This document shows positions 1 through 64,000 of a stretch of 64,000 nucleotides of DNA, one piece after another. A model generated the notes under the pieces. That model worked only from the letters and a program-made list of their open reading frames with translations, was not told the DNA's origin and searched no databases. Location: positions 124,001-188,000 of the forward strand of contig NZ_RYYS01000032.1 in assembly GCF_004138215.1 (NCBI RefSeq), written 5' to 3'. Made by a program: the position numbers and the translations under genes. The stretch's first letter is position 1; each line of letters begins with the position of its first letter. The stretch is from Anaerophilus nitritigenes (GTDB lineage Bacteria > Bacillota > Clostridia > Peptostreptococcales > Thermotaleaceae).

Positions 1-307
1 GATGAATAGAATGATGCAAGACGTTCCAAAAGCGGATGTAATTATTACGAATCCAACCCATTATGCAATTGCTATAAGATACGATAGTACTCTTGAGGAA
101 GCACCTGTTGTACTTGCAAAAGGGAAAGATTTAATAGCACAAAAAATTAAACAAATTGCTTCTGAAAATGATATTATTATGGTTGAAAATAGAATATTAG
201 CTCGTACTCTTTATTCTACTGTGGAGATAGGAGATTTTATTCCTCCAGATCTTTATCAAGCAGTTGCAGAGGTTCTAGCTTATGTATATAAAGTGAAAAA
301 TATGTAA
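1..307 (+). CDS. flhB: Flagellar export apparatus protein FlhB, C-terminal part (5' end outside window)
   Basis: This is the C-terminal cytoplasmic domain of FlhB, the substrate-specificity switch of the flagellar type III export gate. The reading frame enters from the left edge (codons start at base 2), so the membrane domain is missing here. The NPTH autocleavage motif lies about 17 residues into the visible part, followed by the conserved AIAIRYD stretch. FlhB cleaves itself between N and P when export switches from hook to filament substrates. flhA follows after 16 bp with a good GGAGG site, as in the Bacillus fla/che operon. The identity is secure. The truncation is caused by the window edge and is not a mutation. 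Confidence 0.96.
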   Translation, partial: MNRMMQDVPKADVIITNPTHYAIAIRYDSTLEEAPVVLAKGKDLIAQKIKQIASENDIIMVENRILARTLYSTVEIGDFIPPDLYQAVAEVLAYVYKVKNM

Positions 308-323
308 TTAGGAGGAATAAAAA

Positions 324-2351
324 ATGAAATTTGGTGATATTGTTGTATCACTGGCTATTATAGCTGTTGTTTTACTGATTATTATACCTGTCCCTCTTCC
401 GTTTTTAGATGTATTATTGAGTTTGAATATATCATTATCTTTACTGATCCTTTTGATTTCTGTGTATAATAAAGAACCTTTACAATTTGCTATTTTTCCA
501 TCAATGCTTTTACTTACTACTTTATTTCGATTGTCTTTAAATATTTCTACAACGAGATATATTCTTTCAAAAGGAAATGCAGGTAGTGTTATTGAAGCTT
601 TTGGAGAATTTGTAATTGGTGGAGATGCGATTGTAGGGTTTATTATTTTCTTAATTATTATTATTATTCAGTTCATGGTTATTACAAAAGGTGCAGAAAG
701 GGTATCAGAAGTGGCTGCAAGATTTACATTAGATGCAATGCCAGGAAAGCAAATGGCTATTGATGCAGATCTAAACTCTGGTTTGATTGATGAAATGCAG
801 GCACGTGAAAGAAGAATCAGAATACAAAAGGAAGCAGATTTTTATGGAGCTATGGATGGAGCTAGTAAATTTGTAAAGGGAGATGCAATTGCCGGAATCA
901 TTATTACCATTATCAACATTACAGCAGGGTTTGTTTTAGGGATGATGGGAAAAGGATTAGGCTTTAGTGAAGCTTTACAAAAATATACACTGCTTACAGT
1001 TGGAGACGGATTGGTAAGCCAAATACCAGCACTGTTAATTTCAACAGCTACTGGTATTGTAGTAACAAGAGCTGCATCTGATTCAGACTTAGGAAATGAT
1101 GTATTAAGGCAATTATTTAGAGAGCCTAAAATTATGTTTATTATATCCGGGGTATTATTCTTTTTAGGATTAACACCATTACCTACAATTCCGTATTTTC
1201 TTTTAAGTGGAGTATTTTTATATTTAGGATTTATTCTTAGAAAATCTATCAAAGAAAATATAACAGAAGAAGAAACTGATGTAGCAGATGATCAAGTAGA
1301 AGAAATCAAAAAACCTGAAAATGTATTACCACTTCTTCAAGTAGATCCAATTGAACTTGAGTTTGGATATGGAATTATTCCTCTAGCAGATCCTCATCAA
1401 GGGGGAGATTTATTTGATAGACTTGTAATGATCAGAAGGCAATGTGCATTAGAACTAGGAATTGTTGTACCTATGATTCGTTTAAGAGACAATATTCAAT
1501 TAGAATCTAATCAATATGTAATTAAAATAAAAGGTGTAGAAGTAGCAAATGGAGATATTGTATTTGATCATTATTTAGCTATGAATCCAGGGGGAGCTCA
1601 AGGGGATATTCAAGGGATTGATACAGTAGAACCAGCTTTTGGACTACCAGCCAAATGGATAGGAGAAGAAGAAAGAGAAAAAGCAGAAATATTTGGATAT
1701 ACTGTAGTAGATCCTTCTTCGGTCGTGTCAACTCATTTGACTGAAATTGTAAAAAGATATTCTCATGAACTATTAGGAAGACAAGAAGTAAAAGCTTTAT
1801 TAGATAACTTAAAAGAGCATCATGGGGCATTGGTAGAAGAATTAGTTCCTAAGATTTTATCTATTGGAGAAGTACAAAAAGTATTATCTAATCTATTAAA
1901 AGAAGGTATTTCTATTCGAGATATGGTAAGTATATTAGAAACTTTAGCAGATTATGGAGCTATGACAAGAGATACAGATATGCTTACAGAATATGTAAGA
2001 CAATCCTTATTTAGAGCCATTACAAAGCAGTTTATACAAGGAAATAGTGCAAAAGTTATTACTTTAGAAAAAGAATTAGAACAAAAGGTAATGGAGTCTA
2101 TTCAGCAAACAGAGCATGGTTCATATTTAAATTTAGATCCAAATACAGCACAAAGTATTTTAAACAGCCTTGCAAAACAAGTAGAAAAATTAATGTCTAT
2201 TGGAGAGCAACCCATTATATTGACTTCACCTATTGTAAGGGTATACTTTAAGAGATTGACAGAACAGTTAGCTCCGGAATTAATTGTTTTATCTTATAAT
2301 GAATTAGACTCAAAAGTTGAAGTACAGTCTGTTGGGATGGTGAGTTTATAA
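324..2351 (+). CDS. flhA: Flagellar biosynthesis protein FlhA
   Basis: FlhA (675 aa) is the largest export-gate protein of the flagellar type III secretion system. The first 310 or so residues hold about eight hydrophobic segments and the conserved FHIPEP-family cytoplasmic loop (DAMPGKQMAIDADLNSG at about 136-152). Residues from about 340 form the soluble domain whose nonameric ring binds chaperone-substrate complexes. Length and motifs are normal for the family. It follows flhB closely, has an AGGAGG site 8-9 bp before ATG, and its stop is separated by one base from the flhF start, so translation of the two is probably coupled. Confidence 0.98.
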   Translation: MKFGDIVVSLAIIAVVLLIIIPVPLPFLDVLLSLNISLSLLILLISVYNKEPLQFAIFPSMLLLTTLFRLSLNISTTRYILSKGNAGSVIEAFGEFVIGGDAIVGFIIFLIIIIIQFMVITKGAERVSEVAARFTLDAMPGKQMAIDADLNSGLIDEMQARERRIRIQKEADFYGAMDGASKFVKGDAIAGIIITIINITAGFVLGMMGKGLGFSEALQKYTLLTVGDGLVSQIPALLISTATGIVVTRAASDSDLGNDVLRQLFREPKIMFIISGVLFFLGLTPLPTIPYFLLSGVFLYLGFILRKSIKENITEEETDVADDQVEEIKKPENVLPLLQVDPIELEFGYGIIPLADPHQGGDLFDRLVMIRRQCALELGIVVPMIRLRDNIQLESNQYVIKIKGVEVANGDIVFDHYLAMNPGGAQGDIQGIDTVEPAFGLPAKWIGEEEREKAEIFGYTVVDPSSVVSTHLTEIVKRYSHELLGRQEVKALLDNLKEHHGALVEELVPKILSIGEVQKVLSNLLKEGISIRDMVSILETLADYGAMTRDTDMLTEYVRQSLFRAITKQFIQGNSAKVITLEKELEQKVMESIQQTEHGSYLNLDPNTAQSILNSLAKQVEKLMSIGEQPIILTSPIVRVYFKRLTEQLAPELIVLSYNELDSKVEVQSVGMVSL

Positions 2352-2352
2352 C

Positions 2353-3483
2353 ATGAAAGTAAAAAGATATATTGCAAGTAATGCACAGGAAGCTATGCTA
2401 AAAGTAAAAACGGAATTAGGAGTAAATGCAGTTATATTGCATTCAAGAAAAATAAAAAGACCAGGAATTTCTGGTTTTTTTAAAAAACCTTTGATAGAAA
2501 TGGTAGCAGCTATAGAAGATGATCAAAAAAAGAAAATAGAGTATAAGAACATATCGAATGAGGAAAAAAGTATAAAGCCAAAAGAAGAATCTAAAAAAAT
2601 GGAACAATTACAAAAACAAGTAGGAAATATTGAGGATTTGTTGAATAATTTTATAGATAAGGTAGAAAAGAATCCTCAAAGGGATACAGCTAAAAATCCT
2701 ACTGTATCTGAAAAATATTATAATTTACTCTTAGAAAAAAATGTTGAAAAAAATATTATAGAAAAAATACTCAATATTTCAAAAAAAAGAATTAGTTTTT
2801 CAGAAGATCATGAAGATGCAATTTGTAAAACAATCAAAATGGTTATGAAAGAGTATTTAGGTGAACCCGAGCCTATGAAAGAAGAAGCTCATCAAAAGAT
2901 TATATTATTTGTAGGACCTACAGGGGTAGGAAAAACTACTACTTTAGCAAAACTAGCGGCAAAACTTTCTATTGGACAAAATAAATCTATAGGATTTATT
3001 ACCTCAGATACCTATAGAATTGCTGCTGTAGAGCAATTAAGAACTTATGGGGAAATACTAGGAATACCAGTTAAGGTCATTTATGAATCACAAGAAATAG
3101 AAGAAGCTATAAAAGATTACGCAGATAAAGATGTGATTTTAATAGATACAGCAGGCAGAAATCATAAAAGCAGCACACAACTAGAAGAAATCAAAGAGTT
3201 GATTCAATATATTAAAAATCCAGAAATTTTTTTAGTAATAAGTGCTACAACTGGGTATAAAGATATAATAAACATTGTAAATGGATATGAATTTTTAGAT
3301 GATTATCGATTACTATTTACAAAATTAGATGAATCAGATGGTTTTGGAAATATATTAAATACTAAAATATTTACAGGAAAGAATCTCTCTTATGTTACGG
3401 TGGGGCAAAGTGTTCCAGATGATATAGAAATTGCAGATCCTGAAAAAATTGCAAATGCAATCGTTGGTAAATTAGATGAATGA
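2353..3483 (+). CDS. flhF: SRP-family GTPase FlhF
   Basis: FlhF (376 aa) is an SRP54/FtsY-type GTPase that sets the place and number of flagella. The N-terminal region carries the FlhF-typical opening and is followed by a charged B domain (about 60-110). The NG domain has the P-loop GPTGVGKTTT at about 188-197, a DTAGRNHKS switch motif and a TKLDE guanine-specificity motif. It begins one base after the flhA stop and overlaps flhG by 8 bp. FlhG is its GTPase activator, so the overlap fits a functional pair. No Shine-Dalgarno stands alone; the site lies within the end of flhA. Confidence 0.96.
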   Translation: MKVKRYIASNAQEAMLKVKTELGVNAVILHSRKIKRPGISGFFKKPLIEMVAAIEDDQKKKIEYKNISNEEKSIKPKEESKKMEQLQKQVGNIEDLLNNFIDKVEKNPQRDTAKNPTVSEKYYNLLLEKNVEKNIIEKILNISKKRISFSEDHEDAICKTIKMVMKEYLGEPEPMKEEAHQKIILFVGPTGVGKTTTLAKLAAKLSIGQNKSIGFITSDTYRIAAVEQLRTYGEILGIPVKVIYESQEIEEAIKDYADKDVILIDTAGRNHKSSTQLEEIKELIQYIKNPEIFLVISATTGYKDIINIVNGYEFLDDYRLLFTKLDESDGFGNILNTKIFTGKNLSYVTVGQSVPDDIEIADPEKIANAIVGKLDE

Positions 3484-4387
3484 TCAAGCAAAAAAATTAA
3501 GAGAGATGATTTATAAAATTAAAAAACAAAATGATCAAGATAGAATGAGTGAGATGGAAGAAGAAAACATAAATACAAGAGTAATTACCATTACTAGTGG
3601 AAAAGGTGGGGTAGGTAAATCTAATTTTACGATTAATTTGGGATTAGCTTTAATTAAATTAGGATATAAAGTAACGATTTTAGATGCAGATTTAGGACTT
3701 GCAAATATTGATGTGATTTTAGGAGTGATTCCTAAATATACTTTGGCACATATGATTACATCAGAAAAGGAACTTCATGAAATTGTAGTAAAGGGTCCAG
3801 GGGGAATTCAATTTATATCAGGAGGTTCTGGACTAAAAGAACTGGTAAATTTAAATGAAGAACAGATAGGTAGTGTCATTGACGGTTTAAGACATCTAGG
3901 AAAAGATATGGATTTTATATTGATTGATACAGGTGCAGGAATTAATGATTCGGTATTATCTTTTATAGAAGCTGCTAGTGAAGTGATTTTGGTGACTACT
4001 CCTGAGCCCACATCTATTACAGATGCTTATGCAGTATTAAAAAACCTTGTATTAAAAGATAAAGATAAAATCATTCGGGTTTTAATCAATAGAGCAGAAA
4101 CTCCTAAAGAAGGAATAGAAATTTTTAATAAATTAAATATGGTTTCTCAAAAATTTTTAAATATACCACTAGAAAGATTAGGATATCTATATGATGATCC
4201 TTTAGTATCTAAATCAGTAAAACTTCAAAAGCCTTTTTTACTCAGTTTTCCCAATAGTTTAATTAGTAAAAGCATAGAAGCTATAGCCTCTAAATTGGTT
4301 TATGAACCTAATGAAGAAGTAAAAGAGGTAGGCGGGTTAAAAAGATTCATATATAAATTTTTAGATAGCTGTAAAAGACCAGTGTAG
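3476..4387 (+). CDS. flhG: MinD/ParA-type ATPase FlhG (YlxH)
   Basis: FlhG (303 aa) is a MinD-like ATPase that limits flagellar number and stimulates FlhF GTPase activity. The N-terminal 35 residues are polar and contain the region that in FlhG proteins activates FlhF. The deviant Walker A motif GKGGVGKSN is at about 43-51, with DADLGLANID and DTGAGI motifs further on. The C-terminus is basic, as expected of a membrane-targeting helix. The start overlaps flhF by 8 bp. In Bacillus the equivalent gene lies between flhF and cheB, the same position except for the PilZ gene inserted here. Confidence 0.95.
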   Translation: MNDQAKKLREMIYKIKKQNDQDRMSEMEEENINTRVITITSGKGGVGKSNFTINLGLALIKLGYKVTILDADLGLANIDVILGVIPKYTLAHMITSEKELHEIVVKGPGGIQFISGGSGLKELVNLNEEQIGSVIDGLRHLGKDMDFILIDTGAGINDSVLSFIEAASEVILVTTPEPTSITDAYAVLKNLVLKDKDKIIRVLINRAETPKEGIEIFNKLNMVSQKFLNIPLERLGYLYDDPLVSKSVKLQKPFLLSFPNSLISKSIEAIASKLVYEPNEEVKEVGGLKRFIYKFLDSCKRPV

Positions 4388-4407
4388 AAGTGAAAGTAGG
4401 ATGAGAT

Positions 4408-5079
4408 ATGAAAAAAAATTTTTTTCCTAAAGTTGGAACTAAAATTCAAATAAAATGGATAGATGTTCAAAAATATAACGATATGAAATATTTGACAAGT
4501 AAGATTATGGATATGATAGATGAAGATACATTGATTATAGCAACACCTACTCATAAAAATGTATCTGCACCTATTCCAGTTGATGGACAGATAAAAATTA
4601 GTTATTTTAAACAAGATTTAGGAATCTATGGATTTCAAGCAAAGGTAATAGAAAGAAAAAACGCTGAAGGAATGTCTTACTTAAAAGTAAAAAGAATAGG
4701 AGATATTTTTAAGATACAAAGAAGGGATTTTTACAGATTATCTATTGTTTTGAGTGGGAAATTAACAATCAGAGAAAAAGGAAATGGGGAAGAAATTTCT
4801 TTTCTTACAAAAGATATCAGTGGTGGTGGACTAAGAGCAATTATAAAAGAAAAAATAGAAAAAGGAAGTATAGTAGACATTGACCTTGTGATTGATAAAA
4901 AGATAGTTTTTGCAAGGGGAGAAATAATAAGATCCATCCCTTCGCAAGAATCAAAAGGTGATTATGATATAGGTATTACTTTTAAAAATATCGATGAAAA
5001 AGATAGAGAACAAATCATCTCCTTTATTTTTGAATCTGAAAGAAAAATGAGGAAACGGGGGATTGGTTTAAATGAATAA
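4408..5079 (+). CDS. PilZ-domain flagellar brake protein (YcgR-like)
   Basis: This 223-aa protein has the two-domain layout of YcgR/MotI flagellar brakes: an N-terminal YcgR domain and a C-terminal PilZ domain from about residue 105. The c-di-GMP-binding signatures are visible: RRDFYR (RxxxR type) at about 110 and DISGGGLRA (D/NxSxxG type) at about 132. Such proteins bind the stator or rotor when c-di-GMP rises and slow motility. The gene overlaps cheB by 8 bp, so it is expressed with the chemotaxis genes. It is absent from the B. subtilis fla/che operon but sits here in many Clostridia. No effector partner is visible in the window. Confidence 0.88.
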   Translation: MKKNFFPKVGTKIQIKWIDVQKYNDMKYLTSKIMDMIDEDTLIIATPTHKNVSAPIPVDGQIKISYFKQDLGIYGFQAKVIERKNAEGMSYLKVKRIGDIFKIQRRDFYRLSIVLSGKLTIREKGNGEEISFLTKDISGGGLRAIIKEKIEKGSIVDIDLVIDKKIVFARGEIIRSIPSQESKGDYDIGITFKNIDEKDREQIISFIFESERKMRKRGIGLNE

Positions 5080-6124
5080 AATAAAAGTTTTAGTAGTAGA
5101 TGATTCTGCTTTTATGAGAAAAATTGTTTCGGATATTATTAATTTAGATCAAGACCTAAATGTAGTGGCAACAGCTCGAAATGGAAAAGAAGCAATAGAA
5201 AAGATTAAAGAATTTTCTCCAGATATTGTAACTATGGATGTAGAGATGCCAATTTTAGATGGGATTACTACACTCAAAGAAATTATGAAAGATCATCCTT
5301 TACCTGTAATAATGGTGAGTAGTGTTACTATGGAAGGTGCTGAAGCTACTTTAAAAGCATTAGAATTAGGAGCAGTGGATTTTATTACGAAGCCTACAAA
5401 TATATTTAAAATGAATACAGGTGATATGAAATCTTTATTAACAGAAAAAATCAAAATAGCAGCAAAAGCAAAAGTAACAACAAGAATAAATAATCAACCA
5501 TTAAAAATAAAAAACACAGAAAAAAAATTATGGATTCCACAAAATAAAAATATAAAAAAAATTGTAGCTATTGGAACATCTACAGGTGGACCAAGAGCAT
5601 TACAAGATGTAATTCCTTATTTACCTAAAAATATTCCAGCGAGTATTTTGATTGTACAACATATGCCAGCAGGATTTACAAAATCTTTAGCAGATAGATT
5701 AAATAATTTGTCAGAAATTCATGTAAAAGAAGCTGAAAATGAAGAGATCTTGCAACCAGGATGTGCGTATATTGCACCAGGAGCATATCATTTAAGAGTC
5801 ATAAAAGATCAAGGAAATTTGAAAATTCATCTCTCAAAAGATGAGCTTGTATCAGGACATAGACCCTCTGTCAATGCTATGATGAATTCTTTAGCACAGA
5901 TAAAGTTAAATAATTTAGTAGGAGTGATTATGACAGGCATGGGTTCTGATGGAGCTGAGGGAATGAAAAATATAAAGGAGCAAAATGGATATACCATTGC
6001 ACAAGATGAATCAACATGTGTAGTATATGGAATGCCTAAATCAGCTGTGAATCTAGGTTGTATTGATCAAATCGTATCATTACAAGATATAGCTACAACC
6101 ATAACTAAAATTGTGGGGGTGTAA
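5072..6124 (+). CDS. cheB: Chemotaxis methylesterase/glutaminase CheB
   Basis: CheB (350 aa) removes methyl groups from chemoreceptors when phosphorylated by CheA. The receiver domain (about 1-120) has the acidic pair DD near residue 10, the phospho-acceptor in MDVEMPILDG at about 56, and a conserved lysine in TKP near 107. The C-terminal catalytic domain (about 165-345) shows the Ser-His-Asp triad in GTSTGGPRAL, QHMPAGFT and TGMGSDGAEG. A linker of about 40 residues joins them. It overlaps the PilZ gene by 8 bp and lies 3 bp before cheA, so it is co-transcribed with its kinase. Confidence 0.97.
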   Translation: MNKIKVLVVDDSAFMRKIVSDIINLDQDLNVVATARNGKEAIEKIKEFSPDIVTMDVEMPILDGITTLKEIMKDHPLPVIMVSSVTMEGAEATLKALELGAVDFITKPTNIFKMNTGDMKSLLTEKIKIAAKAKVTTRINNQPLKIKNTEKKLWIPQNKNIKKIVAIGTSTGGPRALQDVIPYLPKNIPASILIVQHMPAGFTKSLADRLNNLSEIHVKEAENEEILQPGCAYIAPGAYHLRVIKDQGNLKIHLSKDELVSGHRPSVNAMMNSLAQIKLNNLVGVIMTGMGSDGAEGMKNIKEQNGYTIAQDESTCVVYGMPKSAVNLGCIDQIVSLQDIATTITKIVGV

Positions 6125-6127
6125 AAA

Positions 6128-8134
6128 ATGGATATGAACCAATATTTAGATATTTTTATTGAAGAGTCAAAAGAACATTTGCAAAATATGAACCAAAGTT
6201 TGCTAGAGTTAGAGAATAATCATAAAGATATAGGATTAGTAAATGAAATTTTTAGAATTGCCCATACATTAAAAGGTATGTCAGCTACTATGGGCTATAC
6301 AAAAGTAGCGAATCTTACACATGAAATGGAAAATGTATTACAACTTTTAAGAAGTAATGAAATGGAATTATCAGAAAAAATTGTAGATATATTATTTGAA
6401 TGCTTAGATACACTAGAAGGTTATATTAATGAAGTCAGCAATTCAGGAACAGAAGGAGATATGGATTCAGATTATTTAGTAAAAAAGCTGCATGAAATTA
6501 TTCATGGAAAAAGCGAAGATGCAGTTAAAGAAAATTTAAAAGTTTCTTCTCAAGAAGTAGATAATATTTCTATAGAAATAGAAGAGTTTTCAAAGGAAAT
6601 TGCTCAAAAGGCAATACAAGAAGGATATCATTGCTACAAAATGCAAATAGAATTAAATCCTAATTGTATGCTAAAAGCGGCAAGAGCTTTTATTATTTTT
6701 AATACACTAGAACAAGATTGTGAAATCTTAAAATCAAATCCTCCTGTAGAAGATATTGAAGATGAAAAATTTGAATCAAGCTTTGAGTTAATTATTATAT
6801 CAGCAGTAGAGCAAGATATTATACAACAAAAAATTAGTAGTATATCAGAGATAGAAAATGTATTAATGGAAAAAGTAGATATCAATTTTTCAATTGAAGA
6901 TGTAAATCTAAAAAACAAGGTAGAAGAACAAAAAGAAACAAAAACAGAAGACAAAACTGAAAATTCTACTTCGCAAACAAAGAAACCAAAGGTAGGAAAA
7001 ACTGTAAGAGTAGATATCGATAGACTAGATAATCTTATGAATCTTGTAAGTGAATTGATTATTACAAGATCAAGACTTGAGGAAATAGATGAGTCAGGAA
7101 AAAAACAAAATATGAATGAAGCTATTGAGTATCTTGAAAGAATTACTACCAATCTTCATGATGCAGTAATGAAGGTAAGAATGGTTTCTATTGATAGAGT
7201 GTTTAATAGATTTCCAAGAATGGTAAGAGACCTTTCAAAAGAAGTGGGAAAAGAAATTTCTCTTGTCATGTTAGGAGAAGATACAGAAGTAGATAGAACC
7301 GTTATTGATGAGATAGGAGATCCACTAATTCATTTGATTAGAAATTCTATAGATCATGGGATAGAAGATCCAGAAACTCGTAAACAACATGGAAAATCAG
7401 AAATTGGAACATTAAAATTAAATGCTTATCCAGATGGAAATAGTGTAGTGATTGAAGTTGAAGATGATGGACAAGGAGTAAATATTGAAAAAGTAAAGAA
7501 AAAGGCTATAGACAAAGGACTTATTACAAAAGAACAAGCAGAAATGATGGATGATAAAGAAGCAGTAAATTTATTATTTAAGTCAGGATTTAGTACAGCG
7601 GATAAAATATCAGATATTTCGGGTAGAGGTGTAGGACTAGATGTTGTAAAGACAAAAATCGAATCTTTAGGAGGAGTAGTAGAGGTAAAAACTTCTAGTG
7701 CAGGAACTATATTTATTATTCGATTACCCCTTACTTTAGCTATTATTCAAGCTTTACTTGTTATGATTGGAGAAGAAAAATATGCTATTCCACTTAATTC
7801 AATAAAAGAAATTATTACAATAGATTCAAGTAAAATAAGAAAAATACAAGATCAAGAAGTAGTATTATATAGAAATACAACATTACCTATTTTAAGAATG
7901 AATCAGATATTAAACGTTGAGACGAACCACTCTTATGAAGGAGATTTAACTGTAGTAGTAGCCAGAAAAGGAGATAAAACAGCAGGTTTTGTGGTAGATC
8001 ATTTAATCGGCCAACAAGAAATTGTAATAAAATCCTTAGGAAAATTTTTAGCAGGTATTCATTGTATTGCAGGAGCTACTATTTTAGGAAATGGACAAGT
8101 TGCTTTGATTGTAGATACAAACTCTCTTTTTTAA
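6128..8134 (+). CDS. cheA: Chemotaxis histidine kinase CheA
   Basis: CheA (668 aa) is the central kinase that phosphorylates CheY and CheB. Domains in order: HPt (1-110) with the phosphorylated His in RIAHTLKGM at about 46; a P2 response-regulator-binding region; a polar linker rich in K, E and T; the P3 dimerisation helices (about 295-360); the HATPase P4 domain with LIRNSIDHGIE (N box) and DDGQGV and GRGVGLDVV (G boxes); and the CheW-like P5 domain (about 535-668). GGGGGTG precedes ATG by 6 bp. A 55-bp gap separates it from cheW. All catalytic motifs are intact. Confidence 0.98.
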   Translation: MDMNQYLDIFIEESKEHLQNMNQSLLELENNHKDIGLVNEIFRIAHTLKGMSATMGYTKVANLTHEMENVLQLLRSNEMELSEKIVDILFECLDTLEGYINEVSNSGTEGDMDSDYLVKKLHEIIHGKSEDAVKENLKVSSQEVDNISIEIEEFSKEIAQKAIQEGYHCYKMQIELNPNCMLKAARAFIIFNTLEQDCEILKSNPPVEDIEDEKFESSFELIIISAVEQDIIQQKISSISEIENVLMEKVDINFSIEDVNLKNKVEEQKETKTEDKTENSTSQTKKPKVGKTVRVDIDRLDNLMNLVSELIITRSRLEEIDESGKKQNMNEAIEYLERITTNLHDAVMKVRMVSIDRVFNRFPRMVRDLSKEVGKEISLVMLGEDTEVDRTVIDEIGDPLIHLIRNSIDHGIEDPETRKQHGKSEIGTLKLNAYPDGNSVVIEVEDDGQGVNIEKVKKKAIDKGLITKEQAEMMDDKEAVNLLFKSGFSTADKISDISGRGVGLDVVKTKIESLGGVVEVKTSSAGTIFIIRLPLTLAIIQALLVMIGEEKYAIPLNSIKEIITIDSSKIRKIQDQEVVLYRNTTLPILRMNQILNVETNHSYEGDLTVVVARKGDKTAGFVVDHLIGQQEIVIKSLGKFLAGIHCIAGATILGNGQVALIVDTNSLF

Positions 8135-8189
8135 ATAAAATTTATATAAAAATTGTAGATTTGAAGAAGTAAATGAAGGAGGGGAAAAT

Positions 8190-8642
8190 ATGAGTGAGAA
8201 ATTAGTTGCAACAGAAAATCAATATGTATTATTTAAATTAAATGATGAATATTATGGAATAGATATCTTAAATGTTCAAACCATTGAAAAAGTTATGGAT
8301 ATTACAAGAGTTCCTTATGCACCTGATTTTGTAGAAGGAGTCATTAATTTAAGGGGTGAAGTTGTACCAGTTATTCATTTGAGAAAGAGATTTAGTTTAC
8401 CCCATGGAGAAATAAATGAAGAGTCTAGAATTATCATTGTAACCATAGATGAAATGATTATTGGATTATTAGTAGATTCTTCTTCAGAAGTGTTACATTT
8501 AGATGTGTCAGATATTGATGATGTTCCAAATATGTCAGATAACCTCAAAAATGATTATGTAAAGGGAATTGGAAAAAATCAAGAGAGAATTATTATATTA
8601 TTAGACTTATCTAAAATCTTAGATAAGGGAGAAGAAAGCTAA
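8190..8642 (+). CDS. cheW: Chemotaxis coupling protein CheW
   Basis: CheW (150 aa) couples chemoreceptors to CheA. It is a single CheW domain of about 140 residues with the hallmark stretch VEGVINLRGEVVPVIHLR at about 48-65, which contains the receptor- and kinase-contacting surface. It has no extra receiver domain, so it is CheW and not CheV. An AAGGAGGGG site lies 6-8 bp before ATG. It lies between cheA and cheC, the order seen in B. subtilis. Confidence 0.97.
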   Translation: MSEKLVATENQYVLFKLNDEYYGIDILNVQTIEKVMDITRVPYAPDFVEGVINLRGEVVPVIHLRKRFSLPHGEINEESRIIIVTIDEMIIGLLVDSSSEVLHLDVSDIDDVPNMSDNLKNDYVKGIGKNQERIIILLDLSKILDKGEES

Positions 8643-8672
8643 TATAATCATTAGATTGAAGGTGGGATAAAT

Positions 8673-9290
8673 ATGGGAATTTCCATTGAAGAAATGAATA
8701 ATATGCAGTTAGACGTTTTAAAGGAAATTGGAAATATTGGTGCTGGAAATGCAGCAACTGCATTGGCAAAGATGGTAAATAGAAAAATAGATATGAACGT
8801 TCCTAAGGTAGAAGTACTAGAGTTTAAAGAAGTAACAGAACTTTTAGGAGGAGCAGAGATACCAGTATGCGGTATATATTTTGATGTGGATGGAGATCTT
8901 ACAGGAAATATTATGTTTTTATTAACTATGAAATCTTCTAGAATATTAGCAAATATGCTTCTTTATAAAGAAGATAACTCTGAGATCTTAGATGAAATAG
9001 ATCAGTCAGCCCTACAAGAAATAGGAAATATACTTTCTGGTGCTTATATATCATCTTTAACAGCATTAACAGGACTCAATTTAAAAATTTCCATACCTTC
9101 TCTATCGTTAGACATGGCAGGAGCCATTTTAAGTGTACCTATTATTCAATATGGTCAAGTAGGAGATAAGGTATTATTAATTGAAACTGAATTTAATGAA
9201 GGAGATGACAATATAAAAGGATATTTCTTTTTAGTGCCAGATGTTGATTCCTTTGAAATTCTATTAAAAAGTTTAGGAGTCTTAGAATAA
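8673..9290 (+). CDS. cheC: CheY-P phosphatase CheC
   Basis: CheC (205 aa) dephosphorylates CheY-P and is activated by CheD. Both active-site repeats of a full-length CheC are present: LKEIGNIGAGNAATAL at about 15-30 and LQEIGNILSGAYISSL at about 112-127, each with the E-x2-N signature. Single-site CheX and the FliY relatives differ in this respect. The C-terminal half contains the surface for CheD. The stop overlaps the ATG of cheD by 1 bp (TAATG), a coupling that suits a two-protein complex. Confidence 0.95.
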   Translation: MGISIEEMNNMQLDVLKEIGNIGAGNAATALAKMVNRKIDMNVPKVEVLEFKEVTELLGGAEIPVCGIYFDVDGDLTGNIMFLLTMKSSRILANMLLYKEDNSEILDEIDQSALQEIGNILSGAYISSLTALTGLNLKISIPSLSLDMAGAILSVPIIQYGQVGDKVLLIETEFNEGDDNIKGYFFLVPDVDSFEILLKSLGVLE

Positions 9291-9775
9291 TGAAAGAGAT
9301 GATTAAGGTAGGTATGGCGGATTTAAATGTTACAAAGGGAGATGCAGGCTTAACAACATTAGGATTAGGATCATGCGTAGGAGTTACATTGTATGATCCT
9401 ATTACAAAAGTAGTAGGTTTAGCACATGTTATGTTGCCCTCAAGCAAAACTATTAGAAATAATACAAATCCTGCAAAATTTGCAGATACTGCTATTGTAC
9501 TTTTGTTAGAGAAAGTACTAAAATTAGGAGCCAATCAAAGAAGATTAGTAAGTAAATTGGCGGGGGGAGCACAAATGTTTGCTTTTGCTAATAAAAATGA
9601 TATTATGAAGATAGGAGAAAGAAATACATTAGCATCAAAAGAAATATTAAAGCAGTTAAATATACCTATTATTGCAGAAGATACAGGAGGAAACTATGGT
9701 AGAACCATAGAAATTTATGGAGATACAGGAATTTTACTTATAAAAACTATAGGCCAAGGAATGAAACAGATATGA
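9290..9775 (+). CDS. cheD: Chemoreceptor glutamine deamidase CheD
   Basis: CheD (161 aa) deamidates glutamines on chemoreceptors and binds CheC. The papain-like catalytic residues are in the expected places: Cys in GLGSCVGVTLYD (about 27) and His in GLAHVMLP (about 44). A conserved Thr/Gly-rich stretch, DTGGNYGRT, is near the C-terminus. It overlaps cheC by 1 bp and the next small membrane-protein gene by 4 bp, so the three are translationally linked. Confidence 0.95.
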   Translation: MKEMIKVGMADLNVTKGDAGLTTLGLGSCVGVTLYDPITKVVGLAHVMLPSSKTIRNNTNPAKFADTAIVLLLEKVLKLGANQRRLVSKLAGGAQMFAFANKNDIMKIGERNTLASKEILKQLNIPIIAEDTGGNYGRTIEIYGDTGILLIKTIGQGMKQI

Positions 9776-10119
9776 ATAATTTTAAAAAAATTGATTATAT
9801 CCCTTATATTGTAACTTTAGTGTGTTTGTTTACAAGTACTTTGATTGCAGGGATTCATCATATGAGTTTTGAAGTTTTTATAAAGAGGACAAGTATATTT
9901 TATATTATTATATTTATTAGTTCGAAAATTTTTATAAAAAATATGATGAAAACCCTAGAGAAGAAAGAAGATAAAAATACAATAGATTTAGTGATTCCAA
10001 CAGAGGATATGATAGATGAATCACTTGATGATGGAGATGATGAATTTATCCCCTTAAATTTAGAGAATGATGAAATAAAAAATTTTCATAAAGAAGATAA
10101 TACTACCACCGAATCTTAA
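9772..10119 (+). CDS. Small membrane protein of unknown function between cheD and the flagellar sigma gene
   Basis: This 115-aa protein has two hydrophobic segments (about residues 10-28 and 39-55) separated by a short loop, followed by a strongly acidic, polar tail of about 55 residues rich in D, E and N. I do not recognise the family. It begins inside the last codons of cheD (ATGA overlap) and ends 14 bp before the sigma factor gene, so it is expressed with them and probably has a flagellar or motility-related role at the membrane. That role is inferred from position only. B. subtilis has no gene in this position. Confidence 0.7.
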   Translation: MNNFKKIDYIPYIVTLVCLFTSTLIAGIHHMSFEVFIKRTSIFYIIIFISSKIFIKNMMKTLEKKEDKNTIDLVIPTEDMIDESLDDGDDEFIPLNLENDEIKNFHKEDNTTTES

Positions 10120-10133
10120 GGGGGGTATAAAAA

Positions 10134-10868
10134 GTGGAAGATCAACAATTATGGGAGAATTATATTCAAACTAAAGATAAAAAAATTAAGGATGAATTAA
10201 TTATAAAATATATTGATTTGGTAAAAATTATCTCAGGAAGGCTATATATTAGATATGGAAATCATACAGATTTTGAAGATTTAGTAAGCTATGGAATATT
10301 TGGGTTGTTAGATGCTATTGATAAATATGATCCATCCAAAAATACTAAATTTGAAACTTATGCATATATTAGAATTCGAGGAGCTATTATTGATCAACTA
10401 AGGCTATTAGATTGGGTACCAAGATCTATAAGGCAAAAATATAAAAAAATTGAAGATGCATACAAATCAATTGAAAATAAATTAGGTAAAAGTGCAAATG
10501 AAGAAGAATTAGCATGTGAGTTAAATATTTCATCACAAGAGCTTAATAAGATGCTTTCTGAAGTACATTCTTTTTCAGTGGTGTCACTAGAAGAAAAGAT
10601 GAATAATCATTCTAACTTCACTATTGTAGACGAAGATATAGACTATGAGCCACAAAAGCATTTTGAGCAGCAAGAGATGAAAAATATATTGTTAGGAGCT
10701 TTAGAAGAGTTACCTGAGAGAGAACAAAAAATTATTCAACTATATTATTATTCTGAATTGACTTATAAAGAAATTTCTAATATTTTAGGAGTATCTGAAT
10801 CGAGAATTTCACAATTACACACAAAGGCGATTTTAAAATTAAAGGGGAAAATGAAAAAGCTTTTATAA
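10134..10868 (+). CDS. fliA: Flagellar RNA polymerase sigma factor (FliA/SigD, WhiG family)
   Basis: This 244-aa sigma-70-family protein matches the sigma-28 group. Region 2 contains DFEDLVSYGIFGLLDAIDKY and the KFETYAYIRIRGAIIDQLR core-binding and -10 recognition helices. Region 3 follows at about 100-160, and region 4 ends with YKEISNILGVSESRISQLHTKAI as the -35 helix-turn-helix. It directs late flagellar, motility and autolysin transcription. The start is GTG with a GGGGG site 7-9 bp upstream. Its position after cheD equals that of sigD in B. subtilis. No anti-sigma factor FlgM gene is in view. Confidence 0.95.
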   Translation: MEDQQLWENYIQTKDKKIKDELIIKYIDLVKIISGRLYIRYGNHTDFEDLVSYGIFGLLDAIDKYDPSKNTKFETYAYIRIRGAIIDQLRLLDWVPRSIRQKYKKIEDAYKSIENKLGKSANEEELACELNISSQELNKMLSEVHSFSVVSLEEKMNNHSNFTIVDEDIDYEPQKHFEQQEMKNILLGALEELPEREQKIIQLYYYSELTYKEISNILGVSESRISQLHTKAILKLKGKMKKLL

Positions 10869-10891
10869 TGACAATGGGATGGTGATGTTTA

Positions 10892-12373
10892 GTGGGGAAT
10901 GAGTCTATAATTGAAAAGGAGATGTTTAAACAACTAGAAGAATATGATATAGACATAAAAGATGAATCTATAAATGAAGAAGAACCTATAGATGCAAAAG
11001 TAAATATTAGAATTTCAAAAGATGAAATGTATGCTTATCTTAGTATAGATTCTCCTAAAGGTGGAAAAATGATTACAAAAGAAGATGTAGATCATATTCT
11101 AAAAGAACAAAAAATTGTTTATGGCATTGATCATTCAATGATCAATCGTATGATTGAAGAAAATATTTTTGTCATAGAAAAAGTCATTGCAAAAGGAAGA
11201 GAAGTAATTGATGGAATAGACGGAAAACTTGAATATTTATTTGATGTGAATACAAAATTCCAACCTAAAATGGATGAAGACGGAAAAGTTGATTTTAAAG
11301 AACTAAATTTGATTCAGTGTGTGCAAAAAGGAATTATTCTAGCCAAAAGAACCTTACCTACAGAAGGTGTAGATGGAATTACAGTCACTGGAAAAATAAT
11401 AAGAGCCAAAAATGGAAAAGAAATTCATTTTAAAAAAGGAAAAAATGTAATAGAAACTCAAGATGGATTAAGTTTAGTTGCTATACAAGACGGACAAGTG
11501 AAATTAGTTGATGATAAAATTACTGTACTTCAAGTATACGAAGTAAAAGGGAATGTAGACAATTCTACAGGCAATATTTATTTTAATGGAAAAGTAGCTA
11601 TAAAGGGAAATGTTCGCACCGGATTTAAAATAGAATGTACAGATGATGTGGAAGTTTATGGAGTAGTAGAAGGAGCTACAATCATTACAGAGGGCAATAT
11701 TATACTTCATAAGGGTATTCAAGGTTACAATTGTGGAAAATTAATTAGTAAAAGGGACATTGTTGCTAAGTATATGGAGAATTGTTATGTAAAAGCAGAT
11801 GGGAATATTTCTGCAGAAGCTATCATGCATTGTAATTTAGAAGCTAAAGGATCAGTGAGTGCTATTGGTAAAAAAGGATTGATTGTGGGAGGGCAAATTA
11901 GAGCAAATTATGAAGTAAATGCTAAGACTATAGGATCATCTATGGCGACGAATACGAAAATAGATGTAGGAATAGATCCTGAAATAAAAGAAAAATATGA
12001 AAGCTTAAAACAAGAATTAGAACTTTTATATAAAAACAAAGAAAATGTAAGAAAAGCAATTGAGCTTTTGACGAGAATTTCTAAAAATGTACCACTTCCT
12101 AAAGAAAAACAAGATTTATTATCAAAATCTATTCATACAGAAGGTTATTTAAATGAAAAAATAGAGACAGTTAATTATGATTTGCTTCGATTACAAAATG
12201 TAGTTCAAGATCTGTCTACGGGAAAGGTAAATGTTTCATCTATCATACATCCAGGAGTAAAAATAACCATTGGTAATTCTTTATATTATATAAGAGATGA
12301 TATTCATAGTGCTACTATTGTAAGAGAGGATGGAGAAATAAAAATAAATTCTTATACAGAGTCTAGGAGCTGA
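10892..12373 (+). CDS. fapA: FapA family protein (DUF342)
   Basis: This 493-aa protein is a FapA/DUF342 member: an N-terminal alpha/beta domain (about 20-180), a central right-handed beta-helix-like region with repeated G-N-V-type turns (about 205-345), and a C-terminal coiled-coil segment (about 365-430). In Vibrio, FapA is linked to polar localisation through HubP. In Clostridia its role is unclear, but it is common in flagellar operons. The start is GTG, with a weak GGTGATG site. It begins 23 bp after the sigma gene. Confidence 0.85.
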   Translation: MGNESIIEKEMFKQLEEYDIDIKDESINEEEPIDAKVNIRISKDEMYAYLSIDSPKGGKMITKEDVDHILKEQKIVYGIDHSMINRMIEENIFVIEKVIAKGREVIDGIDGKLEYLFDVNTKFQPKMDEDGKVDFKELNLIQCVQKGIILAKRTLPTEGVDGITVTGKIIRAKNGKEIHFKKGKNVIETQDGLSLVAIQDGQVKLVDDKITVLQVYEVKGNVDNSTGNIYFNGKVAIKGNVRTGFKIECTDDVEVYGVVEGATIITEGNIILHKGIQGYNCGKLISKRDIVAKYMENCYVKADGNISAEAIMHCNLEAKGSVSAIGKKGLIVGGQIRANYEVNAKTIGSSMATNTKIDVGIDPEIKEKYESLKQELELLYKNKENVRKAIELLTRISKNVPLPKEKQDLLSKSIHTEGYLNEKIETVNYDLLRLQNVVQDLSTGKVNVSSIIHPGVKITIGNSLYYIRDDIHSATIVREDGEIKINSYTESRS

Positions 12374-12377
12374 TAAA

Positions 12378-12701
12378 ATGAGCATAAGACCTATTGACTT
12401 TAGAGTAATGATTCCTAAAACTCAACAACAATCTGAAGAAAATCAAACTAAGCTTAATAAATCAAAAACAGAACATGAACTTTTAGCACAGCAGGATAAA
12501 AAAAATATAGAACATCAACTCAAAAAAGTAAATGACTCGGAAAGTAAAGATCATCCAAACATTAAAAATGATCAAGAAAAAAATAAAGGAAAAAATAAAA
12601 ATCATTCTAGAAAAAATAAAAAAAAGAAAGATCAAGAAAAAAATGAGCAAAAGGATATAAAGGACACCAAAATTGGATTTAATATTGATATTAAAATATA
12701 A
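12378..12701 (+). CDS. Lysine-rich hydrophilic protein of unknown function
   Basis: This 107-aa protein has no membrane segment or known domain. Its first 15 residues (MSIRPIDFRVMIPKT) are ordered-looking and resemble an N-terminal motif I recall from small hypothetical proteins in clostridial flagellar operons. The remaining 90 residues are almost entirely K, N, E, D and Q and are probably disordered. Its start lies 4 bp after the fapA stop and it shares that operon. Function is unknown. The conserved head suggests a binding peptide with a low-complexity tail. Confidence 0.65.
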   Translation: MSIRPIDFRVMIPKTQQQSEENQTKLNKSKTEHELLAQQDKKNIEHQLKKVNDSESKDHPNIKNDQEKNKGKNKNHSRKNKKKKDQEKNEQKDIKDTKIGFNIDIKI

Positions 12702-12718
12702 AATCATAAGGAGAAAAG

Positions 12719-13168
12719 ATGATTGATTATATACTTTTTGTTATAGGGATAGGTATTATTATAGTTTCATTTATATGGATAAAAAAAAGTGAAAAAGAAG
12801 AACAACAATTGTATAAAAATATAGAAAGCAAGGAAAATAAATTATTAAAAAACATACACTTAGCTCAAAATATTATGAATGAACTAGAAAATATTCATAA
12901 AAATATTGTATTGGATTTAGAAAAAAAGACAAAAGATCTTTATAATATATTAAAGAGTATAGATGAAAATATGGGAAATAAAACCTTAAACATAGATGAA
13001 GATAACAAATATAATAAAGAAAGCCAAGACCAAGTAGAGGAAAAGGATTCTACAGAAATTTTTATCTTAATGAAAAAAGGATATACCCCTTCACAAATTG
13101 CCAAGAAATTAAACAAAGGAATAGGAGAGATACAGCTTATTTATAATTTGAATAAAATAGAAGAATAG
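12719..13168 (+). CDS. Membrane-anchored protein with C-terminal helix-turn-helix-like domain (SwrB/YlxL-like position)
   Basis: This 149-aa protein has one N-terminal membrane segment (about 3-20), a charged coiled-coil region (about 25-95), and a C-terminal domain (about 115-147) with ILMKKGYTPSQIAKKLNKGIGEIQL. That is a helix-turn-helix-like signature found in DUF6115/SwrB-type proteins. B. subtilis SwrB (YlxL) has the same N-anchor and coiled-coil architecture and occupies the same slot, last gene of the fla/che operon before rpsB. SwrB activates flagellar export-apparatus assembly. Sequence identity is not established here, so the assignment rests on architecture and position. Confidence 0.7.
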   Translation: MIDYILFVIGIGIIIVSFIWIKKSEKEEQQLYKNIESKENKLLKNIHLAQNIMNELENIHKNIVLDLEKKTKDLYNILKSIDENMGNKTLNIDEDNKYNKESQDQVEEKDSTEIFILMKKGYTPSQIAKKLNKGIGEIQLIYNLNKIEE

Positions 13169-13234
13169 TATATTTCGTTATAAAAGTGGAAAAAATAATT
13201 TTGTGAGTTAATGAATCGAAAACATATTTTACTG

Positions 13235-13264
13235 TTGCAAAAAGAATGTAGCTTGTGGTATACT
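13235..13264 (+). promoter_or_regulatory. Housekeeping promoter of the rpsB operon
   Basis: TTGCAA (13235-13240) and TATACT (13259-13264) are separated by 18 bp, with a TG-rich extended -10. It lies in the 200-bp gap after the flagellar operon and would give a leader of about 100 nt before rpsB. Confidence 0.65.
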
Positions 13265-13285
13265 ACTTAAGGTGACAAACACACA

Positions 13286-13341
13286 CACTTTGGAATTTTC
13301 AAATTGGTGCCGTAAGGTCGTTTGAAAAGATGAACAAAGTG
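13286..13341 (+). promoter_or_regulatory. Structured 5' leader of rpsB, probable S2 autoregulatory element
   Basis: Two nested stems can form: CACTTTG (13286-13292) with CAAAGTG (13335-13341), and TTTTCAAA (13296-13303) with TTTGAAAA (13321-13328). The 17-nt apical part contains GCC-GTAA-GGT, a GNRA-type hairpin. The outer stem ends just before the purine-rich run leading to rpsB. Ribosomal protein leaders that bind their own product are common in Firmicutes. Binding of S2 is inferred from position only. Confidence 0.5.
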
Positions 13342-13370
13342 GAGGAAAAAAAACCAGGGAGGTGAAGAAA

Positions 13371-14069
13371 ATGTCAGTTATTTCAATGAAACAATTATTG
13401 GAAGCAGGGGTACACTTTGGACATCAAACAAGAAGATGGAACCCTAAAATGGCTGAGTACATTTTCACAGAAAGAAACGGAATTTATATTATTGATTTAC
13501 AAAAAACAGTTAAAAAAGTAGAGGAAGCTTATGACTTCATTAAAGAAGTAGCAACAAATAATAAAACTGTTTTATTTGTAGGTACAAAAAAACAAGCTCA
13601 AGAATCTATTGAGCAAGAAGCAAAAAGAAGTGGAATGTTTTATGTAAATCAAAGATGGCTTGGAGGTATGCTTACAAACTTCAAGACAATCCAAAGAAGA
13701 ATTAACCGCTTAAAGGAATTAATCAAAATGGAAGAAGAAGGAACTTTTGATGTTCTTCCTAAAAAAGAAGTTTTTCAATTGAAAAATGAACAAGAAAAAC
13801 TTGAAAAATTCTTAGGTGGAATTAAAGACATGGTAGATCTTCCAGGAGCACTTTTTGTAGTAGACCCAAGAAAAGAAAGAATAGCAGTAAGAGAAGCTCA
13901 AATATTAGGAATACCTGTTGTAGGTATTGTAGATACAAACTGTGACCCAGAAGAAGTAGATTATGTAATTCCTGCTAATGATGACGCAATTAGAGCAGTA
14001 AAATTAATTACTGCAAAAATGGCAGATGCAATTATAGAAGGAAAACAAGGGGAACAAATGGAAGAATAA
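13371..14069 (+). CDS. rpsB: 30S ribosomal protein S2
   Basis: S2 (232 aa) is a structural protein of the 30S subunit that recruits S1 and completes 30S assembly. The family opening [25 protein letters not shown] is intact, as are the central coiled-coil insertion (about 100-150) and [17 protein letters not shown] at 13362 is in frame, but it lies inside the GGGAGGTGA ribosome binding site. ATG at 13371, 6-8 bp after it, gives the usual S2 N-terminus and is preferred. tsf follows, the common bacterial pair. Confidence 0.98.
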
Positions 14070-14076
14070 TTTTGAA

Positions 14077-14120
14077 GGGTAAGGGTTAAGAAGGAATAAA
14101 ATTCCTTGCTTCTCTTACCC
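14077..14120 (+). other. Long hairpin between rpsB and tsf
   Basis: GGGTAAG (14077-14083) pairs with CTTACCC (14114-14120), and the inner AAGGAAT (14091-14097) pairs with ATTCCTT (14101-14107) around an AAA loop. No good T-run follows, so it is probably a processing or partial-attenuation structure that lets rpsB and tsf be expressed at different levels. Confidence 0.55.
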
Positions 14121-14157
14121 ATTCTAATATATTTTATATACATAAGGAGGCATTTAT

Positions 14158-14805
14158 ATGGCTGTAACAGCAGCAATGGTTAAAGAGTTAAGAGAAAAAA
14201 CAAGTGCTGGAATGATGGATTGTAAAAAAGCTTTAATGGAAGCTGATGGAGATATGGAAAAAGCTGTTGAAATTTTAAGAGAAAAAGGCTTAGCAAAAGT
14301 AGCTAAAAAATCTGGAAGAATTGCAGCAGAAGGGCTTGTAGAAGCTTATATTCATGGAGGAAGAATAGGCGTATTAGTTGAAGTAAATAGTGAAACAGAT
14401 TTTGTTGCTAAAAATGATGAATTTAAAACTTTTGTAAAAGATATAGCAATGCAAATTGCAGCTTCTAATCCGCAGTACATTAAAAGAGAAGAAGTTCCTC
14501 AAGAAGCTATAGAAAAAGAAAAAGAAATTTTAAGACATCAAGCATTAAACGAAGGAAAACCTGAAAAAATTATAGATAAAATGGTTGAAGGAAGAATAGA
14601 AAAATATTATAAAGAAGTATGTCTTTTAGAACAACCTTTCATTAAAGATCCAGATGTGACAATCCAAGATCTGTTAAATGAAAAAATCTCTAAAATCGGA
14701 GAAAATTTATCTATTAGAAGATTTTCTAGATTTGAAGTTGGAGAAGGAATCGAAAAGAAAGAAGAAAATTTTGCAGAAGAAGTAGCAAAACAAATGAATA
14801 ATTAA
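14158..14805 (+). CDS. tsf: Translation elongation factor Ts
   Basis: EF-Ts (215 aa) is the nucleotide exchange factor for EF-Tu. The N-terminal UBA-like domain ([19 protein letters not shown], about 8-26) and the EF-Tu contact segment with [12 protein letters not shown] (about 79-90) are clear. The protein has the short single-core form typical of many Firmicutes. TAAGGAGG lies 6-7 bp before ATG. The gene is followed by a strong terminator. Confidence 0.98.
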
Positions 14806-14824
14806 TCGTTAAAAATTAAAGATA

Positions 14825-14850
14825 GAGAACACAGTTCGTGTTCTCTTTTT
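14825..14850 (+). terminator. Rho-independent terminator after tsf
   Basis: GAGAACAC (14825-14832) and GTGTTCTC (14838-14845) form an 8-bp stem with a 5-nt loop, followed by a run of T. Confidence 0.9.
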
Positions 14851-14866
14851 TAAGATAAAATCATAA

Positions 14867-15631
<765 letters not shown>

Positions 15632-15633
15632 AT

Positions 15634-16191
15634 ATGAGTTTAGGATTACATAAAGAATTAGAAGGAAAGATGAATAAAACGATTCAAGTACTAAAAGAAG
15701 ATTTAAATGCATTAAGAGCAGGAAGAGCCAATCCAGCATTGTTAGATAAAATAATGATAGATTACTATGGAACTGCTACTCCACTTAAACAAGTGGCTAG
15801 TGTTTCAGCACCTGAACCTCGCCTTTTAGTGGTACAGCCATATGATAAAAGTGTAATGCAATTGATTGAGAAGGCTATTATGCAATCAGATTTGGGCATT
15901 AATCCTTCCAATGACGGAAAAATTATTCGCTTAGCAATTCCGCAGCTAACAGAAGAAAGAAGAAAAGAAATGACTAAAGTAGTTAAAAAAACTGGAGAAG
16001 CAGCAAAAGTTGCCATTAGAAATCAAAGAAGAGATGCAAATGAACAACTAAAAAAGATGGAGAAAAATGCTGAGATTTCAGAAGATGATTTTAAAAAAGC
16101 TGAAGATGAAGTTCAAAAAATCACAGATAAAGCAATTAAATCAATAGATGAATTGGTAGATAAGAAAGAAAAGGAATTAATGGAGGTATAA
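15634..16191 (+). CDS. frr: Ribosome recycling factor
   Basis: RRF (185 aa) splits post-termination ribosomes together with EF-G. The sequence has the usual three-helix bundle and small beta domain, with [14 protein letters not shown] at about 26-39 and the [16 protein letters not shown] block at about 106-121. The length is the family standard. An AAGGAGG site inside the end of pyrH gives tight coupling. A tiny TTG-started gene follows after 3 bp. Confidence 0.98.
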
Positions 16192-16194
16192 ACT

Positions 16195-16380
16195 TTGGAT
16201 AAGGTATCTGATGTAGTAGGATTTCCATTGCAAAAGGCTATTGATCTCCTTGGATCGGAATTTAAAATATCTATTGTAAAAACCAATTCCCCTAAAATGA
16301 AAGAAGAAATAGGAGAATGTAGAGTAATTAGGCAAAAATACATTCATCAATATTTAGAATTAACCGTAAGTTATTTTTAA
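16195..16380 (+). CDS. Small single-PASTA-like protein
   Basis: This 61-aa product begins KVSDVVGFPLQKAIDLLGSEFKISIVKTNSP, which matches the pattern of a PASTA repeat (V-G-x-x-L-x-x-A-x-x-x-L). PASTA domains normally occur in tandem outside the cell, in Ser/Thr kinases and penicillin-binding proteins, where they sense muropeptides. Here there is no signal peptide, membrane anchor or second repeat. A TTG start lies 7 bp after GGAGGT, and the gene is 3 bp from frr and ahead of a hairpin terminator, so it is probably translated. Function is unknown. Confidence 0.6.
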   Translation: MDKVSDVVGFPLQKAIDLLGSEFKISIVKTNSPKMKEEIGECRVIRQKYIHQYLELTVSYF

Positions 16381-16381
16381 G

Positions 16382-16402
16382 CCCCCAGTTACTAGGGGGT
16401 TT
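16382..16402 (+). terminator. Likely terminator before uppS
   Basis: CCCCC (16382-16386) and GGGGG (16395-16399) form a GC-only stem around an 8-nt loop directly after the stop codon, followed by TTT and then A/T-rich sequence. The T-run is short, so termination may be partial. Confidence 0.6.
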
Positions 16403-16442
16403 AAAAATATTTTCTTGAGTTTAGTTTAATTGGAGGAATTGT

Positions 16443-17210
16443 ATGATGAAATGGATAAAAAAATTTTTTTTGAAGCATCAACTACAAAATAAAGAAGTAC
16501 AGGTGGATATGAATCATTTGCCAAAGCATATAGCTGTTATAATGGATGGAAATGGAAGATGGGCTAAAAAAAGAGGATTACCTAGAAGTGCTGGACATAA
16601 AGCAGGTGTAGAAGCATTAAGAGAAATTATCAAAACGTGTTCTAATTTACATATTCAGTATTTAACTTTATATGCTTTTTCTACAGAAAATTGGAAAAGA
16701 CCGAAAGAAGAAGTATCTGCTCTTATGCAACTCTTAATTTATTATTTAAAACAAGAAGTAAGTGACTTACATAAAAACAATGTAAAAATTAAAACCATAG
16801 GAGATATTCAAAAGCTTCCTAAAGCTGCCATAGAAGAAATAGAGGCTTCTATAGAGCTTACCCAAAATAATACAGGATTAGTAGTAAATATTGCTTTAAA
16901 TTATGGAGGTAGGGATGAAATTATTCATGCTGTGAAGAAGCTTTGTGAAGAAGTAAAAGAAAATAGGATTGAAATTGAAGAAATTGATGAATATATGTTA
17001 GAAAAGTTCTTATACACAAAAGGCTTACCCGATCCAGATCTTTTAATTCGTCCTAGTGGAGAATTAAGAATTAGTAATTTTTTATTATGGCAAATTGCTT
17101 ATAGTGAATTTTGGTTTTCAAATATTTTTTGGCCTGATTTTAATAAAGATGCCCTTATGAAGGCACTTTTGGATTATCAAAAAAGAGATAGAAGATTTGG
17201 AGGAATTTAA
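16443..17210 (+). CDS. uppS: Undecaprenyl diphosphate synthase (cis-prenyltransferase)
   Basis: UppS (255 aa) makes C55 undecaprenyl diphosphate, the lipid carrier for peptidoglycan, from FPP and IPP. Signatures are [24 protein letters not shown] (about 29-52, catalytic Asp in MDGNGRW) and the C-terminal [23 protein letters not shown]. The N-terminal 25 residues are a basic extension, common in clostridial UppS. GGAGG lies 6 bp before ATG. It begins a group (uppS-cdsA-dxr-rseP-ispG) devoted to isoprenoid and lipid precursors. Confidence 0.98.
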
Positions 17211-17227
17211 TAAGGATGGTGAGATAA

Positions 17228-18010
17228 ATGGGTATAAGAATTATATCTGCATTAGTGGCAATCCCTTTATTTTTATTTGTAATTATAAACAAAGGAATAA
17301 TTCTTGATTTTTCTGTACTCATATTAAGTTTGATTGCAATTCATGAATTTTTTAATGCTTTTCGAAATATTCAAATCTTTCCTTGTAAAAAAATAGGATT
17401 TTTGAGTATTGTTTTGATGAGTTTTATTACTTTTCAAGAAATGAGCTTGAAATGGATTATGTTATGGTTTTTTATATGTACTTTGATGATTTTAATGAAA
17501 ATTTTATTTAGTAAATCACTGGATATAATAGCGTCGGCGATTACTGCTGTTGGAATTTTCTATATTGTTTTTTTTATGTATCATATTGTATTTGTAGCAC
17601 ACTTATCTAAATATAATGATCTTATATGGATGATTTTTATTGTAGCATTTTCTACAGATACATTTGCATATTTTAGTGGGTATTTACTTGGATCTAAAAA
17701 GCTTTGTCCAACCATCAGTCCTAAAAAAACAATAGAAGGTGCTATAGGAGGAGTATTAGGAAGTGTAATCATAAGTGCGTGGTTTGGTTATTATGTTATT
17801 CCTCAGATTTTTATTCATTGTATTATAATAGGGTTTATAGGTAGTATTTTAGGACAAATCGGAGATTTAACAGCTTCTATATTTAAAAGATATACAGGAA
17901 TCAAAGATTATGGAAAACTTATGCCTGGACATGGAGGGGTACTCGATCGATTTGATAGTATACTTTTTACTGGACCAGTAGTATATTATTATATGATATT
18001 TTTTCTATAA
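17228..18010 (+). CDS. cdsA: Phosphatidate cytidylyltransferase
   Basis: CdsA (260 aa) makes CDP-diacylglycerol, the precursor of phosphatidylglycerol and other phospholipids. About seven or eight hydrophobic segments run through the protein. The family signature near the C-terminus is present as IGQIGDLTASIFKRYTGIKDYGKLMPGHGGVLDRFDS. It lies 17 bp after uppS in the usual uppS-cdsA-dxr-rseP series. pgsA, which uses its product, is in the same window at 46138. Confidence 0.96.
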   Translation: MGIRIISALVAIPLFLFVIINKGIILDFSVLILSLIAIHEFFNAFRNIQIFPCKKIGFLSIVLMSFITFQEMSLKWIMLWFFICTLMILMKILFSKSLDIIASAITAVGIFYIVFFMYHIVFVAHLSKYNDLIWMIFIVAFSTDTFAYFSGYLLGSKKLCPTISPKKTIEGAIGGVLGSVIISAWFGYYVIPQIFIHCIIIGFIGSILGQIGDLTASIFKRYTGIKDYGKLMPGHGGVLDRFDSILFTGPVVYYYMIFFL

Positions 18011-18061
18011 TTTCTTTGTAATAAATAGTGTGTATGTAGTTTAATAAAATAAATTTTATGA

Positions 18062-18171
18062 TACAATAAAGGATATTCTTAATAATTATTCCTTATTTTT
18101 AGGACTTTGTTAAGAGTCTGAGGATATTTATATTATGAATATCTATTTAAATACAGATATAGAATAAGGAA
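18062..18171 (+). promoter_or_regulatory. Probable promoter and folded leader of dxr
   Basis: An extended -10 (TGA-TACAAT, TACAAT at 18062-18067) precedes a leader of about 105 nt. TTCCTTATT (18089-18097) is an exact complement of AATAAGGAA (18163-18171), which ends in the purine-rich region before the start codon. The enclosed part holds two smaller hairpins (around 18102-18118 and 18123-18143). The leader could hide the ribosome binding site. The region is very AT-rich, so chance pairing is possible. Confidence 0.35.
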
Positions 18172-18181
18172 GGATGAGGAA

Positions 18182-19327
18182 ATGAAAAATATCAGCATAC
18201 TAGGATCTACAGGTTCCATAGGTACACAAACCTTAGATGTAGTAAGAAATAACAAAGAAAAGTTTAATATTTTAGGATTAAGTGCAAACACTAATATTGA
18301 TTTATTGGAAAAACAGATTGAAGAATTCCATCCTATAGCTGTAGCTGTGATGAACGAAGAAAAAGCAATAGAATTAAAAAAAAGACTCAAAGATACAAAA
18401 ACTGAAGTTTTACATGGAATAGAAGGATTTGTTTCTATAGCTACCTTAAGTCAAACTCATTTAGTTGTGACTTCTGTGGTAGGAATGATAGGATTGATTC
18501 CTACCATAGAGGCCATAAAAAGCAAAAAAGATATTGCACTTGCAAATAAAGAAACGTTAGTAACAGCTGGGAAAATAGTTATGGAAGAAGCGAAAAAAAA
18601 TAATGTAGCTATTCTTCCAGTAGATAGTGAACATAGTGCGATATTTCAGTGCTTAAAGGGATATGATTTAAAAGATATAAAAAGAGTGATCCTTACAGCT
18701 TCTGGAGGTCCCTTTAGAGGATTACATAAAAGTGATCTAGAAAATGTTTCAGTAAAGGAGGCTCTAAAGCATCCTAAATGGAATATGGGTAAAAAGATTA
18801 GTATTGATTCAGCTACGCTTATGAATAAAGGTTTAGAAGTCATTGAAGCAAAATGGTTATTTGATGTAGATTTAGAACAAATCGATGTAGTTGTGCATCC
18901 ACAAAGTATTATTCATTCTATGATAGAATACAAAGATAGCTCAATACTTGCTCAAATGGGGCACCCTGATATGCGTGTTCCTATTCAATTTGCTCTTACT
19001 TATCCTGATCGCGTAGAACGTAATGGAAAAAAACTTGATTTTTTTGAAATTGGGAATTTGACTTTTGAAAAACCAGATTTAGATACATTTCCATGTTTAA
19101 ATCTTGCTTATGAAGCTTTAAAAATAGGGGGAAGTTTGCCTACTGTTTTAAATGCAGCAAATGAAGTATTAGTAGAATTATTTTTACAAGAGAAAATAGG
19201 ATTTTATGATATTCCTAAAGGAATAAAAAAGGCTATGGAAAAGCATAATGTAATACATAATTTGGATGTTCATAAAATCATAGAGATAGATCAATATACA
19301 AGAGAATTTGTAAAAAATATTTTTTGA
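18182..19327 (+). CDS. dxr: 1-deoxy-D-xylulose 5-phosphate reductoisomerase
   Basis: DXR (381 aa) catalyses the NADPH-dependent conversion of DXP to MEP, the committed step of the non-mevalonate isoprenoid pathway. The nucleotide-binding start [15 protein letters not shown] (about 5-19) and the catalytic region with [20 protein letters not shown] and [23 protein letters not shown] are intact. ispG of the same pathway is two genes downstream, and uppS, which consumes the product, is upstream. A structured leader separates dxr from cdsA. Confidence 0.98.
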
Positions 19328-19428
19328 AAAACAAAAAATTTACTTTAAATGAGTAATTGGATTAATACTTTTGTTTGATCCTATGAAAAGCTAAGATCGT
19401 AACATTCGAAATTTTGTAAGGTGGTGGG

Positions 19429-20466
19429 ATGATGGAAACATTACTCAATTTAATTACAGAGAAAATATTTATAGGATTTGTAGCCATTGTTGTATTTGGA
19501 GTATTAGTAGTGTTTCATGAATTTGGGCATTTTTCTGTTGCAAAGCTTGTAGGCATTAAGGTACACGAATTTGCCATTGGAATGGGACCTAGAATTTTAA
19601 AAAAGAGAGGACAGGAAACAGAATATTCTATAAGAATTCTTCCTCTAGGTGGTTATGTAAAAATGGAAGGGGAAGATGAAAAATCTAATGATGAGAGAAG
19701 TTTTAATAATAAACCCCTCTGGGCAAGGATATCAGTAATTTTAGCAGGGCCACTAATGAATTTTTTTCTGGCTGTGATATTGTTTAGTACTATATTTTAT
19801 ATGATAGGTTTTCCTACTACAACCATACAACGTGTAATGGATGATTCTCCTGCACAAAGAGCAGGAATACAAGCAGGATATCAAATTTTGTCTATTAATG
19901 AAAAAGAAATGAAGAGCTGGGAAGAAGTACAAAAAACGATTCAAGATCATAAGGGTTCTTCTATAGATATGAAAATATCAAGAGAAGGCCATGAAAAAAG
20001 TGTTTCTATCATTCCACAAATAGATGAAAAAACTAAAAAAGGAGCTATTGGAATTGTACCTACAGCTGAAAAATCTTTTTTGCTATCCATAAAAGCAGGA
20101 TGGAATAGAATGTTTTTTGTCATTCAAGAGATGATAGGATTTTTTGGTCAATTATTTAAAGGAAAAGTTTCGTCTCAAGACATGGTAGGACCAGTAGGAA
20201 TTATTTATTTAGTAGGAGAAGCAGCGAAAACTAATATTTACAATGTACTACATCTAGCAGCTTTGATTAGTGTGAACTTAGGAGTTGTCAATTTATTACC
20301 GATTCCAGCATTAGATGGAGGCAGAATAGTATTTTTATTAGTAGAGGGAATTGTTGGAAGACCTTTAAACCCTGAAAAAGAAGGATTTATTCATTTTACA
20401 GCATTTGTTCTTTTGATGGGACTGATGGTATTTATGATTTATAAAGATATTATGAGATTTTATTAG
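19429..20466 (+). CDS. rseP: Site-2 intramembrane zinc metalloprotease RseP (RasP)
   Basis: RseP/RasP (345 aa) cuts membrane-spanning anti-sigma factors and signal peptide remnants. The zinc motif HEFGH lies in the first membrane helix (about 31-35), followed by one PDZ domain (about 115-190) and the second metal/active-site segment NLLPIPALDGGR near 287-298. About four membrane segments are visible. Two adjacent ATGs (19429 and 19432) follow an AAGGTGGTGGG site, and the second has the better spacing. The position between dxr and ispG/polC is conserved; B. subtilis has proS where ispG is here. Confidence 0.96.
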   Translation: MMETLLNLITEKIFIGFVAIVVFGVLVVFHEFGHFSVAKLVGIKVHEFAIGMGPRILKKRGQETEYSIRILPLGGYVKMEGEDEKSNDERSFNNKPLWARISVILAGPLMNFFLAVILFSTIFYMIGFPTTTIQRVMDDSPAQRAGIQAGYQILSINEKEMKSWEEVQKTIQDHKGSSIDMKISREGHEKSVSIIPQIDEKTKKGAIGIVPTAEKSFLLSIKAGWNRMFFVIQEMIGFFGQLFKGKVSSQDMVGPVGIIYLVGEAAKTNIYNVLHLAALISVNLGVVNLLPIPALDGGRIVFLLVEGIVGRPLNPEKEGFIHFTAFVLLMGLMVFMIYKDIMRFY

Positions 20467-20479
20467 GTTGGTGGGGAAA

Positions 20480-21535
20480 ATGAATATAAACAGAAAAAAA
20501 ACTAAAAAAGTTATTTGTGGAGGAATAGAAATAGGAGGAGATGCTCCTATTTCTATTCAATCTATGACCAATACAGATACAAGAGATACAAAAAGTACAA
20601 TAGATCAAATAAAAAGATTAGAAGAAGCAGGATGTGAGATCATAAGAGTTGCAATTTTAGATCTAGAAGCTGCTGATGCAATAGCTCATATCAAAAAAAA
20701 GATTAATATTCCTATTGTTGCAGATATCCATTTTGACTATAGATTGGCTATTGAATGTATAAAAAATGGAGTAGACAAATTAAGAATTAATCCAGGTAAT
20801 ATTGGAGATATAGAAAGAGTTAAAAAAGTTACACAAGCGGCAAAAGAAAGAAATATTCCTATTAGAATTGGAGTTAATGCAGGATCTATTGATAAAAAGA
20901 TTGTTGAAAAATACGGAAAAGTAACACCTAAGACTATGGTAGAAAGTGCCTTAGAACATATTCATATATTAGAAAAATTAAATTTTTATGATACCGTAGT
21001 TTCTTTAAAAGCTTCTGATCTAAAATTAACGTTGGAAGCTTATCGTTTGATGTCACAAAGAATAGACTATCCGCTACATATAGGAGTGACTGAATCAGGA
21101 ACTATAAAAAGTGGAACCATAAAATCAGCTATTGGAGTAGGAGCATTATTATTAGATGGCATTGGAGATACGTTAAGAATTTCATTGACAGGAGATCCTA
21201 CAGAAGAAATAAAGGTAGGAAAAGAAATTTTAAAAACAATAGGATCAAGAGACTTTGGAGTTAAAATCATATCTTGTCCTACTTGTGGAAGATGCCAAAT
21301 TGATTTAATTTCTCTAGCAAATAAAATAGAAAAAAGATTAGAAAATATCAATAAAAATATAACTGTTGCCATTATGGGATGTGCTGTCAATGGACCTGGA
21401 GAAGCCAAAGATGCAGATATAGGGATTGCAGGAGGAAAGTCATCTGCTCTTTTATTTAAAAAAGGAGAAATTATAAAAAAAATTGAAGAAAGTGAAATTG
21501 AAAAAGTATTTATGGAAGAAATTATGAAGATGTAA
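20480..21535 (+). CDS. ispG: 4-hydroxy-3-methylbut-2-enyl diphosphate synthase
   Basis: IspG (351 aa) reduces MEcPP to HMBPP in the MEP isoprenoid pathway and carries a 4Fe-4S cluster. The TIM-barrel N-terminal half contains SIQSMTNTDTRD and VADIHFD. The cluster cysteines are in SCPTCGRC and the conserved GCAVNGPGEAKDADIG. A TTG at 20468 is in frame, but the GGTGGGG site sits just upstream of ATG at 20480, which gives the normal start. Placement beside rseP and dxr puts three isoprenoid steps in one transcript. Confidence 0.97.
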   Translation: MNINRKKTKKVICGGIEIGGDAPISIQSMTNTDTRDTKSTIDQIKRLEEAGCEIIRVAILDLEAADAIAHIKKKINIPIVADIHFDYRLAIECIKNGVDKLRINPGNIGDIERVKKVTQAAKERNIPIRIGVNAGSIDKKIVEKYGKVTPKTMVESALEHIHILEKLNFYDTVVSLKASDLKLTLEAYRLMSQRIDYPLHIGVTESGTIKSGTIKSAIGVGALLLDGIGDTLRISLTGDPTEEIKVGKEILKTIGSRDFGVKIISCPTCGRCQIDLISLANKIEKRLENINKNITVAIMGCAVNGPGEAKDADIGIAGGKSSALLFKKGEIIKKIEESEIEKVFMEEIMKM

Positions 21536-21583
21536 TTCCTCTTTCAGGTGAATAAGATATAGATTTTGTGAAGGAGGATAAAA

Positions 21584-24500
21584 ATGAGTAAGCTTTTAAG
21601 TGAAGCAATTCGTCAGATTGCATTTAATGTTAGATTAAAGGACAATCCGTATGTAGAAAAAATACAGTATCATAAAGAAGAGAAAACTCTTATTTTTTTA
21701 CTATATTCAGATCACCTGATTGATCAATCTACGTTAGAAAATGTTAAAAAAAATATAAAACAAAATATTCCTTTTATAAAAGAAATTCAATTGAATATGT
21801 CTTATAGAGATATAAAAGTAGATCAAAGCAATATCAATATATATTGGAAAAATATTATTTATCAGATACAAAAAAGAAATCCATGTGCATTAGGATGGTT
21901 AAAGGAAGCAAAGTTTCATTGGAATAAAGATTCATTAATAATAGATATATATGATGAAATAGGTATAGAGACTTTAAGAGAAAAAAAGATAGATGCGTTT
22001 ATTCAACAATTGATTGATTCAGAACTTCATCAAAAAGTGCAAGTGCTATTTAGAAAAAGTCTTGAATCTCAAAATGAAAAGTTGAATGATTATATTAAGG
22101 AAAAGGAACAAGAAACTAAAGTTTTTATTGAAAATATCATAAATGAAGTAGAAAAAGCTCCTACAAGAGGAACAAAGAAATCTATATCAGATGAATCTGT
22201 CATTTTAGGAAAAAAATTTAATGATCTTATTGTATATATACCTACTCTCAATGAAGAATCAGGTATTGTTTCTATAGAAGGAGAAATATTTGATGCAGAG
22301 TGGAGAGAATTAAAAAACGGAAAAAGTTTAGGGATAATTAGTATTACAGATTATAAGGGTTCTATTGCAGTGAAATTATTTGTAAAAAAAGAAGAATTAG
22401 ATGGACTGGTAAGCGGACTAGAAAAAGGTAAGTATGTAAAAGTAAGAGGAGAAGCTAGATATGATACTTTTTCTAGAGAGATTGTTATTATGGCAAAGGA
22501 TATTTTAAAGGGACAAAAGAAAGTAAGACAAGACTATGCAGACAAAAAAAGAGTAGAACTTCATGTTCATACACAAATGAGTGCTATGGATGCAGTATCT
22601 TCTACTTCCAGTATTGTAAAGAGAGCAAAAGATTGGGGACACAAAGCTATTGCTATTACAGATCATGGGGTGGTACAAGCTTTTCCAGAAGCTATGGAAG
22701 CTGCAAAAAAGAATGATATAAAAGTACTTTATGGAGTGGAAGGCTACCTTGTCAATGATGGAGAACCTATTGTTATTGGAGACAATCAAAAGCCTTTAGA
22801 TCAATCTTATATAGTGTTTGATATTGAAACTACAGGTCTTTCAAGCAAAAATGATAAAATTACTGAAATAGGAGCTGTAAGAATAACAAATGGACAGATT
22901 GTTGAAAGATTTAATGTTTTGATTAATCCTAAAATTCCAATACCACCTAAAATAGTAGAACTTACAGGAATCACAGATGATATGGTGAAAAATGAACCTA
23001 CGGTTGAGGAGATGTTACCAGAATTTTTAGATTTTATAAAAAATGATCCTATAGTGGCTCACAATGCTTCGTTTGATACAGGTTTTATAAAAGAAAATTG
23101 TAGAAGAATGAAATTAGAATTTCACAATTCCATTATAGATACACTAAGACTTTCTAAAATTTTACTTCCCCATTTAAAAAGATATAAGTTAAATATTATT
23201 GCAAAAGAGTTGAATGTAACTTTAGAGAATCACCATAGAGCAGTAGATGATGCACAAGCTACAGCAGAAATTTTTATAAAGTTTTTAGATTTATTAAAAG
23301 AAAAAGGGATAGAAAAATTAAATGAAGTAAATGATTTGTATCAAAAGTCAGTAGATGTAAAAAAATTAGACACTTTTCATATTATTATACTTGTTAAAAA
23401 TTATACAGGACTTAAAAATCTATATAAAATCATCTCTACATCTCATATGGACTATTTTTATAAAAGGCCAAGGATTCCTAAATCTCTTTTGTCTCAATAT
23501 AGAGAAGGGCTTATTATAGGAACAGCTTGTGAAGCAGGGGAGTTATATAAAAGTTTAATTGGAAATAAATCACAAAGAGAAATAGATAATATTGCAAAAT
23601 ATTATGATTATTTAGAGATTCAACCTATAGAGAATAATCAATTTTTGATTCAGAAAGGACTTGTCAAAAATACAGATGAATTAAAGGAAATCAATAAAAA
23701 GGTTGTAGATTTAGGGAAAAAACATAAAAAACCAGTTGTTGCAACAGGAGATGTTCATTTTTTAGATCCACATGATGAAGTGTACAGAAGAATTTTAATG
23801 AGTGGACAAGGATTTAGTGATGCGGATAATCAAGCTCCTTTATATTTTAAAACCACCGATGAAATGTTAGAAGAATTTAAGTATTTAGGAGAAGAGGTAG
23901 CAAAAGATGTAGTAATCAATGGGCCTAATTTAATTGCTGACTTAGTAGAAGATATAATTCCTATTCCACAAGACACGTATCCACCTATTATAGAAGGTTC
24001 AGAAGAAGATTTAAGAAATATGTGTTATGAAAAGGCCATTCGTATTTATGGAGAGCCCATCCCTGAAATTGTAAAAAAGAGATTAGATAGAGAATTAAAT
24101 TCTATTATTAGCAATGGGTATGCGGTGATGTATATTATTGCACAAAAGCTTGTAACAAAATCGTTACAAGATGGATATTTAGTAGGATCTAGAGGTTCGG
24201 TAGGATCTTCTTTTGTAGCTACCATGAGTGATATTACAGAAGTAAATCCTCTGCCTCCTCATTATATATGTAAACAATGTAAGCGTTCAGAATTTATTAC
24301 AGATGGATCTATAGGAAGTGGAGCAGATTTACCAGATAAAAAATGTCCAGTATGTGGTGAGGATTATTTAAAAGATGGACATGATATTCCTTTTGAAGTC
24401 TTTTTAGGATTTGAAGGAGATAAAGAACCAGATATAGATCTTAACTTTGCAGGGGAGTATCAACCTAATGCTCATAAGTATACAGAAGAGTTATTTGGAA

Positions 24501-25849
24501 AAGGATATGTATTTCGTGCAGGAACAATTGGAACGATTGCAGATAAAACAGCTTATGGATTTGTAAAAAAATATTTTGAAGAAAGAGAACTTACGATCAA
24601 TAATAGAGAAATAGAAAGACTATCTCATGGATGTACAGGCGTAAAAAGAACTACAGGACAACATCCAGGAGGAGTTATGGTAGTTCCTAACTATAAGGAT
24701 ATCTTTGATTTTACACCTATTCAATATCCTGCCAATGACGGATCATCAGGAGTTATTACTACACATTTTGACTATCATTCTATTAGTGGGAGATTGTTAA
24801 AACTAGATATATTAGGGCATGATGTACCTACTATTATTAGAATGCTTCAAGATATTACAGGAGTAGATCCGACGCAGATTGCACTAGATGATCCAGAGAC
24901 TGTTGAGATTTTTGTAAGTCCGAAGCCTTTGAAAATTATAGATGAAGATTTTAAATGTGAAGTAGGAAGCTTGGGAATTCCTGAATTTGGAACAAAGTTT
25001 GTAAGACAAATGCTTATGGACACAAAACCTACAACTTTTGCAGAGTTAGTACGTATTAGTGGATTATCACATGGAACAGATGTATGGGTAAATAATGCAC
25101 AAGATTTAGTAAGGCAAAATATTGCAACTTTAAAAGATGTAATTTCAACTCGTGATGATATTATGAACTATTTAATTTTAAAGGGGTTACCCCCTAAATC
25201 ATCTTTTAAAATTATGGAAAAAGTAAGAAAAGGAAAAGGACTTACACCTGAAGATGAGGCTTTGATGAAAGAAAATAATGTACCAAAATGGTATATTGAC
25301 TCTTGTAATAAAATAAAATATATGTTTCCAAAGGCACATGCTGTAGCTTATGTAATGATGTCTTTTAGAATTGCATATTTTAAAGTTCATTATCCACTAG
25401 CATTTTATGCTACTTATTTCACTACAAAAGCTGCAGATTTTGATGCAGAATTAGTAATAAAGGGCAAAGAAATAGTCAAAGCTAAAATAAAGGAATTAGA
25501 AGATCCTAATAATCAATTAACACAAAAAGAAAAAGATTTGCTTACGGTTCTTGAAGTAGTTTATGAAATGTATTGTAGAGATTTTGAATTTTTGCCAGTA
25601 GATCTATACAAGTCTGATTCAGATAAATTTCAAATTGTAGATAACAAATTACTTCCTCCTCTTCGTGCACTACAAGGAGTTGGAGAAAATGCAGCAAAAA
25701 GTATTTGTGAGGCTAGGGAAAATGGTGAATTTATTTCTATTGAAGATATAAGAGAAAGAACAAAAGTTACCAAAACGGTTATTGAGACTCTTAAAAATCA
25801 TGGATGCCTATTCAATCTACCTGATACCAATCAGCTATCCCTATTTTAG
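21584..25849 (+). CDS. polC: DNA polymerase III alpha subunit, PolC type (with proofreading exonuclease)
   Basis: PolC (1421 aa) is the Gram-positive replicative polymerase. Domains in order: an N-terminal region (1-190); an OB fold (about 215-310); a PHP domain (ELHVHTQMSAMDAV near 327) interrupted by the DEDDh 3'-5' exonuclease (IVFDIETTGL near 411 to about 570); the polymerase palm and fingers (GSRGSVGSSFVATMS near 868 and EPDIDLNFAGEYQP near 950); a zinc-binding CKQCKRSEF...CPVCGEDY insertion near 897-925; and helix-hairpin-helix motifs and the beta-clamp-binding tail (NQLSLF at the extreme end). All parts are intact and the length is standard. Confidence 0.99.
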   Translation: MSKLLSEAIRQIAFNVRLKDNPYVEKIQYHKEEKTLIFLLYSDHLIDQSTLENVKKNIKQNIPFIKEIQLNMSYRDIKVDQSNINIYWKNIIYQIQKRNPCALGWLKEAKFHWNKDSLIIDIYDEIGIETLREKKIDAFIQQLIDSELHQKVQVLFRKSLESQNEKLNDYIKEKEQETKVFIENIINEVEKAPTRGTKKSISDESVILGKKFNDLIVYIPTLNEESGIVSIEGEIFDAEWRELKNGKSLGIISITDYKGSIAVKLFVKKEELDGLVSGLEKGKYVKVRGEARYDTFSREIVIMAKDILKGQKKVRQDYADKKRVELHVHTQMSAMDAVSSTSSIVKRAKDWGHKAIAITDHGVVQAFPEAMEAAKKNDIKVLYGVEGYLVNDGEPIVIGDNQKPLDQSYIVFDIETTGLSSKNDKITEIGAVRITNGQIVERFNVLINPKIPIPPKIVELTGITDDMVKNEPTVEEMLPEFLDFIKNDPIVAHNASFDTGFIKENCRRMKLEFHNSIIDTLRLSKILLPHLKRYKLNIIAKELNVTLENHHRAVDDAQATAEIFIKFLDLLKEKGIEKLNEVNDLYQKSVDVKKLDTFHIIILVKNYTGLKNLYKIISTSHMDYFYKRPRIPKSLLSQYREGLIIGTACEAGELYKSLIGNKSQREIDNIAKYYDYLEIQPIENNQFLIQKGLVKNTDELKEINKKVVDLGKKHKKPVVATGDVHFLDPHDEVYRRILMSGQGFSDADNQAPLYFKTTDEMLEEFKYLGEEVAKDVVINGPNLIADLVEDIIPIPQDTYPPIIEGSEEDLRNMCYEKAIRIYGEPIPEIVKKRLDRELNSIISNGYAVMYIIAQKLVTKSLQDGYLVGSRGSVGSSFVATMSDITEVNPLPPHYICKQCKRSEFITDGSIGSGADLPDKKCPVCGEDYLKDGHDIPFEVFLGFEGDKEPDIDLNFAGEYQPNAHKYTEELFGKGYVFRAGTIGTIADKTAYGFVKKYFEERELTINNREIERLSHGCTGVKRTTGQHPGGVMVVPNYKDIFDFTPIQYPANDGSSGVITTHFDYHSISGRLLKLDILGHDVPTIIRMLQDITGVDPTQIALDDPETVEIFVSPKPLKIIDEDFKCEVGSLGIPEFGTKFVRQMLMDTKPTTFAELVRISGLSHGTDVWVNNAQDLVRQNIATLKDVISTRDDIMNYLILKGLPPKSSFKIMEKVRKGKGLTPEDEALMKENNVPKWYIDSCNKIKYMFPKAHAVAYVMMSFRIAYFKVHYPLAFYATYFTTKAADFDAELVIKGKEIVKAKIKELEDPNNQLTQKEKDLLTVLEVVYEMYCRDFEFLPVDLYKSDSDKFQIVDNKLLPPLRALQGVGENAAKSICEARENGEFISIEDIRERTKVTKTVIETLKNHGCLFNLPDTNQLSLF

Positions 25850-25851
25850 AG

Positions 25852-25880
25852 TTGCATATTTGTAAAGGTTATGCTATAAT
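25852..25880 (+). promoter_or_regulatory. Promoter of the rimP-nusA-infB operon
   Basis: TTGCAT (25852-25857) and TATAAT (25875-25880) are 17 bp apart, with an extended TGC just before the -10. It lies directly after the polC stop and starts the long translation/transcription operon. Confidence 0.75.
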
Positions 25881-25910
25881 CTGAATGATAGATAAATAGG
25901 TGATTACCAT

Positions 25911-25936
25911 AAAGAGTGGGAAGTTACCCACTCTTT
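25911..25936 (+). promoter_or_regulatory. Leader hairpin upstream of rimP
   Basis: AAAGAGTGGG (25911-25920) and CCCACTCTTT (25927-25936) form a perfect 10-bp stem with a 6-nt loop, about 25 nt after the expected transcription start and 130 bp before rimP. Only a weak, delayed T-run follows. From memory, similar GTGGG/CCCAC hairpins precede rimP in other Firmicutes, where NusA-dependent attenuation is plausible. It could also be the polC terminator. Confidence 0.55.
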
Positions 25937-26068
25937 CGTGCTATTTCACTTATTTTTTATCATATATAGGAATATGATAATTTTTAATTAAAGAATAATA
26001 TATATGCATTTTCGAAAAAATATGTATATATAATAATATATAAGATTTTAGTCAGAAGGAGGGAAAAA

Positions 26069-26533
26069 ATGTCTAAAAAACGTGTTGTTGAAATTGTAGA
26101 AGAATTAATTTTGCCTTTTACAAATGAAAAGCAAATAGAATTAGTAGATGTTGAGTTTGTAAAAGAAGGTCAAAATTGGTTTTTAAGAGTATACATAGAC
26201 AAATTAGATGGAGTAAGTTTAGATGATTGTCAAATGGTGAGTGAATTTCTAAGTGAAAAATTAGATGAAACAGATCCTATTGAACAAAATTATTATTTAG
26301 AAGTATCTTCTCCAGGACTAGATCGACCACTTAAAGCAGACAAAGATTTTGAAAAATACAAAGGAAGAATGATTGAAATTCATTTATATGAGCCTATAGA
26401 AGGACAAAAAGTTATAGAAGCTGAGTTAGTAGCATTAGAGAATGGACATATTCATGTAAAAATGAATAAAGATCAAATCATTTCTATACCAAAAGAAAAA
26501 GCAGCAAAAGTAAAATTAGCTGTTGTGATTTGA
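26069..26533 (+). CDS. rimP: Ribosome maturation factor RimP
   Basis: RimP (154 aa) assists 30S subunit maturation. The two-domain form is clear: an alpha/beta N-domain with LVDVEFVKEG (about 25-34) and LRVYIDK, the linker signature YYLEVSSPGLDRPLK (about 79-93), and an SH3-like C-terminal barrel. An AGAAGGAGGG site lies 6 bp before ATG. It opens the rimP-nusA-rnpM-ylxQ-infB-rbfA operon, which is conserved throughout Firmicutes. Confidence 0.97.
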   Translation: MSKKRVVEIVEELILPFTNEKQIELVDVEFVKEGQNWFLRVYIDKLDGVSLDDCQMVSEFLSEKLDETDPIEQNYYLEVSSPGLDRPLKADKDFEKYKGRMIEIHLYEPIEGQKVIEAELVALENGHIHVKMNKDQIISIPKEKAAKVKLAVVI

Positions 26534-26549
26534 TAAGGAGGTGTGAAAG

Positions 26550-27608
26550 ATGAATGGAGAGTTTATTGAAGCATTGGATCAAATTGAAAAAGAAAAAGGA
26601 GTTTCAAAAGATATATTAATTGAAGCTATTGAAGCAGCACTTATTTCTGGGTACAAAAGGAATTATGGAACATCACAAAATGTAAAAGTGTATATTGATA
26701 GAGAAAGTGGAGAAGTACGTGTATTTTCACTTAAAAATGTAGTAGAAGAAATCGAAGATGAGCTACTTGATATTAGTGTTGAAGAAGCAAAAGAAATAGA
26801 TGTTCGTTATGAAGCAGGAGATACAGTAGAAACTGAAGTAACTCCTAGAAACTTTGGTAGAATTGCTGCACAAACTGCAAAGCAAGTAGTAGTGCAAAGA
26901 ATTCGAGAAGCTGAGAGAGGCATTATCTATGATGAGTTTGTGAATAGAGAAAGTGAAATTGTAACAGGGACTGTTGAAAGAATCAGCAAAGGAAATGTAT
27001 TTATTAATTTAGGTAAAACAGAAGCAGTACTAACACCTACAGAACAGATTACACAAGAAGTATACAATCAAAATGATAGAATCAAAACTTATATTATTGA
27101 GGTGAAAAAGACAACAAAAGGACCTCAAATTTTAGTATCTAGAACTCATCCAGGGCTTGTAAAAAGACTTTTTGAGTTAGAAGTGCCTGAAATTCATGAT
27201 GGCATAGTAGAAATTAAAAGTATTTCAAGAGAAGCTGGATCTAGAACAAAACTTGCTGTACATTCTGTAGATGAAAATGTAGATCCTGTAGGAGCTTGTG
27301 TTGGACATAAAGGAGTAAGGGTTCAGACCATTGTAGATGAATTAAAGGGAGAAAAAATAGATATTATTAAATGGAATGATGACCCTAAAGAATTAATTGC
27401 AAGTGCATTAAGTCCATCAAAAGTAGTAAAAGTTATACCTAGTGAAAATGAAAAAACTGCTTTAGTTGTAGTACCTGATTATCAATTGTCACTGGCTATA
27501 GGAAAAGAAGGTCAAAATGCAAGACTAGCAGCTAAATTAACTGGATGGAAAATTGATATTAAAAGCGAATCCCAATATAAAGAAATGGGAAATACAGTAG
27601 AAGAATAG
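26550..27608 (+). CDS. nusA: Transcription termination/antitermination factor NusA
   Basis: NusA (352 aa) binds RNA polymerase and nascent RNA to control pausing and termination. It contains the N-terminal polymerase-binding domain (1-130), an S1 domain (about 133-200, IVTGTVERISKGNVFINLG) and two KH domains (about 210-340) with GACVGHKGVRVQTI and LAIGKEGQNARLAAKLTGWKI. It lacks the C-terminal acidic repeats of enterobacterial NusA, which is normal for Gram-positive bacteria. It starts 16 bp after rimP with TAAGGAGGTG. Confidence 0.98.
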   Translation: MNGEFIEALDQIEKEKGVSKDILIEAIEAALISGYKRNYGTSQNVKVYIDRESGEVRVFSLKNVVEEIEDELLDISVEEAKEIDVRYEAGDTVETEVTPRNFGRIAAQTAKQVVVQRIREAERGIIYDEFVNRESEIVTGTVERISKGNVFINLGKTEAVLTPTEQITQEVYNQNDRIKTYIIEVKKTTKGPQILVSRTHPGLVKRLFELEVPEIHDGIVEIKSISREAGSRTKLAVHSVDENVDPVGACVGHKGVRVQTIVDELKGEKIDIIKWNDDPKELIASALSPSKVVKVIPSENEKTALVVVPDYQLSLAIGKEGQNARLAAKLTGWKIDIKSESQYKEMGNTVEE

Positions 27609-27622
27609 GAGGTACTTTTAAG

Positions 27623-27895
27623 ATGAAAGTAAAAAAGATACCCCTAAGAAAATGTATTGGTTGCATGATATCTAAACCAAAAAAAGAGTTGATTCGTGTA
27701 GTTAAGTCCAAAGATGGAGAAATAAACTTAGACAAAACAGGGAAAGTTGCTGGAAGAGGTGCTTATGTCTGCAATGATATAGAGTGTCTAAAAAAAATGC
27801 ATAAGAAAAAAGCATTAAATAAGGCATTTGAACAGGAAGTTAATGCACAAATCTATGAAAGATTGTATGAGGAGTTATCTACGGATGGAAAATAA
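27623..27895 (+). CDS. rnpM: RNase P modulator RnpM (YlxR)
   Basis: This 90-aa YlxR-family protein has the signature PLRKCIGCMISKPKKELIRVVK (about 6-27) and a central GRGAYVC motif. The family binds RNA. The B. subtilis member has been reported to bind the RNase P RNA and modulate its activity, hence RnpM. It is always encoded between nusA and infB, here followed by an 11-bp overlap with the L7Ae-family gene. Confidence 0.94.
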   Translation: MKVKKIPLRKCIGCMISKPKKELIRVVKSKDGEINLDKTGKVAGRGAYVCNDIECLKKMHKKKALNKAFEQEVNAQIYERLYEELSTDGK

Positions 27896-28220
27896 AGTTT
27901 TTTCTTTTTTAGGTCTAGCTCAGCGTTCAGGTCAACTAGTAACTGGGGAAGATACTTGCACATTGTATGCAAAAAAAAAAGTTATACAATTAATTATTGT
28001 TCCACAAGATGCATCAGAGAATACAAAAAAGAAGTTTAAAGATATGGCAAACCATAGAAACATTCCATTTCTCATCTATGCAAATAGAGAAAGCCTATCC
28101 AATGCTGTTGGAAAATCAAACAGGACCGTATATGGTATAAAAGATAAAGGATTTGCTACTAAGATTCTTTCCCTTGTTCAAGACGAAAAGGAATGTCCAA
28201 ATCACTTGGGGGGTGAATAG
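27885..28220 (+). CDS. L7Ae/L30e-family ribosome-associated protein (YlxQ)
   Basis: This protein of about 111 aa belongs to the L7Ae/L30e/S12e RNA-binding family (YlxQ). It opens [24 protein letters not shown], with the usual kink-turn-binding fold. The frame is open further upstream, but ATG at 27885, within the last codons of rnpM and about 10 bp after GAGGAG, gives the family N-terminus. YlxQ proteins can bind kink-turn RNAs such as RNase P RNA, which suits its linkage to rnpM. The physiological target is not established. Confidence 0.9.
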
Positions 28221-28221
28221 A

Positions 28222-30234
28222 TTGTCAAAAATGAGAGTATATCAATTGGCTAAAGAATTAGGAATTTCAAGTAAAGAATTAATTCATAAATTGGAGGAAC
28301 TCGATATTACAATTACAAATCATATGAGCACATTAGAGGAAGATGTAGTAGATGTTATGAAAGAATTTTATGACGATTCAAAAAAAGAAAGTGAAAAGGT
28401 AAACATAACTGTGAAAAATAAAACCATTGAAAAACCAAAAGAAGAAAAAGAAGTTAAAAAAGAAGAAATAAAAGAAATAGATGAAACCAAAATTCAGATT
28501 CCAGAAACGATTATTGTAAAGGAATTTGCAGATCAAATAGGAAAAAATGTTTCAGAAGTCATCACAAAATTAATTGGTATGGGAGTTTTTGCTTCTGCCA
28601 ATCAACAAATTGATTTTGATTCAGCAGCCTCTATTGCATTAGAATTTGGAATAGAAGTTCAAAAAGAAGAAAAAGAAGAAGTATTAGAATTTGAATTAGA
28701 AGAAACGCCAGATCGACCAGAAGATTTAAAAGAAAGACCACCAGTTATTACTGTAATGGGACATGTTGACCATGGTAAAACTTCTCTTTTAGATGCTATT
28801 AGAAATACTCATGTAACAGATAGAGAAGCAGGTGGAATTACACAACATATAGGAGCTTCAGAGGTAGAAGTAAATGGCAAAAAAATAGTATTTTTAGATA
28901 CACCAGGACATGAGGCATTTACATCTATGAGAGCCAGAGGAGCGAGTATCACAGATATTGCAATTTTAGTAGTTGCAGCAGATGATGGAGTAATGCCTCA
29001 AACAGTAGAAGCGATTAGCCATGCCAAAGCTGCTGGTGTTCCAATCATTGTGGCTGTTAATAAAATGGATAAACCAGGAGCGAATCCAGATCGAGTAAAA
29101 CAGGAATTGTCTGAAAATGGAATTTTAATTGAAGAATGGGGTGGAGATGTGATCTCTGTACCAGTTTCAGCTAAAAATGGAGAAGGTATTGATAATATAT
29201 TAGAGATGATTCTTCTTGTAGCAGAAATGCTAGAATTAAAGGCAAATCCAAAAAAATTATCATCTGGAACAGTTATCGAAGCGAAACTAGATAAAAGTCG
29301 TGGACCTGTAGCTACCATTCTCGTACAAAATGGAACATTAAAGGTCGGAGATTCAGTTGTTGCAGGAGCTTCTTATGGAAGAATTAGAGCCATGATCAAT
29401 GATAAAGGAAAAAACATCAAAAAAGCAGGACCTGCAACTCCAGTAGAAATCTTAGGACTTGCAGATGTACCAAAAGCAGGAGATCTATTCCATGCAGTCA
29501 AAGAAGATAAAATAGCACGTCAAATTGTAGAAAAAAGACGTGCAAAAATAAGAGAAGAAAATTTAAATGCTACTGCAAAAGTTTCCTTAGAAGATTTATT
29601 TAAACAAATTCAAGAAGGAAATGTAAAAGAGTTAAATGTCATTGTAAAAGCAGATGTACAAGGATCTGTTGAGGCTGTAAAACAATCATTACTGAAGTTA
29701 AGTAATGACGAAGTAAAAGTAAAAATGATTCATGGTGGAGTAGGAACTATTACGGAATCTGATATTATGCTTGCATCTGCTTCAAATGCTATTATTATTG
29801 GATTTAATGTAAGACCATCTTCAGCATTAGAGCATTTAGCAAAAAATGAAAATGTGGATCTTAGAACCTATAGAATCATTTATGAAGCGATTGAAGATAT
29901 AGAAGCAGCTATGAAAGGTATGCTTGATCCTGAATATAAAGAAGTAGTTTTAGGAAAAGTAGAAGTAAGAGCTACTTTTAAAGTTCCTGGAATAGGAACG
30001 ATTGCAGGAGCATATGTGCAAGAAGGAAAAATTACAAGAAATGCAAAAGTAAGACTTTTAAGAGATGGTATTATTATCTTTGAAGGTGTAATTAGCTCTT
30101 TAAAACGTTTTAAAGACGATGCAAAAGAAGTAGCAACAGGATATGAATGCGGAGTAGGTCTTGAGAATTATAATGACCTCAAAGAAGGAGATATCATCGA
30201 ACCATATATCATAGAAGAAGTAAAAAGAGGATAG
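28222..30234 (+). CDS. infB: Translation initiation factor IF-2
   Basis: IF-2 (670 aa) brings fMet-tRNA to the 30S subunit. It has the IF2 N-terminal subdomain ([20 protein letters not shown]), a short charged linker, a second N-domain (about 115-165), the G domain with [10 protein letters not shown] (about 178-187), DTPGHE and NKMD, and C-terminal domains II-IV. An open frame exists further upstream, but the GGGGGGTG site lies 7 bp before TTG at 28222, which yields the family N-terminus. The N-terminal region is short, as usual in Clostridia. Confidence 0.97.
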
Positions 30235-30245
30235 AGGGTGTTTAT

Positions 30246-30608
30246 ATGGGATATCCAAGAGTAAGCAGAATCAATGAAGAAGTAAGAAAAATAGTAAGTG
30301 GTATGTTAATGCATGAATTAAAAGATCCTCGAATATCAAAGTTAACAAGCGTAGTAGAAGTAGATGTAACAAGAGATTTAAGATATGCTAATATTTTTAT
30401 TAGTGTATATGGTTCAGAACAAGAAAAACAAGATACTATAAAAGCATTAAAAAGTGCTGCAGGATTTGTGCGCAAAGAGATTGGAAAAAATTTAAAATTA
30501 AGATATACACCAGAACCTGTATTTCAATTAGATGAATCTATACAAAAAGGACTGTATATATCTGATTTAATTCATAAAATAAATAAGAAGGAAGAAGAAA
30601 ATGAATAA
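30246..30608 (+). CDS. rbfA: Ribosome-binding factor A
   Basis: RbfA (120 aa) binds the 30S subunit during late 16S maturation and cold adaptation. The KH-like fold is recognisable from [17 protein letters not shown] at about 5-21, LKDPRIS, and the [15 protein letters not shown] strand (about 84-98). The acidic C-terminal tail overlaps the nrnA start by 8 bp. The ylxP gene that lies between infB and rbfA in B. subtilis is absent here. Confidence 0.96.
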
Positions 30609-31566
30609 AAATAATGATCTTAATTGTGTGGTAGATGTGATTGAAAAATCTGAAAAGATTATCATTCTTCCACACATTCTTCCGGATGGAGATACAATAG
30701 GTTCTTCTATGGCTCTTTGTTTAGCTTTAAGAAAGATCAAAAAAGATGCACATATTCTATTAGATGAAGAAGTTCCAAGTAATATTCAATTTTTAAATTA
30801 TATAAAAATTGATAAAAATATACCTGCTCATTTTCAATATGATCTTATCATTACTGTAGATTGTAGTGATGTAGATAGACTAGGGGAAAGAGCTAAATGT
30901 ATTAAAGATGATATAAATAGTTTAAATATAGATCACCATCTTACTAATACTTATTTTGCTAGATACAATATTGTAAATTCAGATGCAGCAGCAACTGCAG
31001 AAGTAATTTATAATTTGATAAAAAGCCTTAAAATTTCTATGACAAAAGAAATTGCCACATGTCTATATACGGGATTATCTACGGATACAGGAAGTTTTAA
31101 GTATGACAATACTTCTTCTCAAACTCATCATATAGCTGCTTTATTGTTAGAGAGTGATATTGATTTGAATTTTATTAATACACAACTTTATCAAAACAAA
31201 CCTCTATATAAAGTAAATCTTTTAGGCGATGTTTTAAATACTTTATCTTTTCACTTTAATAATCAAGTAGCTATATTATCTATTACAGAGGATTTGCTTA
31301 AAAAGCATAATGCAAAAGTAGGAGATGTAGAGGGGTTTATTGAATATGCTAGAGATATTAAGGGCGTAGAAGTTGGTATTTTACTTAAGGAAATGAATGA
31401 ATGTGAAATCAAAGTTGGATTTCGAGCAAAATACAATGTGGATGTTAGTGAAATTGCGCAAAAATTTCATGGTGGCGGACATAAAAAAGCTTCAGGATGT
31501 ACCATTTATGATCATATAGATGGTGCAAAACAACAAGTAATAGAAGTCATTAAAAACTATTTGTAG
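30601..31566 (+). CDS. nrnA: DHH/DHHA1 phosphoesterase, oligoribonuclease NrnA
   Basis: NrnA (321 aa) degrades short oligoribonucleotides and dephosphorylates pAp. The DHH catalytic motifs are present: [12 protein letters not shown] near 20-31, a VDCSDVDR block near 91, the DHH triad in NIDHHLTN near 114-121, and [13 protein letters not shown]. The C-terminal DHHA1 domain carries [10 protein letters not shown] near the end. It overlaps rbfA by 8 bp and precedes truB by 8 bp, the conserved rbfA-nrnA-truB order of Clostridia. Confidence 0.94.
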
Positions 31567-31574
31567 GTGATGAA

Positions 31575-32468
31575 TTGAAAGGAATTATCAATGTTTTAAA
31601 ACCACCTCATATGACATCTCATGATGTTGTATATTTTATAAAAAAAAGATTGAATATAAAAAAAGTAGGACATACAGGAACATTAGATCCTATGGCAGCA
31701 GGAGTATTACCTATTTGTATAGGAGAGGCTACAAAGATTAGTCAATATCTTTTAAATGATACGAAAAAATATAGATGTGAAATGACATTAGGGAAAAATA
31801 CAGATACTCAAGATAGATGGGGAGAAATCATTCATCAAAGACCAGTAAAAGTGTCGAAGGAAGAGATTCTAAAAATATTTTCGTCTTTTCAAGGAGAGAT
31901 TCATCAAATACCCCCTATGTATTCTGCCCTTAAACATAAAGGTAAAAAATTATATGAGTTGGCAAGAGAAGGAAAAGAAGTAGAAAGAAAAGAAAGAAAA
32001 GTAATAATTTACGAATTAGATATTTTGAATATAGATGAAAATGTTATTTTGTTTGATGTATTATGTTCTAAAGGAACATATGTAAGAACTTTGTGTGAAG
32101 ATATTGGAAATCTGCTAGGATGCGGGGCATATATGTCTTTTCTTCTTAGAACACAAAGTGGAAAATTTCATTTAAATCAGGCTTTTTCATTAGAAGAGTT
32201 AGGGAATATGTCTTTAGATGAGATAGAATCTAAAGTTGTAGTTCCGTTAGATGAACCATTGACAAATCTACCAAGAATTGATATTCGTGAAGAATCTAAA
32301 AAATATTTGATGAATGGAAATGATTTGTACATGAAAAATATACTTTCATATGATTCCTTATCTAGTGATGAAATGGTAAGATTATATGTTGAAAATAAAT
32401 TTGTAGGATTAGGAGAAATTAAAAACGAAGCTAATTTTTATATTCGTGTTCATAGAGTTTTTAACTAA
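31575..32468 (+). CDS. truB: tRNA pseudouridine-55 synthase
   Basis: TruB (297 aa) makes the universal pseudouridine 55 in the T-loop of tRNAs. The catalytic Asp is in GHTGTLDPMAAGVLPICIGEATK (about 33-55), followed by the conserved KRYR/KYRCEM and YSALKHKGKKLYELAR regions. A C-terminal PUA-like extension is present (about 235-297). The start is TTG, 4-5 bp after an AGGTGA site overlapping the end of nrnA, and ribF follows after 12 bp. Confidence 0.96.
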   Translation: MKGIINVLKPPHMTSHDVVYFIKKRLNIKKVGHTGTLDPMAAGVLPICIGEATKISQYLLNDTKKYRCEMTLGKNTDTQDRWGEIIHQRPVKVSKEEILKIFSSFQGEIHQIPPMYSALKHKGKKLYELAREGKEVERKERKVIIYELDILNIDENVILFDVLCSKGTYVRTLCEDIGNLLGCGAYMSFLLRTQSGKFHLNQAFSLEELGNMSLDEIESKVVVPLDEPLTNLPRIDIREESKKYLMNGNDLYMKNILSYDSLSSDEMVRLYVENKFVGLGEIKNEANFYIRVHRVFN

Positions 32469-32480
32469 AGGGGAAATACT

Positions 32481-33404
32481 ATGAAAATAATTGATTCACT
32501 AAAGAATTTTCATATAGATTTTAATACTGGAGTTGCACTAGGAAGTTTTGATGGAGTACATATAGGTCATCGAGCTTTAATTGTGAATTTGGTGGATATT
32601 TGTAAAAAAAATGGATTTAAAAGTGTGGTGTATACTTTTCAAAATCATCCAAGAAATTTAACACAAAAAGTAGGTTCGCCGAAAAGAATTATGCCAGATG
32701 ACAAAAAATTTATGATTTTATCTGAACTTGGTGTGGACTATACAGTTTGTGTAAAATTTGATGAATATCAAAGGAGTTTACTACCTGAGAAGTTTATAAA
32801 AGAAATATTAAAAGATCAACTAAAAATGTCTTATGCAGTTGTAGGTTTTGATTATCATTTTGGATATAAAGCTCAAGGAGATGTGAACCTTCTTCATCAA
32901 TTAAAAGATCAATATGATTATGATTTAATGGTTGTAAATGCTGTAGAAATACAAAATGAAGTTTTAAGCAGTACCAAAATTAGAGAATATATAAAATATG
33001 GAAATATAGGAAAAGCAAATTTGTTTTTAGGGAGAAATTATTCTATTTTAGGAAAAGTAATTCATGGAAAGAATAATGGAAAGAAATTTGGGTTTCCAAC
33101 AGCAAATATAGCTCCTGAAGAAGGATTTGTAATTCCTAACCCTGGTGTTTATTTTACCAAAACCATTGTACAGGATAAAATTTATAATAGTATTACCAAT
33201 GTAGGATCTAAACCTACATTAGGAAAAAATCCTATTGGCATAGAAACACATATTATAAATTTTGATGGAGATCTATATGAAAAAAAAATAGAGATTTTAT
33301 TTTTTCAAAAGGCTAGGGACGAAGTATGTTACACAAGTGTTGACGATTTGATTACTCAAGTGAACAAAGATATAGAGGAAGCTCAAAAATTTTTTAACAT
33401 ATAG
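32481..33404 (+). CDS. ribF: Bifunctional riboflavin kinase/FAD synthetase
   Basis: RibF/RibC (307 aa) converts riboflavin to FMN and then to FAD. The N-terminal FAD synthetase domain shows GSFDGVHIGHRALI (about 22-35, nucleotidyltransferase signature) and a conserved STKIREYI. The C-terminal flavokinase domain has GKKFGFPTANI (about 200-210) and NVGSKPTLG. It follows truB closely and ends the operon that began at rimP. rpsO has its own promoter. Confidence 0.97.
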   Translation: MKIIDSLKNFHIDFNTGVALGSFDGVHIGHRALIVNLVDICKKNGFKSVVYTFQNHPRNLTQKVGSPKRIMPDDKKFMILSELGVDYTVCVKFDEYQRSLLPEKFIKEILKDQLKMSYAVVGFDYHFGYKAQGDVNLLHQLKDQYDYDLMVVNAVEIQNEVLSSTKIREYIKYGNIGKANLFLGRNYSILGKVIHGKNNGKKFGFPTANIAPEEGFVIPNPGVYFTKTIVQDKIYNSITNVGSKPTLGKNPIGIETHIINFDGDLYEKKIEILFFQKARDEVCYTSVDDLITQVNKDIEEAQKFFNI

Positions 33405-33420
33405 AAAGACGACGTTATTC

Positions 33421-33449
33421 TTTACAAGTATTTAATATTATGATACAAT
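33421..33449 (+). promoter_or_regulatory. Promoter of rpsO
   Basis: TTTACA (33421-33426) and TACAAT (33444-33449) are separated by 17 bp with an extended TGA before the -10. The inferred leader is about 85 nt. Confidence 0.75.
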
Positions 33450-33464
33450 TTAAAATTGTAAGAA

Positions 33465-33511
33465 CCATATGCTATGTAGTACGATTCTCCTACGTAGTAC
33501 TTGGCTTATGG
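33465..33511 (+). promoter_or_regulatory. Structured 5' leader of rpsO, probable S15 autoregulatory element
   Basis: CCATA (33465-33469) can pair with TATGG (33507-33511). Inside, CTATGTAG (33472-33479) pairs with CTACGTAG (33490-33497) with one G-U, around a 10-nt loop. The element lies 30 nt before the GGAGGTG site of rpsO. Bacterial rpsO leaders that bind S15 are well known but differ in shape between phyla. I infer S15 binding only from position. Confidence 0.5.
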
Positions 33512-33543
33512 GGATTTAAAAATAATGGAGGTGTAACTTAACA

Positions 33544-33807
33544 ATGAATACAGAGCAAAAACAAACAATCATTGGAGAATACAAAGTACATGAAACAGAT
33601 ACAGGTTCTCCAGAAGTGCAAATTGCATTACTTACAAACAGAATCAATGAATTAAACGAACACTTAAAAATCCATAAAAAAGATCATCATTCACGTCGTG
33701 GACTTTTAAAGATGGTAGGTAAAAGAAGAAATTTATTAAACTATCTTACAGACAAAGATATTGAAAGATACAGAAGTATCATTCAAAAGCTAGGTCTAAG
33801 AAAGTAA
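33544..33807 (+). CDS. rpsO: 30S ribosomal protein S15
   Basis: S15 (87 aa) is a primary 16S rRNA-binding protein that nucleates the platform of the 30S subunit. Family motifs [18 protein letters not shown] (about 17-34) and [20 protein letters not shown] (about 49-68) are intact, and the length is standard. It has its own promoter and leader and a strong terminator, then pnp. The rpsO-pnp order is conserved in most bacteria. Confidence 0.99.
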
Positions 33808-33812
33808 TCATT

Positions 33813-33842
33813 ATTGAGCGGGTATTCCCGCTCAATTGTTTT
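33813..33842 (+). terminator. Rho-independent terminator after rpsO
   Basis: ATTGAGCGGG (33813-33822) and CCCGCTCAAT (33827-33836) make a 10-bp stem with a TATT loop, followed by TGTTTT. Confidence 0.9.
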
Positions 33843-33926
33843 ATGTACCAATAAAAGAATTTTTCTTTAATGTGTAGGGAATAATGTAATTGTGTAGAAT
33901 AATAATAAATAAAGAGGAGGGATAAT

Positions 33927-36044
33927 ATGGAAAAAAAATTTCAAACCATCATAGGAAATCGTACTTTAACGGTAGAAGTGGGAAAAGTTGCACAACTTGC
34001 AAATGGATCAGCTATACTTAGATATGGAGATACAGTAGTTTTAGTAACAGCAGTTGCTTCATCTGAACCAAAGACTGGAATAGACTTTTTCCCATTAAGT
34101 GTAGATTATGAAGAAAGACTATATTCTGTTGGAAAGATTCCAGGAGGATTTATTAAAAGAGAAGGAAGACCTACAGAAAAGGCTATTTTAACATCAAGAT
34201 TGATAGATAGACCGATTAGACCATTATTTCCTAAAGGCTTTAGAAATGATGTACAAGTAGTAGCTACAGTTTTATCTGTAGATCAAGACTCTACACCAGA
34301 TGTGGTAGCTATGATTGGATCTTCAGTAGCTTTATCTATATCCGATATTCCTTTTGATGGACCTACAGCCTCTGTAGTAGTAGGATTAATAGATGGAGAA
34401 TTTATCATCAATCCTACATTAGAACAAAGGGAAAAAAGCCAAATGCATTTGGTCGTTTCAGGAACAAAAGATGCGATTATGATGGTAGAAGCGGGAGCTA
34501 ATATTATTCCAGAAGAAACGATGTTAGACGGAATTTTATTTGCCCATGAAGAAATTAAAAAAATTGTAGCTTTTATTGAAGATATTGTAAAAGAAGTTGG
34601 AAAAGAAAAATTAGAAGTGCAGTTATATAAAGTAGATGAAGAAATAGAAAAAGAAGTAAGAGAATTTGCTACACAAAAAATGCTTACTGCTATTAAAACA
34701 GTAGATAAGTTAGAGAGAAATGAAAAGATGGATGCAGTGAAGGCAGAGACTATAGAGTATTTTGAAGAAAAGTATCCAGATTATTTAAAGGATGTAGCAG
34801 AAACTTTGTATCAAATTACAAAAGAACAAGTAAGAGCAATGATTACAAAAGATGGAATACGACCAGACAATCGTAGTGCACAAGAAATACGACCGATATC
34901 TTCTGAAGTTTCCATTCTTCCAAGAACTCATGGAACAGGACTTTTCACAAGAGGACAAACTCAAGTATTAACAGTAGCTACACTTGGTGCTATAGGAGAT
35001 GCTCAAGTAATAGATGGACTTGGCGTAGAGGAATCTAAAAGATATATGCATCATTATAATTTTCCACCTTATAGTGTAGGAGAAGCAAGATTTTTAAGAG
35101 GTCCAGGAAGAAGAGAGATAGGTCATGGAGCACTAGCTGAGAGAGCATTAGAGCCTGTAATTCCATCAGAGCAAGATTTTCCTTATACAATAAGACTTGT
35201 ATCTGAGGTATTAAGTTCTAATGGAAGTACATCTCAAGCATCTGTATGCGGAAGTACTTTAGCTTTATTAGATGCAGGCGTACCTATTTCAGCACCTGTA
35301 GCAGGCATTGCAATGGGACTGATCAAGGAAGATGATAATCTAGCTATTTTAAGTGATATACAAGGAATGGAAGACTTTTTAGGAGATATGGATTTTAAAG
35401 TAGCAGGAACAAAAGATGGAGTAACTGCTATTCAAATGGATATAAAAATTCATGGAATTGATAAAGAAGTTCTTCAAAAAGCACTAGAGCAAGCTAGAAA
35501 AGGAAGATTACATATTTTAGATAAAATGAGTGAAGCAATTACTACACCAAGAAAAGAACTTTCTCCTTATGCTCCAAGAATTATTCACATTAACATTGAT
35601 CCTGAAAAAATAAGAGCTGTAATTGGAGCAGGTGGAAAAGTAATTAGTAAGATCATAGAAGAAACTGGTGTAAAAATAGATATTGAAGATGATGGAAGAG
35701 TGTTTATTACAGCATCTAATATGGAAGATGGAAATAAAGCAGTACAAATCATTGAAGGTATTGTAAAAGAAGCAGAAGTTGGAGAAGTTTATCAAGGAAA
35801 AGTAATCAAGATTTTAAATTTTGGTGCTTTTGTGGAAATTCTTCCAGGAAAAGAAGGGTTACTTCATATTTCTCAAATTGCTAAAGAAAAAATTCCTAAA
35901 GTTGAAGATGTTTTAAAAGTAGGAGATGAAGTACAAGTTAAAGTAATAGAAATTGACAAACAAGGAAGAATTAATTTATCTAGAAAAGTTTTATTACAAG
36001 ATGAAGAAGCTAAAGAAGAACAACAAGAACAAAAACAAGATTAG
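33927..36044 (+). CDS. pnp: Polyribonucleotide nucleotidyltransferase (PNPase)
   Basis: PNPase (705 aa) is a phosphorolytic 3'-5' exoribonuclease of mRNA decay. Two RNase PH domains (about 10-145 and 315-460) flank an all-helical domain. The active-site region includes [12 protein letters not shown] and the catalytic Asp in [13 protein letters not shown] domain ([19 protein letters not shown], about 554-572) and an S1 domain (about 620-690) follow. GAGGAGGG precedes ATG. The window also encodes RNase Y, so both ends of the decay pathway are represented. Confidence 0.99.
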
Positions 36045-36048
36045 AAAG

Positions 36049-36076
36049 CATAAACCAGAAAGGTTTATGTTTTTTT
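36049..36076 (+). terminator. Rho-independent terminator after pnp
   Basis: CATAAACC (36049-36056) and GGTTTATG (36062-36069) form an 8-bp stem with an AGAAA loop, followed by seven T. Confidence 0.92.
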
Positions 36077-36117
36077 AAATTTTCCTAAAGATTATTGAAT
36101 AAATTTTTAAAAATTGA

Positions 36118-36152
36118 ATATGCTTCTATTGAAAAAGGGGGTAGAAGCATAT
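36118..36152 (+). promoter_or_regulatory. Hairpin enclosing the ribosome binding site and start codon of the deacetylase gene
   Basis: ATATGCTTCTA (36118-36128) is an exact inverted copy of TAGAAGCATAT (36142-36152), an 11-bp stem with a 13-nt loop. The loop contains the Shine-Dalgarno run AAGGGGG (36135-36141). The first two bases of the ATG start (36151-36153) lie in the stem. This would hide the start codon in the folded mRNA. As DNA it could alternatively be an operator. Confidence 0.6.
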
Positions 36153-36870
36153 GAGAATATACATACTGTCTAGAAAAAAAAGTATAACTTTTATTTTTGT
36201 TTTATTGGTATTGATGATCTTTTCATTTTTTTATTTACATAAGAATATAGATACATTTACGATACCCAATGTGGAAGAACCTATTCGAAGTGGATATAAA
36301 GACAGTACAAAGATGGCATTTACCTGTAATGTAGATTGGGGGACAGAAGAAATTCCAAAAATATTAGAGATCTGTGAAAAAGAACAAATATACATTACTT
36401 TTTTTGTATCTGGAAGATGGGCAGATAACAATCCCGAAATGCTTAAACTTATGCATGAAAAAGGACATGAAATAGGAAGCCATGCTTATAGTCATAAAAT
36501 GCATAGTAAAATAAGCAAAGAAGAAAATTATAGAGAAATTAAAAAAACAGAAGATGTGATTTTGAATGTATTAGGGAAAAAACCTATCTATTTTGCACCT
36601 CCATCAGGAGATTATAATGAAACTACTTTAAAAGTAGCAAAAGAACTTGGGTATCAAACGATTTTGTGGAGTGTAGATACAATTGATTGGAAAGAGGGAT
36701 CTACAAAAGATGTAATTATTGACAGAGTTATGAAAAAACCCCATAAAGGAGCTATTTTACTGATGCATCCAAAACCAGCGACGGTAGAAGCACTACCATA
36801 TTTGATTGAAAATATTAAGAAAGAAGGAATAAAAATAGGAACGATATCACAACTATTAAAACAAGAGTAA
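36151..36870 (+). CDS. Polysaccharide deacetylase (NodB domain, YlxY/PdaB-like)
   Basis: This 239-aa protein has an N-terminal membrane anchor or signal (about 11-28) and a NodB carbohydrate-esterase-4 domain (about 48-235). The metal-binding motifs are visible as NVDWG (first Asp, about 60) and SHAYSHKMHSK with an H-x3-H pair (about 112-116), then PPSGDYN, WSVDTIDW and LLMHPKP. The pattern is of the sporulation-related PdaB/YlxY type. It lies between pnp and the M16 peptidase, exactly where ylxY lies in B. subtilis. Substrate is unproven. An unusual hairpin covers its start. Confidence 0.88.
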   Translation: MRIYILSRKKSITFIFVLLVLMIFSFFYLHKNIDTFTIPNVEEPIRSGYKDSTKMAFTCNVDWGTEEIPKILEICEKEQIYITFFVSGRWADNNPEMLKLMHEKGHEIGSHAYSHKMHSKISKEENYREIKKTEDVILNVLGKKPIYFAPPSGDYNETTLKVAKELGYQTILWSVDTIDWKEGSTKDVIIDRVMKKPHKGAILLMHPKPATVEALPYLIENIKKEGIKIGTISQLLKQE

Positions 36871-36881
36871 GAGTGTTGTTC

Positions 36882-36910
36882 TTGATTATTCCTTCTCGCT
36901 ACATTATAAT
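36882..36910 (+). promoter_or_regulatory. Promoter of the M16 peptidase gene
   Basis: TTGATT (36882-36887) and TATAAT (36905-36910) are separated by 17 bp, about 40 bp before the start codon. Confidence 0.7.
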
Positions 36911-36948
36911 AACTATATGTCGTTCACTAATATAAACAGGAGGATAAA

Positions 36949-38205
36949 ATGTATCAAAAATACAAATTAAGCAACGGTGTAAGAGTTGTTTTAGAAAAAA
37001 TTTCCCATGTGCGTTCTGTATCTATAGGATTTTGGGTAAAGACTGGATCTATAGACGAAAATGTTGAAAATAATGGAATTACGCATTTTATTGAGCATAT
37101 GCTTTTTAAAGGAACAAAAAATAGAACAGCAAAAGATATCGCCAAGGCCATTGATGATATAGGCGGACAACTTAATGCATTTACAAGTAAGGAATGTACT
37201 TGTTATTATGCAAAAGTTTTAGATACCCATATGGATATTGCTATAGATGTACTCACAGATATGTTGTTTTATTCTTTATTTGACCCTGAAGAAATAAAAA
37301 AAGAACAAAGTGTAGTTTTAGAGGAAATCAATATGTATGAAGATTCTCCAGAAGATGATGTACATGATTTATTATCTAAGGCAGTATTTCAAGGACATTC
37401 TTTAGGATTTCCAGTTTTGGGAACTCAAAAAACTGTTAATAGTTTTCATAGAAATATGCTTATAAAATATATGAAGGAGCATTATACGCCTGAAAATATA
37501 GTAATTTCTATAGTTGGAAATTTCAAGGAAGAAGAAATTTTATACCTATTAGAAGAAAAATGTAAAGATTTTAAAAATACTTTTCCTTCATCTGGTATAA
37601 TAGAGCCTGCTAAGTTTATAAAAAACAAATTTATCAAGCATAAAGATATTGAACAAGTTCATATATGTATGGGTGTAGAGGGAGTACCTATAAATAGCAA
37701 GGATCATTATCCTCTACTTTTAGTTAATACAGTTTTTGGAGGAAGTATGAGTTCTAGACTTTTCCAAAACATTAGAGAAGATAAGGGATTAGCTTATTCT
37801 GTATATTCTTATCTTTCATCTTATAAGGATATAGGGTTATTTACTATTTATTCAGGAGTGAGTCCATCACAATTTGATGAAGTCTTAAGATTGATTCAAG
37901 AAGAAGGAAATAATATGAGAAAAATTGGTTTGACAGAGGAAGAACTTCAAAAGTCCAAGGAGCAATTAAAAGGAAATTATATTTTAGGATTAGAAAGTAC
38001 GAGTAGTAGAATGTTATCTATAGGAAAATCTGAATTGTTTTTAAATAAAATTTATTCACCTAAAGAAATTATGCAAAAAATAGATAAGGTGAGTATTCAA
38101 GATATAAAAAGAGTCATAGATAAGGTGTTTTCCTTTGATGAAGTTGCTGTTTCTATGATTGGGAATATGAATAAAAATGAAAATTTGAAAAATTTAAGAT
38201 GTTAG
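36949..38205 (+). CDS. M16-family zinc peptidase (MlpA/YmxG-like)
   Basis: This 418-aa protein is a mitochondrial-processing-peptidase-like M16 metallopeptidase. The inverted zinc motif HFIEH (HxxEH) lies at about 45-49 in THFIEHMLFKGT, with the distal Glu in the SVVLEEINMYEDSPED helix (about 121-136). A second, inactive M16 lobe fills the C-terminal half (about 170-400). It is the positional equivalent of B. subtilis mlpA, between ylxY and ymxH. No signal peptide is visible, so it should be cytoplasmic. Confidence 0.92.
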   Translation: MYQKYKLSNGVRVVLEKISHVRSVSIGFWVKTGSIDENVENNGITHFIEHMLFKGTKNRTAKDIAKAIDDIGGQLNAFTSKECTCYYAKVLDTHMDIAIDVLTDMLFYSLFDPEEIKKEQSVVLEEINMYEDSPEDDVHDLLSKAVFQGHSLGFPVLGTQKTVNSFHRNMLIKYMKEHYTPENIVISIVGNFKEEEILYLLEEKCKDFKNTFPSSGIIEPAKFIKNKFIKHKDIEQVHICMGVEGVPINSKDHYPLLLVNTVFGGSMSSRLFQNIREDKGLAYSVYSYLSSYKDIGLFTIYSGVSPSQFDEVLRLIQEEGNNMRKIGLTEEELQKSKEQLKGNYILGLESTSSRMLSIGKSELFLNKIYSPKEIMQKIDKVSIQDIKRVIDKVFSFDEVAVSMIGNMNKNENLKNLRC

Positions 38206-38224
38206 CGTTATGCTAATATCTTTT
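38196..38224 (+). terminator. Terminator overlapping the end of the M16 peptidase gene
   Basis: AAGATGTTAGC (38196-38206) pairs with GCTAATATCTT (38212-38222) with one G-U around a GTTAT loop, followed by TTTT. The stop codon lies inside the stem. Confidence 0.7.
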
Positions 38225-38246
38225 CATTTATAGAGGAGGAGAACTA

Positions 38247-38690
38247 ATGTATAAAATTAAAATAAAACTTGAAGATAAAAGTTTATTGCCTAAATATGAA
38301 ACACAAGGATCAGCAGGAATGGATTTACACGCAGATATAAAAGAGACGATTACCATAAAACCAGGACAAAGAATGCTTGTTCCAACGGGTATATCTATAG
38401 AGTTGCCTAAAGGGTTAGAAGCCCAAGTTCGTGCAAGAAGTGGACTAGCTGTAAAATATGGCATAGGTTTAGTCAATGGAATAGGGACTATAGATAGCGA
38501 CTATCGAGGAGAAATTAAAGTTTTGCTGATCAACTGGGGAGAGGAAAATTTTCATATTGATCCTGAGGATAGAATTGCACAACTTGTCATTTGTAAATAT
38601 GAACAAATTTCATGGGAGGAAGTAGATGTATTAGAGAAGACACAAAGAGGCTCAGGAGGCTTTGGACATACAGGCACTTCACAGGAATAA
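38247..38690 (+). CDS. dut: dUTP diphosphatase
   Basis: dUTPase (147 aa) hydrolyses dUTP to dUMP, keeping uracil out of DNA and feeding dTMP synthesis. All five trimeric dUTPase motifs are present: [10 protein letters not shown] (about 22-31), RARSGLA (about 64-70), [11 protein letters not shown] (about 80-90), RIAQLVI (about 109-115) and the C-terminal glycine-rich [10 protein letters not shown] (about 134-143). AGAGGAGGAG precedes ATG. It stands between the M16 peptidase and the YmxH-like gene, an insertion relative to the B. subtilis order. Confidence 0.97.
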
Positions 38691-38800
38691 TATATCTTTT
38701 TATAAAATAATATAAACTAAGACTCAGTTTAGATGGGGTTGTTAACAGATTAAAATCTTAACGTATAAGATTAGATGATTAAAGTGAAAGGAGAATAAAA

Positions 38801-39070
38801 ATGAGGCTTAGTAAATTAGGAGGAAAAGAGATTGTAAATTTAAATGATGGGGGAAGATTAGGGATTTTGGCAGAATCAGATCTATTAATAGATGAAAGAA
38901 ATGGAAAGATCAAAGCTGTATTGGTACCAGATTTTAAAAACCAATTTTCTATTTTTCATGATAAAAATTTTTTGGAAATTCCTTGGGATTGTGTAAGAAA
39001 AATTGGTAGTGATATGGTTATTATTGAAATGGAGGAGGAACATCTATCCAAGCGGAGATTTTCTCTTTAG
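38801..39070 (+). CDS. PRC-barrel sporulation protein (YlmC/YmxH family)
   Basis: This 89-aa protein is a single PRC-barrel domain of the YlmC/YmxH family (opening RLSKLGGKEIVNLNDGGRLG, then the D-x-x-x-N-G-x-I strand pair and IPWDCVRKIGSDMVII). YlmC/YmxH proteins are found only in endospore formers and are linked to sporulation, but their biochemical role is unknown. It occupies the ymxH position, after the M16 peptidase and before dapG. GAAAGGAG is 6 bp before ATG. The 110-bp gap upstream holds only weak hairpins. Confidence 0.88.
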   Translation: MRLSKLGGKEIVNLNDGGRLGILAESDLLIDERNGKIKAVLVPDFKNQFSIFHDKNFLEIPWDCVRKIGSDMVIIEMEEEHLSKRRFSL

Positions 39071-39210
39071 TATTTTTATAACTTTTGATAAAATTATTCC
39101 CAAAAAACCATTCATATCATAATATAAAATAGAATAGTGGATCAAAATGTATAGAAAGTATTATCAATTTGTGCTAATATATAGGTGGATATATGGTTGG
39201 AGGGAAAAAT

Positions 39211-40431
39211 ATGGACATTATCATACAAAAATTTGGAGGCACTTCTGTAGCAACAAAAGAATTAAGAGAAACAGTAGCAAAAAAAGTAATTGAAACAAAA
39301 AATAAAGGGAAATATCCGATTGTTGTAGTATCTGCCATAGGCAGAAATAAAGATCCTTATGCAACAGATACACTACTTGAGTTTGCTCGATCTACGTATT
39401 ATGAAGAAGAGAGTAGAGAATTAGATCTTTTAATGGCTTGTGGAGAGATTATATCTTCTGTAATTATGGCAAATACTATTAAGGCTATGGGATATAAGGG
39501 GATTGCGCTTACTGGGTATCAAGCTGGTATTATTACAGACAACCATTATGGAGATGCACAAGTATTAAAAGTAGATACACATCGTATCTATGAATTATTA
39601 AAAAATGATTATATTCCAGTGGTAACAGGTTTTCAAGGAGCCACAGAGGTGGGGGATATTACTACATTAGGAAGAGGAGGCAGTGACACTACAGCTGCTA
39701 TTTTAGGAGAAGCTTTTCATGCTGAGGTTGTAGAAATTTATACAGATGTAGATGGTGTTATGACTGCTGATCCAAGACTTGTATCAGAAGCGAAAGTTAT
39801 TGAAGAAATAGGATATGATGAAATTTATCAAATGGCAGAATATGGTGCGAAAGTAGTTCATCCAAAAGCTGTAATGATTGCAAAGAGAGGAAATATTCCA
39901 CTGAAAATTAAAAGCACATTGTCTAATGAACCAGGAACTATTATTTTTAACAATGAAAGGTATACCAATCCATACAATAAAAATATTTTAGAAGATAAGA
40001 TTTTGACTGCCATTGCACATAAAAATAATATTGCACAAGTGAATGTATATGTAGAGGACTGTATGGAAAAAAATGAAATACTTATGAATGAATTGACAAA
40101 CCATCATATTAGTATAGATTTGATTAATTTTTTTATTGATAAAAAGGTATTTACCATTGAAGAGAAAAATCTTGAAAAAATAGAAAAAATTCTTAAGGGC
40201 AATCAATTTGATTTTTATATTGAAAAAAATTGCAGTAAAATTACAGCTGTAGGTCATAAAATGAGAGGTGTACCTGGAGTTATGGGTAAAATTGTAAAAG
40301 CCTTATCTTCTCATAATATAAAAATTTTACAAACTTCTGATTCACACACTACTATATCTTGTTTAATAAAAGATTTAGATACTCAAAAGGCAGTAAATGC
40401 TTTGCATAAGGAATTTCATCTTTTTGAATAG
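39211..40431 (+). CDS. dapG: Aspartokinase (DapG-like)
   Basis: Aspartokinase (406 aa) phosphorylates aspartate, the first step toward diaminopimelate, lysine, threonine and methionine. The kinase domain opens IIIQKFGGTSVA (about 3-14) and includes GRGGSDTTAAIL and EIYTDVDGVMTADPR. Two ACT domains form the C-terminal 130 residues. ATG at 39193 is in frame, but GGAGGG lies 6 bp before ATG at 39211, which gives the family start. The position between ymxH and tepA fits B. subtilis dapG. spoVFA, spoVFB and asd, which lie between them there, are missing. No lysine riboswitch is visible upstream. Confidence 0.94.
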   Translation: MDIIIQKFGGTSVATKELRETVAKKVIETKNKGKYPIVVVSAIGRNKDPYATDTLLEFARSTYYEEESRELDLLMACGEIISSVIMANTIKAMGYKGIALTGYQAGIITDNHYGDAQVLKVDTHRIYELLKNDYIPVVTGFQGATEVGDITTLGRGGSDTTAAILGEAFHAEVVEIYTDVDGVMTADPRLVSEAKVIEEIGYDEIYQMAEYGAKVVHPKAVMIAKRGNIPLKIKSTLSNEPGTIIFNNERYTNPYNKNILEDKILTAIAHKNNIAQVNVYVEDCMEKNEILMNELTNHHISIDLINFFIDKKVFTIEEKNLEKIEKILKGNQFDFYIEKNCSKITAVGHKMRGVPGVMGKIVKALSSHNIKILQTSDSHTTISCLIKDLDTQKAVNALHKEFHLFE

Positions 40432-40440
40432 AGGAAAGAA

Positions 40441-40471
40441 ACTACTATATGAAATGTATAGTAGTTTTTTT
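40441..40471 (+). terminator. Rho-independent terminator after dapG
   Basis: ACTACTATA (40441-40449) and TATAGTAGT (40457-40465) form a 9-bp stem with a 7-nt loop, followed by seven T. Confidence 0.9.
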
Positions 40472-40523
40472 ATTGGAAAAAATAATAAAAGAAAATAACT
40501 ACTATTATGAAAGGTGTGAAAAA

Positions 40524-41294
40524 ATGGAAAACATATATAGCGGAACAGAAATGCCTCCTATTGAAACTAAGCCTAGTATATTACCTGATATAAGTCCAAA
40601 AATTACTATAGATCCTAAGCTTGAGAATATCAAAAATGTAGGAACCCATGAAATTCCTAGTATTCCAAATAATATTCATTATTTAACTATAATTGGTCAA
40701 ATTGAAGGACATGCTGTTTCTCCCCCTCAAACAAAAGCTACAAAATATGAACACATCATTCCTCAACTTATAGCAGTAGAGGAAAATCCTAATGTTGAAG
40801 GAATGATTACAGTTTTAAATACAGTAGGAGGAGATGTAGAAGCAGGACTTGCCATTTCTGAGATGATTTCTACTATGTCAAAACCTACTGTATCATTAGT
40901 ACTAGGAGGTGGACATAGTATAGGAGTACCCTTAGCTACAGCAAGTAATTATTCATTTATTGCTCAAACGGCTACTATGACTATACATCCTATTCGAATG
41001 AATGGACTTGTTATTGGAGTACCTCAAACCTTTAAATATTTTCAAAAAATGCAAGAAAGAATTATTCAGTTTATTACTAGGACATCTAAAGTACCTAGAG
41101 AAAAAGTCCTAGATTTGATGAATGAGACAGATGAAATTGCAAATGATGTAGGTACTATTCTCATTGGAAAAGAAGCAGTAGAGGTAGGCTTGATTGATGA
41201 AATAGGAGGATTATATGATGCAATGGAAAAATTAAAAGAATTAATAAAAATCAACAAAACACAAAGAGAAGGGATTCAAAAGAAATTGCAATAG
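40524..41294 (+). CDS. tepA: ClpP-fold serine protease TepA (translocation-enhancing protein)
   Basis: This protein of about 256 aa belongs to the ClpP/crotonase superfamily, TepA (YmfB) group. After about 50 polar, proline-rich residues the ClpP fold begins (HYLTIIGQIEGH). The conserved GGDVEAGLAI and the nucleophile region GGGHSIGVPLATAS, with MTIHPIR for the His, follow. An open frame begins upstream at 40449, but that would start inside the dapG terminator. ATG at 40524 after AAGGTG is preferred. B. subtilis has tepA immediately before spoIIIE, as here. Confidence 0.9.
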   Translation: MENIYSGTEMPPIETKPSILPDISPKITIDPKLENIKNVGTHEIPSIPNNIHYLTIIGQIEGHAVSPPQTKATKYEHIIPQLIAVEENPNVEGMITVLNTVGGDVEAGLAISEMISTMSKPTVSLVLGGGHSIGVPLATASNYSFIAQTATMTIHPIRMNGLVIGVPQTFKYFQKMQERIIQFITRTSKVPREKVLDLMNETDEIANDVGTILIGKEAVEVGLIDEIGGLYDAMEKLKELIKINKTQREGIQKKLQ

Positions 41295-41398
41295 AATAAT
41301 TTAAAAGCATATGTTATAATATCAATGTTAAAGTGTTAATAATAAGTATTAAAACTTTATTTGATCATTGTCTTTATTATTACATGAAGTTCTCTAAG

Positions 41399-41420
41399 GC
41401 ACAGTTCATCTGTGCTTTTT
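41399..41420 (+). terminator. Terminator-like hairpin in the ftsK/spoIIIE leader
   Basis: GCACAG (41399-41404) and CTGTGC (41410-41415) form a 6-bp stem with a 5-nt loop and a following T5 run. It lies 30 bp before the ftsK start and about 100 bp after tepA. A TATAAT at 41315-41320 lies before it. It therefore may act as the end of the tepA transcript or as an attenuator for ftsK. Confidence 0.65.
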
Positions 41421-41450
41421 CTAATCATATATGAATGGGGGAGGGGAAAA

Positions 41451-43733
41451 ATGGGAAAGAGAAAGAGAACAAGTAAGAAAACTGTTGAGAAGTCTATTTT
41501 AAAAAATGAAATTATATCTTTATTTACTATTTCTATAGGGATACTCATGATGATTAGTTTACAGACAGAATCAACAGGAAAATTAGGAAAGTTGATAGAA
41601 TCTGTTTTAAAGGGCTTATTATCTTTTCCTGCCTACATATTACCTTATTTTATTGTATTTTTAGGTGTATTTTCTATGATTGGAAAATCTATTCATTTTG
41701 ACCAAAGATCAAAATGTTCTGCATTTGTTTTATACTTAGGGTATGTAATTCTTTATGGAATTTATGGGTTAGATCAATTACCTACTCAAATTGGGCTAGA
41801 TAGTATGAAGTTGTTTTATGAAAGAGGAGTCATGGGAAGTGGAGGAGGAGTTATTGGCAGTGTATTTGCATATATAGGAATTAAGCTTTTAGGAGTAAAT
41901 GGAAGTTATGTAGTTGTGCTTACTATTATGATCATAGCTTTTATGGTTATGACAAAAATGTCTTTAGTACATTTACTTAAAAATATTAAACAAGTACTTA
42001 CGAAGATGATTTTTCTCATAGGACAAACTGTTTTAGAATTTATTCAAGTACCTAATAAAGAGGAAAAACAATATAAGAAAAAAGACAAACCTACAAAAAA
42101 AATACAAGATGATACTAAAAATTTGGCACAACAAAATGTCAATTTAGATGAAAAAATAAAAATATTAGATTTTACAAGAGAATCACCAGATCATGTAGAT
42201 ATACAAAAGGAAGATATACAAGTAGAAGATCTTCCTAAAAAAGAAAGTAAAAATGATGAACAAGAAATTCATATTCATATTCAAAATACTGAAAAAACAG
42301 ATGTTGAATATGAAATACCTTCTTTTGATTTGTTAAATGATCCTATTATTGCTAACAATAAAAATGATAAAAAAGAGATCCTTCATAAGGCAAAGACACT
42401 AGAAGAAACACTTGAAAACTTTGGAGTAGAAGCCAATGTGGTGCAGGTAAGCAAAGGACCTACCATTACTAGATACGAAATACAACCAAGTCCAGGAGTG
42501 AAGGTAAGTAGAATTGTGAATTTATCTGATGATATTGCCCTAAATCTAGCAGCATCTCATATTCGAATTGAAGCTCCTATTCCAGGAAAAGCTGCTGTAG
42601 GAATAGAAATTCCAAATGAAGAAGTATCTCCTGTAACTATAAGGGAAGTATTAGAAAGTGAAAAATTTCAAAATAATGAGTCTAAACTTACCTTTGTTTT
42701 AGGAAAGGATATTGCAGGCAATCCTATTACAGCGGATTTGTCTAAAATGCCCCATATGCTTATAGCTGGAGCAACAGGTTCTGGAAAAAGTGTTTGTATC
42801 AATACTTTAATTACGAGTATACTTTATAAAGCTACTCCTGATGAAGTAAAACTTTTATTAGTAGATCCAAAAGTAGTAGAATTAAATAATTATAATGGAA
42901 TTCCTCATCTGTTAATTCCTGTTGTAACAGATCCTAAAAAGGCATCTAGCGCCCTAAACTGGGCAGTTGGGGAGATGACCAACAGATATAAACAATTTGC
43001 AGAAAATAATGTACGTGATATTAATAGTTATAATGATAAAATGAAAAATGAATGTAGAGATTTGCTACCTAAAATCGTAATTATTATTGATGAATTAGCA
43101 GATCTTATGATGGTGGCTCCAGGACAAGTAGAGGATTCTATTTGTAGATTGGCTCAAATGGCTAGAGCGGCTGGAATTCATTTGATTGTTGCAACTCAAA
43201 GGCCTTCTGTAGATGTAATTACGGGCGTAATTAAAGCGAATATTCCATCTCGTATTGCCTTTGCAGTTTCTTCTCAAGCAGATTCAAGAACCATATTAGA
43301 TATGGGAGGGGCAGAAAAGCTTTTAGGAAAAGGAGATATGCTTTTTTATCCAGTAGGAGAGGCAAAACCTGTAAGAGTACAAGGAGCTTTTATTTCAGAT
43401 CATGAAGTAGAAAGAATAGTAGAATTTGTAAAAGGACAAACAAAAGCTCATGAATATGAAGATGATATTATTGAGAAACTAGAAAATAATATGATGAGTG
43501 AAGAGGATGTAGATGAATTATTAACAGATGCAATAGAATTGATTATAGGTACGCAACAAGCTTCTATCTCTATGCTTCAAAGAAGGTTTAGAATAGGATA
43601 TAATAGGGCGGCAAGATTAATTGATGCTATGGAGGAGAGGGGTATTGTAGGAGAACATGTAGGAAGTAAGCCTAGAGATGTTTTGTTATCTAAAGAAGAA
43701 TTTGAAGAAATAAAAAGTCAATCTATATCATAG
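41451..43733 (+). CDS. spoIIIE: DNA translocase FtsK/SpoIIIE
   Basis: This 760-aa protein pumps double-stranded DNA through division or sporulation septa. It has four N-terminal membrane segments (about 25-175), a charged linker (about 200-300), the RecA-like motor with Walker A GATGSGKSVC (about 440) and the IIIDELADLMMV Walker B, and the winged-helix gamma domain at the end (QQASISMLQRRFRIGYNRAARLIDAMEERGIVG) that reads polar DNA sequences. The start at 41451 follows GGGGGAGGGG by 5 bp. Which of the FtsK and SpoIIIE roles it serves cannot be told from sequence. Confidence 0.95.
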   Translation: MGKRKRTSKKTVEKSILKNEIISLFTISIGILMMISLQTESTGKLGKLIESVLKGLLSFPAYILPYFIVFLGVFSMIGKSIHFDQRSKCSAFVLYLGYVILYGIYGLDQLPTQIGLDSMKLFYERGVMGSGGGVIGSVFAYIGIKLLGVNGSYVVVLTIMIIAFMVMTKMSLVHLLKNIKQVLTKMIFLIGQTVLEFIQVPNKEEKQYKKKDKPTKKIQDDTKNLAQQNVNLDEKIKILDFTRESPDHVDIQKEDIQVEDLPKKESKNDEQEIHIHIQNTEKTDVEYEIPSFDLLNDPIIANNKNDKKEILHKAKTLEETLENFGVEANVVQVSKGPTITRYEIQPSPGVKVSRIVNLSDDIALNLAASHIRIEAPIPGKAAVGIEIPNEEVSPVTIREVLESEKFQNNESKLTFVLGKDIAGNPITADLSKMPHMLIAGATGSGKSVCINTLITSILYKATPDEVKLLLVDPKVVELNNYNGIPHLLIPVVTDPKKASSALNWAVGEMTNRYKQFAENNVRDINSYNDKMKNECRDLLPKIVIIIDELADLMMVAPGQVEDSICRLAQMARAAGIHLIVATQRPSVDVITGVIKANIPSRIAFAVSSQADSRTILDMGGAEKLLGKGDMLFYPVGEAKPVRVQGAFISDHEVERIVEFVKGQTKAHEYEDDIIEKLENNMMSEEDVDELLTDAIELIIGTQQASISMLQRRFRIGYNRAARLIDAMEERGIVGEHVGSKPRDVLLSKEEFEEIKSQSIS

Positions 43734-43749
43734 AAATAGAGGGATCAAT

Positions 43750-44796
43750 TTGTTTAAAGTAATAGACATAAAAAAAGCACTAACATTAGAGAAAACAATA
43801 TTTATAGATGTTCGTTCTCCAGCTGAATATGAAGAGGGAACCATTTTAGACTCAATCAATATACCTATATTAGATGACTCAGAAAGAGCTATTGTAGGAA
43901 CTATTTATAGAAAAGAAAACAAAGACAAAGCAACACTTACAGGACTTAATCTAGTATCATACAAGATTCCTAACCTTTATGAAACTATAAAAGGGTATAG
44001 CAAAGAATATGATCATATTATCATATTTTGCTGGAGAGGTGGAATGAGAAGTAAATCTGTATGTAATTTATTAAGTATGCTAGATATTCCTAATATTTAT
44101 CAATTGAAAGATGGATATAAAGGGTATAGAAGATATGTAATCAATTATTTAGAAACTGATATTTTAAAATATGATTTTATCGTACTTCATGGAATGACAG
44201 GTGTTGGAAAAACACATATTTTACAGGAATTAAAGAAAATAGATGTTCCTATATTAAATATTGAAGAAATGGCGCAAAATAGTGGTTCTGTTTTTGGAGA
44301 TATGGTCTTTGAGAAAAAACCTCCAACACAAAAAAACTTTGAATCCTTATTGTTTCATAAAATGTATTGTATGAAAGAATCTTATATTTTTATTGAGAGT
44401 GAAAGTAAGAGAATAGGAAATGTGCAAATACCTGATACTTTATATCATTACATGATGCAAAAGCATCATATTCTCATTCAAACTACTATAGAAAATAGAG
44501 TAAATGTGATTTTAAAAGATTATGTACATCATCTAGATCGAAATTATGAAAAAATAAAAAAATCTCTTCATTATTTAAGAAAAAGACTAGGAAATAGTGC
44601 AGTAGATATATTGATTCAAAAGATTGATGAAAAAAATTACTCTTATGTGATTGAATATTTAATGAAGTATTATTACGATCCATTTTATCAATATTCTATT
44701 TATAAATATGAATATGATCTAGTTATAGAATATAAACATATAGAAGAAGCGGTAACAAAATTAAAAGAATTTATAAAAAATAGATTGGACTATTAG
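43750..44796 (+). CDS. mnmH: tRNA 2-selenouridine synthase MnmH (SelU)
   Basis: MnmH (348 aa) replaces sulfur by selenium in 2-thiouridine-34 of certain tRNAs, using selenophosphate. The N-terminal rhodanese domain carries the catalytic Cys in FCWRGGMRSKS (Cys about 94). A P-loop domain with HGMTGVGKTH (about 147-156) binds the geranylated tRNA intermediate in known homologues. The TTG start is coupled to the end of ftsK (16-bp gap). Its presence predicts selD elsewhere in the genome. It is not part of this neighbourhood in B. subtilis. Confidence 0.93.
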   Translation: MFKVIDIKKALTLEKTIFIDVRSPAEYEEGTILDSINIPILDDSERAIVGTIYRKENKDKATLTGLNLVSYKIPNLYETIKGYSKEYDHIIIFCWRGGMRSKSVCNLLSMLDIPNIYQLKDGYKGYRRYVINYLETDILKYDFIVLHGMTGVGKTHILQELKKIDVPILNIEEMAQNSGSVFGDMVFEKKPPTQKNFESLLFHKMYCMKESYIFIESESKRIGNVQIPDTLYHYMMQKHHILIQTTIENRVNVILKDYVHHLDRNYEKIKKSLHYLRKRLGNSAVDILIQKIDEKNYSYVIEYLMKYYYDPFYQYSIYKYEYDLVIEYKHIEEAVTKLKEFIKNRLDY

Positions 44797-44810
44797 AAGG
44801 GAGTATGAAA

Positions 44811-46154
44811 ATGGATTTAAAAGTGTTTATAGAGTCCTTAGGATGTTCTAAAAATTTAGTAGATTCAGAAGTGATGATGGGGTTATTAAAAGAGTATAAG
44901 TTTATATTAACAAGTGATGCTTATGAAGCAGATGTTATTATTGTCAATACTTGCGGATTTATTGATGCAGCAAAAAAAGAATCTATTGATACAATTATAG
45001 AATTAGGAACTCTAAAAAAAGAAGGAAATTGTAAAGCATTAGTTATAGCAGGATGTTTAGCAGAAAGATATCCAAAAGATTTATTAGCAGAAATTCCAGA
45101 AGCCGATGCTGTCATAGGGACAGGAAATTACCCAGAAATTATAAAAGTTATTCATGAAGCTTTAAAAGGAGAGAGAGTTTCAAAATCAGGAAATATTAAT
45201 ATTGCTATTTCAGAAGATCTTCCTAGAATTTTAAGTACCCCATCTTATACTGGGTATTTAAAAATAGCAGAAGGCTGTGACAATTTATGTACGTATTGTA
45301 TTATTCCTAAGCTAAGAGGAAAATATAGAAGCAGAAAAATTGAGGATATTGTAAAGGAAGCTCATGATATGGTTCAAAAGGGTGTGAAAGAGATTATTTT
45401 AATTGCTCAAGATACTTCTTGTTATGGAATAGATTTATACAAAGAATATAGATTGCCTCAATTACTAACAGAATTGTGTAAAATAGAAAAGTTAAAATGG
45501 ATCAGAGTATTATATTGTTATCCAGATAAAATTACAGATGAATTAATAGATGTGATTGCAAGAGAAGATAAAATATGCAAATATTTAGATATTCCTATAC
45601 AACATTGTAGCGATGATATTTTAAAGAAAATGAATAGAAAAACCAATAAAGAACATATTCTAAAGGTTATAGGGAAATTAAGAAACAATATAAAAGACAT
45701 CCATATACGTACTTCTTTAATTGTAGGTTTTCCAGGGGAGACAAAAGAACAGTTTGAAGAATTAAAAGAATTTGTACAAAATATAGAATTTGATAGATTA
45801 GGAGTGTTTACATATTCTCAAGAGGAAGATACACCAGCAGCAAAACTAAATGATCAAATAGATGAACAAATAAAAGAACAAAGAATAGATGAAATTATGA
45901 ATATACAAAAAGATATTTCATTTCAAAAAAATAGTAATAAAACAGGAAATATTTATGATATACTTGTAGAAGAAAAGGTAGAAGAAGAAAATGTATATAT
46001 AGGAAGAACAGAATATGATGTACCAGAAGTAGATGGAGTTGTTTATTTTACATGTAATGAAGAGTTAGAAAAAGGAGAATTTGTGAAAGTAAAAATAACA
46101 GATACATTAGAATATGATTTATTAGGAGAGATCATAAATGAATCTTGCAAATAA
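44811..46154 (+). CDS. rimO: Ribosomal protein S12 methylthiotransferase RimO
   Basis: RimO (447 aa) is a radical-SAM enzyme that adds a methylthio group to an Asp of S12. The N-terminal domain holds three cluster cysteines (LGCSKNLVDSE, NTCGFIDAAK, GCLAERYP). The radical-SAM core has AEGCDNLCTYCIIP (about 148-161). A TRAM domain ends the protein. The in-frame ATG at 44805 lies 1 bp from AAGGGAG, so ATG at 44811 with 7-bp spacing is chosen. It overlaps pgsA by 17 bp. Confidence 0.95.
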   Translation: MDLKVFIESLGCSKNLVDSEVMMGLLKEYKFILTSDAYEADVIIVNTCGFIDAAKKESIDTIIELGTLKKEGNCKALVIAGCLAERYPKDLLAEIPEADAVIGTGNYPEIIKVIHEALKGERVSKSGNINIAISEDLPRILSTPSYTGYLKIAEGCDNLCTYCIIPKLRGKYRSRKIEDIVKEAHDMVQKGVKEIILIAQDTSCYGIDLYKEYRLPQLLTELCKIEKLKWIRVLYCYPDKITDELIDVIAREDKICKYLDIPIQHCSDDILKKMNRKTNKEHILKVIGKLRNNIKDIHIRTSLIVGFPGETKEQFEELKEFVQNIEFDRLGVFTYSQEEDTPAAKLNDQIDEQIKEQRIDEIMNIQKDISFQKNSNKTGNIYDILVEEKVEEENVYIGRTEYDVPEVDGVVYFTCNEELEKGEFVKVKITDTLEYDLLGEIINESCK

Positions 46155-46674
46155 ATTAACAATTGCTAGAATTTTTTTGGTTCCTTTATTTATGGTTGTG
46201 CTTTTGAATAAAATTCCTTATGGAATGTATATTGCTGCAGGTATATTTACTATTGCTGCTATTACAGACACACTAGATGGATATATTGCTAGAAGCAGGA
46301 ATCAAGTTACAAAATTCGGTAAATTTATGGATCCTTTAGCTGACAAACTATTAGTTACTGCGGCTTTAGTCTGTCTTGTACAAATGCATAAATTACCTGC
46401 ATGGATTGTAGTTGTGATTATTTCCAGAGAATATACTATAAGTATATTAAGAGCTGTAGCAGCGTCAGAGGGAATTGTTATTGCAGCAAGCTGGTGGGGA
46501 AAAGCGAAGACACTTACTCAAATTATTGCAATTATTGCTATATTATTAGAAAATTATCCTTTTAGTTTGATTAATTTTCCATTTAGCACTATTATGCTAT
46601 GGGTTGCAGTGATTCTTACTATTGTATCAGGTATAGACTATCTATATCTAAATAGACATGTATTAAAACAATAA
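46138..46674 (+). CDS. pgsA: CDP-diacylglycerol-glycerol-3-phosphate 3-phosphatidyltransferase
   Basis: PgsA (178 aa) makes phosphatidylglycerol phosphate from CDP-diacylglycerol. The CDP-alcohol phosphotransferase motif D-G-x2-A-R-x8-G-x3-D-x3-D is complete (DGYIARSRNQVTKFGKFMDP, about 48-67, with the last Asp just after). Six membrane segments are expected. The start overlaps rimO by 17 bp. It uses the product of cdsA (17228-18010). The pgsA-cinA-recA order matches B. subtilis. Confidence 0.97.
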   Translation: MNLANKLTIARIFLVPLFMVVLLNKIPYGMYIAAGIFTIAAITDTLDGYIARSRNQVTKFGKFMDPLADKLLVTAALVCLVQMHKLPAWIVVVIISREYTISILRAVAASEGIVIAASWWGKAKTLTQIIAIIAILLENYPFSLINFPFSTIMLWVAVILTIVSGIDYLYLNRHVLKQ

Positions 46675-46693
46675 AGCAGCGTAGCTGCTTTTT
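46673..46693 (+). terminator. Rho-independent terminator after pgsA
   Basis: AAAGCAGC (46673-46680) and GCTGCTTT (46684-46691) form an 8-bp stem with a GTA loop, with T5 at the end. Confidence 0.85.
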
Positions 46694-46722
46694 ATTGTTT
46701 ATTTGAAGAGGGGGCAGATCAT

Positions 46723-47952
46723 ATGAAAGCATCTATTATTAGTGTAGGAACAGAAATTTTATTTGGACAAATATTAAATACCAACACGCAATATTTAACG
46801 AAGGAGTTAAATGGATTAGGAATAGATGTATATTATCATTTTACTGTGGGAGATAACCAGATAAGGCTTGAGGAAATATTAAATTATGCATTAGAAAAAT
46901 CTGATCTAATTATTACAACTGGAGGGCTTGGACCTACTCAAGATGATTTAACAAAAGAAACGATTGCAAAGGTTATGGGAACAAGCCTTTTTAAACATGA
47001 ACCTTCTTATGAAAGTCTTATAAATTATTTTAAAAGATCTAATAAGATCATGAATGAAAACAATTTAAAACAGGTATACTTACCAAAGGGAAGTCTTATT
47101 TTAGATAATGATTGCGGAACAGCTCCAGGGTTTATTTTATCTAAAGATCAAAAAACTATAGCATGTCTACCAGGGCCTCCTAAGGAAATGAAATGTATGT
47201 TTCAAAATTATGTAATCCCTTATTTGAAAGAAAGATCTTGTGATGTTATTCATTCTAAAATATTAAAATTTTTTGGAATAGGAGAATCTGCCCTAGAAAC
47301 TGAATTGTTAGATTTGATATCTAATCAAACCAATCCTACTTTGGCAACTTACGCAAAAGATGGAGAAGTAAGCTTAAGAGTTACAGCGAAAGAAAATAGT
47401 ATAGAAAAAGCTATTCAATTGATCGATCCTATGATTTGTATTATTAAAAATAAACTAGGAAATTATTTATATAGTTGTGAAGATGAAGAATTAGTAGAAG
47501 TTGTTGCAAAGAAATTGATAGAAGAAAAAATAACAATTTCTTTTGCAGAATCTTGTACAGGAGGCTTAATGGCAGCAAAACTTACAGATATTTCAGGAAT
47601 ATCTAGCTCTTTGGAAACAAGTGTAATCACATATAGTAATCAAGCAAAGATAGATGAGCTAGGTGTAAAAAAGGAAACTCTACAAAAATATGGAGCTGTG
47701 AGTGAGCAAACAGCAAAAGAAATGGTTCTAGGATTAAAACAAAGAACAGGTAGTGATTTATGTTTATCTATAACAGGAATTGCAGGACCTACTGGAGGAA
47801 CTAAAGATAAACCTGTGGGACTTGTATATATTGGACTTTGTTATAAAGATTCATTTATTTGTGAAAAACATAATATTTCAGGAGATAGAAATAGAGTAAG
47901 AAATTATACAAGCATGCTCGCTTTGAATCTAATTAGAAAAACCATTTCTTGA
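46723..47952 (+). CDS. cinA: CinA family protein (competence/damage-inducible; NMN amidohydrolase domain)
   Basis: CinA (409 aa) has two parts: an N-terminal MoaB-like COG1058 domain (about 1-170, GTEILFGQILNTNTQYL and TTGGLGPTQDD) linked to ADP-ribose pyrophosphatase activity, and a C-terminal CinA domain (about 250-405, SFAESCTGGLMAAKLT and GIAGPTGGT), the NMN deamidase PncC. Together they salvage pyridine nucleotides, for example NMN from DNA ligase. In Gram-positive bacteria it often precedes recA, as here. GAGGGGG is 7-9 bp before ATG. Confidence 0.95.
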   Translation: MKASIISVGTEILFGQILNTNTQYLTKELNGLGIDVYYHFTVGDNQIRLEEILNYALEKSDLIITTGGLGPTQDDLTKETIAKVMGTSLFKHEPSYESLINYFKRSNKIMNENNLKQVYLPKGSLILDNDCGTAPGFILSKDQKTIACLPGPPKEMKCMFQNYVIPYLKERSCDVIHSKILKFFGIGESALETELLDLISNQTNPTLATYAKDGEVSLRVTAKENSIEKAIQLIDPMICIIKNKLGNYLYSCEDEELVEVVAKKLIEEKITISFAESCTGGLMAAKLTDISGISSSLETSVITYSNQAKIDELGVKKETLQKYGAVSEQTAKEMVLGLKQRTGSDLCLSITGIAGPTGGTKDKPVGLVYIGLCYKDSFICEKHNISGDRNRVRNYTSMLALNLIRKTIS

Positions 47953-47962
47953 AAATATACTA

Positions 47963-47991
47963 TTGACCATAAAAGAGTCATCGTATATAAT
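47963..47991 (+). promoter_or_regulatory. Housekeeping promoter of recA
   Basis: TTGACC (47963-47968) and TATAAT (47986-47991) are exactly 17 bp apart, a near-consensus sigma-A promoter. The start of transcription should fall at about 47998, inside the LexA box. Confidence 0.85.
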
Positions 47992-47997
47992 AGACCT

Positions 47998-48011
47998 AGA
48001 ACATAAGTTCG
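47998..48011 (+). promoter_or_regulatory. LexA (SOS) box of recA
   Basis: AGAACATAAGTTCG contains the dyad GAAC-N4-GTTC and matches the Bacillus LexA/DinR consensus CGAACRNRYGTTYG at all but two positions. It begins 6 bp after the -10 box, so LexA bound there would block initiation. Confidence 0.8.
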
Positions 48012-48034
48012 ACAATGTTGAAAGGTAGGTGAAA

Positions 48035-48053
48035 CCAGATTTTAAAAATCTGG
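48035..48053 (+). promoter_or_regulatory. Hairpin between the recA ribosome binding site and its start codon
   Basis: CCAGATTT (48035-48042) and AAATCTGG (48046-48053) form a perfect 8-bp stem with a TAA loop. The Shine-Dalgarno AGGTGA (48027-48032) is 27 nt from ATG (48060). Removing the 19-nt hairpin leaves 8 nt, the normal spacing. No other Shine-Dalgarno lies near the ATG. Confidence 0.65.
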
Positions 48054-48059
48054 ATATAT

Positions 48060-49130
48060 ATGGATGAAAAGAAAAAAGCATTAGAAATGGCTATGGGGCA
48101 AATAGAAAAACAATTTGGTAAAGGATCTATTATGAAGCTAGGAGAGGATACCACTCATTTAAATGTAGAATCTATTTCTACTGGATCACTAGATTTAGAT
48201 ATTGCTATAGGAATAGGAGGGATTCCTAGAGGAAGAATTATAGAAATATATGGACCGGAATCTTCAGGAAAAACTACTGTTGCCCTACATATTATTGCAG
48301 AAGCTCAAAAGGCAGGAGGCGTTGCTGCTTTTATAGATGCAGAGCATGCTCTTGATCCTGTTTATGCAAAAAATTTAGGAGTTAATATAGATGAATTAGT
48401 CGTTTCTCAACCAGATACAGGAGAGCAAGGATTAGAAATTTGTGAGGCATTAGTAAGAAGTGGAGCCATTGATGTTATTGTAGTAGATTCTGTAGCTGCA
48501 TTGGTTCCTAAAGCTGAAATACAAGGAGAAATGGGAGATTCTCATGTAGGTTTACAGGCAAGACTTATGTCTCAAGCACTAAGAAAATTAGCAGGAGCTA
48601 TTAATAAGTCTAATACTTCAGCTATATTTATCAATCAATTAAGAGAAAAAGTAGGAATTATGTTTGGGAATCCAGAGACTACAACAGGAGGAAGAGCTCT
48701 TAAATTTTATGCATCCGTAAGGTTAGATGTAAGAAGAATTGAAACCTTAAAACAAGGGGATGATATGATTGGAAATCGAACAAGAGTCAAAGTCGTAAAA
48801 AATAAAGTGGCACCCCCATTTAAGGTAGCAGAATTTGACATTATGTATGGGACAGGGATTTCACGAGAAGGTAGTGTGCTAGATTGTGCTGTAAAAATGG
48901 ATGTTGTTAAAAAAGCAGGTTCTTGGTATAGTTATGAAGAACATCGCTTAGGACAAGGAAGAGAAAATGCAAAGCAATTTTTAATAGACAACAAAGAGCT
49001 TTGTTTAGAACTTGAAAATAAAATCAGAAAAGCTAATAATTTATCTACTATTAAAAGTAAAGAAGCAAAAATAGAAACTAAAGAAGAAAAGAAGGAAATT
49101 AAACAAGAAAAAGTAGAAGGCAAAAAATAA
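48060..49130 (+). CDS. recA: Recombinase RecA
   Basis: RecA (356 aa) forms filaments on single-stranded DNA for strand exchange and LexA cleavage. It opens [22 protein letters not shown], with Walker [10 protein letters not shown] at about 65-73, the [10 protein letters not shown] Walker B and the DNA-binding loops including NQLREKVG and GNPETTTGG. The C-terminal 25 residues are a K/E tail. The ATG is unusual in having its ribosome binding site displaced by a hairpin. The promoter and LexA box upstream indicate SOS control. No intein or intron is present. Confidence 0.99.
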
Positions 49131-49154
49131 AACCCTTTTGAAGGGTTTTATTTT
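49129..49154 (+). terminator. Rho-independent terminator after recA
   Basis: AAAACCCTT (49129-49137) and AAGGGTTTT (49141-49149) form a 9-bp stem with a TTG loop, followed by ATTTTT. Confidence 0.88.
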
Positions 49155-49221
49155 TATGTATAATTTATGTAAAATTGGTAGGATAATAAAGCTACTTACA
49201 ACATTAAGAAGAATAATCAAC

Positions 49222-49250
49222 TTGACAGTCTCTAAAAAAAGATATACAAT
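49222..49250 (+). promoter_or_regulatory. Promoter upstream of rny
   Basis: TTGACA (49222-49227) and TACAAT (49245-49250) are 17 bp apart, a strong sigma-A match. The predicted leader from about 49257 to the rny start is about 150 nt and holds a terminator hairpin. The 274-bp interval between recA and rny (49131-49404) contains only these regulatory signals; I see no convincing gene in it. Confidence 0.8.
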
Positions 49251-49343
49251 TATAACAGATATTGGTGTATCTGTACATGAATAAAAAAGAGGCCTAGCTA
49301 GTATTTTAAATTTTTTGCCCTATAATCACATAGTGGAAGATTT

Positions 49344-49366
49344 AAAAGCCGAGGTTTCTCGGTTTT
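49344..49366 (+). terminator. Terminator-like hairpin in the rny leader (possible attenuator)
   Basis: AAAAGCCGAG (49344-49353) pairs with CTCGGTTTT (49358-49366) around a GTTT loop, with one bulged G, and is followed by a T-rich tract. It lies about 90 nt after the predicted transcription start and 38 nt before the rny start, an attenuator-like position. Confidence 0.6.
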
Positions 49367-49404
49367 GTTATTTGTTTATGTTTAAGCAGGGGAGGTGTTT
49401 TAAT

Positions 49405-50946
49405 ATTAATCCAATATATACGTTCATTTTTATTGTAGTAGCTTTAGCAGCAGGGATAGGAGCAGGATATTTTGTTCGTAAAAATATTGCAGAAGGTAAA
49501 ATAAATAATGCAGAAGAGAAAGCAAAAGAAATCGTTGTAGAAGCAGAAAAACAAGCTGAAACTTCTAAAAAAGAGATTTTACTAGAAGCAAAGGAAGAAG
49601 TTCATAGATTAAGAAATGAACTTGAAAGGGAAAGTAGAGAAAGAAGAAATGAAATTCAAAGACTTGAAAGAAGATTGTTACAAAAAGAAGAAACATTAGA
49701 TAGAAAATCTGATAACTTAGAGAAAAAAGATGAACTATTAAATAAAAAAATAAAAGAAGCAGTTGAAAAACAAGAACAAATAGAACAAGCCTATCAAAAG
49801 CAGCTTGAAGAATTAGAAAGAATATCAGGGCTTACAAGAGAACAAGCCAGAGAATTGCTTTTAAGTGATACTCAAAAAGAAGTGAAACATGAAGCTGCTA
49901 TGATGATTAAAGATATTGAACAAAGAGCAAAAGAAGATGGAGAAAAGAAAGCGAAAGAAATTATAGCATATGCAATACAAAAATGTGCAGCAGATCATGT
50001 GGCAGAGACTACTGTTTCTGTAGTAAGTCTTCCGAACGATGAAATGAAAGGAAGAATTATCGGTCGAGAAGGAAGAAATATAAGAACATTAGAAACGTTA
50101 ACAGGAATTGATCTTATCATTGATGATACACCAGAAGCAGTTATTTTATCAGGATTTGATCCTATTAGAAGAGAAGTAGCTAGAATTGCATTAGAAAAAT
50201 TAATTGTAGATGGTAGAATTCATCCTGCTAGAATTGAAGAAATGGTAGAAAAAGCTAAAAAAGAAGTGAATAATATTATAAAAGAAGAGGGAGAACAAGC
50301 TACTTTTGAAACTGGTGTTCATAGCCTTCATCCAGAATTGGTTAAATTACTAGGCAGATTAAAATATAGGACTAGTTATGGCCAAAATGTGTTAAAACAT
50401 TCTATAGAGGTAGCTCATTTAGCAGGAGTAATGGCCTCTGAGCTAGGGGTAGATGTGAAACTAGCAAAAAGAGCAGGACTTCTTCATGATATTGGAAAAG
50501 CGGTAGACCATGAAGTAGAAGGAACTCATGTGGATATTGGAATGGAACTACTTAAAAAATATAAAGAATCTAATGAAGTCATTCATGCTATGTCTACTCA
50601 TCATGGGGATTATGAACCCGAAACGGTTGAAGCTGTGTTAGTAACAGCAGCAGATGCAGTTTCAGCAGCAAGACCAGGAGCAAGAAGAGAGACATTAGAG
50701 ACATATATTAAACGTCTACAAAAGCTTGAAGAAATTGCAAATGATTATGATGGAGTAGACAAATCTTTTGCCATTCAAGCAGGTAGAGAGATTAGAATTA
50801 TGGTAAAACCAGAAGAAATGGTAGATGAAGATATTATTTATTTGGCAAGAGAAATTACTAAAAAAATAGAAGATGAGTTAGAGTATCCAGGTCAAATTAA
50901 AGTAAATGTGATTAGAGAAACAAGAGCTATTGAATATGCAAAATAA
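49405..50946 (+). CDS. rny: Ribonuclease Y
   Basis: RNase Y (513 aa) is the membrane-bound endonuclease that starts mRNA decay in many Gram-positive bacteria. It has an N-terminal membrane helix (about 4-24) ending [12 protein letters not shown], a long coiled coil (about 30-180), a KH domain ([15 protein letters not shown], about 214-228) and an HD domain ([12 protein letters not shown], about 352-363). No ATG, GTG or TTG sits at normal spacing. GGGGAGGTG (49389-49397) lies 7 bp before ATT at 49405, which gives the family N-terminus (x-NPIYTFIF). An ATG at 49378 would add nine residues but has no ribosome binding site and lies before GGGGAGGTG. Confidence 0.93.
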
Positions 50947-50973
50947 AAAGAAGCGAGAGCTTCTTTTTATTTT
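50940..50973 (+). terminator. Rho-independent terminator after rny
   Basis: AAAATAAAAAGAAGC (50940-50954) and GCTTCTTTTTATTTT (50959-50973) form a 15-bp stem with a GAGA loop. It overlaps the stop codon. Confidence 0.88.
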
Positions 50974-51018
50974 GCATAAAATTTTTTGAAAAATTTTTAA
51001 ATTTATTAAATAAAAAAA

Positions 51019-51045
51019 AGGATTTCATTAACAAATGTAGAATAT
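51019..51045 (+). promoter_or_regulatory. Sigma-H-type promoter of spoVS
   Basis: AGGATTT (51019-51025) and GAAT (51040-51043, within TAGAATAT) are separated by 14 bp. This fits the sigma-H consensus AGGAWWT ... RGAAT. B. subtilis spoVS is a known sigma-H-dependent gene. Confidence 0.65.
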
Positions 51046-51091
51046 ATTAAGAGAAATATGTTAAATATAACCAAATAAGGGGGCTATAATC

Positions 51092-51352
51092 ATGGAAGTA
51101 TTAAAAGTGTCAGCAAAATCCAGTCCAAACTCTGTTGCAGGAGCATTAGCTGGGGTTTTAAGAGAACGTGGAGGAGCCGAAATTCAAGCTATTGGTGCAG
51201 GTGCTCTAAATCAAGCAGTAAAGGCAGTAGCTATTGCTAGAGGATTCGTTGCTCCTAGTGGTGTTGACTTAATTTGTGTTCCTGCTTTTACAGATATTTT
51301 AATTGATGGTGAAGAAAGAACAGCAATCAAATTGATTGTAGAACCAAGATAG
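51092..51352 (+). CDS. spoVS: Stage V sporulation protein S
   Basis: SpoVS (86 aa) is a small Alba-like protein required for progress past early sporulation and spore coat/cortex stages in Bacillus. The family is extremely conserved; VLKVSAKSSPNSVAGALAGVLRERGGAEIQAIGAGALNQAVKA-type sequence fills residues 3-50 with no change in its main motifs. AAGGGGG lies upstream of ATG. It follows rny directly, whereas B. subtilis has ymdB between them. Own terminator and sigma-H-like promoter make it a single-gene unit. Confidence 0.98.
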   Translation: MEVLKVSAKSSPNSVAGALAGVLRERGGAEIQAIGAGALNQAVKAVAIARGFVAPSGVDLICVPAFTDILIDGEERTAIKLIVEPR

Positions 51353-51362
51353 TATAAACTCA

Positions 51363-51388
51363 AAAAACCTGCTTATAAGCAGGTTTTT
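51363..51388 (+). terminator. Rho-independent terminator after spoVS
   Basis: AAAAACCTGC (51363-51372) and GCAGGTTTTT (51379-51388) form a 10-bp stem with a 6-nt loop and T5 end. Confidence 0.9.
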
Positions 51389-51493
51389 GTGCTTTATATT
51401 ATCTTATATTTTCTTAAAAAGTAAATGTTATTATAAAGTTTTAATCCTTGAGTTATAATATAAATAGATATAATAAAAAGGAGAATGTATTTT

Positions 51494-52309
51494 ATGATAG
51501 ATATGCATGTTCATACAAATGCTTCAGATGGAATTTTTTCACCTACACAAATTGTAGAGTGGGCTTACAAAAAAGGATTAAGAGGAATTGCTATTACGGA
51601 TCATGATACAGTAGATGGTATTGTAGAAGCAGTATATACATCTAAAAAATATGGTGGTTTTTTACTTGTTCCAGGAATAGAATTTAGCTGTATATATGAT
51701 GGAAAAGAAGTACATATTTTAGGATATTTTATAGATTATACCCACCAAGAACTTATAAATATTACAAAAGAAATAAAAGATTATCGATTAAAAAGAATAA
51801 AAAAAATGATACAAAAATTACAAGAAATAAATATTTCTATAGACTTTGATGAAGTAAAAAACATAGTAAAAGATGGATCTTTTGGAAGACCTCATGTTGC
51901 CAAAATACTTGTTCAAAAAGGATATGCAGATTCAATTTCAGATGCCTTTGAAAAGTTTTTAACAAGAGGAAGAGAAGCTTTTGTAGAAAGATTTAAATTA
52001 TCTGTAGAAGAAGCTATTGATATCATAAAAAAATCAGGAGGAATCCCTACCTTGGCACATCCAGGGTTATTAGATGAATCAATTTTTATAGATGATTTAA
52101 TAAAAAAAGGATTTTTAGGGATAGAAGTATATCATAGAGAACATGATTCACAACATGAAGAAATATTTTTTAAAAAAGCAAAAGAGTATAATCTTTTTGT
52201 AACAGGAGGTTCTGATTATCATGATGATCAAAAGGAAGGTGTTCCTACTGTAGGAAGTGTAGGTATTTCTTATGAATCTGTTATAAATATGAAAAATAGT
52301 ATTGAATGA
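51494..52309 (+). CDS. PHP-domain phosphoesterase (YciV/TrpH/RNase AM-like)
   Basis: This 271-aa protein is a stand-alone PHP-domain enzyme. Metal-binding motifs are MHVHTNASDG (about 4-13), ITDHDTVDG (about 34-42), PGIEFSC, LAHPGLL and GGSDYHD near the end. Relatives include E. coli YciV, reported as a 5'-3' exoribonuclease and 3',5'-nucleotide bisphosphate phosphatase. The exact substrate here is unknown. An ATG at 51485 is in frame, but AAGGAG lies 1 bp before it; ATG at 51494 has 10-bp spacing and is preferred. Confidence 0.88.
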   Translation: MIDMHVHTNASDGIFSPTQIVEWAYKKGLRGIAITDHDTVDGIVEAVYTSKKYGGFLLVPGIEFSCIYDGKEVHILGYFIDYTHQELINITKEIKDYRLKRIKKMIQKLQEINISIDFDEVKNIVKDGSFGRPHVAKILVQKGYADSISDAFEKFLTRGREAFVERFKLSVEEAIDIIKKSGGIPTLAHPGLLDESIFIDDLIKKGFLGIEVYHREHDSQHEEIFFKKAKEYNLFVTGGSDYHDDQKEGVPTVGSVGISYESVINMKNSIE

Positions 52310-52366
52310 TTGTAAAAAAGAATATAGAATAAAGATAGTCTAAGATATTAGAAAGGGGAAACAAAA

Positions 52367-53797
52367 TTGACACAAACTTACGAAAATCCACTAATTACAA
52401 GATATGCAAGCAAAGAAATGTCAAAAATATTTTCTTCTGATGAAAAATTTAGTACGTGGAGAAAGCTTTGGATTGCTCTTGCAGAATCAGAAAAAGAACT
52501 AGGGATTAAAATTACAGATGAACAAATAGAAGAAATGAAAAAATACCAAAATCAAATCAATTATGATGTAGCAATAAAAAGAGAAAAAGAGACAAGACAT
52601 GATGTAATGGCACATGTATATGCGTTTGGAGAACAATGTCCTAAAGCAAAACCTATTATTCATCTAGGAGCAACAAGTGCTTATGTAGGAGACAATACGG
52701 ATATTATTAATATGAAACAAGCAATGATTTTAGTAAAAAAGAAACTTATCAATTTAATACATAAATTGTCACAATTTGCACTGGATCAAAAAGATGTACC
52801 AACTTTAGGATTTACTCATTTTCAACCTGCACAGCTTACTACAGTAGGAAAAAGAGCAACTCTATGGCTTATGGATTTATTGATGGATTATGAAGACGTT
52901 GAACGTATAATAGATGATATTAAATTAAGAGGGGTAAAAGGAACAACTGGAACGCAAGCTAGCTTTTTAGAATTATTTGATAAAGATCATGAAAAAGTAA
53001 AAAAACTAGACAAATTAGTAGCAAAAAAACTTGGATTTGCAGATACATTTCCTGTAACTGGACAAACTTATTCAAGAAAATTAGATTATAAAATATTATC
53101 TGTTTTAAGTGGAATTGCTCAAAGTACACATAAAATGACAAATGATATAAGATTATTACAACACTTAAAAGAAATTGAAGAACCGTTCGAATCTACACAA
53201 ATAGGATCTTCAGCTATGGCATATAAAAGAAATCCTATGAGAAGTGAAAGGGTTGCATCTTTATCTAGATATGTAATGGCAAATATAATGAATCCAGCTA
53301 TGACTACATCTACTCAATGGTTTGAAAGAACACTAGACGATTCTGCCAACAGAAGAATTTCTATTCCAGAGAGTTTCTTAGCGGTAGATGCAATTTTAGA
53401 AATTTGTATTAATATTTGTTCAGGATTAGTAGTGTATGAAAAAGTGATTCATCAACATATTATGAACGAACTTCCATTTATGGCTACAGAAAATATTTTA
53501 ATGGAAGCTGTAAAAAAAGGCGGAGATCGACAAGAGCTTCATGAAAAAATAAGAATGCACTCTATGGATGCAGGAAGAGAAGTAAAAGAAAAAGGAAGAG
53601 AAAATGATTTATTAACAAGAATTGCAGGGGATCAAGCATTTAATTTATCTCATGAGGACATAAACAAATTGATGGATCCTAAATTATTTATAGGAAGAGC
53701 ACCAGAACAAGTCTCTGAGTTTATAGAAGAAAATATCAAACCTATTTTAGAAAAGTACAAAAACTTTTTAGGAATAGAAGTGGATTTAAAAGTATAA
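52367..53797 (+). CDS. purB: Adenylosuccinate lyase
   Basis: PurB (476 aa) acts twice in purine synthesis, cleaving SAICAR and adenylosuccinate to release fumarate. It is a fumarase/aspartase-superfamily protein with RHDVMAHV (about 73-80), LGATSAYVGDN, TQGTTGTQAS-type (KGTTGTQASF) and the catalytic loop GSSAMAYKRNPMRSE (about 284-298). The length matches the longer clostridial/eukaryotic-type PurB. The start is TTG, 8 bp after GAAAGGGG. It is not adjacent to other pur genes. Confidence 0.96.
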   Translation: MTQTYENPLITRYASKEMSKIFSSDEKFSTWRKLWIALAESEKELGIKITDEQIEEMKKYQNQINYDVAIKREKETRHDVMAHVYAFGEQCPKAKPIIHLGATSAYVGDNTDIINMKQAMILVKKKLINLIHKLSQFALDQKDVPTLGFTHFQPAQLTTVGKRATLWLMDLLMDYEDVERIIDDIKLRGVKGTTGTQASFLELFDKDHEKVKKLDKLVAKKLGFADTFPVTGQTYSRKLDYKILSVLSGIAQSTHKMTNDIRLLQHLKEIEEPFESTQIGSSAMAYKRNPMRSERVASLSRYVMANIMNPAMTTSTQWFERTLDDSANRRISIPESFLAVDAILEICINICSGLVVYEKVIHQHIMNELPFMATENILMEAVKKGGDRQELHEKIRMHSMDAGREVKEKGRENDLLTRIAGDQAFNLSHEDINKLMDPKLFIGRAPEQVSEFIEENIKPILEKYKNFLGIEVDLKV

Positions 53798-53801
53798 TCT
53801 A

Positions 53802-53830
53802 TTGACATAAATTATATTATTGGATATAAT
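53802..53830 (+). promoter_or_regulatory. Promoter of the proline T-box and proAB operon
   Basis: TTGACA (53802-53807) and TATAAT (53825-53830) are 17 bp apart, a full sigma-A consensus, directly after purB. Confidence 0.9.
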
Positions 53831-53836
53831 TATTTT

Positions 53837-54069
53837 TAAATATAAATACTTTGATGCATTGAAGGAGAATAGTAAAAGAAAGCAGTTGCACAGAGAGTAA
53901 GACGATGGTGAGAGTCTTATAGCTAAATTCTTTGAACCCACTCTGGAGCATATGGAAAAACCATTACGAGTAGATCACGTTACGATCTAAAAGATGAGCC
54001 AGAAGATTATTGGCTAATTAGGGTGGTACCGCGGGTAAACTCTCGTCCCTTTTGGGATGAGGGTTTTTT
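53837..54069 (+). promoter_or_regulatory. T-box leader (proline, specifier CCC) controlling proA-proB
   Basis: The leader fills the 296-bp gap between purB and proA. The invariant T-box sequence AGGGTGGTACCGCG lies at 54020-54033. Stem I carries GAGAGTAAG and GGTGAGAGTC, and the specifier loop reads TTTGAA-CCC-ACTCTGGAGC with the Pro codon CCC at 53937-53939. A terminator stem (54040-54049 with 54054-54063) and a run of six T follow. Uncharged tRNA-Pro would bind the CCC specifier and T-box, favour the antiterminator and switch on proline synthesis. Confidence 0.95.
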
Positions 54070-54093
54070 ATATGGAAAAAAGGAGTGTATGAA

Positions 54094-55332
54094 ATGTCTT
54101 TTTTAGAAAAATGTAAAATATTAAAAAAACAATCAGAAAATTTAGGGATCATAAATACAAAGGTGAAAAATGATGCATTAAAAGAAGTAGCAAAAACCTT
54201 AAAGGAACATCAAGATTATATTTTAAAAGAAAATCAAAAAGATGTAGATAATGCTGTAAAAAAGAATACAAAAGAAAGTTTAATTGACAGACTTCGTCTA
54301 AATGAAGAGAGAATAGATGCAATGATTGAAGGAATTCATCAAATTATAGAATTAAAAGATCCAGTATGGAAAAGTAATGAAGTATGGACATTAGAAAATG
54401 GACTTACAATTAGTAAAATGGCTGTTCCATTAGGTGTAATAGGAATCATTTATGAATCAAGACCAAATGTAACAGTAGATGCTTTTGCTTTGGCACTTAA
54501 AAGTGGAAATTGTATTTTATTAAGAGGTAGTTCTACATCTCTTCATTCTAACAAAGCTTTAGTTTATGCGATACAAGAAGGTCTTAAAAAAAGTAAAATA
54601 TCTCATGAAGTAGTAGCTTTAGTAGATAGTCCAGATCGTGCCCTTGTAAATGAGATGTTAACTTTAAATGAATATATTGATTTAATTATTCCTAGAGGAG
54701 GAAAATCTCTTATTGATATGGTTGTAAAAAATGCTACGGTACCAACCATTGAAACTGGAGTTGGAAATTGTCATATTTTTGTAGATGAAAGTGCTAATTT
54801 AGAAAAAGCTGTAGATATTATTGAAAATGCAAAAGTACAAAGACCTGGAGTATGTAATGCTTGTGAGAGTGTTTTAATTCATAAAAATATTGCAGATCAA
54901 ATTTTACCAAAGCTTCATGATAGGTTACATGAAAAAGTAGAATTAAGAGGATGTACAAATACTCAAAATATTATTTCAGTAAATCCTGCAAGTGATGAAG
55001 ATTGGTCGGAGGAGTATTTAGATTATATATTAGCAGTAAAAGTAGTAAAAGATATAGACGAAGCGATTGACCATATTAGAAAATATGGAACAAAGCATTC
55101 AGAATCTATTTTAACAGAGAAGTTACAAAATGCCAATGATTTCTTAAGAAAAGTAGATGCTGCTGCTGTATATGTAAATGCTTCTACAAGATTTACAGAT
55201 GGAGGAGAATTTGGATTTGGAGCAGAAATGGGTATTAGTACTCAAAAAATGCATGCTCGCGGACCTATGGGACTCAATGAATTGGTAACCGTAAAGTATA
55301 CCATTTTAGGGAATGGACAAATCAGAGAATAG
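54094..55332 (+). CDS. proA: Glutamate-5-semialdehyde dehydrogenase (gamma-glutamyl phosphate reductase)
   Basis: ProA (412 aa) reduces gamma-glutamyl phosphate to glutamate semialdehyde with NADPH, the second step of proline synthesis. It is an aldehyde-dehydrogenase-fold protein with LGVIGIIYESRPNVT (about 116-130), the catalytic Cys in PGVCNACES (about 251-259) and a C-terminal NASTRFTDGGEFGFGAEMG. A GTG at 54085 is in frame but inside AGGAG; ATG at 54094 with 8-bp spacing is chosen. It follows the proline T-box. proB is placed after it, the reverse of B. subtilis proBA. Confidence 0.97.
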   Translation: MSFLEKCKILKKQSENLGIINTKVKNDALKEVAKTLKEHQDYILKENQKDVDNAVKKNTKESLIDRLRLNEERIDAMIEGIHQIIELKDPVWKSNEVWTLENGLTISKMAVPLGVIGIIYESRPNVTVDAFALALKSGNCILLRGSSTSLHSNKALVYAIQEGLKKSKISHEVVALVDSPDRALVNEMLTLNEYIDLIIPRGGKSLIDMVVKNATVPTIETGVGNCHIFVDESANLEKAVDIIENAKVQRPGVCNACESVLIHKNIADQILPKLHDRLHEKVELRGCTNTQNIISVNPASDEDWSEEYLDYILAVKVVKDIDEAIDHIRKYGTKHSESILTEKLQNANDFLRKVDAAAVYVNASTRFTDGGEFGFGAEMGISTQKMHARGPMGLNELVTVKYTILGNGQIRE

Positions 55333-55342
55333 AGGGATAGTT

Positions 55343-56134
55343 ATGATTAATAAAATCATGAAGGAAGCCAGAAAGATTGTCATCAAAATTGGAAGCAATA
55401 CCATATCTAATGAAGATGGTACAATTAATAAGAACTTTTTAAAAAAATTATGTGAACAAATTCATTATTTAAGAGGTTTGGGAAAACAAATAGTTATTGT
55501 ATCTTCAGGAGCAAGAATTGCAGGAGTTGCAACCATAGGAAAATGGAAAAGAAAAAGCGATATTCATTACAAACAAGCTCTATGTGCCATTGGTCAGGTA
55601 GAGCTTATGGATTCTTACCGAAAAGCTTTTGCAGGATATGATATTCATATTGGCCAGATACTTCTTACAAAAGGAGATTTGACAGATAAGCATAGAACAC
55701 TTAATATAAGAAATACTTTGTTTACACTAGTAGATGAAGGTGTAGTTCCAATTATTAATGAAAATGATACAGTGAGTGTAGATGAAATCAAAATTGGAGA
55801 TAATGATACATTGTCTGCACTAGCTGCAAACCTTTGGGATGCAGATTTACTCATTATGTTTAGTGATATAGATGGAGTATATGATAAAAATCCAAAGGAA
55901 TATAAAGATGCTGTTCTTTTAGAGAAGGTCATAAATATTGATCATTTAGTAAAAAATATTCAGATGGGAGAGGAAAACCCATTTGGAACAGGAGGAATTG
56001 CTACAAAAATTGAAGCAGCCAGAAAAGTTAATCAATATGGCATTCCTATGATTTTGACAAATGGACAACATGAAGATGTACTAAAAAATTTATTAGAAGG
56101 AAAACAAAAGGCAACATTATTTACTGCCAAATAG
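55343..56134 (+). CDS. proB: Glutamate 5-kinase
   Basis: ProB (263 aa) phosphorylates glutamate to start proline synthesis. The amino-acid-kinase domain is complete: IVIKIGSNTIS near the N-terminus, IVSSGARIAG, INENDTVSVDEIKIGDNDTLSALAA and GIATKIEAAR. The C-terminal PUA domain of longer ProB enzymes (about 370 aa) is absent, as in many Clostridia. An upstream frame exists inside proA, but GAGGGA is 7-8 bp before ATG at 55343. A long hairpin closes the operon. Confidence 0.96.
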   Translation: MINKIMKEARKIVIKIGSNTISNEDGTINKNFLKKLCEQIHYLRGLGKQIVIVSSGARIAGVATIGKWKRKSDIHYKQALCAIGQVELMDSYRKAFAGYDIHIGQILLTKGDLTDKHRTLNIRNTLFTLVDEGVVPIINENDTVSVDEIKIGDNDTLSALAANLWDADLLIMFSDIDGVYDKNPKEYKDAVLLEKVINIDHLVKNIQMGEENPFGTGGIATKIEAARKVNQYGIPMILTNGQHEDVLKNLLEGKQKATLFTAK

Positions 56135-56144
56135 ATAAAAAACT

Positions 56145-56179
56145 ATGCTGTTCCTCTATTTTAAATAGAGGAACGGCAT
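56145..56179 (+). terminator. Long hairpin terminator after proB
   Basis: ATGCTGTTCCTCTATT (56145-56160) pairs with AATAGAGGAACGGCAT (56164-56179), 16 bp with one G-U and a 3-nt loop, followed by TAATTTTG. The T-run is imperfect but the stem is very strong. Confidence 0.75.
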
Positions 56180-56215
56180 TAATTTTGTAAAACTATATAT
56201 TCTATGTGTTCATTA

Positions 56216-56224
56216 TGGTATAAT
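56216..56224 (+). promoter_or_regulatory. Extended -10 promoter element before steA
   Basis: TGG-TATAAT, with TATAAT at 56219-56224, is an extended -10 element about 80 bp before the start codon. No clear -35 is present. Confidence 0.45.
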
Positions 56225-56306
56225 ATGCTTTGTGTAGAAAATATATTTATTGGTATTATTTATAAAAAGAGAGTAATACTAATGAAAAAGCAATCGGAGG
56301 AAATAT

Positions 56307-57455
56307 ATGTTAACTACATCCATTGCAAGGATAGATAAAAGAACAAAAGAACTTGTAAATAGATTAAACTCAGGTGAAATAGCAGTCATTGATCATAAAG
56401 ATCTAGATGAAGTAGCTGCAAATTCTTTAGTTATGTGTAAACCTCGTATGGTTATCAATGCAGCAGAATCTATTAGTGGACGATATCCTAATTTAGGCCC
56501 TGAAATTTTAGAAAAAGCAGGTATTCCTATATTAGATTATGTAGGAGAAGAAGTTTTTGATAAAATTAATGAGGGTGATCTTTTAGGTATTGAAGATAAT
56601 AAAATTTATTTAAATAATCAATTGATTGGCAGAGGAACTTTGCTTACAAAGGAACTGATAAAAAAAAGATTAGAAGAAACAAATGAAAATTTTGAACATG
56701 AATTAGATAAGTTTATAGAAAATACATTAGAGTATGCAAAAAAAGAAAAGGATATTTTACTTGGAAATTTAATAATTCCAAAAGTAAAGACAAAATTTAA
56801 GGAAAGACATACTTTAGTAGTGGTGAGAGGTCAAAACTATAAAGAGGATCTACATGCTATAAAATCTTATATTGAAGAATTTAGTCCTATTTTAATTGGA
56901 GTAGATGGAGGCGGAGATGCTCTTTTAGAGTTTGGGTATGTGCCAGATATGATTGTAGGAGATATGGATAGTGTATCTGATGAATGTTTAAAAGTATGTA
57001 AAGAAATTGTAGTACATGCTTATACCAATGGAAAAGCCCCAGGACTTCAGAGAGTGACAGAGTTAGGTCTTGAAGCTGTTGTTTTTCCAGCACCAGGAAC
57101 TAGTGAGGATATTGCTATGCTACTTGCATTTGAAAATCAAACAGAACTTATTGTAGCTGTAGGGTCTCATTCTAATATGATAGATTTCTTAGACAAGGGT
57201 AGAAGAGGAATGGCTAGTACATTTTTAGTTCGATTAAAAGTGGGATCTAAGCTAATTGATGCCAAAGGTGTCAATAAGTTATATAGAGAAAGTGTAAAAA
57301 TGAAACATTTTGTTGGATTGGCTTTTGGAGCTATGATTCCTATTTTTATTGTAGCTGCTTTATCTCCATCGGTTCAACAACTTTTTAAGCTACTCATTAT
57401 TAAATTAAAATTTGTTTTTCCAATCGAATTTTTAGGGAGGTATCACATTTGGTAA
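56307..57455 (+). CDS. SteA-like protein (TPPK-like domain, C-terminal membrane segment)
   Basis: This 382-aa protein resembles the putative cytokinetic ring protein SteA. It has an N-terminal domain (1-120), a thiamin-pyrophosphokinase-like fold (about 160-310) with GVDGGGDALLEFGYVPDMIVGDMDSVSD, and a C-terminal membrane helix (about 333-352). In Corynebacterium SteA works with SteB at division sites and affects cell-wall hydrolysis. GGAGG lies 6 bp before ATG, and the 3' end overlaps the SteB-like gene by 7 bp. In Clostridia the function is undetermined. Confidence 0.82.
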   Translation: MLTTSIARIDKRTKELVNRLNSGEIAVIDHKDLDEVAANSLVMCKPRMVINAAESISGRYPNLGPEILEKAGIPILDYVGEEVFDKINEGDLLGIEDNKIYLNNQLIGRGTLLTKELIKKRLEETNENFEHELDKFIENTLEYAKKEKDILLGNLIIPKVKTKFKERHTLVVVRGQNYKEDLHAIKSYIEEFSPILIGVDGGGDALLEFGYVPDMIVGDMDSVSDECLKVCKEIVVHAYTNGKAPGLQRVTELGLEAVVFPAPGTSEDIAMLLAFENQTELIVAVGSHSNMIDFLDKGRRGMASTFLVRLKVGSKLIDAKGVNKLYRESVKMKHFVGLAFGAMIPIFIVAALSPSVQQLFKLLIIKLKFVFPIEFLGRYHIW

Positions 57456-58336
57456 TCAACTTAAAATATTATGTAATTACTATCGTGGCTATATTTTTAG
57501 CCTTAGGAATAGGATTATTTATAGGAATTATGCTAGATGGACAAGATTTAATTGTAGATCAGCAACAACAAATGGTGTCCCAACTTGAAAAAAAATTTGA
57601 TGAATTCAAAGTCAAACAAGATGCGTTACAAGAAAAAATTGATGTTTTAAATAAAAATAAAGAAAACAACGAAAAATTTTTAAATAACATATATCCTGTA
57701 ATCGCAAAAGATCAATTAAAAGGACTAAATGTTGTCATTGTAGAGACAACAGAGCATTATGATTATTCTACTTTGACAGAGGCTTTTTATAAAGCAGGAG
57801 CAAATCATGTAACAAATATTTTAATTAATGATTCTTTTATGATAGGAAAAATAGAGGATTCATCAGATTTAATTAATGAATTTAATTTTACAAAAGATTC
57901 AGAGGAATCTTTACAAGCTCAATTGACAAAAAGACTATGTAATGCTTTTGCTTTAGGGAATGATATGGATTTTATAAATAAACTTAAAGAGAAAAAAATG
58001 ATTGATTATACAGGAGAAATTATTCCTCATCCTGGATATGTTGTGATTGGAGGAGGAAGCGTAGATGAACAAAGAAATGTTTTACAAGATATAGATACTC
58101 CAATGATCAACTTTTTAAAAAATTCTAATATTCCTACCATTGCTGTAGAAAGATTAGATGTAGCATACTCTAATGTTTTAGAGTATAAAAAATTGAGAAT
58201 ATCTACTGTAGATAATGTAGATACTTTAATTGGAAAAATTTCTATGCTTATGGTAGTAAGTGGACAAGAAGGACATTTTGGGGAAAAAGAAACAGCAGAA
58301 AGTTTTATTCCGGAAGGATTTAGGATAAAGGAATAG
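57449..58336 (+). CDS. SteB/MctB-like copper-transporter-family membrane protein (DUF3186)
   Basis: This 295-aa protein has one N-terminal membrane helix (about 8-28), a coiled coil (about 32-72) and a soluble domain. It fits the MctB/SteB family (DUF3186), first named after a mycobacterial copper-tolerance porin-like protein. The next-door SteA gene shows it is more likely the SteB partner. The single helix and coiled coil do not look like a copper channel. The TTG start overlaps steA by 7 bp and lies 8 bp after GGGAGG. Confidence 0.78.
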   Translation: MVINLKYYVITIVAIFLALGIGLFIGIMLDGQDLIVDQQQQMVSQLEKKFDEFKVKQDALQEKIDVLNKNKENNEKFLNNIYPVIAKDQLKGLNVVIVETTEHYDYSTLTEAFYKAGANHVTNILINDSFMIGKIEDSSDLINEFNFTKDSEESLQAQLTKRLCNAFALGNDMDFINKLKEKKMIDYTGEIIPHPGYVVIGGGSVDEQRNVLQDIDTPMINFLKNSNIPTIAVERLDVAYSNVLEYKKLRISTVDNVDTLIGKISMLMVVSGQEGHFGEKETAESFIPEGFRIKE

Positions 58337-58347
58337 GAGATGATTAA

Positions 58348-59034
58348 GTGTCTCAGTGGATTACGGCTTTAGTACCAACATATAATGAAGAAGATAAAAT
58401 CAAAGAAACAATTGAAGGGATTCAAAAATCTATGTATATAGACAAGATTGTAATCATAGACGATGGATCATTAGATCAAACTGTAAAAGTAGCAAAGGAT
58501 ACAAAAGCAGAAGTTTATATCTTAGATAAAAATCAAGGAAAAGGAGCTGCTCTTACCTATGGAATACAAAAGGTAATAGATGAGAGTAAGATCATCGTAT
58601 TTTTAGATGGAGATCTAGGCGCAAGCACTATAGAAGTAGACAAATTGGTACTGCCTATTTTAGAAGAAATAGCAGATGTAACAATTGCAAGGTTTCCATC
58701 AGCTAAGAAAAAAGGTGGTTTTGGACTTGTTAAAAATCTTGCTAGATATGGAGTAAAATATTATACGGGACAAACAATATATACTTCTTTATCGGGGCAG
58801 CGTGGCTTTAAAAGTGAGGTTCTAAAAAAATTAGGGCCTATTCCTTCTGATTATGGAGTAGAAGTAGGAATGACTATTGATATCTTAAATATGGGTTATA
58901 GGATCAAAGAAGTAGATGTAGATATGACTCATAGAGAAACAGGAAGAGATTTAAAAGGATTCATTCATAGAGGAAAGCAATTTTATCAAATATTATCTAC
59001 GTTACTCAAAAAAAATAAAGAGGTGAAGCAGTAA
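58348..59034 (+). CDS. Family 2 glycosyltransferase (GT-A fold)
   Basis: This 228-aa GT2-family protein has the opening ALVPTYNEEDKIKETIEGI, IDDGSLDQT (about 36-44), the DxD-type motif FLDGDLGAS (about 89-97) and a Q-x-x-R-like SGQRGFKSEVL stretch (about 147-157). It lacks membrane helices, so it probably acts at the inner membrane face with a lipid-linked acceptor or product. The GTG start follows GGAG by 7 bp. It overlaps the next membrane transferase by 1 bp. The sugar and acceptor are unknown. Confidence 0.85.
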   Translation: MSQWITALVPTYNEEDKIKETIEGIQKSMYIDKIVIIDDGSLDQTVKVAKDTKAEVYILDKNQGKGAALTYGIQKVIDESKIIVFLDGDLGASTIEVDKLVLPILEEIADVTIARFPSAKKKGGFGLVKNLARYGVKYYTGQTIYTSLSGQRGFKSEVLKKLGPIPSDYGVEVGMTIDILNMGYRIKEVDVDMTHRETGRDLKGFIHRGKQFYQILSTLLKKNKEVKQ

Positions 59035-59837
59035 TGTGGATGAATTCTATTTTTATGATTTTAGGTTTTGTGAGCACTATATTTTTAACTCCTATGTGTT
59101 TACATTTACTTTATGAAGGAGAATGTATTAGAAAAAATTACAAAGGAGAAGATATTCCTGTTAGTGCAGGAATTGTATTTATACCTGTAGTTGTGATTTT
59201 AACTATATTTTCTTTGTTTTTTGAATCAATATTATTTTCTTTTTTATTTTTATCAGGGACTTTAGGAATGGGATTAGCAGGACTTATGGATGATCTTTTA
59301 GGAAATAGAAACGTTACAGGTCTTAAAGGACATATCAAAATGATGTTTAAGGGAAAATTAACTACAGGAGGATTTAAAGCAGCTTTTGGAGGATTGATTG
59401 CTCTTACTGTTAGTATGATTCTTTCAAAAGATTATACTAATATATTGATCAATACTATTTTGATTGCTTTATTTACAAATTTTATAAATTTGTTAGATTT
59501 ACGTCCTGGAAGAGCTGTAAAAGGATTTTTATTGAGTGGAGTTATTTTACTCATACAGCCTATGGCGCAAATATTTAGAATGCTTTTATTAGGAGTTATG
59601 GGAGCGTCTTGTGCATATATTCCTTATGATCTAAAAGCAAAGACGATGATGGGAGATGTAGGATCAAATATCTTAGGTATTTCTCTAGGAATTACATGTG
59701 CAACTTTAAGTTTTAAAATAAGAATCATAGCATTAATATTTTTAATTGGTATTCATATTTATACAGAAAAATATTCTTTAACAAAAACTATTGAAAAAGT
59801 AAAGATATTAAAGTTTTTAGATGAATTAGGTAGATGA
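59034..59837 (+). CDS. MraY/WecA-like polyprenyl-phosphate glycosyl-1-phosphate transferase
   Basis: This 267-aa protein has about eight membrane segments and the MraY/TagO-superfamily motifs GLMDDLLGNR (Asp pair), NFINLLDLRPGRA (N-x4-D) and MMGDVGSN. The family transfers sugar-1-phosphate from a UDP-sugar to undecaprenyl phosphate. It is shorter than MraY or TagO (about 320-360 aa). Together with the preceding glycosyltransferase, it suggests assembly of a lipid-linked oligosaccharide. A terminator overlaps the stop codon. The specific product is unknown. Confidence 0.82.
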   Translation: MWMNSIFMILGFVSTIFLTPMCLHLLYEGECIRKNYKGEDIPVSAGIVFIPVVVILTIFSLFFESILFSFLFLSGTLGMGLAGLMDDLLGNRNVTGLKGHIKMMFKGKLTTGGFKAAFGGLIALTVSMILSKDYTNILINTILIALFTNFINLLDLRPGRAVKGFLLSGVILLIQPMAQIFRMLLLGVMGASCAYIPYDLKAKTMMGDVGSNILGISLGITCATLSFKIRIIALIFLIGIHIYTEKYSLTKTIEKVKILKFLDELGR

Positions 59838-59852
59838 AAATCTGCCTTTTTT
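59828..59852 (+). terminator. Terminator overlapping the end of the MraY-like gene
   Basis: AGGTAGAT (59828-59835) and ATCTGCCT (59840-59847) form an 8-bp stem with one G-U and a GAAA loop, followed by T6. Confidence 0.85.
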
Positions 59853-59878
59853 AATATATATAGAAAGAAGGGAATAAA

Positions 59879-60976
59879 ATGATTGGGATAAAATTAGGAA
59901 AAGTTATTAAAATTTTAAAAGAAGATGAAAATAAAACAGAAGTATTGGTAAAAATAAAAGATAAAGAATATAAAGCTATCAATTACAATAGATTAACAGG
60001 AAAAATCAATTTAGAGGATGAGCTGATTTTAAATACTACTGCACTTGATTTAAGTTTAGGAACAGGAGGATATCACTTTGTCATCTCTAATTTAAATCAT
60101 CCAAATAAAGATTTAAGCCAGGGTGGACATATTGTGAAATTAAGATATTCTCCTTATCAACTAAAAGTTTTTGCATCAGAAGAGCAAGATAGTAAAGATC
60201 ATGATTGTTTTAACAAATTTAAATCTTTAGAAGGAATGCCTGTGATTGTAGGTACATTACATAGTATGCTTCCTCCTATTATAGAAGTTTTAAAGAAATT
60301 AAAACCAGATATAAAAATTAGTTATATTATGACAGATGCAGCAGCACTACCTATTGATTTAAGCAATATGGTAACAAATCTAAAAGAAAAGAAAATGATT
60401 CATAAGACTATTACGATAGGAAATGCATTTGGTGGAGATTTAGATTGTGTAAATATTTATAATGGTTTGATTGCTTCAAAGGAAATTACAAAATGTGATA
60501 TAGCAGTAGTTACAATGGGACCTGGAATTGTAGGGACAGGAACAAAATTTGGTTTTACTGGAATTGAACAAGGAAATATTATTGATGCAGTTAGTGATTT
60601 AGGAGGAGTACCTATTGCAGTTCCTAGAATGAGCTTTGCAGATCAAAGAAAAAGACATCAAGGGATCAGTCATCATACCCTTACAGTTTTAGATACCATT
60701 GCCAAAACAAAAGCCATTGTGGGATTTCCACAATTAGAACAAGAAAAACAAGAATATATAAAAGAACAATTAAAAAATACTTTTATTTTATCCAAACATA
60801 AAATTGTTTATAAAGATTGTAAAGAAATTTACCATATTTTAAGAGATTCAAATTTAAATATGAGAACTATGGGAAGAAGCTTTGAAGAAGAAAAAGAATA
60901 TTTTATGACCTGTGGACTTTCTGCAAAGATTGCTTTGAAACTTTTAGATGATCCTCAATCAAATCTTCTAGATTAG
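59879..60976 (+). CDS. DUF3866 family protein
   Basis: This 365-aa cytoplasmic protein matches DUF3866, found mainly in Actinobacteria and Clostridia. An N-terminal beta-rich part (1-75) is followed by an alpha/beta domain with a glycine-rich TMGPGIVGTGTKFGFTGIEQG (about 219-239) and RHQGISHHTLTVLDT. No enzyme activity is known to me. It lies between the SteA/SteB-transferase group and nudF in many Clostridia. Its last 74 bp overlap the small minus-strand MciZ-like gene. Confidence 0.82.
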   Translation: MIGIKLGKVIKILKEDENKTEVLVKIKDKEYKAINYNRLTGKINLEDELILNTTALDLSLGTGGYHFVISNLNHPNKDLSQGGHIVKLRYSPYQLKVFASEEQDSKDHDCFNKFKSLEGMPVIVGTLHSMLPPIIEVLKKLKPDIKISYIMTDAAALPIDLSNMVTNLKEKKMIHKTITIGNAFGGDLDCVNIYNGLIASKEITKCDIAVVTMGPGIVGTGTKFGFTGIEQGNIIDAVSDLGGVPIAVPRMSFADQRKRHQGISHHTLTVLDTIAKTKAIVGFPQLEQEKQEYIKEQLKNTFILSKHKIVYKDCKEIYHILRDSNLNMRTMGRSFEEEKEYFMTCGLSAKIALKLLDDPQSNLLD

Positions 60977-61067
60977 TATACTTGTTGGACAGATCTTCTA
61001 AAACTTCTAGTAATTCGTAAACTTTACCCACACAAAAAAGATGATTGTCAAAAATAATTTTATACAT
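60903..61067 (-). CDS. Small MciZ-like protein (candidate sporulation inhibitor of FtsZ)
   Basis: A 54-codon frame on the minus strand starts at ATG (61067) with AAAGGA nine bases before it, and an in-frame TGA lies upstream. Residues 10-37 read LFCVGKVYELLEVLEDL then SNKYTNLEDLI. Compared from memory with B. subtilis MciZ (40 aa), it aligns without gaps: VGK at 13-15, E18, L23, D35 and I37 are identical, and Y17/W17, L19/I19, Y30/F30 and L33/V33 are similar. mciZ also lies beside nudF and is sigma-E dependent. A sigma-E-type promoter is present here. R20, important in MciZ, is Leu here. The C-terminal 14-17 residues are extra. Confidence 0.6.
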   Translation of the reverse strand: MYKIIFDNHLFCVGKVYELLEVLEDLSNKYTNLEDLIEDHLKVSKQSLQKVHRS

Positions 61068-61099
61068 TTTATCAAATCCTTTACAATAGAATTTGATTC

Positions 61100-61128
61100 A
61101 GTATATGAAAAGTTGTCCCACAATATTC
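61100..61128 (-). promoter_or_regulatory. Sigma-E-type promoter of the MciZ-like gene
   Basis: On the minus strand GAATATT (61128-61122) and CATATACT (61107-61100) are separated by 14 bp. The sigma-E consensus is KMATATT-N13/15-CATACANT; only one -10 base differs. The start of transcription should fall at about 61093, 26 nt before the ATG. Confidence 0.6.
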
Positions 61129-61144
61129 CTAAAGGAGGATAAAA

Positions 61145-61684
61145 ATGATACCCAAAGAGGAAACTATAAAGACTGAAATGATTTTCAAAGGAAAAATGAT
61201 CAATCTCAGAGTAGATACAGTACAATTACCAGAGAAAAAGTTAGGAACTAGAGAAATCGTAGAACATCCTGGGGCAAGTTGCATTGTGCCTATTACAAAA
61301 GACAAAAAAATTATTATGGTAAAACAATTTAGAAAACCTATAGAAGATATTTTAATTGAGATTCCGGCTGGAAAATTAGATAAAGGAGAAGATCCTTATG
61401 ATTGTGCTATAAGAGAATTAAAAGAAGAAACAGGATATATAGCCCAAAATGTAGAATATTTATTTCAATTTTATACATCAGCAGGATTTTCTGATGAAGT
61501 AATTTATTTATATGTAGCAAAAGACTTAACTTTAGGAGATGCAAATCCTGATGAAGGAGAGTACATAGAAATAGAGGAATATTCTATAGAGGATCTTTTG
61601 GAGATGATTTACAATGGAAAGATTAAAGATTCTAAAACAATAATGGGTATCTTAGCTGTAAAAGATAGTTTGTTAAAAAAATAG
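61145..61684 (+). CDS. nudF: ADP-ribose pyrophosphatase (Nudix hydrolase NudF)
   Basis: NudF (179 aa) hydrolyses ADP-ribose to AMP and ribose 5-phosphate. The Nudix box G-x5-E-x7-R-E-x-x-E-E-x-G-Y begins at GKLDKGEDPYDCAIRELKEE (about 78-97) and is intact. The N-terminal strand-exchange region (KTEMIFKGKMINLRVDTVQLP) is typical of ADP-ribose pyrophosphatases. AAAGGAGG is 7 bp before ATG. It precedes spoIIM, as in B. subtilis, and is divergent from the MciZ-like gene. Confidence 0.94.
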   Translation: MIPKEETIKTEMIFKGKMINLRVDTVQLPEKKLGTREIVEHPGASCIVPITKDKKIIMVKQFRKPIEDILIEIPAGKLDKGEDPYDCAIRELKEETGYIAQNVEYLFQFYTSAGFSDEVIYLYVAKDLTLGDANPDEGEYIEIEEYSIEDLLEMIYNGKIKDSKTIMGILAVKDSLLKK

Positions 61685-61703
61685 GACAAATTTAAATAGA
61701 CAA

Positions 61704-61733
61704 GTCATATTCTCTCTTTCATATGCATAATAT
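61704..61733 (+). promoter_or_regulatory. Sigma-E-type promoter of spoIIM
   Basis: GTCATATT (61704-61711) and CATAATAT (61726-61733) are separated by 14 bp, close to the sigma-E consensus. B. subtilis spoIIM is sigma-E dependent. The spacing equals that of the promoter of the MciZ-like gene on the other side of nudF. Confidence 0.65.
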
Positions 61734-61766
61734 TTTATATACATTGCTGAGGAAGGGGGTTTTTAT

Positions 61767-62405
61767 TTGCTTAAAAGATTTAATAATATTGTTTTAAAGC
61801 ATATACAAGGAAATGCCATGATTTATTTTTTGGTATGTATGTTTTTTATTATAGGTATTTCATCTGGAGCTTTTACTGTGAAGGCATTAACAGATCTTCA
61901 AAAACAAGAATTGATTCAATATATGAAGAGCTTTTTTCAAATTTTAAATAAAGACTCTATTGAATCACTTGCTATACTTAATCAATCTTTAAGTAATAAT
62001 TTACAAACAGTAATTCTTATTTGGATTTTAGGAGTTACAGTAATAGGTATGCCCCTTATATTGATTTTAGTAGGTATAAGAGGTCTGATTATTGGTTTTA
62101 CTGTAGGGTTTTTTATAGAACAACTTGGGTGGAAGGGAATGGTTTTTGCACTGGCTTCAGTATTACCTCAAAATTTATTTATTATTCCTAGTATTATTAC
62201 CATAGGTGTTATTGCAATTAGTTTTTCAAAGATGCTTCTTAGACTTAAATTCAATAAGTCTCATTCATTACATAATAATACGTTTAAGCAGTTTGTATTG
62301 TATAGCACCATTAATGGAGCTATATTTATAGTTGTGATTTTAGGATGTGTAATTGAAGCTTATATCACACCTATATTTATGAAGGTAATTGCAGGATATA
62401 TGTAA
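61767..62405 (+). CDS. spoIIM: Stage II sporulation protein M
   Basis: SpoIIM (212 aa) is an integral membrane protein that with SpoIID and SpoIIP drives septal peptidoglycan degradation during engulfment of the forespore. Five hydrophobic segments are visible. The family motif near the middle, with LGVTVIGMPLILILVGIRGLIIGFTVGF and ASVLPQNLFIIPS, is intact. The start is TTG, preceded by GGAAGGGGG. A sigma-E-type promoter lies upstream. It is followed by a tiny membrane-protein gene and xerD. Confidence 0.95.
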   Translation: MLKRFNNIVLKHIQGNAMIYFLVCMFFIIGISSGAFTVKALTDLQKQELIQYMKSFFQILNKDSIESLAILNQSLSNNLQTVILIWILGVTVIGMPLILILVGIRGLIIGFTVGFFIEQLGWKGMVFALASVLPQNLFIIPSIITIGVIAISFSKMLLRLKFNKSHSLHNNTFKQFVLYSTINGAIFIVVILGCVIEAYITPIFMKVIAGYM

Positions 62406-62418
62406 TTAGGAGGAGAAT

Positions 62419-62637
62419 ATGAATAGATATATAGGACTTTTTGTAAAAATATTATTGATTTTGATTATATTTTCATTGTTATTACCTCAACTTATAGATC
62501 AACTAGCAAAATTATGGACCATAGAAAAAAGAGGAGGACCTCCTAGTGGAAATAGTACCTTTGTATCTAGTTCACATACCCAAGAAAAAAATTTTAAAGA
62601 AAATCTATATTTTATGATAGAATGTTTATTGAGGTAA
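62419..62637 (+). CDS. Small single-span membrane protein between spoIIM and xerD
   Basis: This 72-aa protein has an N-terminal hydrophobic helix (about 7-26) followed by a polar segment rich in G, P, S and T and a short hydrophobic end. I do not recognise the family. B. subtilis has a similar-sized membrane protein gene, yqzK, between spoIIM and fur-xerD, and it may be the positional counterpart. Sequence resemblance is not evident. TTAGGAGGAG is 5 bp before ATG, so translation is likely, probably together with spoIIM. Confidence 0.65.
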   Translation: MNRYIGLFVKILLILIIFSLLLPQLIDQLAKLWTIEKRGGPPSGNSTFVSSSHTQEKNFKENLYFMIECLLR

Positions 62638-62689
62638 AAAATATATTAACCATTAGATGAAAACGTATAGAACAAAGGGGATAAAGCTT

Positions 62690-63571
62690 ATGGATACTTA
62701 CTTGGATGGTTTTACTAGATATTTAAAATATGAAAGAGAACTATCTAATAATACTTTAGAGTCTTATAAAAGAGATATTCATCAATTTATAGATTTTTTA
62801 AAAGAAAAAGAAATTATAAAAATCAATCAAGTAAATAAAACAATAGTCATCACATATTTATTATATCTTCAAAAAAAAGGAAAAGCAACTTCTACTATAT
62901 CTAGGAGTCTAGCAGCTATTCGGTCTTTTTGTCAATATCTTGTATATGAAAAATACATGGATCAAGATCCTACATTTCAGCTTGAATCTCCTAAAACACA
63001 AAAAAGGCTTCCACAAGTTCTTACATTAAAGGAGATAGAACTTTTATTATCTCAACCTGATCATACTCAAAAAGGAATCAGAGATAAAGCTATGTTAGAA
63101 CTTTTATACGCAACAGGGATAAGAGTTTCTGAATTAGTAGCTTTAAATATTTCTGATATAAATATTGAAATGGACTATATAAAGTGTTGCCATACACAAA
63201 CTAAGGAAAGAATTATTCCTATAGGAACTATTGCAAAAAAAACTTTAGAAAAATATATAGTCAATGTAAGGGATTATCTTGTTACACAAAACGAAGAGTC
63301 TTTATTTGTAAATTATCAAGGAAATAGATTGACAAGACAAGGTTTTTGGAAGATTATAAAGAAATATACTCAAAAGGCTAAAATCGATAAAAAAATTACA
63401 CCTCATACATTAAGACATTCTTTTGCTACACATTTGATTCAGAATGGAGCAGATTTGAAATCTGTTCAAGAAATGCTTGGACACTCAGATATATCTACCA
63501 CACAAGTATATACTCTTCTTATAAAAAACAAAATAAAAGAAGTTTATGAAAAAACACATCCGAGAGCCTAA
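62690..63571 (+). CDS. xerD: Site-specific tyrosine recombinase XerD
   Basis: XerD (293 aa) resolves chromosome dimers at dif together with XerC. The N-terminal SAM-like domain (1-85) and catalytic domain are complete: Arg in YATGIRVSELVAL (about 145), HTLRHSFATHLIQNG (about 242) and LGHSDISTTQVYT with the nucleophilic Tyr (about 276). An in-frame ATG at 62657 lies further up, but AAAGGGG is 9 bp before ATG at 62690. The neighbours match the B. subtilis spoIIM-xerD-dacF order. No prophage signs accompany it. Confidence 0.93.
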   Translation: MDTYLDGFTRYLKYERELSNNTLESYKRDIHQFIDFLKEKEIIKINQVNKTIVITYLLYLQKKGKATSTISRSLAAIRSFCQYLVYEKYMDQDPTFQLESPKTQKRLPQVLTLKEIELLLSQPDHTQKGIRDKAMLELLYATGIRVSELVALNISDINIEMDYIKCCHTQTKERIIPIGTIAKKTLEKYIVNVRDYLVTQNEESLFVNYQGNRLTRQGFWKIIKKYTQKAKIDKKITPHTLRHSFATHLIQNGADLKSVQEMLGHSDISTTQVYTLLIKNKIKEVYEKTHPRA

Positions 63572-63587
63572 ATAGGTTCTTTTTTTG
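63563..63587 (+). terminator. Terminator overlapping the xerD stop codon
   Basis: AGAGCCT (63563-63569) pairs with AGGTTCT (63574-63580) with one G-U around a 4-nt loop, followed by a run of about eight T. Confidence 0.75.
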
Positions 63588-63616
63588 TATAACAAAAGTC
63601 ATGAATGGAAAAGATA
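63587..63616 (+). promoter_or_regulatory. Sigma-F/G-type promoter before the dacF-like gene
   Basis: GTATA (63587-63591) and GGAAAAGATA (63607-63616) are 15 bp apart. The forespore consensus is GYATA-N15/16-GGNNANAATR; one -10 base differs. B. subtilis dacF is sigma-F dependent. Confidence 0.5.
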
Positions 63617-63647
63617 AGATTAAATACAAAGTTAAGGAGGACAATAG

Positions 63648-64000
63648 ATGAAAGTAAAAAATAAAAGTATTATTTTTTTTATATGCTTTATTTTAATCTT
63701 AAACAACGGACTATTTATAGCAAATGCAGAGGAATTTCATGTAGATGCTAAATCAGCTATTTTAATAGATGCAGGAAGTGGGAAAATTATTTATGAAAAA
63801 AATTCTCATGATAAACTTCCACCTGCTAGTGTAACAAAAATAATGACCATGTTACTTGCTATGGAAGCCATAGACCAAGGAAAGATTTCACTTAAAGATG
63901 ATATTACAATTAGTGAGAGAGCTTCTTCTATGGGAGGAAGTCAACTTTATTTAGAACCAGGAGAGTCAAAAAGTGTAGATCAGCTTTTAAAAGGGATTGC
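63648..64000 (+). CDS. D-alanyl-D-alanine carboxypeptidase (DacF-like), 3' end outside window
   Basis: The 117 visible codons start at ATG with AAGGAGG 5-6 bp upstream and run off the right edge. A signal peptide (about 1-26, ending in ANA) is followed by a penicillin-binding peptidase S11 domain with SAILIDAGSGKIIYEKNSHDKLPPASVTKIMTM. The SVTK tetrad (SxxK, catalytic Ser) is at about 64-67. Such enzymes trim the terminal D-Ala of peptidoglycan. Position after xerD matches dacF in B. subtilis, which lies before spoIIA. Vegetative DacA/B cannot be excluded. Confidence 0.9.
   Translation, partial: MKVKNKSIIFFICFILILNNGLFIANAEEFHVDAKSAILIDAGSGKIIYEKNSHDKLPPASVTKIMTMLLAMEAIDQGKISLKDDITISERASSMGGSQLYLEPGESKSVDQLLKGI

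Follow-up and report, generated by a model that had tools for sequence, protein, structure and literature searches.

Gene arrangement between DUF3866 and nudF

The 64,000-nucleotide stretch of Anaerophilus nitritigenes DNA that was analysed, here called the window, carries a small minus-strand gene between a DUF3866 gene and a gene for a NUDIX hydrolase, with spoIIM following in the same cluster (Table 1). The hydrolase gene is presumably nudF, a name taken over from a preliminary description of this DNA. That description had pointed to a hidden minus-strand frame of 54 codons with its own ribosome-binding site; the frame was present exactly as claimed, with its ATG and TAA confirmed, and a Shine-Dalgarno-like sequence precedes it. 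The gap between DUF3866 and nudF spans 60977-61144, and the 3' part of the small frame (60903-60976) overlaps the end of the DUF3866 coding sequence by 74 bases. The encoded protein has a conserved core of approximately residues 1-43, and its last 11 residues form an extension that is also present in a genome of the same genus (G001). AGG-containing sites were found upstream of the start among the 15 loci of the family described below. Both SpoIVA and SpoIIM are encoded by the genome that carries the gene, which is called mciZ-like here for the relationship presented in the following sections.

Table 1 Features of the mciZ-like locus, in window coordinates
Feature	Position	Strand	Description
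mciZ-like gene	60903..61067	minus	ATG at 61067, 54 codons, TAA ending at 60903
Ribosome-binding-like site AAAGGA (Shine-Dalgarno-like)	61077..61082	minus	9 bases upstream of the mciZ-like ATG
DUF3866 gene	59879..60976	plus	Convergent neighbour of the mciZ-like gene; PF12982, 8.3e-136
NUDIX hydrolase gene (nudF-like)	61145..61684	plus	Divergent neighbour of the mciZ-like gene; PF00293, 1.3e-20
spoIIM	61767..62405	plus	Sporulation gene, same cluster; TIGR02831, 200.7 bits (cut-off 100.2)
-10 element CATATACT, sigma-E-like promoter	61100..61107	minus	Compared with the sigma-E consensus
-35 element GAATATT, sigma-E-like promoter	61122..61128	minus	Spacer 14; compared with the sigma-E consensus
SpoIIID-like site TGGGACAACT (GGGACAA)	61111..61120	minus	In the promoter spacer; 9/10 to the SpoIIID consensus

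Conservation of the reading frame

The protein was searched against a set of 98 genomes, its own included, at E values up to 0.01; the family contributes 16 genomes to this set. A homologous frame was found in 15 of the 16 family genomes, own counted, and the sole family genome without it, G004, is 76% complete. The sixteenth match among the 98 genomes (G084/L016, E 0.0076) lies inside a 385-aa frame with no neighbour match and was set aside as chance-like. At all 15 family loci the frame lies on the strand opposite to DUF3866, at the 3' end of that gene. The other flank is nudF in 10 of the 15 and spoIIM in the remaining five, and the five loci divergent from spoIIM have no nudF match within the fetched stretch. 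A scan of named genomes (seven loci from 52 pattern matches) identified Thermotalea metallivorans, Geosporobacter ferrireducens and G. subterraneus as carriers, along with metagenome-assembled genomes called Marinisporobacter (two), Alkaliphilus and Anaerosolibacter; these seven loci are the records L005, L006 and L008-L012 and are not additional cases.

The family proteins are 43-44 aa long in 13 of the 15 genomes, compared with 54 aa in the window and 53 aa in the same-genus relative. The window gene and that of the same-genus relative gave dS 0.34 and dN 0.08 over 40 codons, and dN/dS was 0.07-0.66 among the listed pairs with a finite ratio. The preliminary description had proposed that relatives with the same gap be inspected for stops, frameshifts and synonymous bias, and in these relatives the frame was kept with synonymous bias. 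The overlap with DUF3866, and the presence of the nudF ribosome-binding site in the upstream part, would suit a chance open frame whose conservation derives, on the opposite strand, from DUF3866 coding or from the leader of nudF. However, within the first 30 codons, outside DUF3866, codons 2-30 still gave pS 0.39 against pN 0.08 relative to the nearest relative, and 15 genomes share the place, the start region and a 43-codon core; a chance origin has next to no probability. An antisense RNA without a protein is disfavoured by the selection seen at the codon level. By these comparisons of codons, the mciZ-like frame is under purifying selection and far from chance.

Relationship of the protein to MciZ

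Searched alone, the window protein had no match to the MciZ family PF13072 up to E 10; its best Pfam match was DUF5497 (E 0.047), its best PDB match had an E value of 0.97, and NCBIfam gave none. Because these single-sequence searches returned no useful match, family profiles were used: A1, the family alignment and its profile; A2, a wider profile; and a Bacillus-type set of 30 MciZ proteins. PF13072 was matched by 6 of the 15 family members at E up to 10. Nine family members were scanned singly against the same model, and four matched, one of them above the cut-off. The orthologue L010 matched model positions 1-35 of 37 with 27.2 bits, the cut-off being 22.2.

The A1 profile aligned with the 30 Bacillus-type MciZ proteins without gaps over 41 columns (prob 95.9). 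With trimmed columns, hhalign gave a score of 40.9 (prob 96.2, E 2.7e-9); 300 column shuffles averaged 8.6 and reached 18.3 at most, and the reversed profile scored 14.1. A comparison of the frame with an MciZ profile and with shuffled sequence had been suggested at the outset, and the profile built from Bacillus-type proteins only ranked the mciZ-like ORF first among the 1548 frames of the window (E 0.0032, against 1.6 for the runner-up) and scored it higher than all 2000 shuffles. This profile is independent of the clostridial proteins; the 'noF1' profile (E 2.9e-11) is not, as its clostridial rows were found with A1. The identities to B. subtilis MciZ given in the preliminary description (V13, G14, K15, E18, L23, D35 and I37) proved correct, with an overall identity of 20% in the alignment. 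The B. subtilis reference was PDB chain 2mrw_A, which matches residues 21-60 of 4u39_J and is the peptide printed in the accessible part of PMC5045927.

A PDB search with the A1 profile gave nothing up to E 10, the MciZ structure 4u39 included. This miss, together with the failure of the window protein to match PF13072 and its low identity to B. subtilis MciZ, would agree with a real, conserved small protein that is unrelated to MciZ and lies beside nudF by coincidence. Such an account is very improbable, however: the profile-profile score is far above the shuffles, L010 exceeds the Pfam cut-off, and the position and orientation are the same as those of Bacillus-type mciZ. Homology of the ORF to MciZ, taken alone, is very probable.

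Synteny and distribution

The order of G635 was taken as Bacilli because the MciZ of G635 is close to that of B. subtilis; MciZ was above the cut-off in 53 of the 81 genomes of this order. At its best 30 loci, Bacillus-type mciZ was divergent from nudF in every case, and DUF3866 was the convergent neighbour at three, within the fetched stretch. The place beside nudF and near spoIIM had been likened to that of mciZ in B. subtilis, and the synteny holds. PF13072 was above the cut-off in 11 of 299 genomes drawn from the phylum, and 11 of the 17 matches listed adjoin DUF3866 and/or nudF (L060 and L061 below the cut-off). Four phylum matches (L062-L065) inside frames of 457-1128 aa were set aside, and L050 and L054 had no neighbour match within the fetched stretch. 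The weak PF13072 matches other than L043 were likewise rejected, lying inside frames of 208-1200 aa.

Within the class, A1 matched 24 of 291 genomes at E up to 0.01, own included, with 25 matches in total, two of them in the own genome. Of the 23 others, 17 were short antisense ORFs at the DUF3866-nudF locus and six (L031, L032, L034, L035, L036 and L039), in frames of 90-294 aa without neighbours, were set aside. The A2 profile matched 25 of the 291 genomes, and 21 were counted as sound after G156, G228, G336 and G341 (E 0.001-0.007) had been dropped before the SpoIVA count. SpoIVA was encoded in 20 of these 21 MciZ-positive genomes, compared with 208 of 291 overall (hypergeometric p 0.007, for genomes that are related and not independent). 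The one MciZ-positive genome without a SpoIVA match, G175, is 92% complete and may reflect either a gap in the assembly or retention of the gene by a non-sporulating organism. A2 found no match in 266 of the 291 class genomes, many of which have SpoIVA, and in these genomes absence and divergence beyond the reach of the profile are indistinguishable. Among the 98 relatives, 27 were matched by A2, and three order-mates (G017, G049 and G087; L121, L151 and L152) carry an MciZ-like ORF at a DUF3866-nudF-spoIIM locus. Together with the 17 class and 11 phylum matches, these loci extend the arrangement to other families. Two scans of viral contigs found no relative of the mciZ-like gene.

Promoter-like sequences upstream of the mciZ-like gene

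The consensus for sigma-E promoters is KMATATT-N13-15-CATACAHT, and the sequence GAATATT-N14-CATATACT at 61100-61128 agrees with it at 14 of 15 positions. Three sites of this quality were observed in the window and 0.34 were expected. Over the 15 family loci, the best sigma-E scores summed to 195, whereas 500 dinucleotide shuffles averaged 162 and did not exceed 171. The match was individually significant (p < 0.05) at 11 of the 15 loci and was not notable upstream at the other four (L008, L009, L010 and L012). The sigma-E-like promoter that had been claimed is thus borne out as a predicted element kept at most family loci. The promoter DNA overlaps the nudF leader, and part of its conservation could belong to that leader on the opposite strand.

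A putative site for SpoIIID (consensus WWRRACARNY) lies in the promoter spacer. Sequences agreeing at 10 of 10 positions, as a raw count of consensus matches, were found at 9 of the 15 family loci, all nine at -50 to -54. An AGACAAG sequence was also observed upstream of spoIIM at 61698-61704. The identification of the ORF as MciZ, proposed in the preliminary description, is supported at the sequence level by the profile-profile match, the score of L010 above the Pfam cut-off, the synteny and the sigma-E-like promoter.

Residue differences and predicted structure

Arg20 presumably matters in B. subtilis MciZ, but we do not take it to define the family. The remark that this residue is Leu in the window protein was right as sequence: all 13 family rows have Leu at position 20, the 10 Bacillus-type rows all have Arg or Lys there, and in 25 other rows Arg occurs in six and Lys in one. 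A search of the accessible literature found no paper combining 'MciZ' and 'R20D'. All 10 Bacillus-type rows have Trp17, as does one of the 25 other rows; none of the family rows does, their residue being Tyr, Ser or Lys. Every one of the 13 family rows keeps G14, K15 and L23 and has an acidic residue at position 18. Judging from these residues, a contact with FtsZ, if it exists, must differ in detail from that of Bacillus MciZ.

The single-chain AlphaFold model, made with eight sequences in the alignment, contains two helices and no hairpin (mean pLDDT 76.7), with the lowest confidence at the N-terminus (pLDDT 59 over the first ten residues). Since the N-terminus of free MciZ is reported to be unstructured in the accessible part of PMC7430163, this model speaks neither for nor against the identification as MciZ.

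The Leu at position 20 in all 13 family rows and the absence of Trp17, along with the MciZ-positive genome G175 without a SpoIVA match, could also be explained if the gene descends from the same ancestor as mciZ and its target or role has changed in Clostridia, with another divisome protein as the target or with no role in sporulation. We consider such a change unlikely: G14, K15, L23 and the acidic position 18 are retained, the sigma-E-like promoter is kept at most loci, and SpoIVA accompanies MciZ in the class at the frequency given above, in genomes that are related. The ORF is probably a clostridial orthologue of Bacillus mciZ, including the inhibition of FtsZ in the mother cell, as predicted from its sequence and setting.

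A second MciZ-like gene and SOS-type micro-peptides

A second MciZ-like gene was observed in the same genome (G000:C60:47495-47623; L041, L127). It encodes 43 aa, matches the A2 profile at E 3.8e-7, and lies upstream of a presumed addB gene, from which it diverges. The gene is conserved in G001 (88%) and G009 (70%), with pS 0.34-0.61 compared with pN 0.04-0.16, and is also present in G012, G014, G015, G042, G056 and G064 (loci outside the own genome: L128/L165, L129, L148-L150, L160, L163 and L164). At seven of the nine loci an extended -10 (TGnTATAAT) is followed by a TAGGnnTAnAGTCCTA-like palindrome that agrees at 11-14 of 14 positions; L148 and L149 (G056 and G064) lack this combination. 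In the own second copy the palindrome reads TGGGTATAAAGTCCTA, the sole exact match of the searched pattern in the genome, and no sigma-E-like site was noticed at this gene. A profile of the nine proteins scored 25.9 against Bacillus-type MciZ (E 7.7e-6), and the best of 150 shuffles scored 15.6. For the own second-gene sequence alone, 5 of 1000 shuffles scored as high.

In order-mates, A2 additionally picked up ORFs of 24-31 aa of the type MKVFVFSGKVKDLRxYLKEW, which resemble the MciZ core. The first eight loci were L126, L153-L156, L158, L161 and L162. At all eight, a putative LexA-type box (GAAC-N4-GTTC; 8-10 of 10 positions by raw match count) was found within 130 bases upstream. A profile of these first eight micro-peptides matched 33 of 198 genomes of the order at E up to 0.01, three of which (G746, G774 and G754) had three to four matches each; the own genome was not matched. 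Twenty-two further loci were fetched (L173-L176 and L179-L196). A LexA-type box with at least 8 of 10 positions, at loci whose peptides are 22-37 aa long when taken with the first eight, was present at 15 of these 22 (shuffle p 0.017 or less for each), a group that includes several near-identical genus-mates and so is not a set of independent cases. The box was not found at the other seven (L173, L175, L182, L190, L194, L195 and L196); the start of L190 was called too far upstream. One of the seven, L194 (G001:C14:665006-665056), is a 28-aa frame beginning MFLSFSGSVKELRVYLKAL in the same-genus genome and resembles the SOS-type micro-peptides.

The micro-peptide profile scored 22.0 against Bacillus-type MciZ (prob 74, E 2.8e-5), compared with 15.1 for the best of 150 shuffles, and for single micro-peptide sequences 1-34 of 1000 shuffles scored as high. 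In place of Arg20, the aligned position holds Arg at all of the first eight loci and Lys at some later ones. In the stretches inspected, with translations read by eye, lexA was not beside the micro-peptides. From their sequences and upstream boxes, the micro-peptides are a candidate SOS division inhibitor of some Clostridia. The accessible text of PMC8457756 reports agreement between a clostridial LexA motif and the B. subtilis motif, and that of PMC4689574 describes a C. difficile lexA mutant as filamentous. In C. thermocellum a YneA-like gene is reported beside lexA (PMC8457756, likewise in part), so a known kind of SOS inhibitor exists elsewhere in the class.

Discussion

The mciZ-like protein resembles B. 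subtilis MciZ (PF13072; PDB 2mrw, 4u39) in its core of about 40 aa, gapless over 41 columns with G14-K15, and in a gene that is divergent from nudF and preceded by a sigma-E-like promoter. It differs in having Leu for Arg20, no Trp17 and, in its own genus, an 11-residue C-terminal extension. Its locus also differs from most Bacillus-type loci in having DUF3866 as the convergent partner, an arrangement that the fetched stretches show for 3 of the 30 Bacillus-type loci. According to the available portions of PMC5045927, PMC4929429 and PMC7430163, B. subtilis MciZ is made under sigma-E and caps FtsZ, forming a hairpin on the C-terminal sheet of FtsZ; two papers, again as far as their available text goes, disagree on which end of the FtsZ filament is capped (PMC4929429, PMC11938149). 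By analogy with B. subtilis, we infer that FtsZ is the target, that it would be capped, and that this would happen at mother-cell timing. After asymmetric division sigma-E would become active in the mother cell and would transcribe the mciZ-like gene from the promoter at 61100-61128, and SpoIIID might tune the gene later through the site in the spacer.

We know of no sequence relation between SulA and MciZ. The predicted MciZ-like peptide would act, like SulA, on the same polymerisation face of FtsZ, as that face is described in the accessible part of PMC11938149. SulA differs from MciZ in being SOS-controlled and in acting by sequestration (PMC4929429, in the portion available). YneA and SosA, SOS division inhibitors of Bacilli, are similarly division brakes made on demand and are relevant to the SOS-type micro-peptides; YneA is distinguished by a LysM domain (available text of PMC8457756), and SosA is listed for PMC6851548.

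The second MciZ-like gene and the SOS-type peptides may turn out to be more important than the main gene. We give an even chance to the view that MciZ belongs, as one branch among others, to a broader superfamily of FtsZ-capping micropeptides with a strand-GK-helix core and three kinds of control: sigma-E, an extended -10 of the sigma-A-like type accompanied by a TAGGnnTAAAGTCCTA-like palindrome, and LexA (SOS). If so, the sigma-E branch would comprise the window gene and Bacillus mciZ and would serve sporulation. The palindrome type would be the second copy found in the own genome and six others, with two further copies lacking the palindrome, and the LexA-controlled peptides, the shortest of 22 residues, would inhibit division during the SOS response of order-mate Clostridia.

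A literature search that rested partly on titles found no description of MciZ outside Bacilli, and in the portions available the papers describe MciZ from Bacillus only (PMC5045927, PMC4929429, PMC8274934, PMC7430163, PMC7903761, PMC12016500, PMC11938149). Databases may list some clostridial MciZ, as the Pfam model already reaches such genomes. In Bacillus, the small protein MciZ arrests division of the mother cell while the spore is made, and the findings suggest that this brake is common to Bacilli and Clostridia. Several clostridial families have the gene at this one position and with a promoter sequence of the mother-cell type, which suggests that the block of a second division in the mother cell is ancient or borne by the locus; it would have been part of sporulation before Bacilli and Clostridia split, or would have moved with the locus. 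The MciZ variants, some without Arg20, are a natural set for defining what FtsZ recognition needs, and the mciZ-like gene offers a ready test in a sporulating anaerobe.
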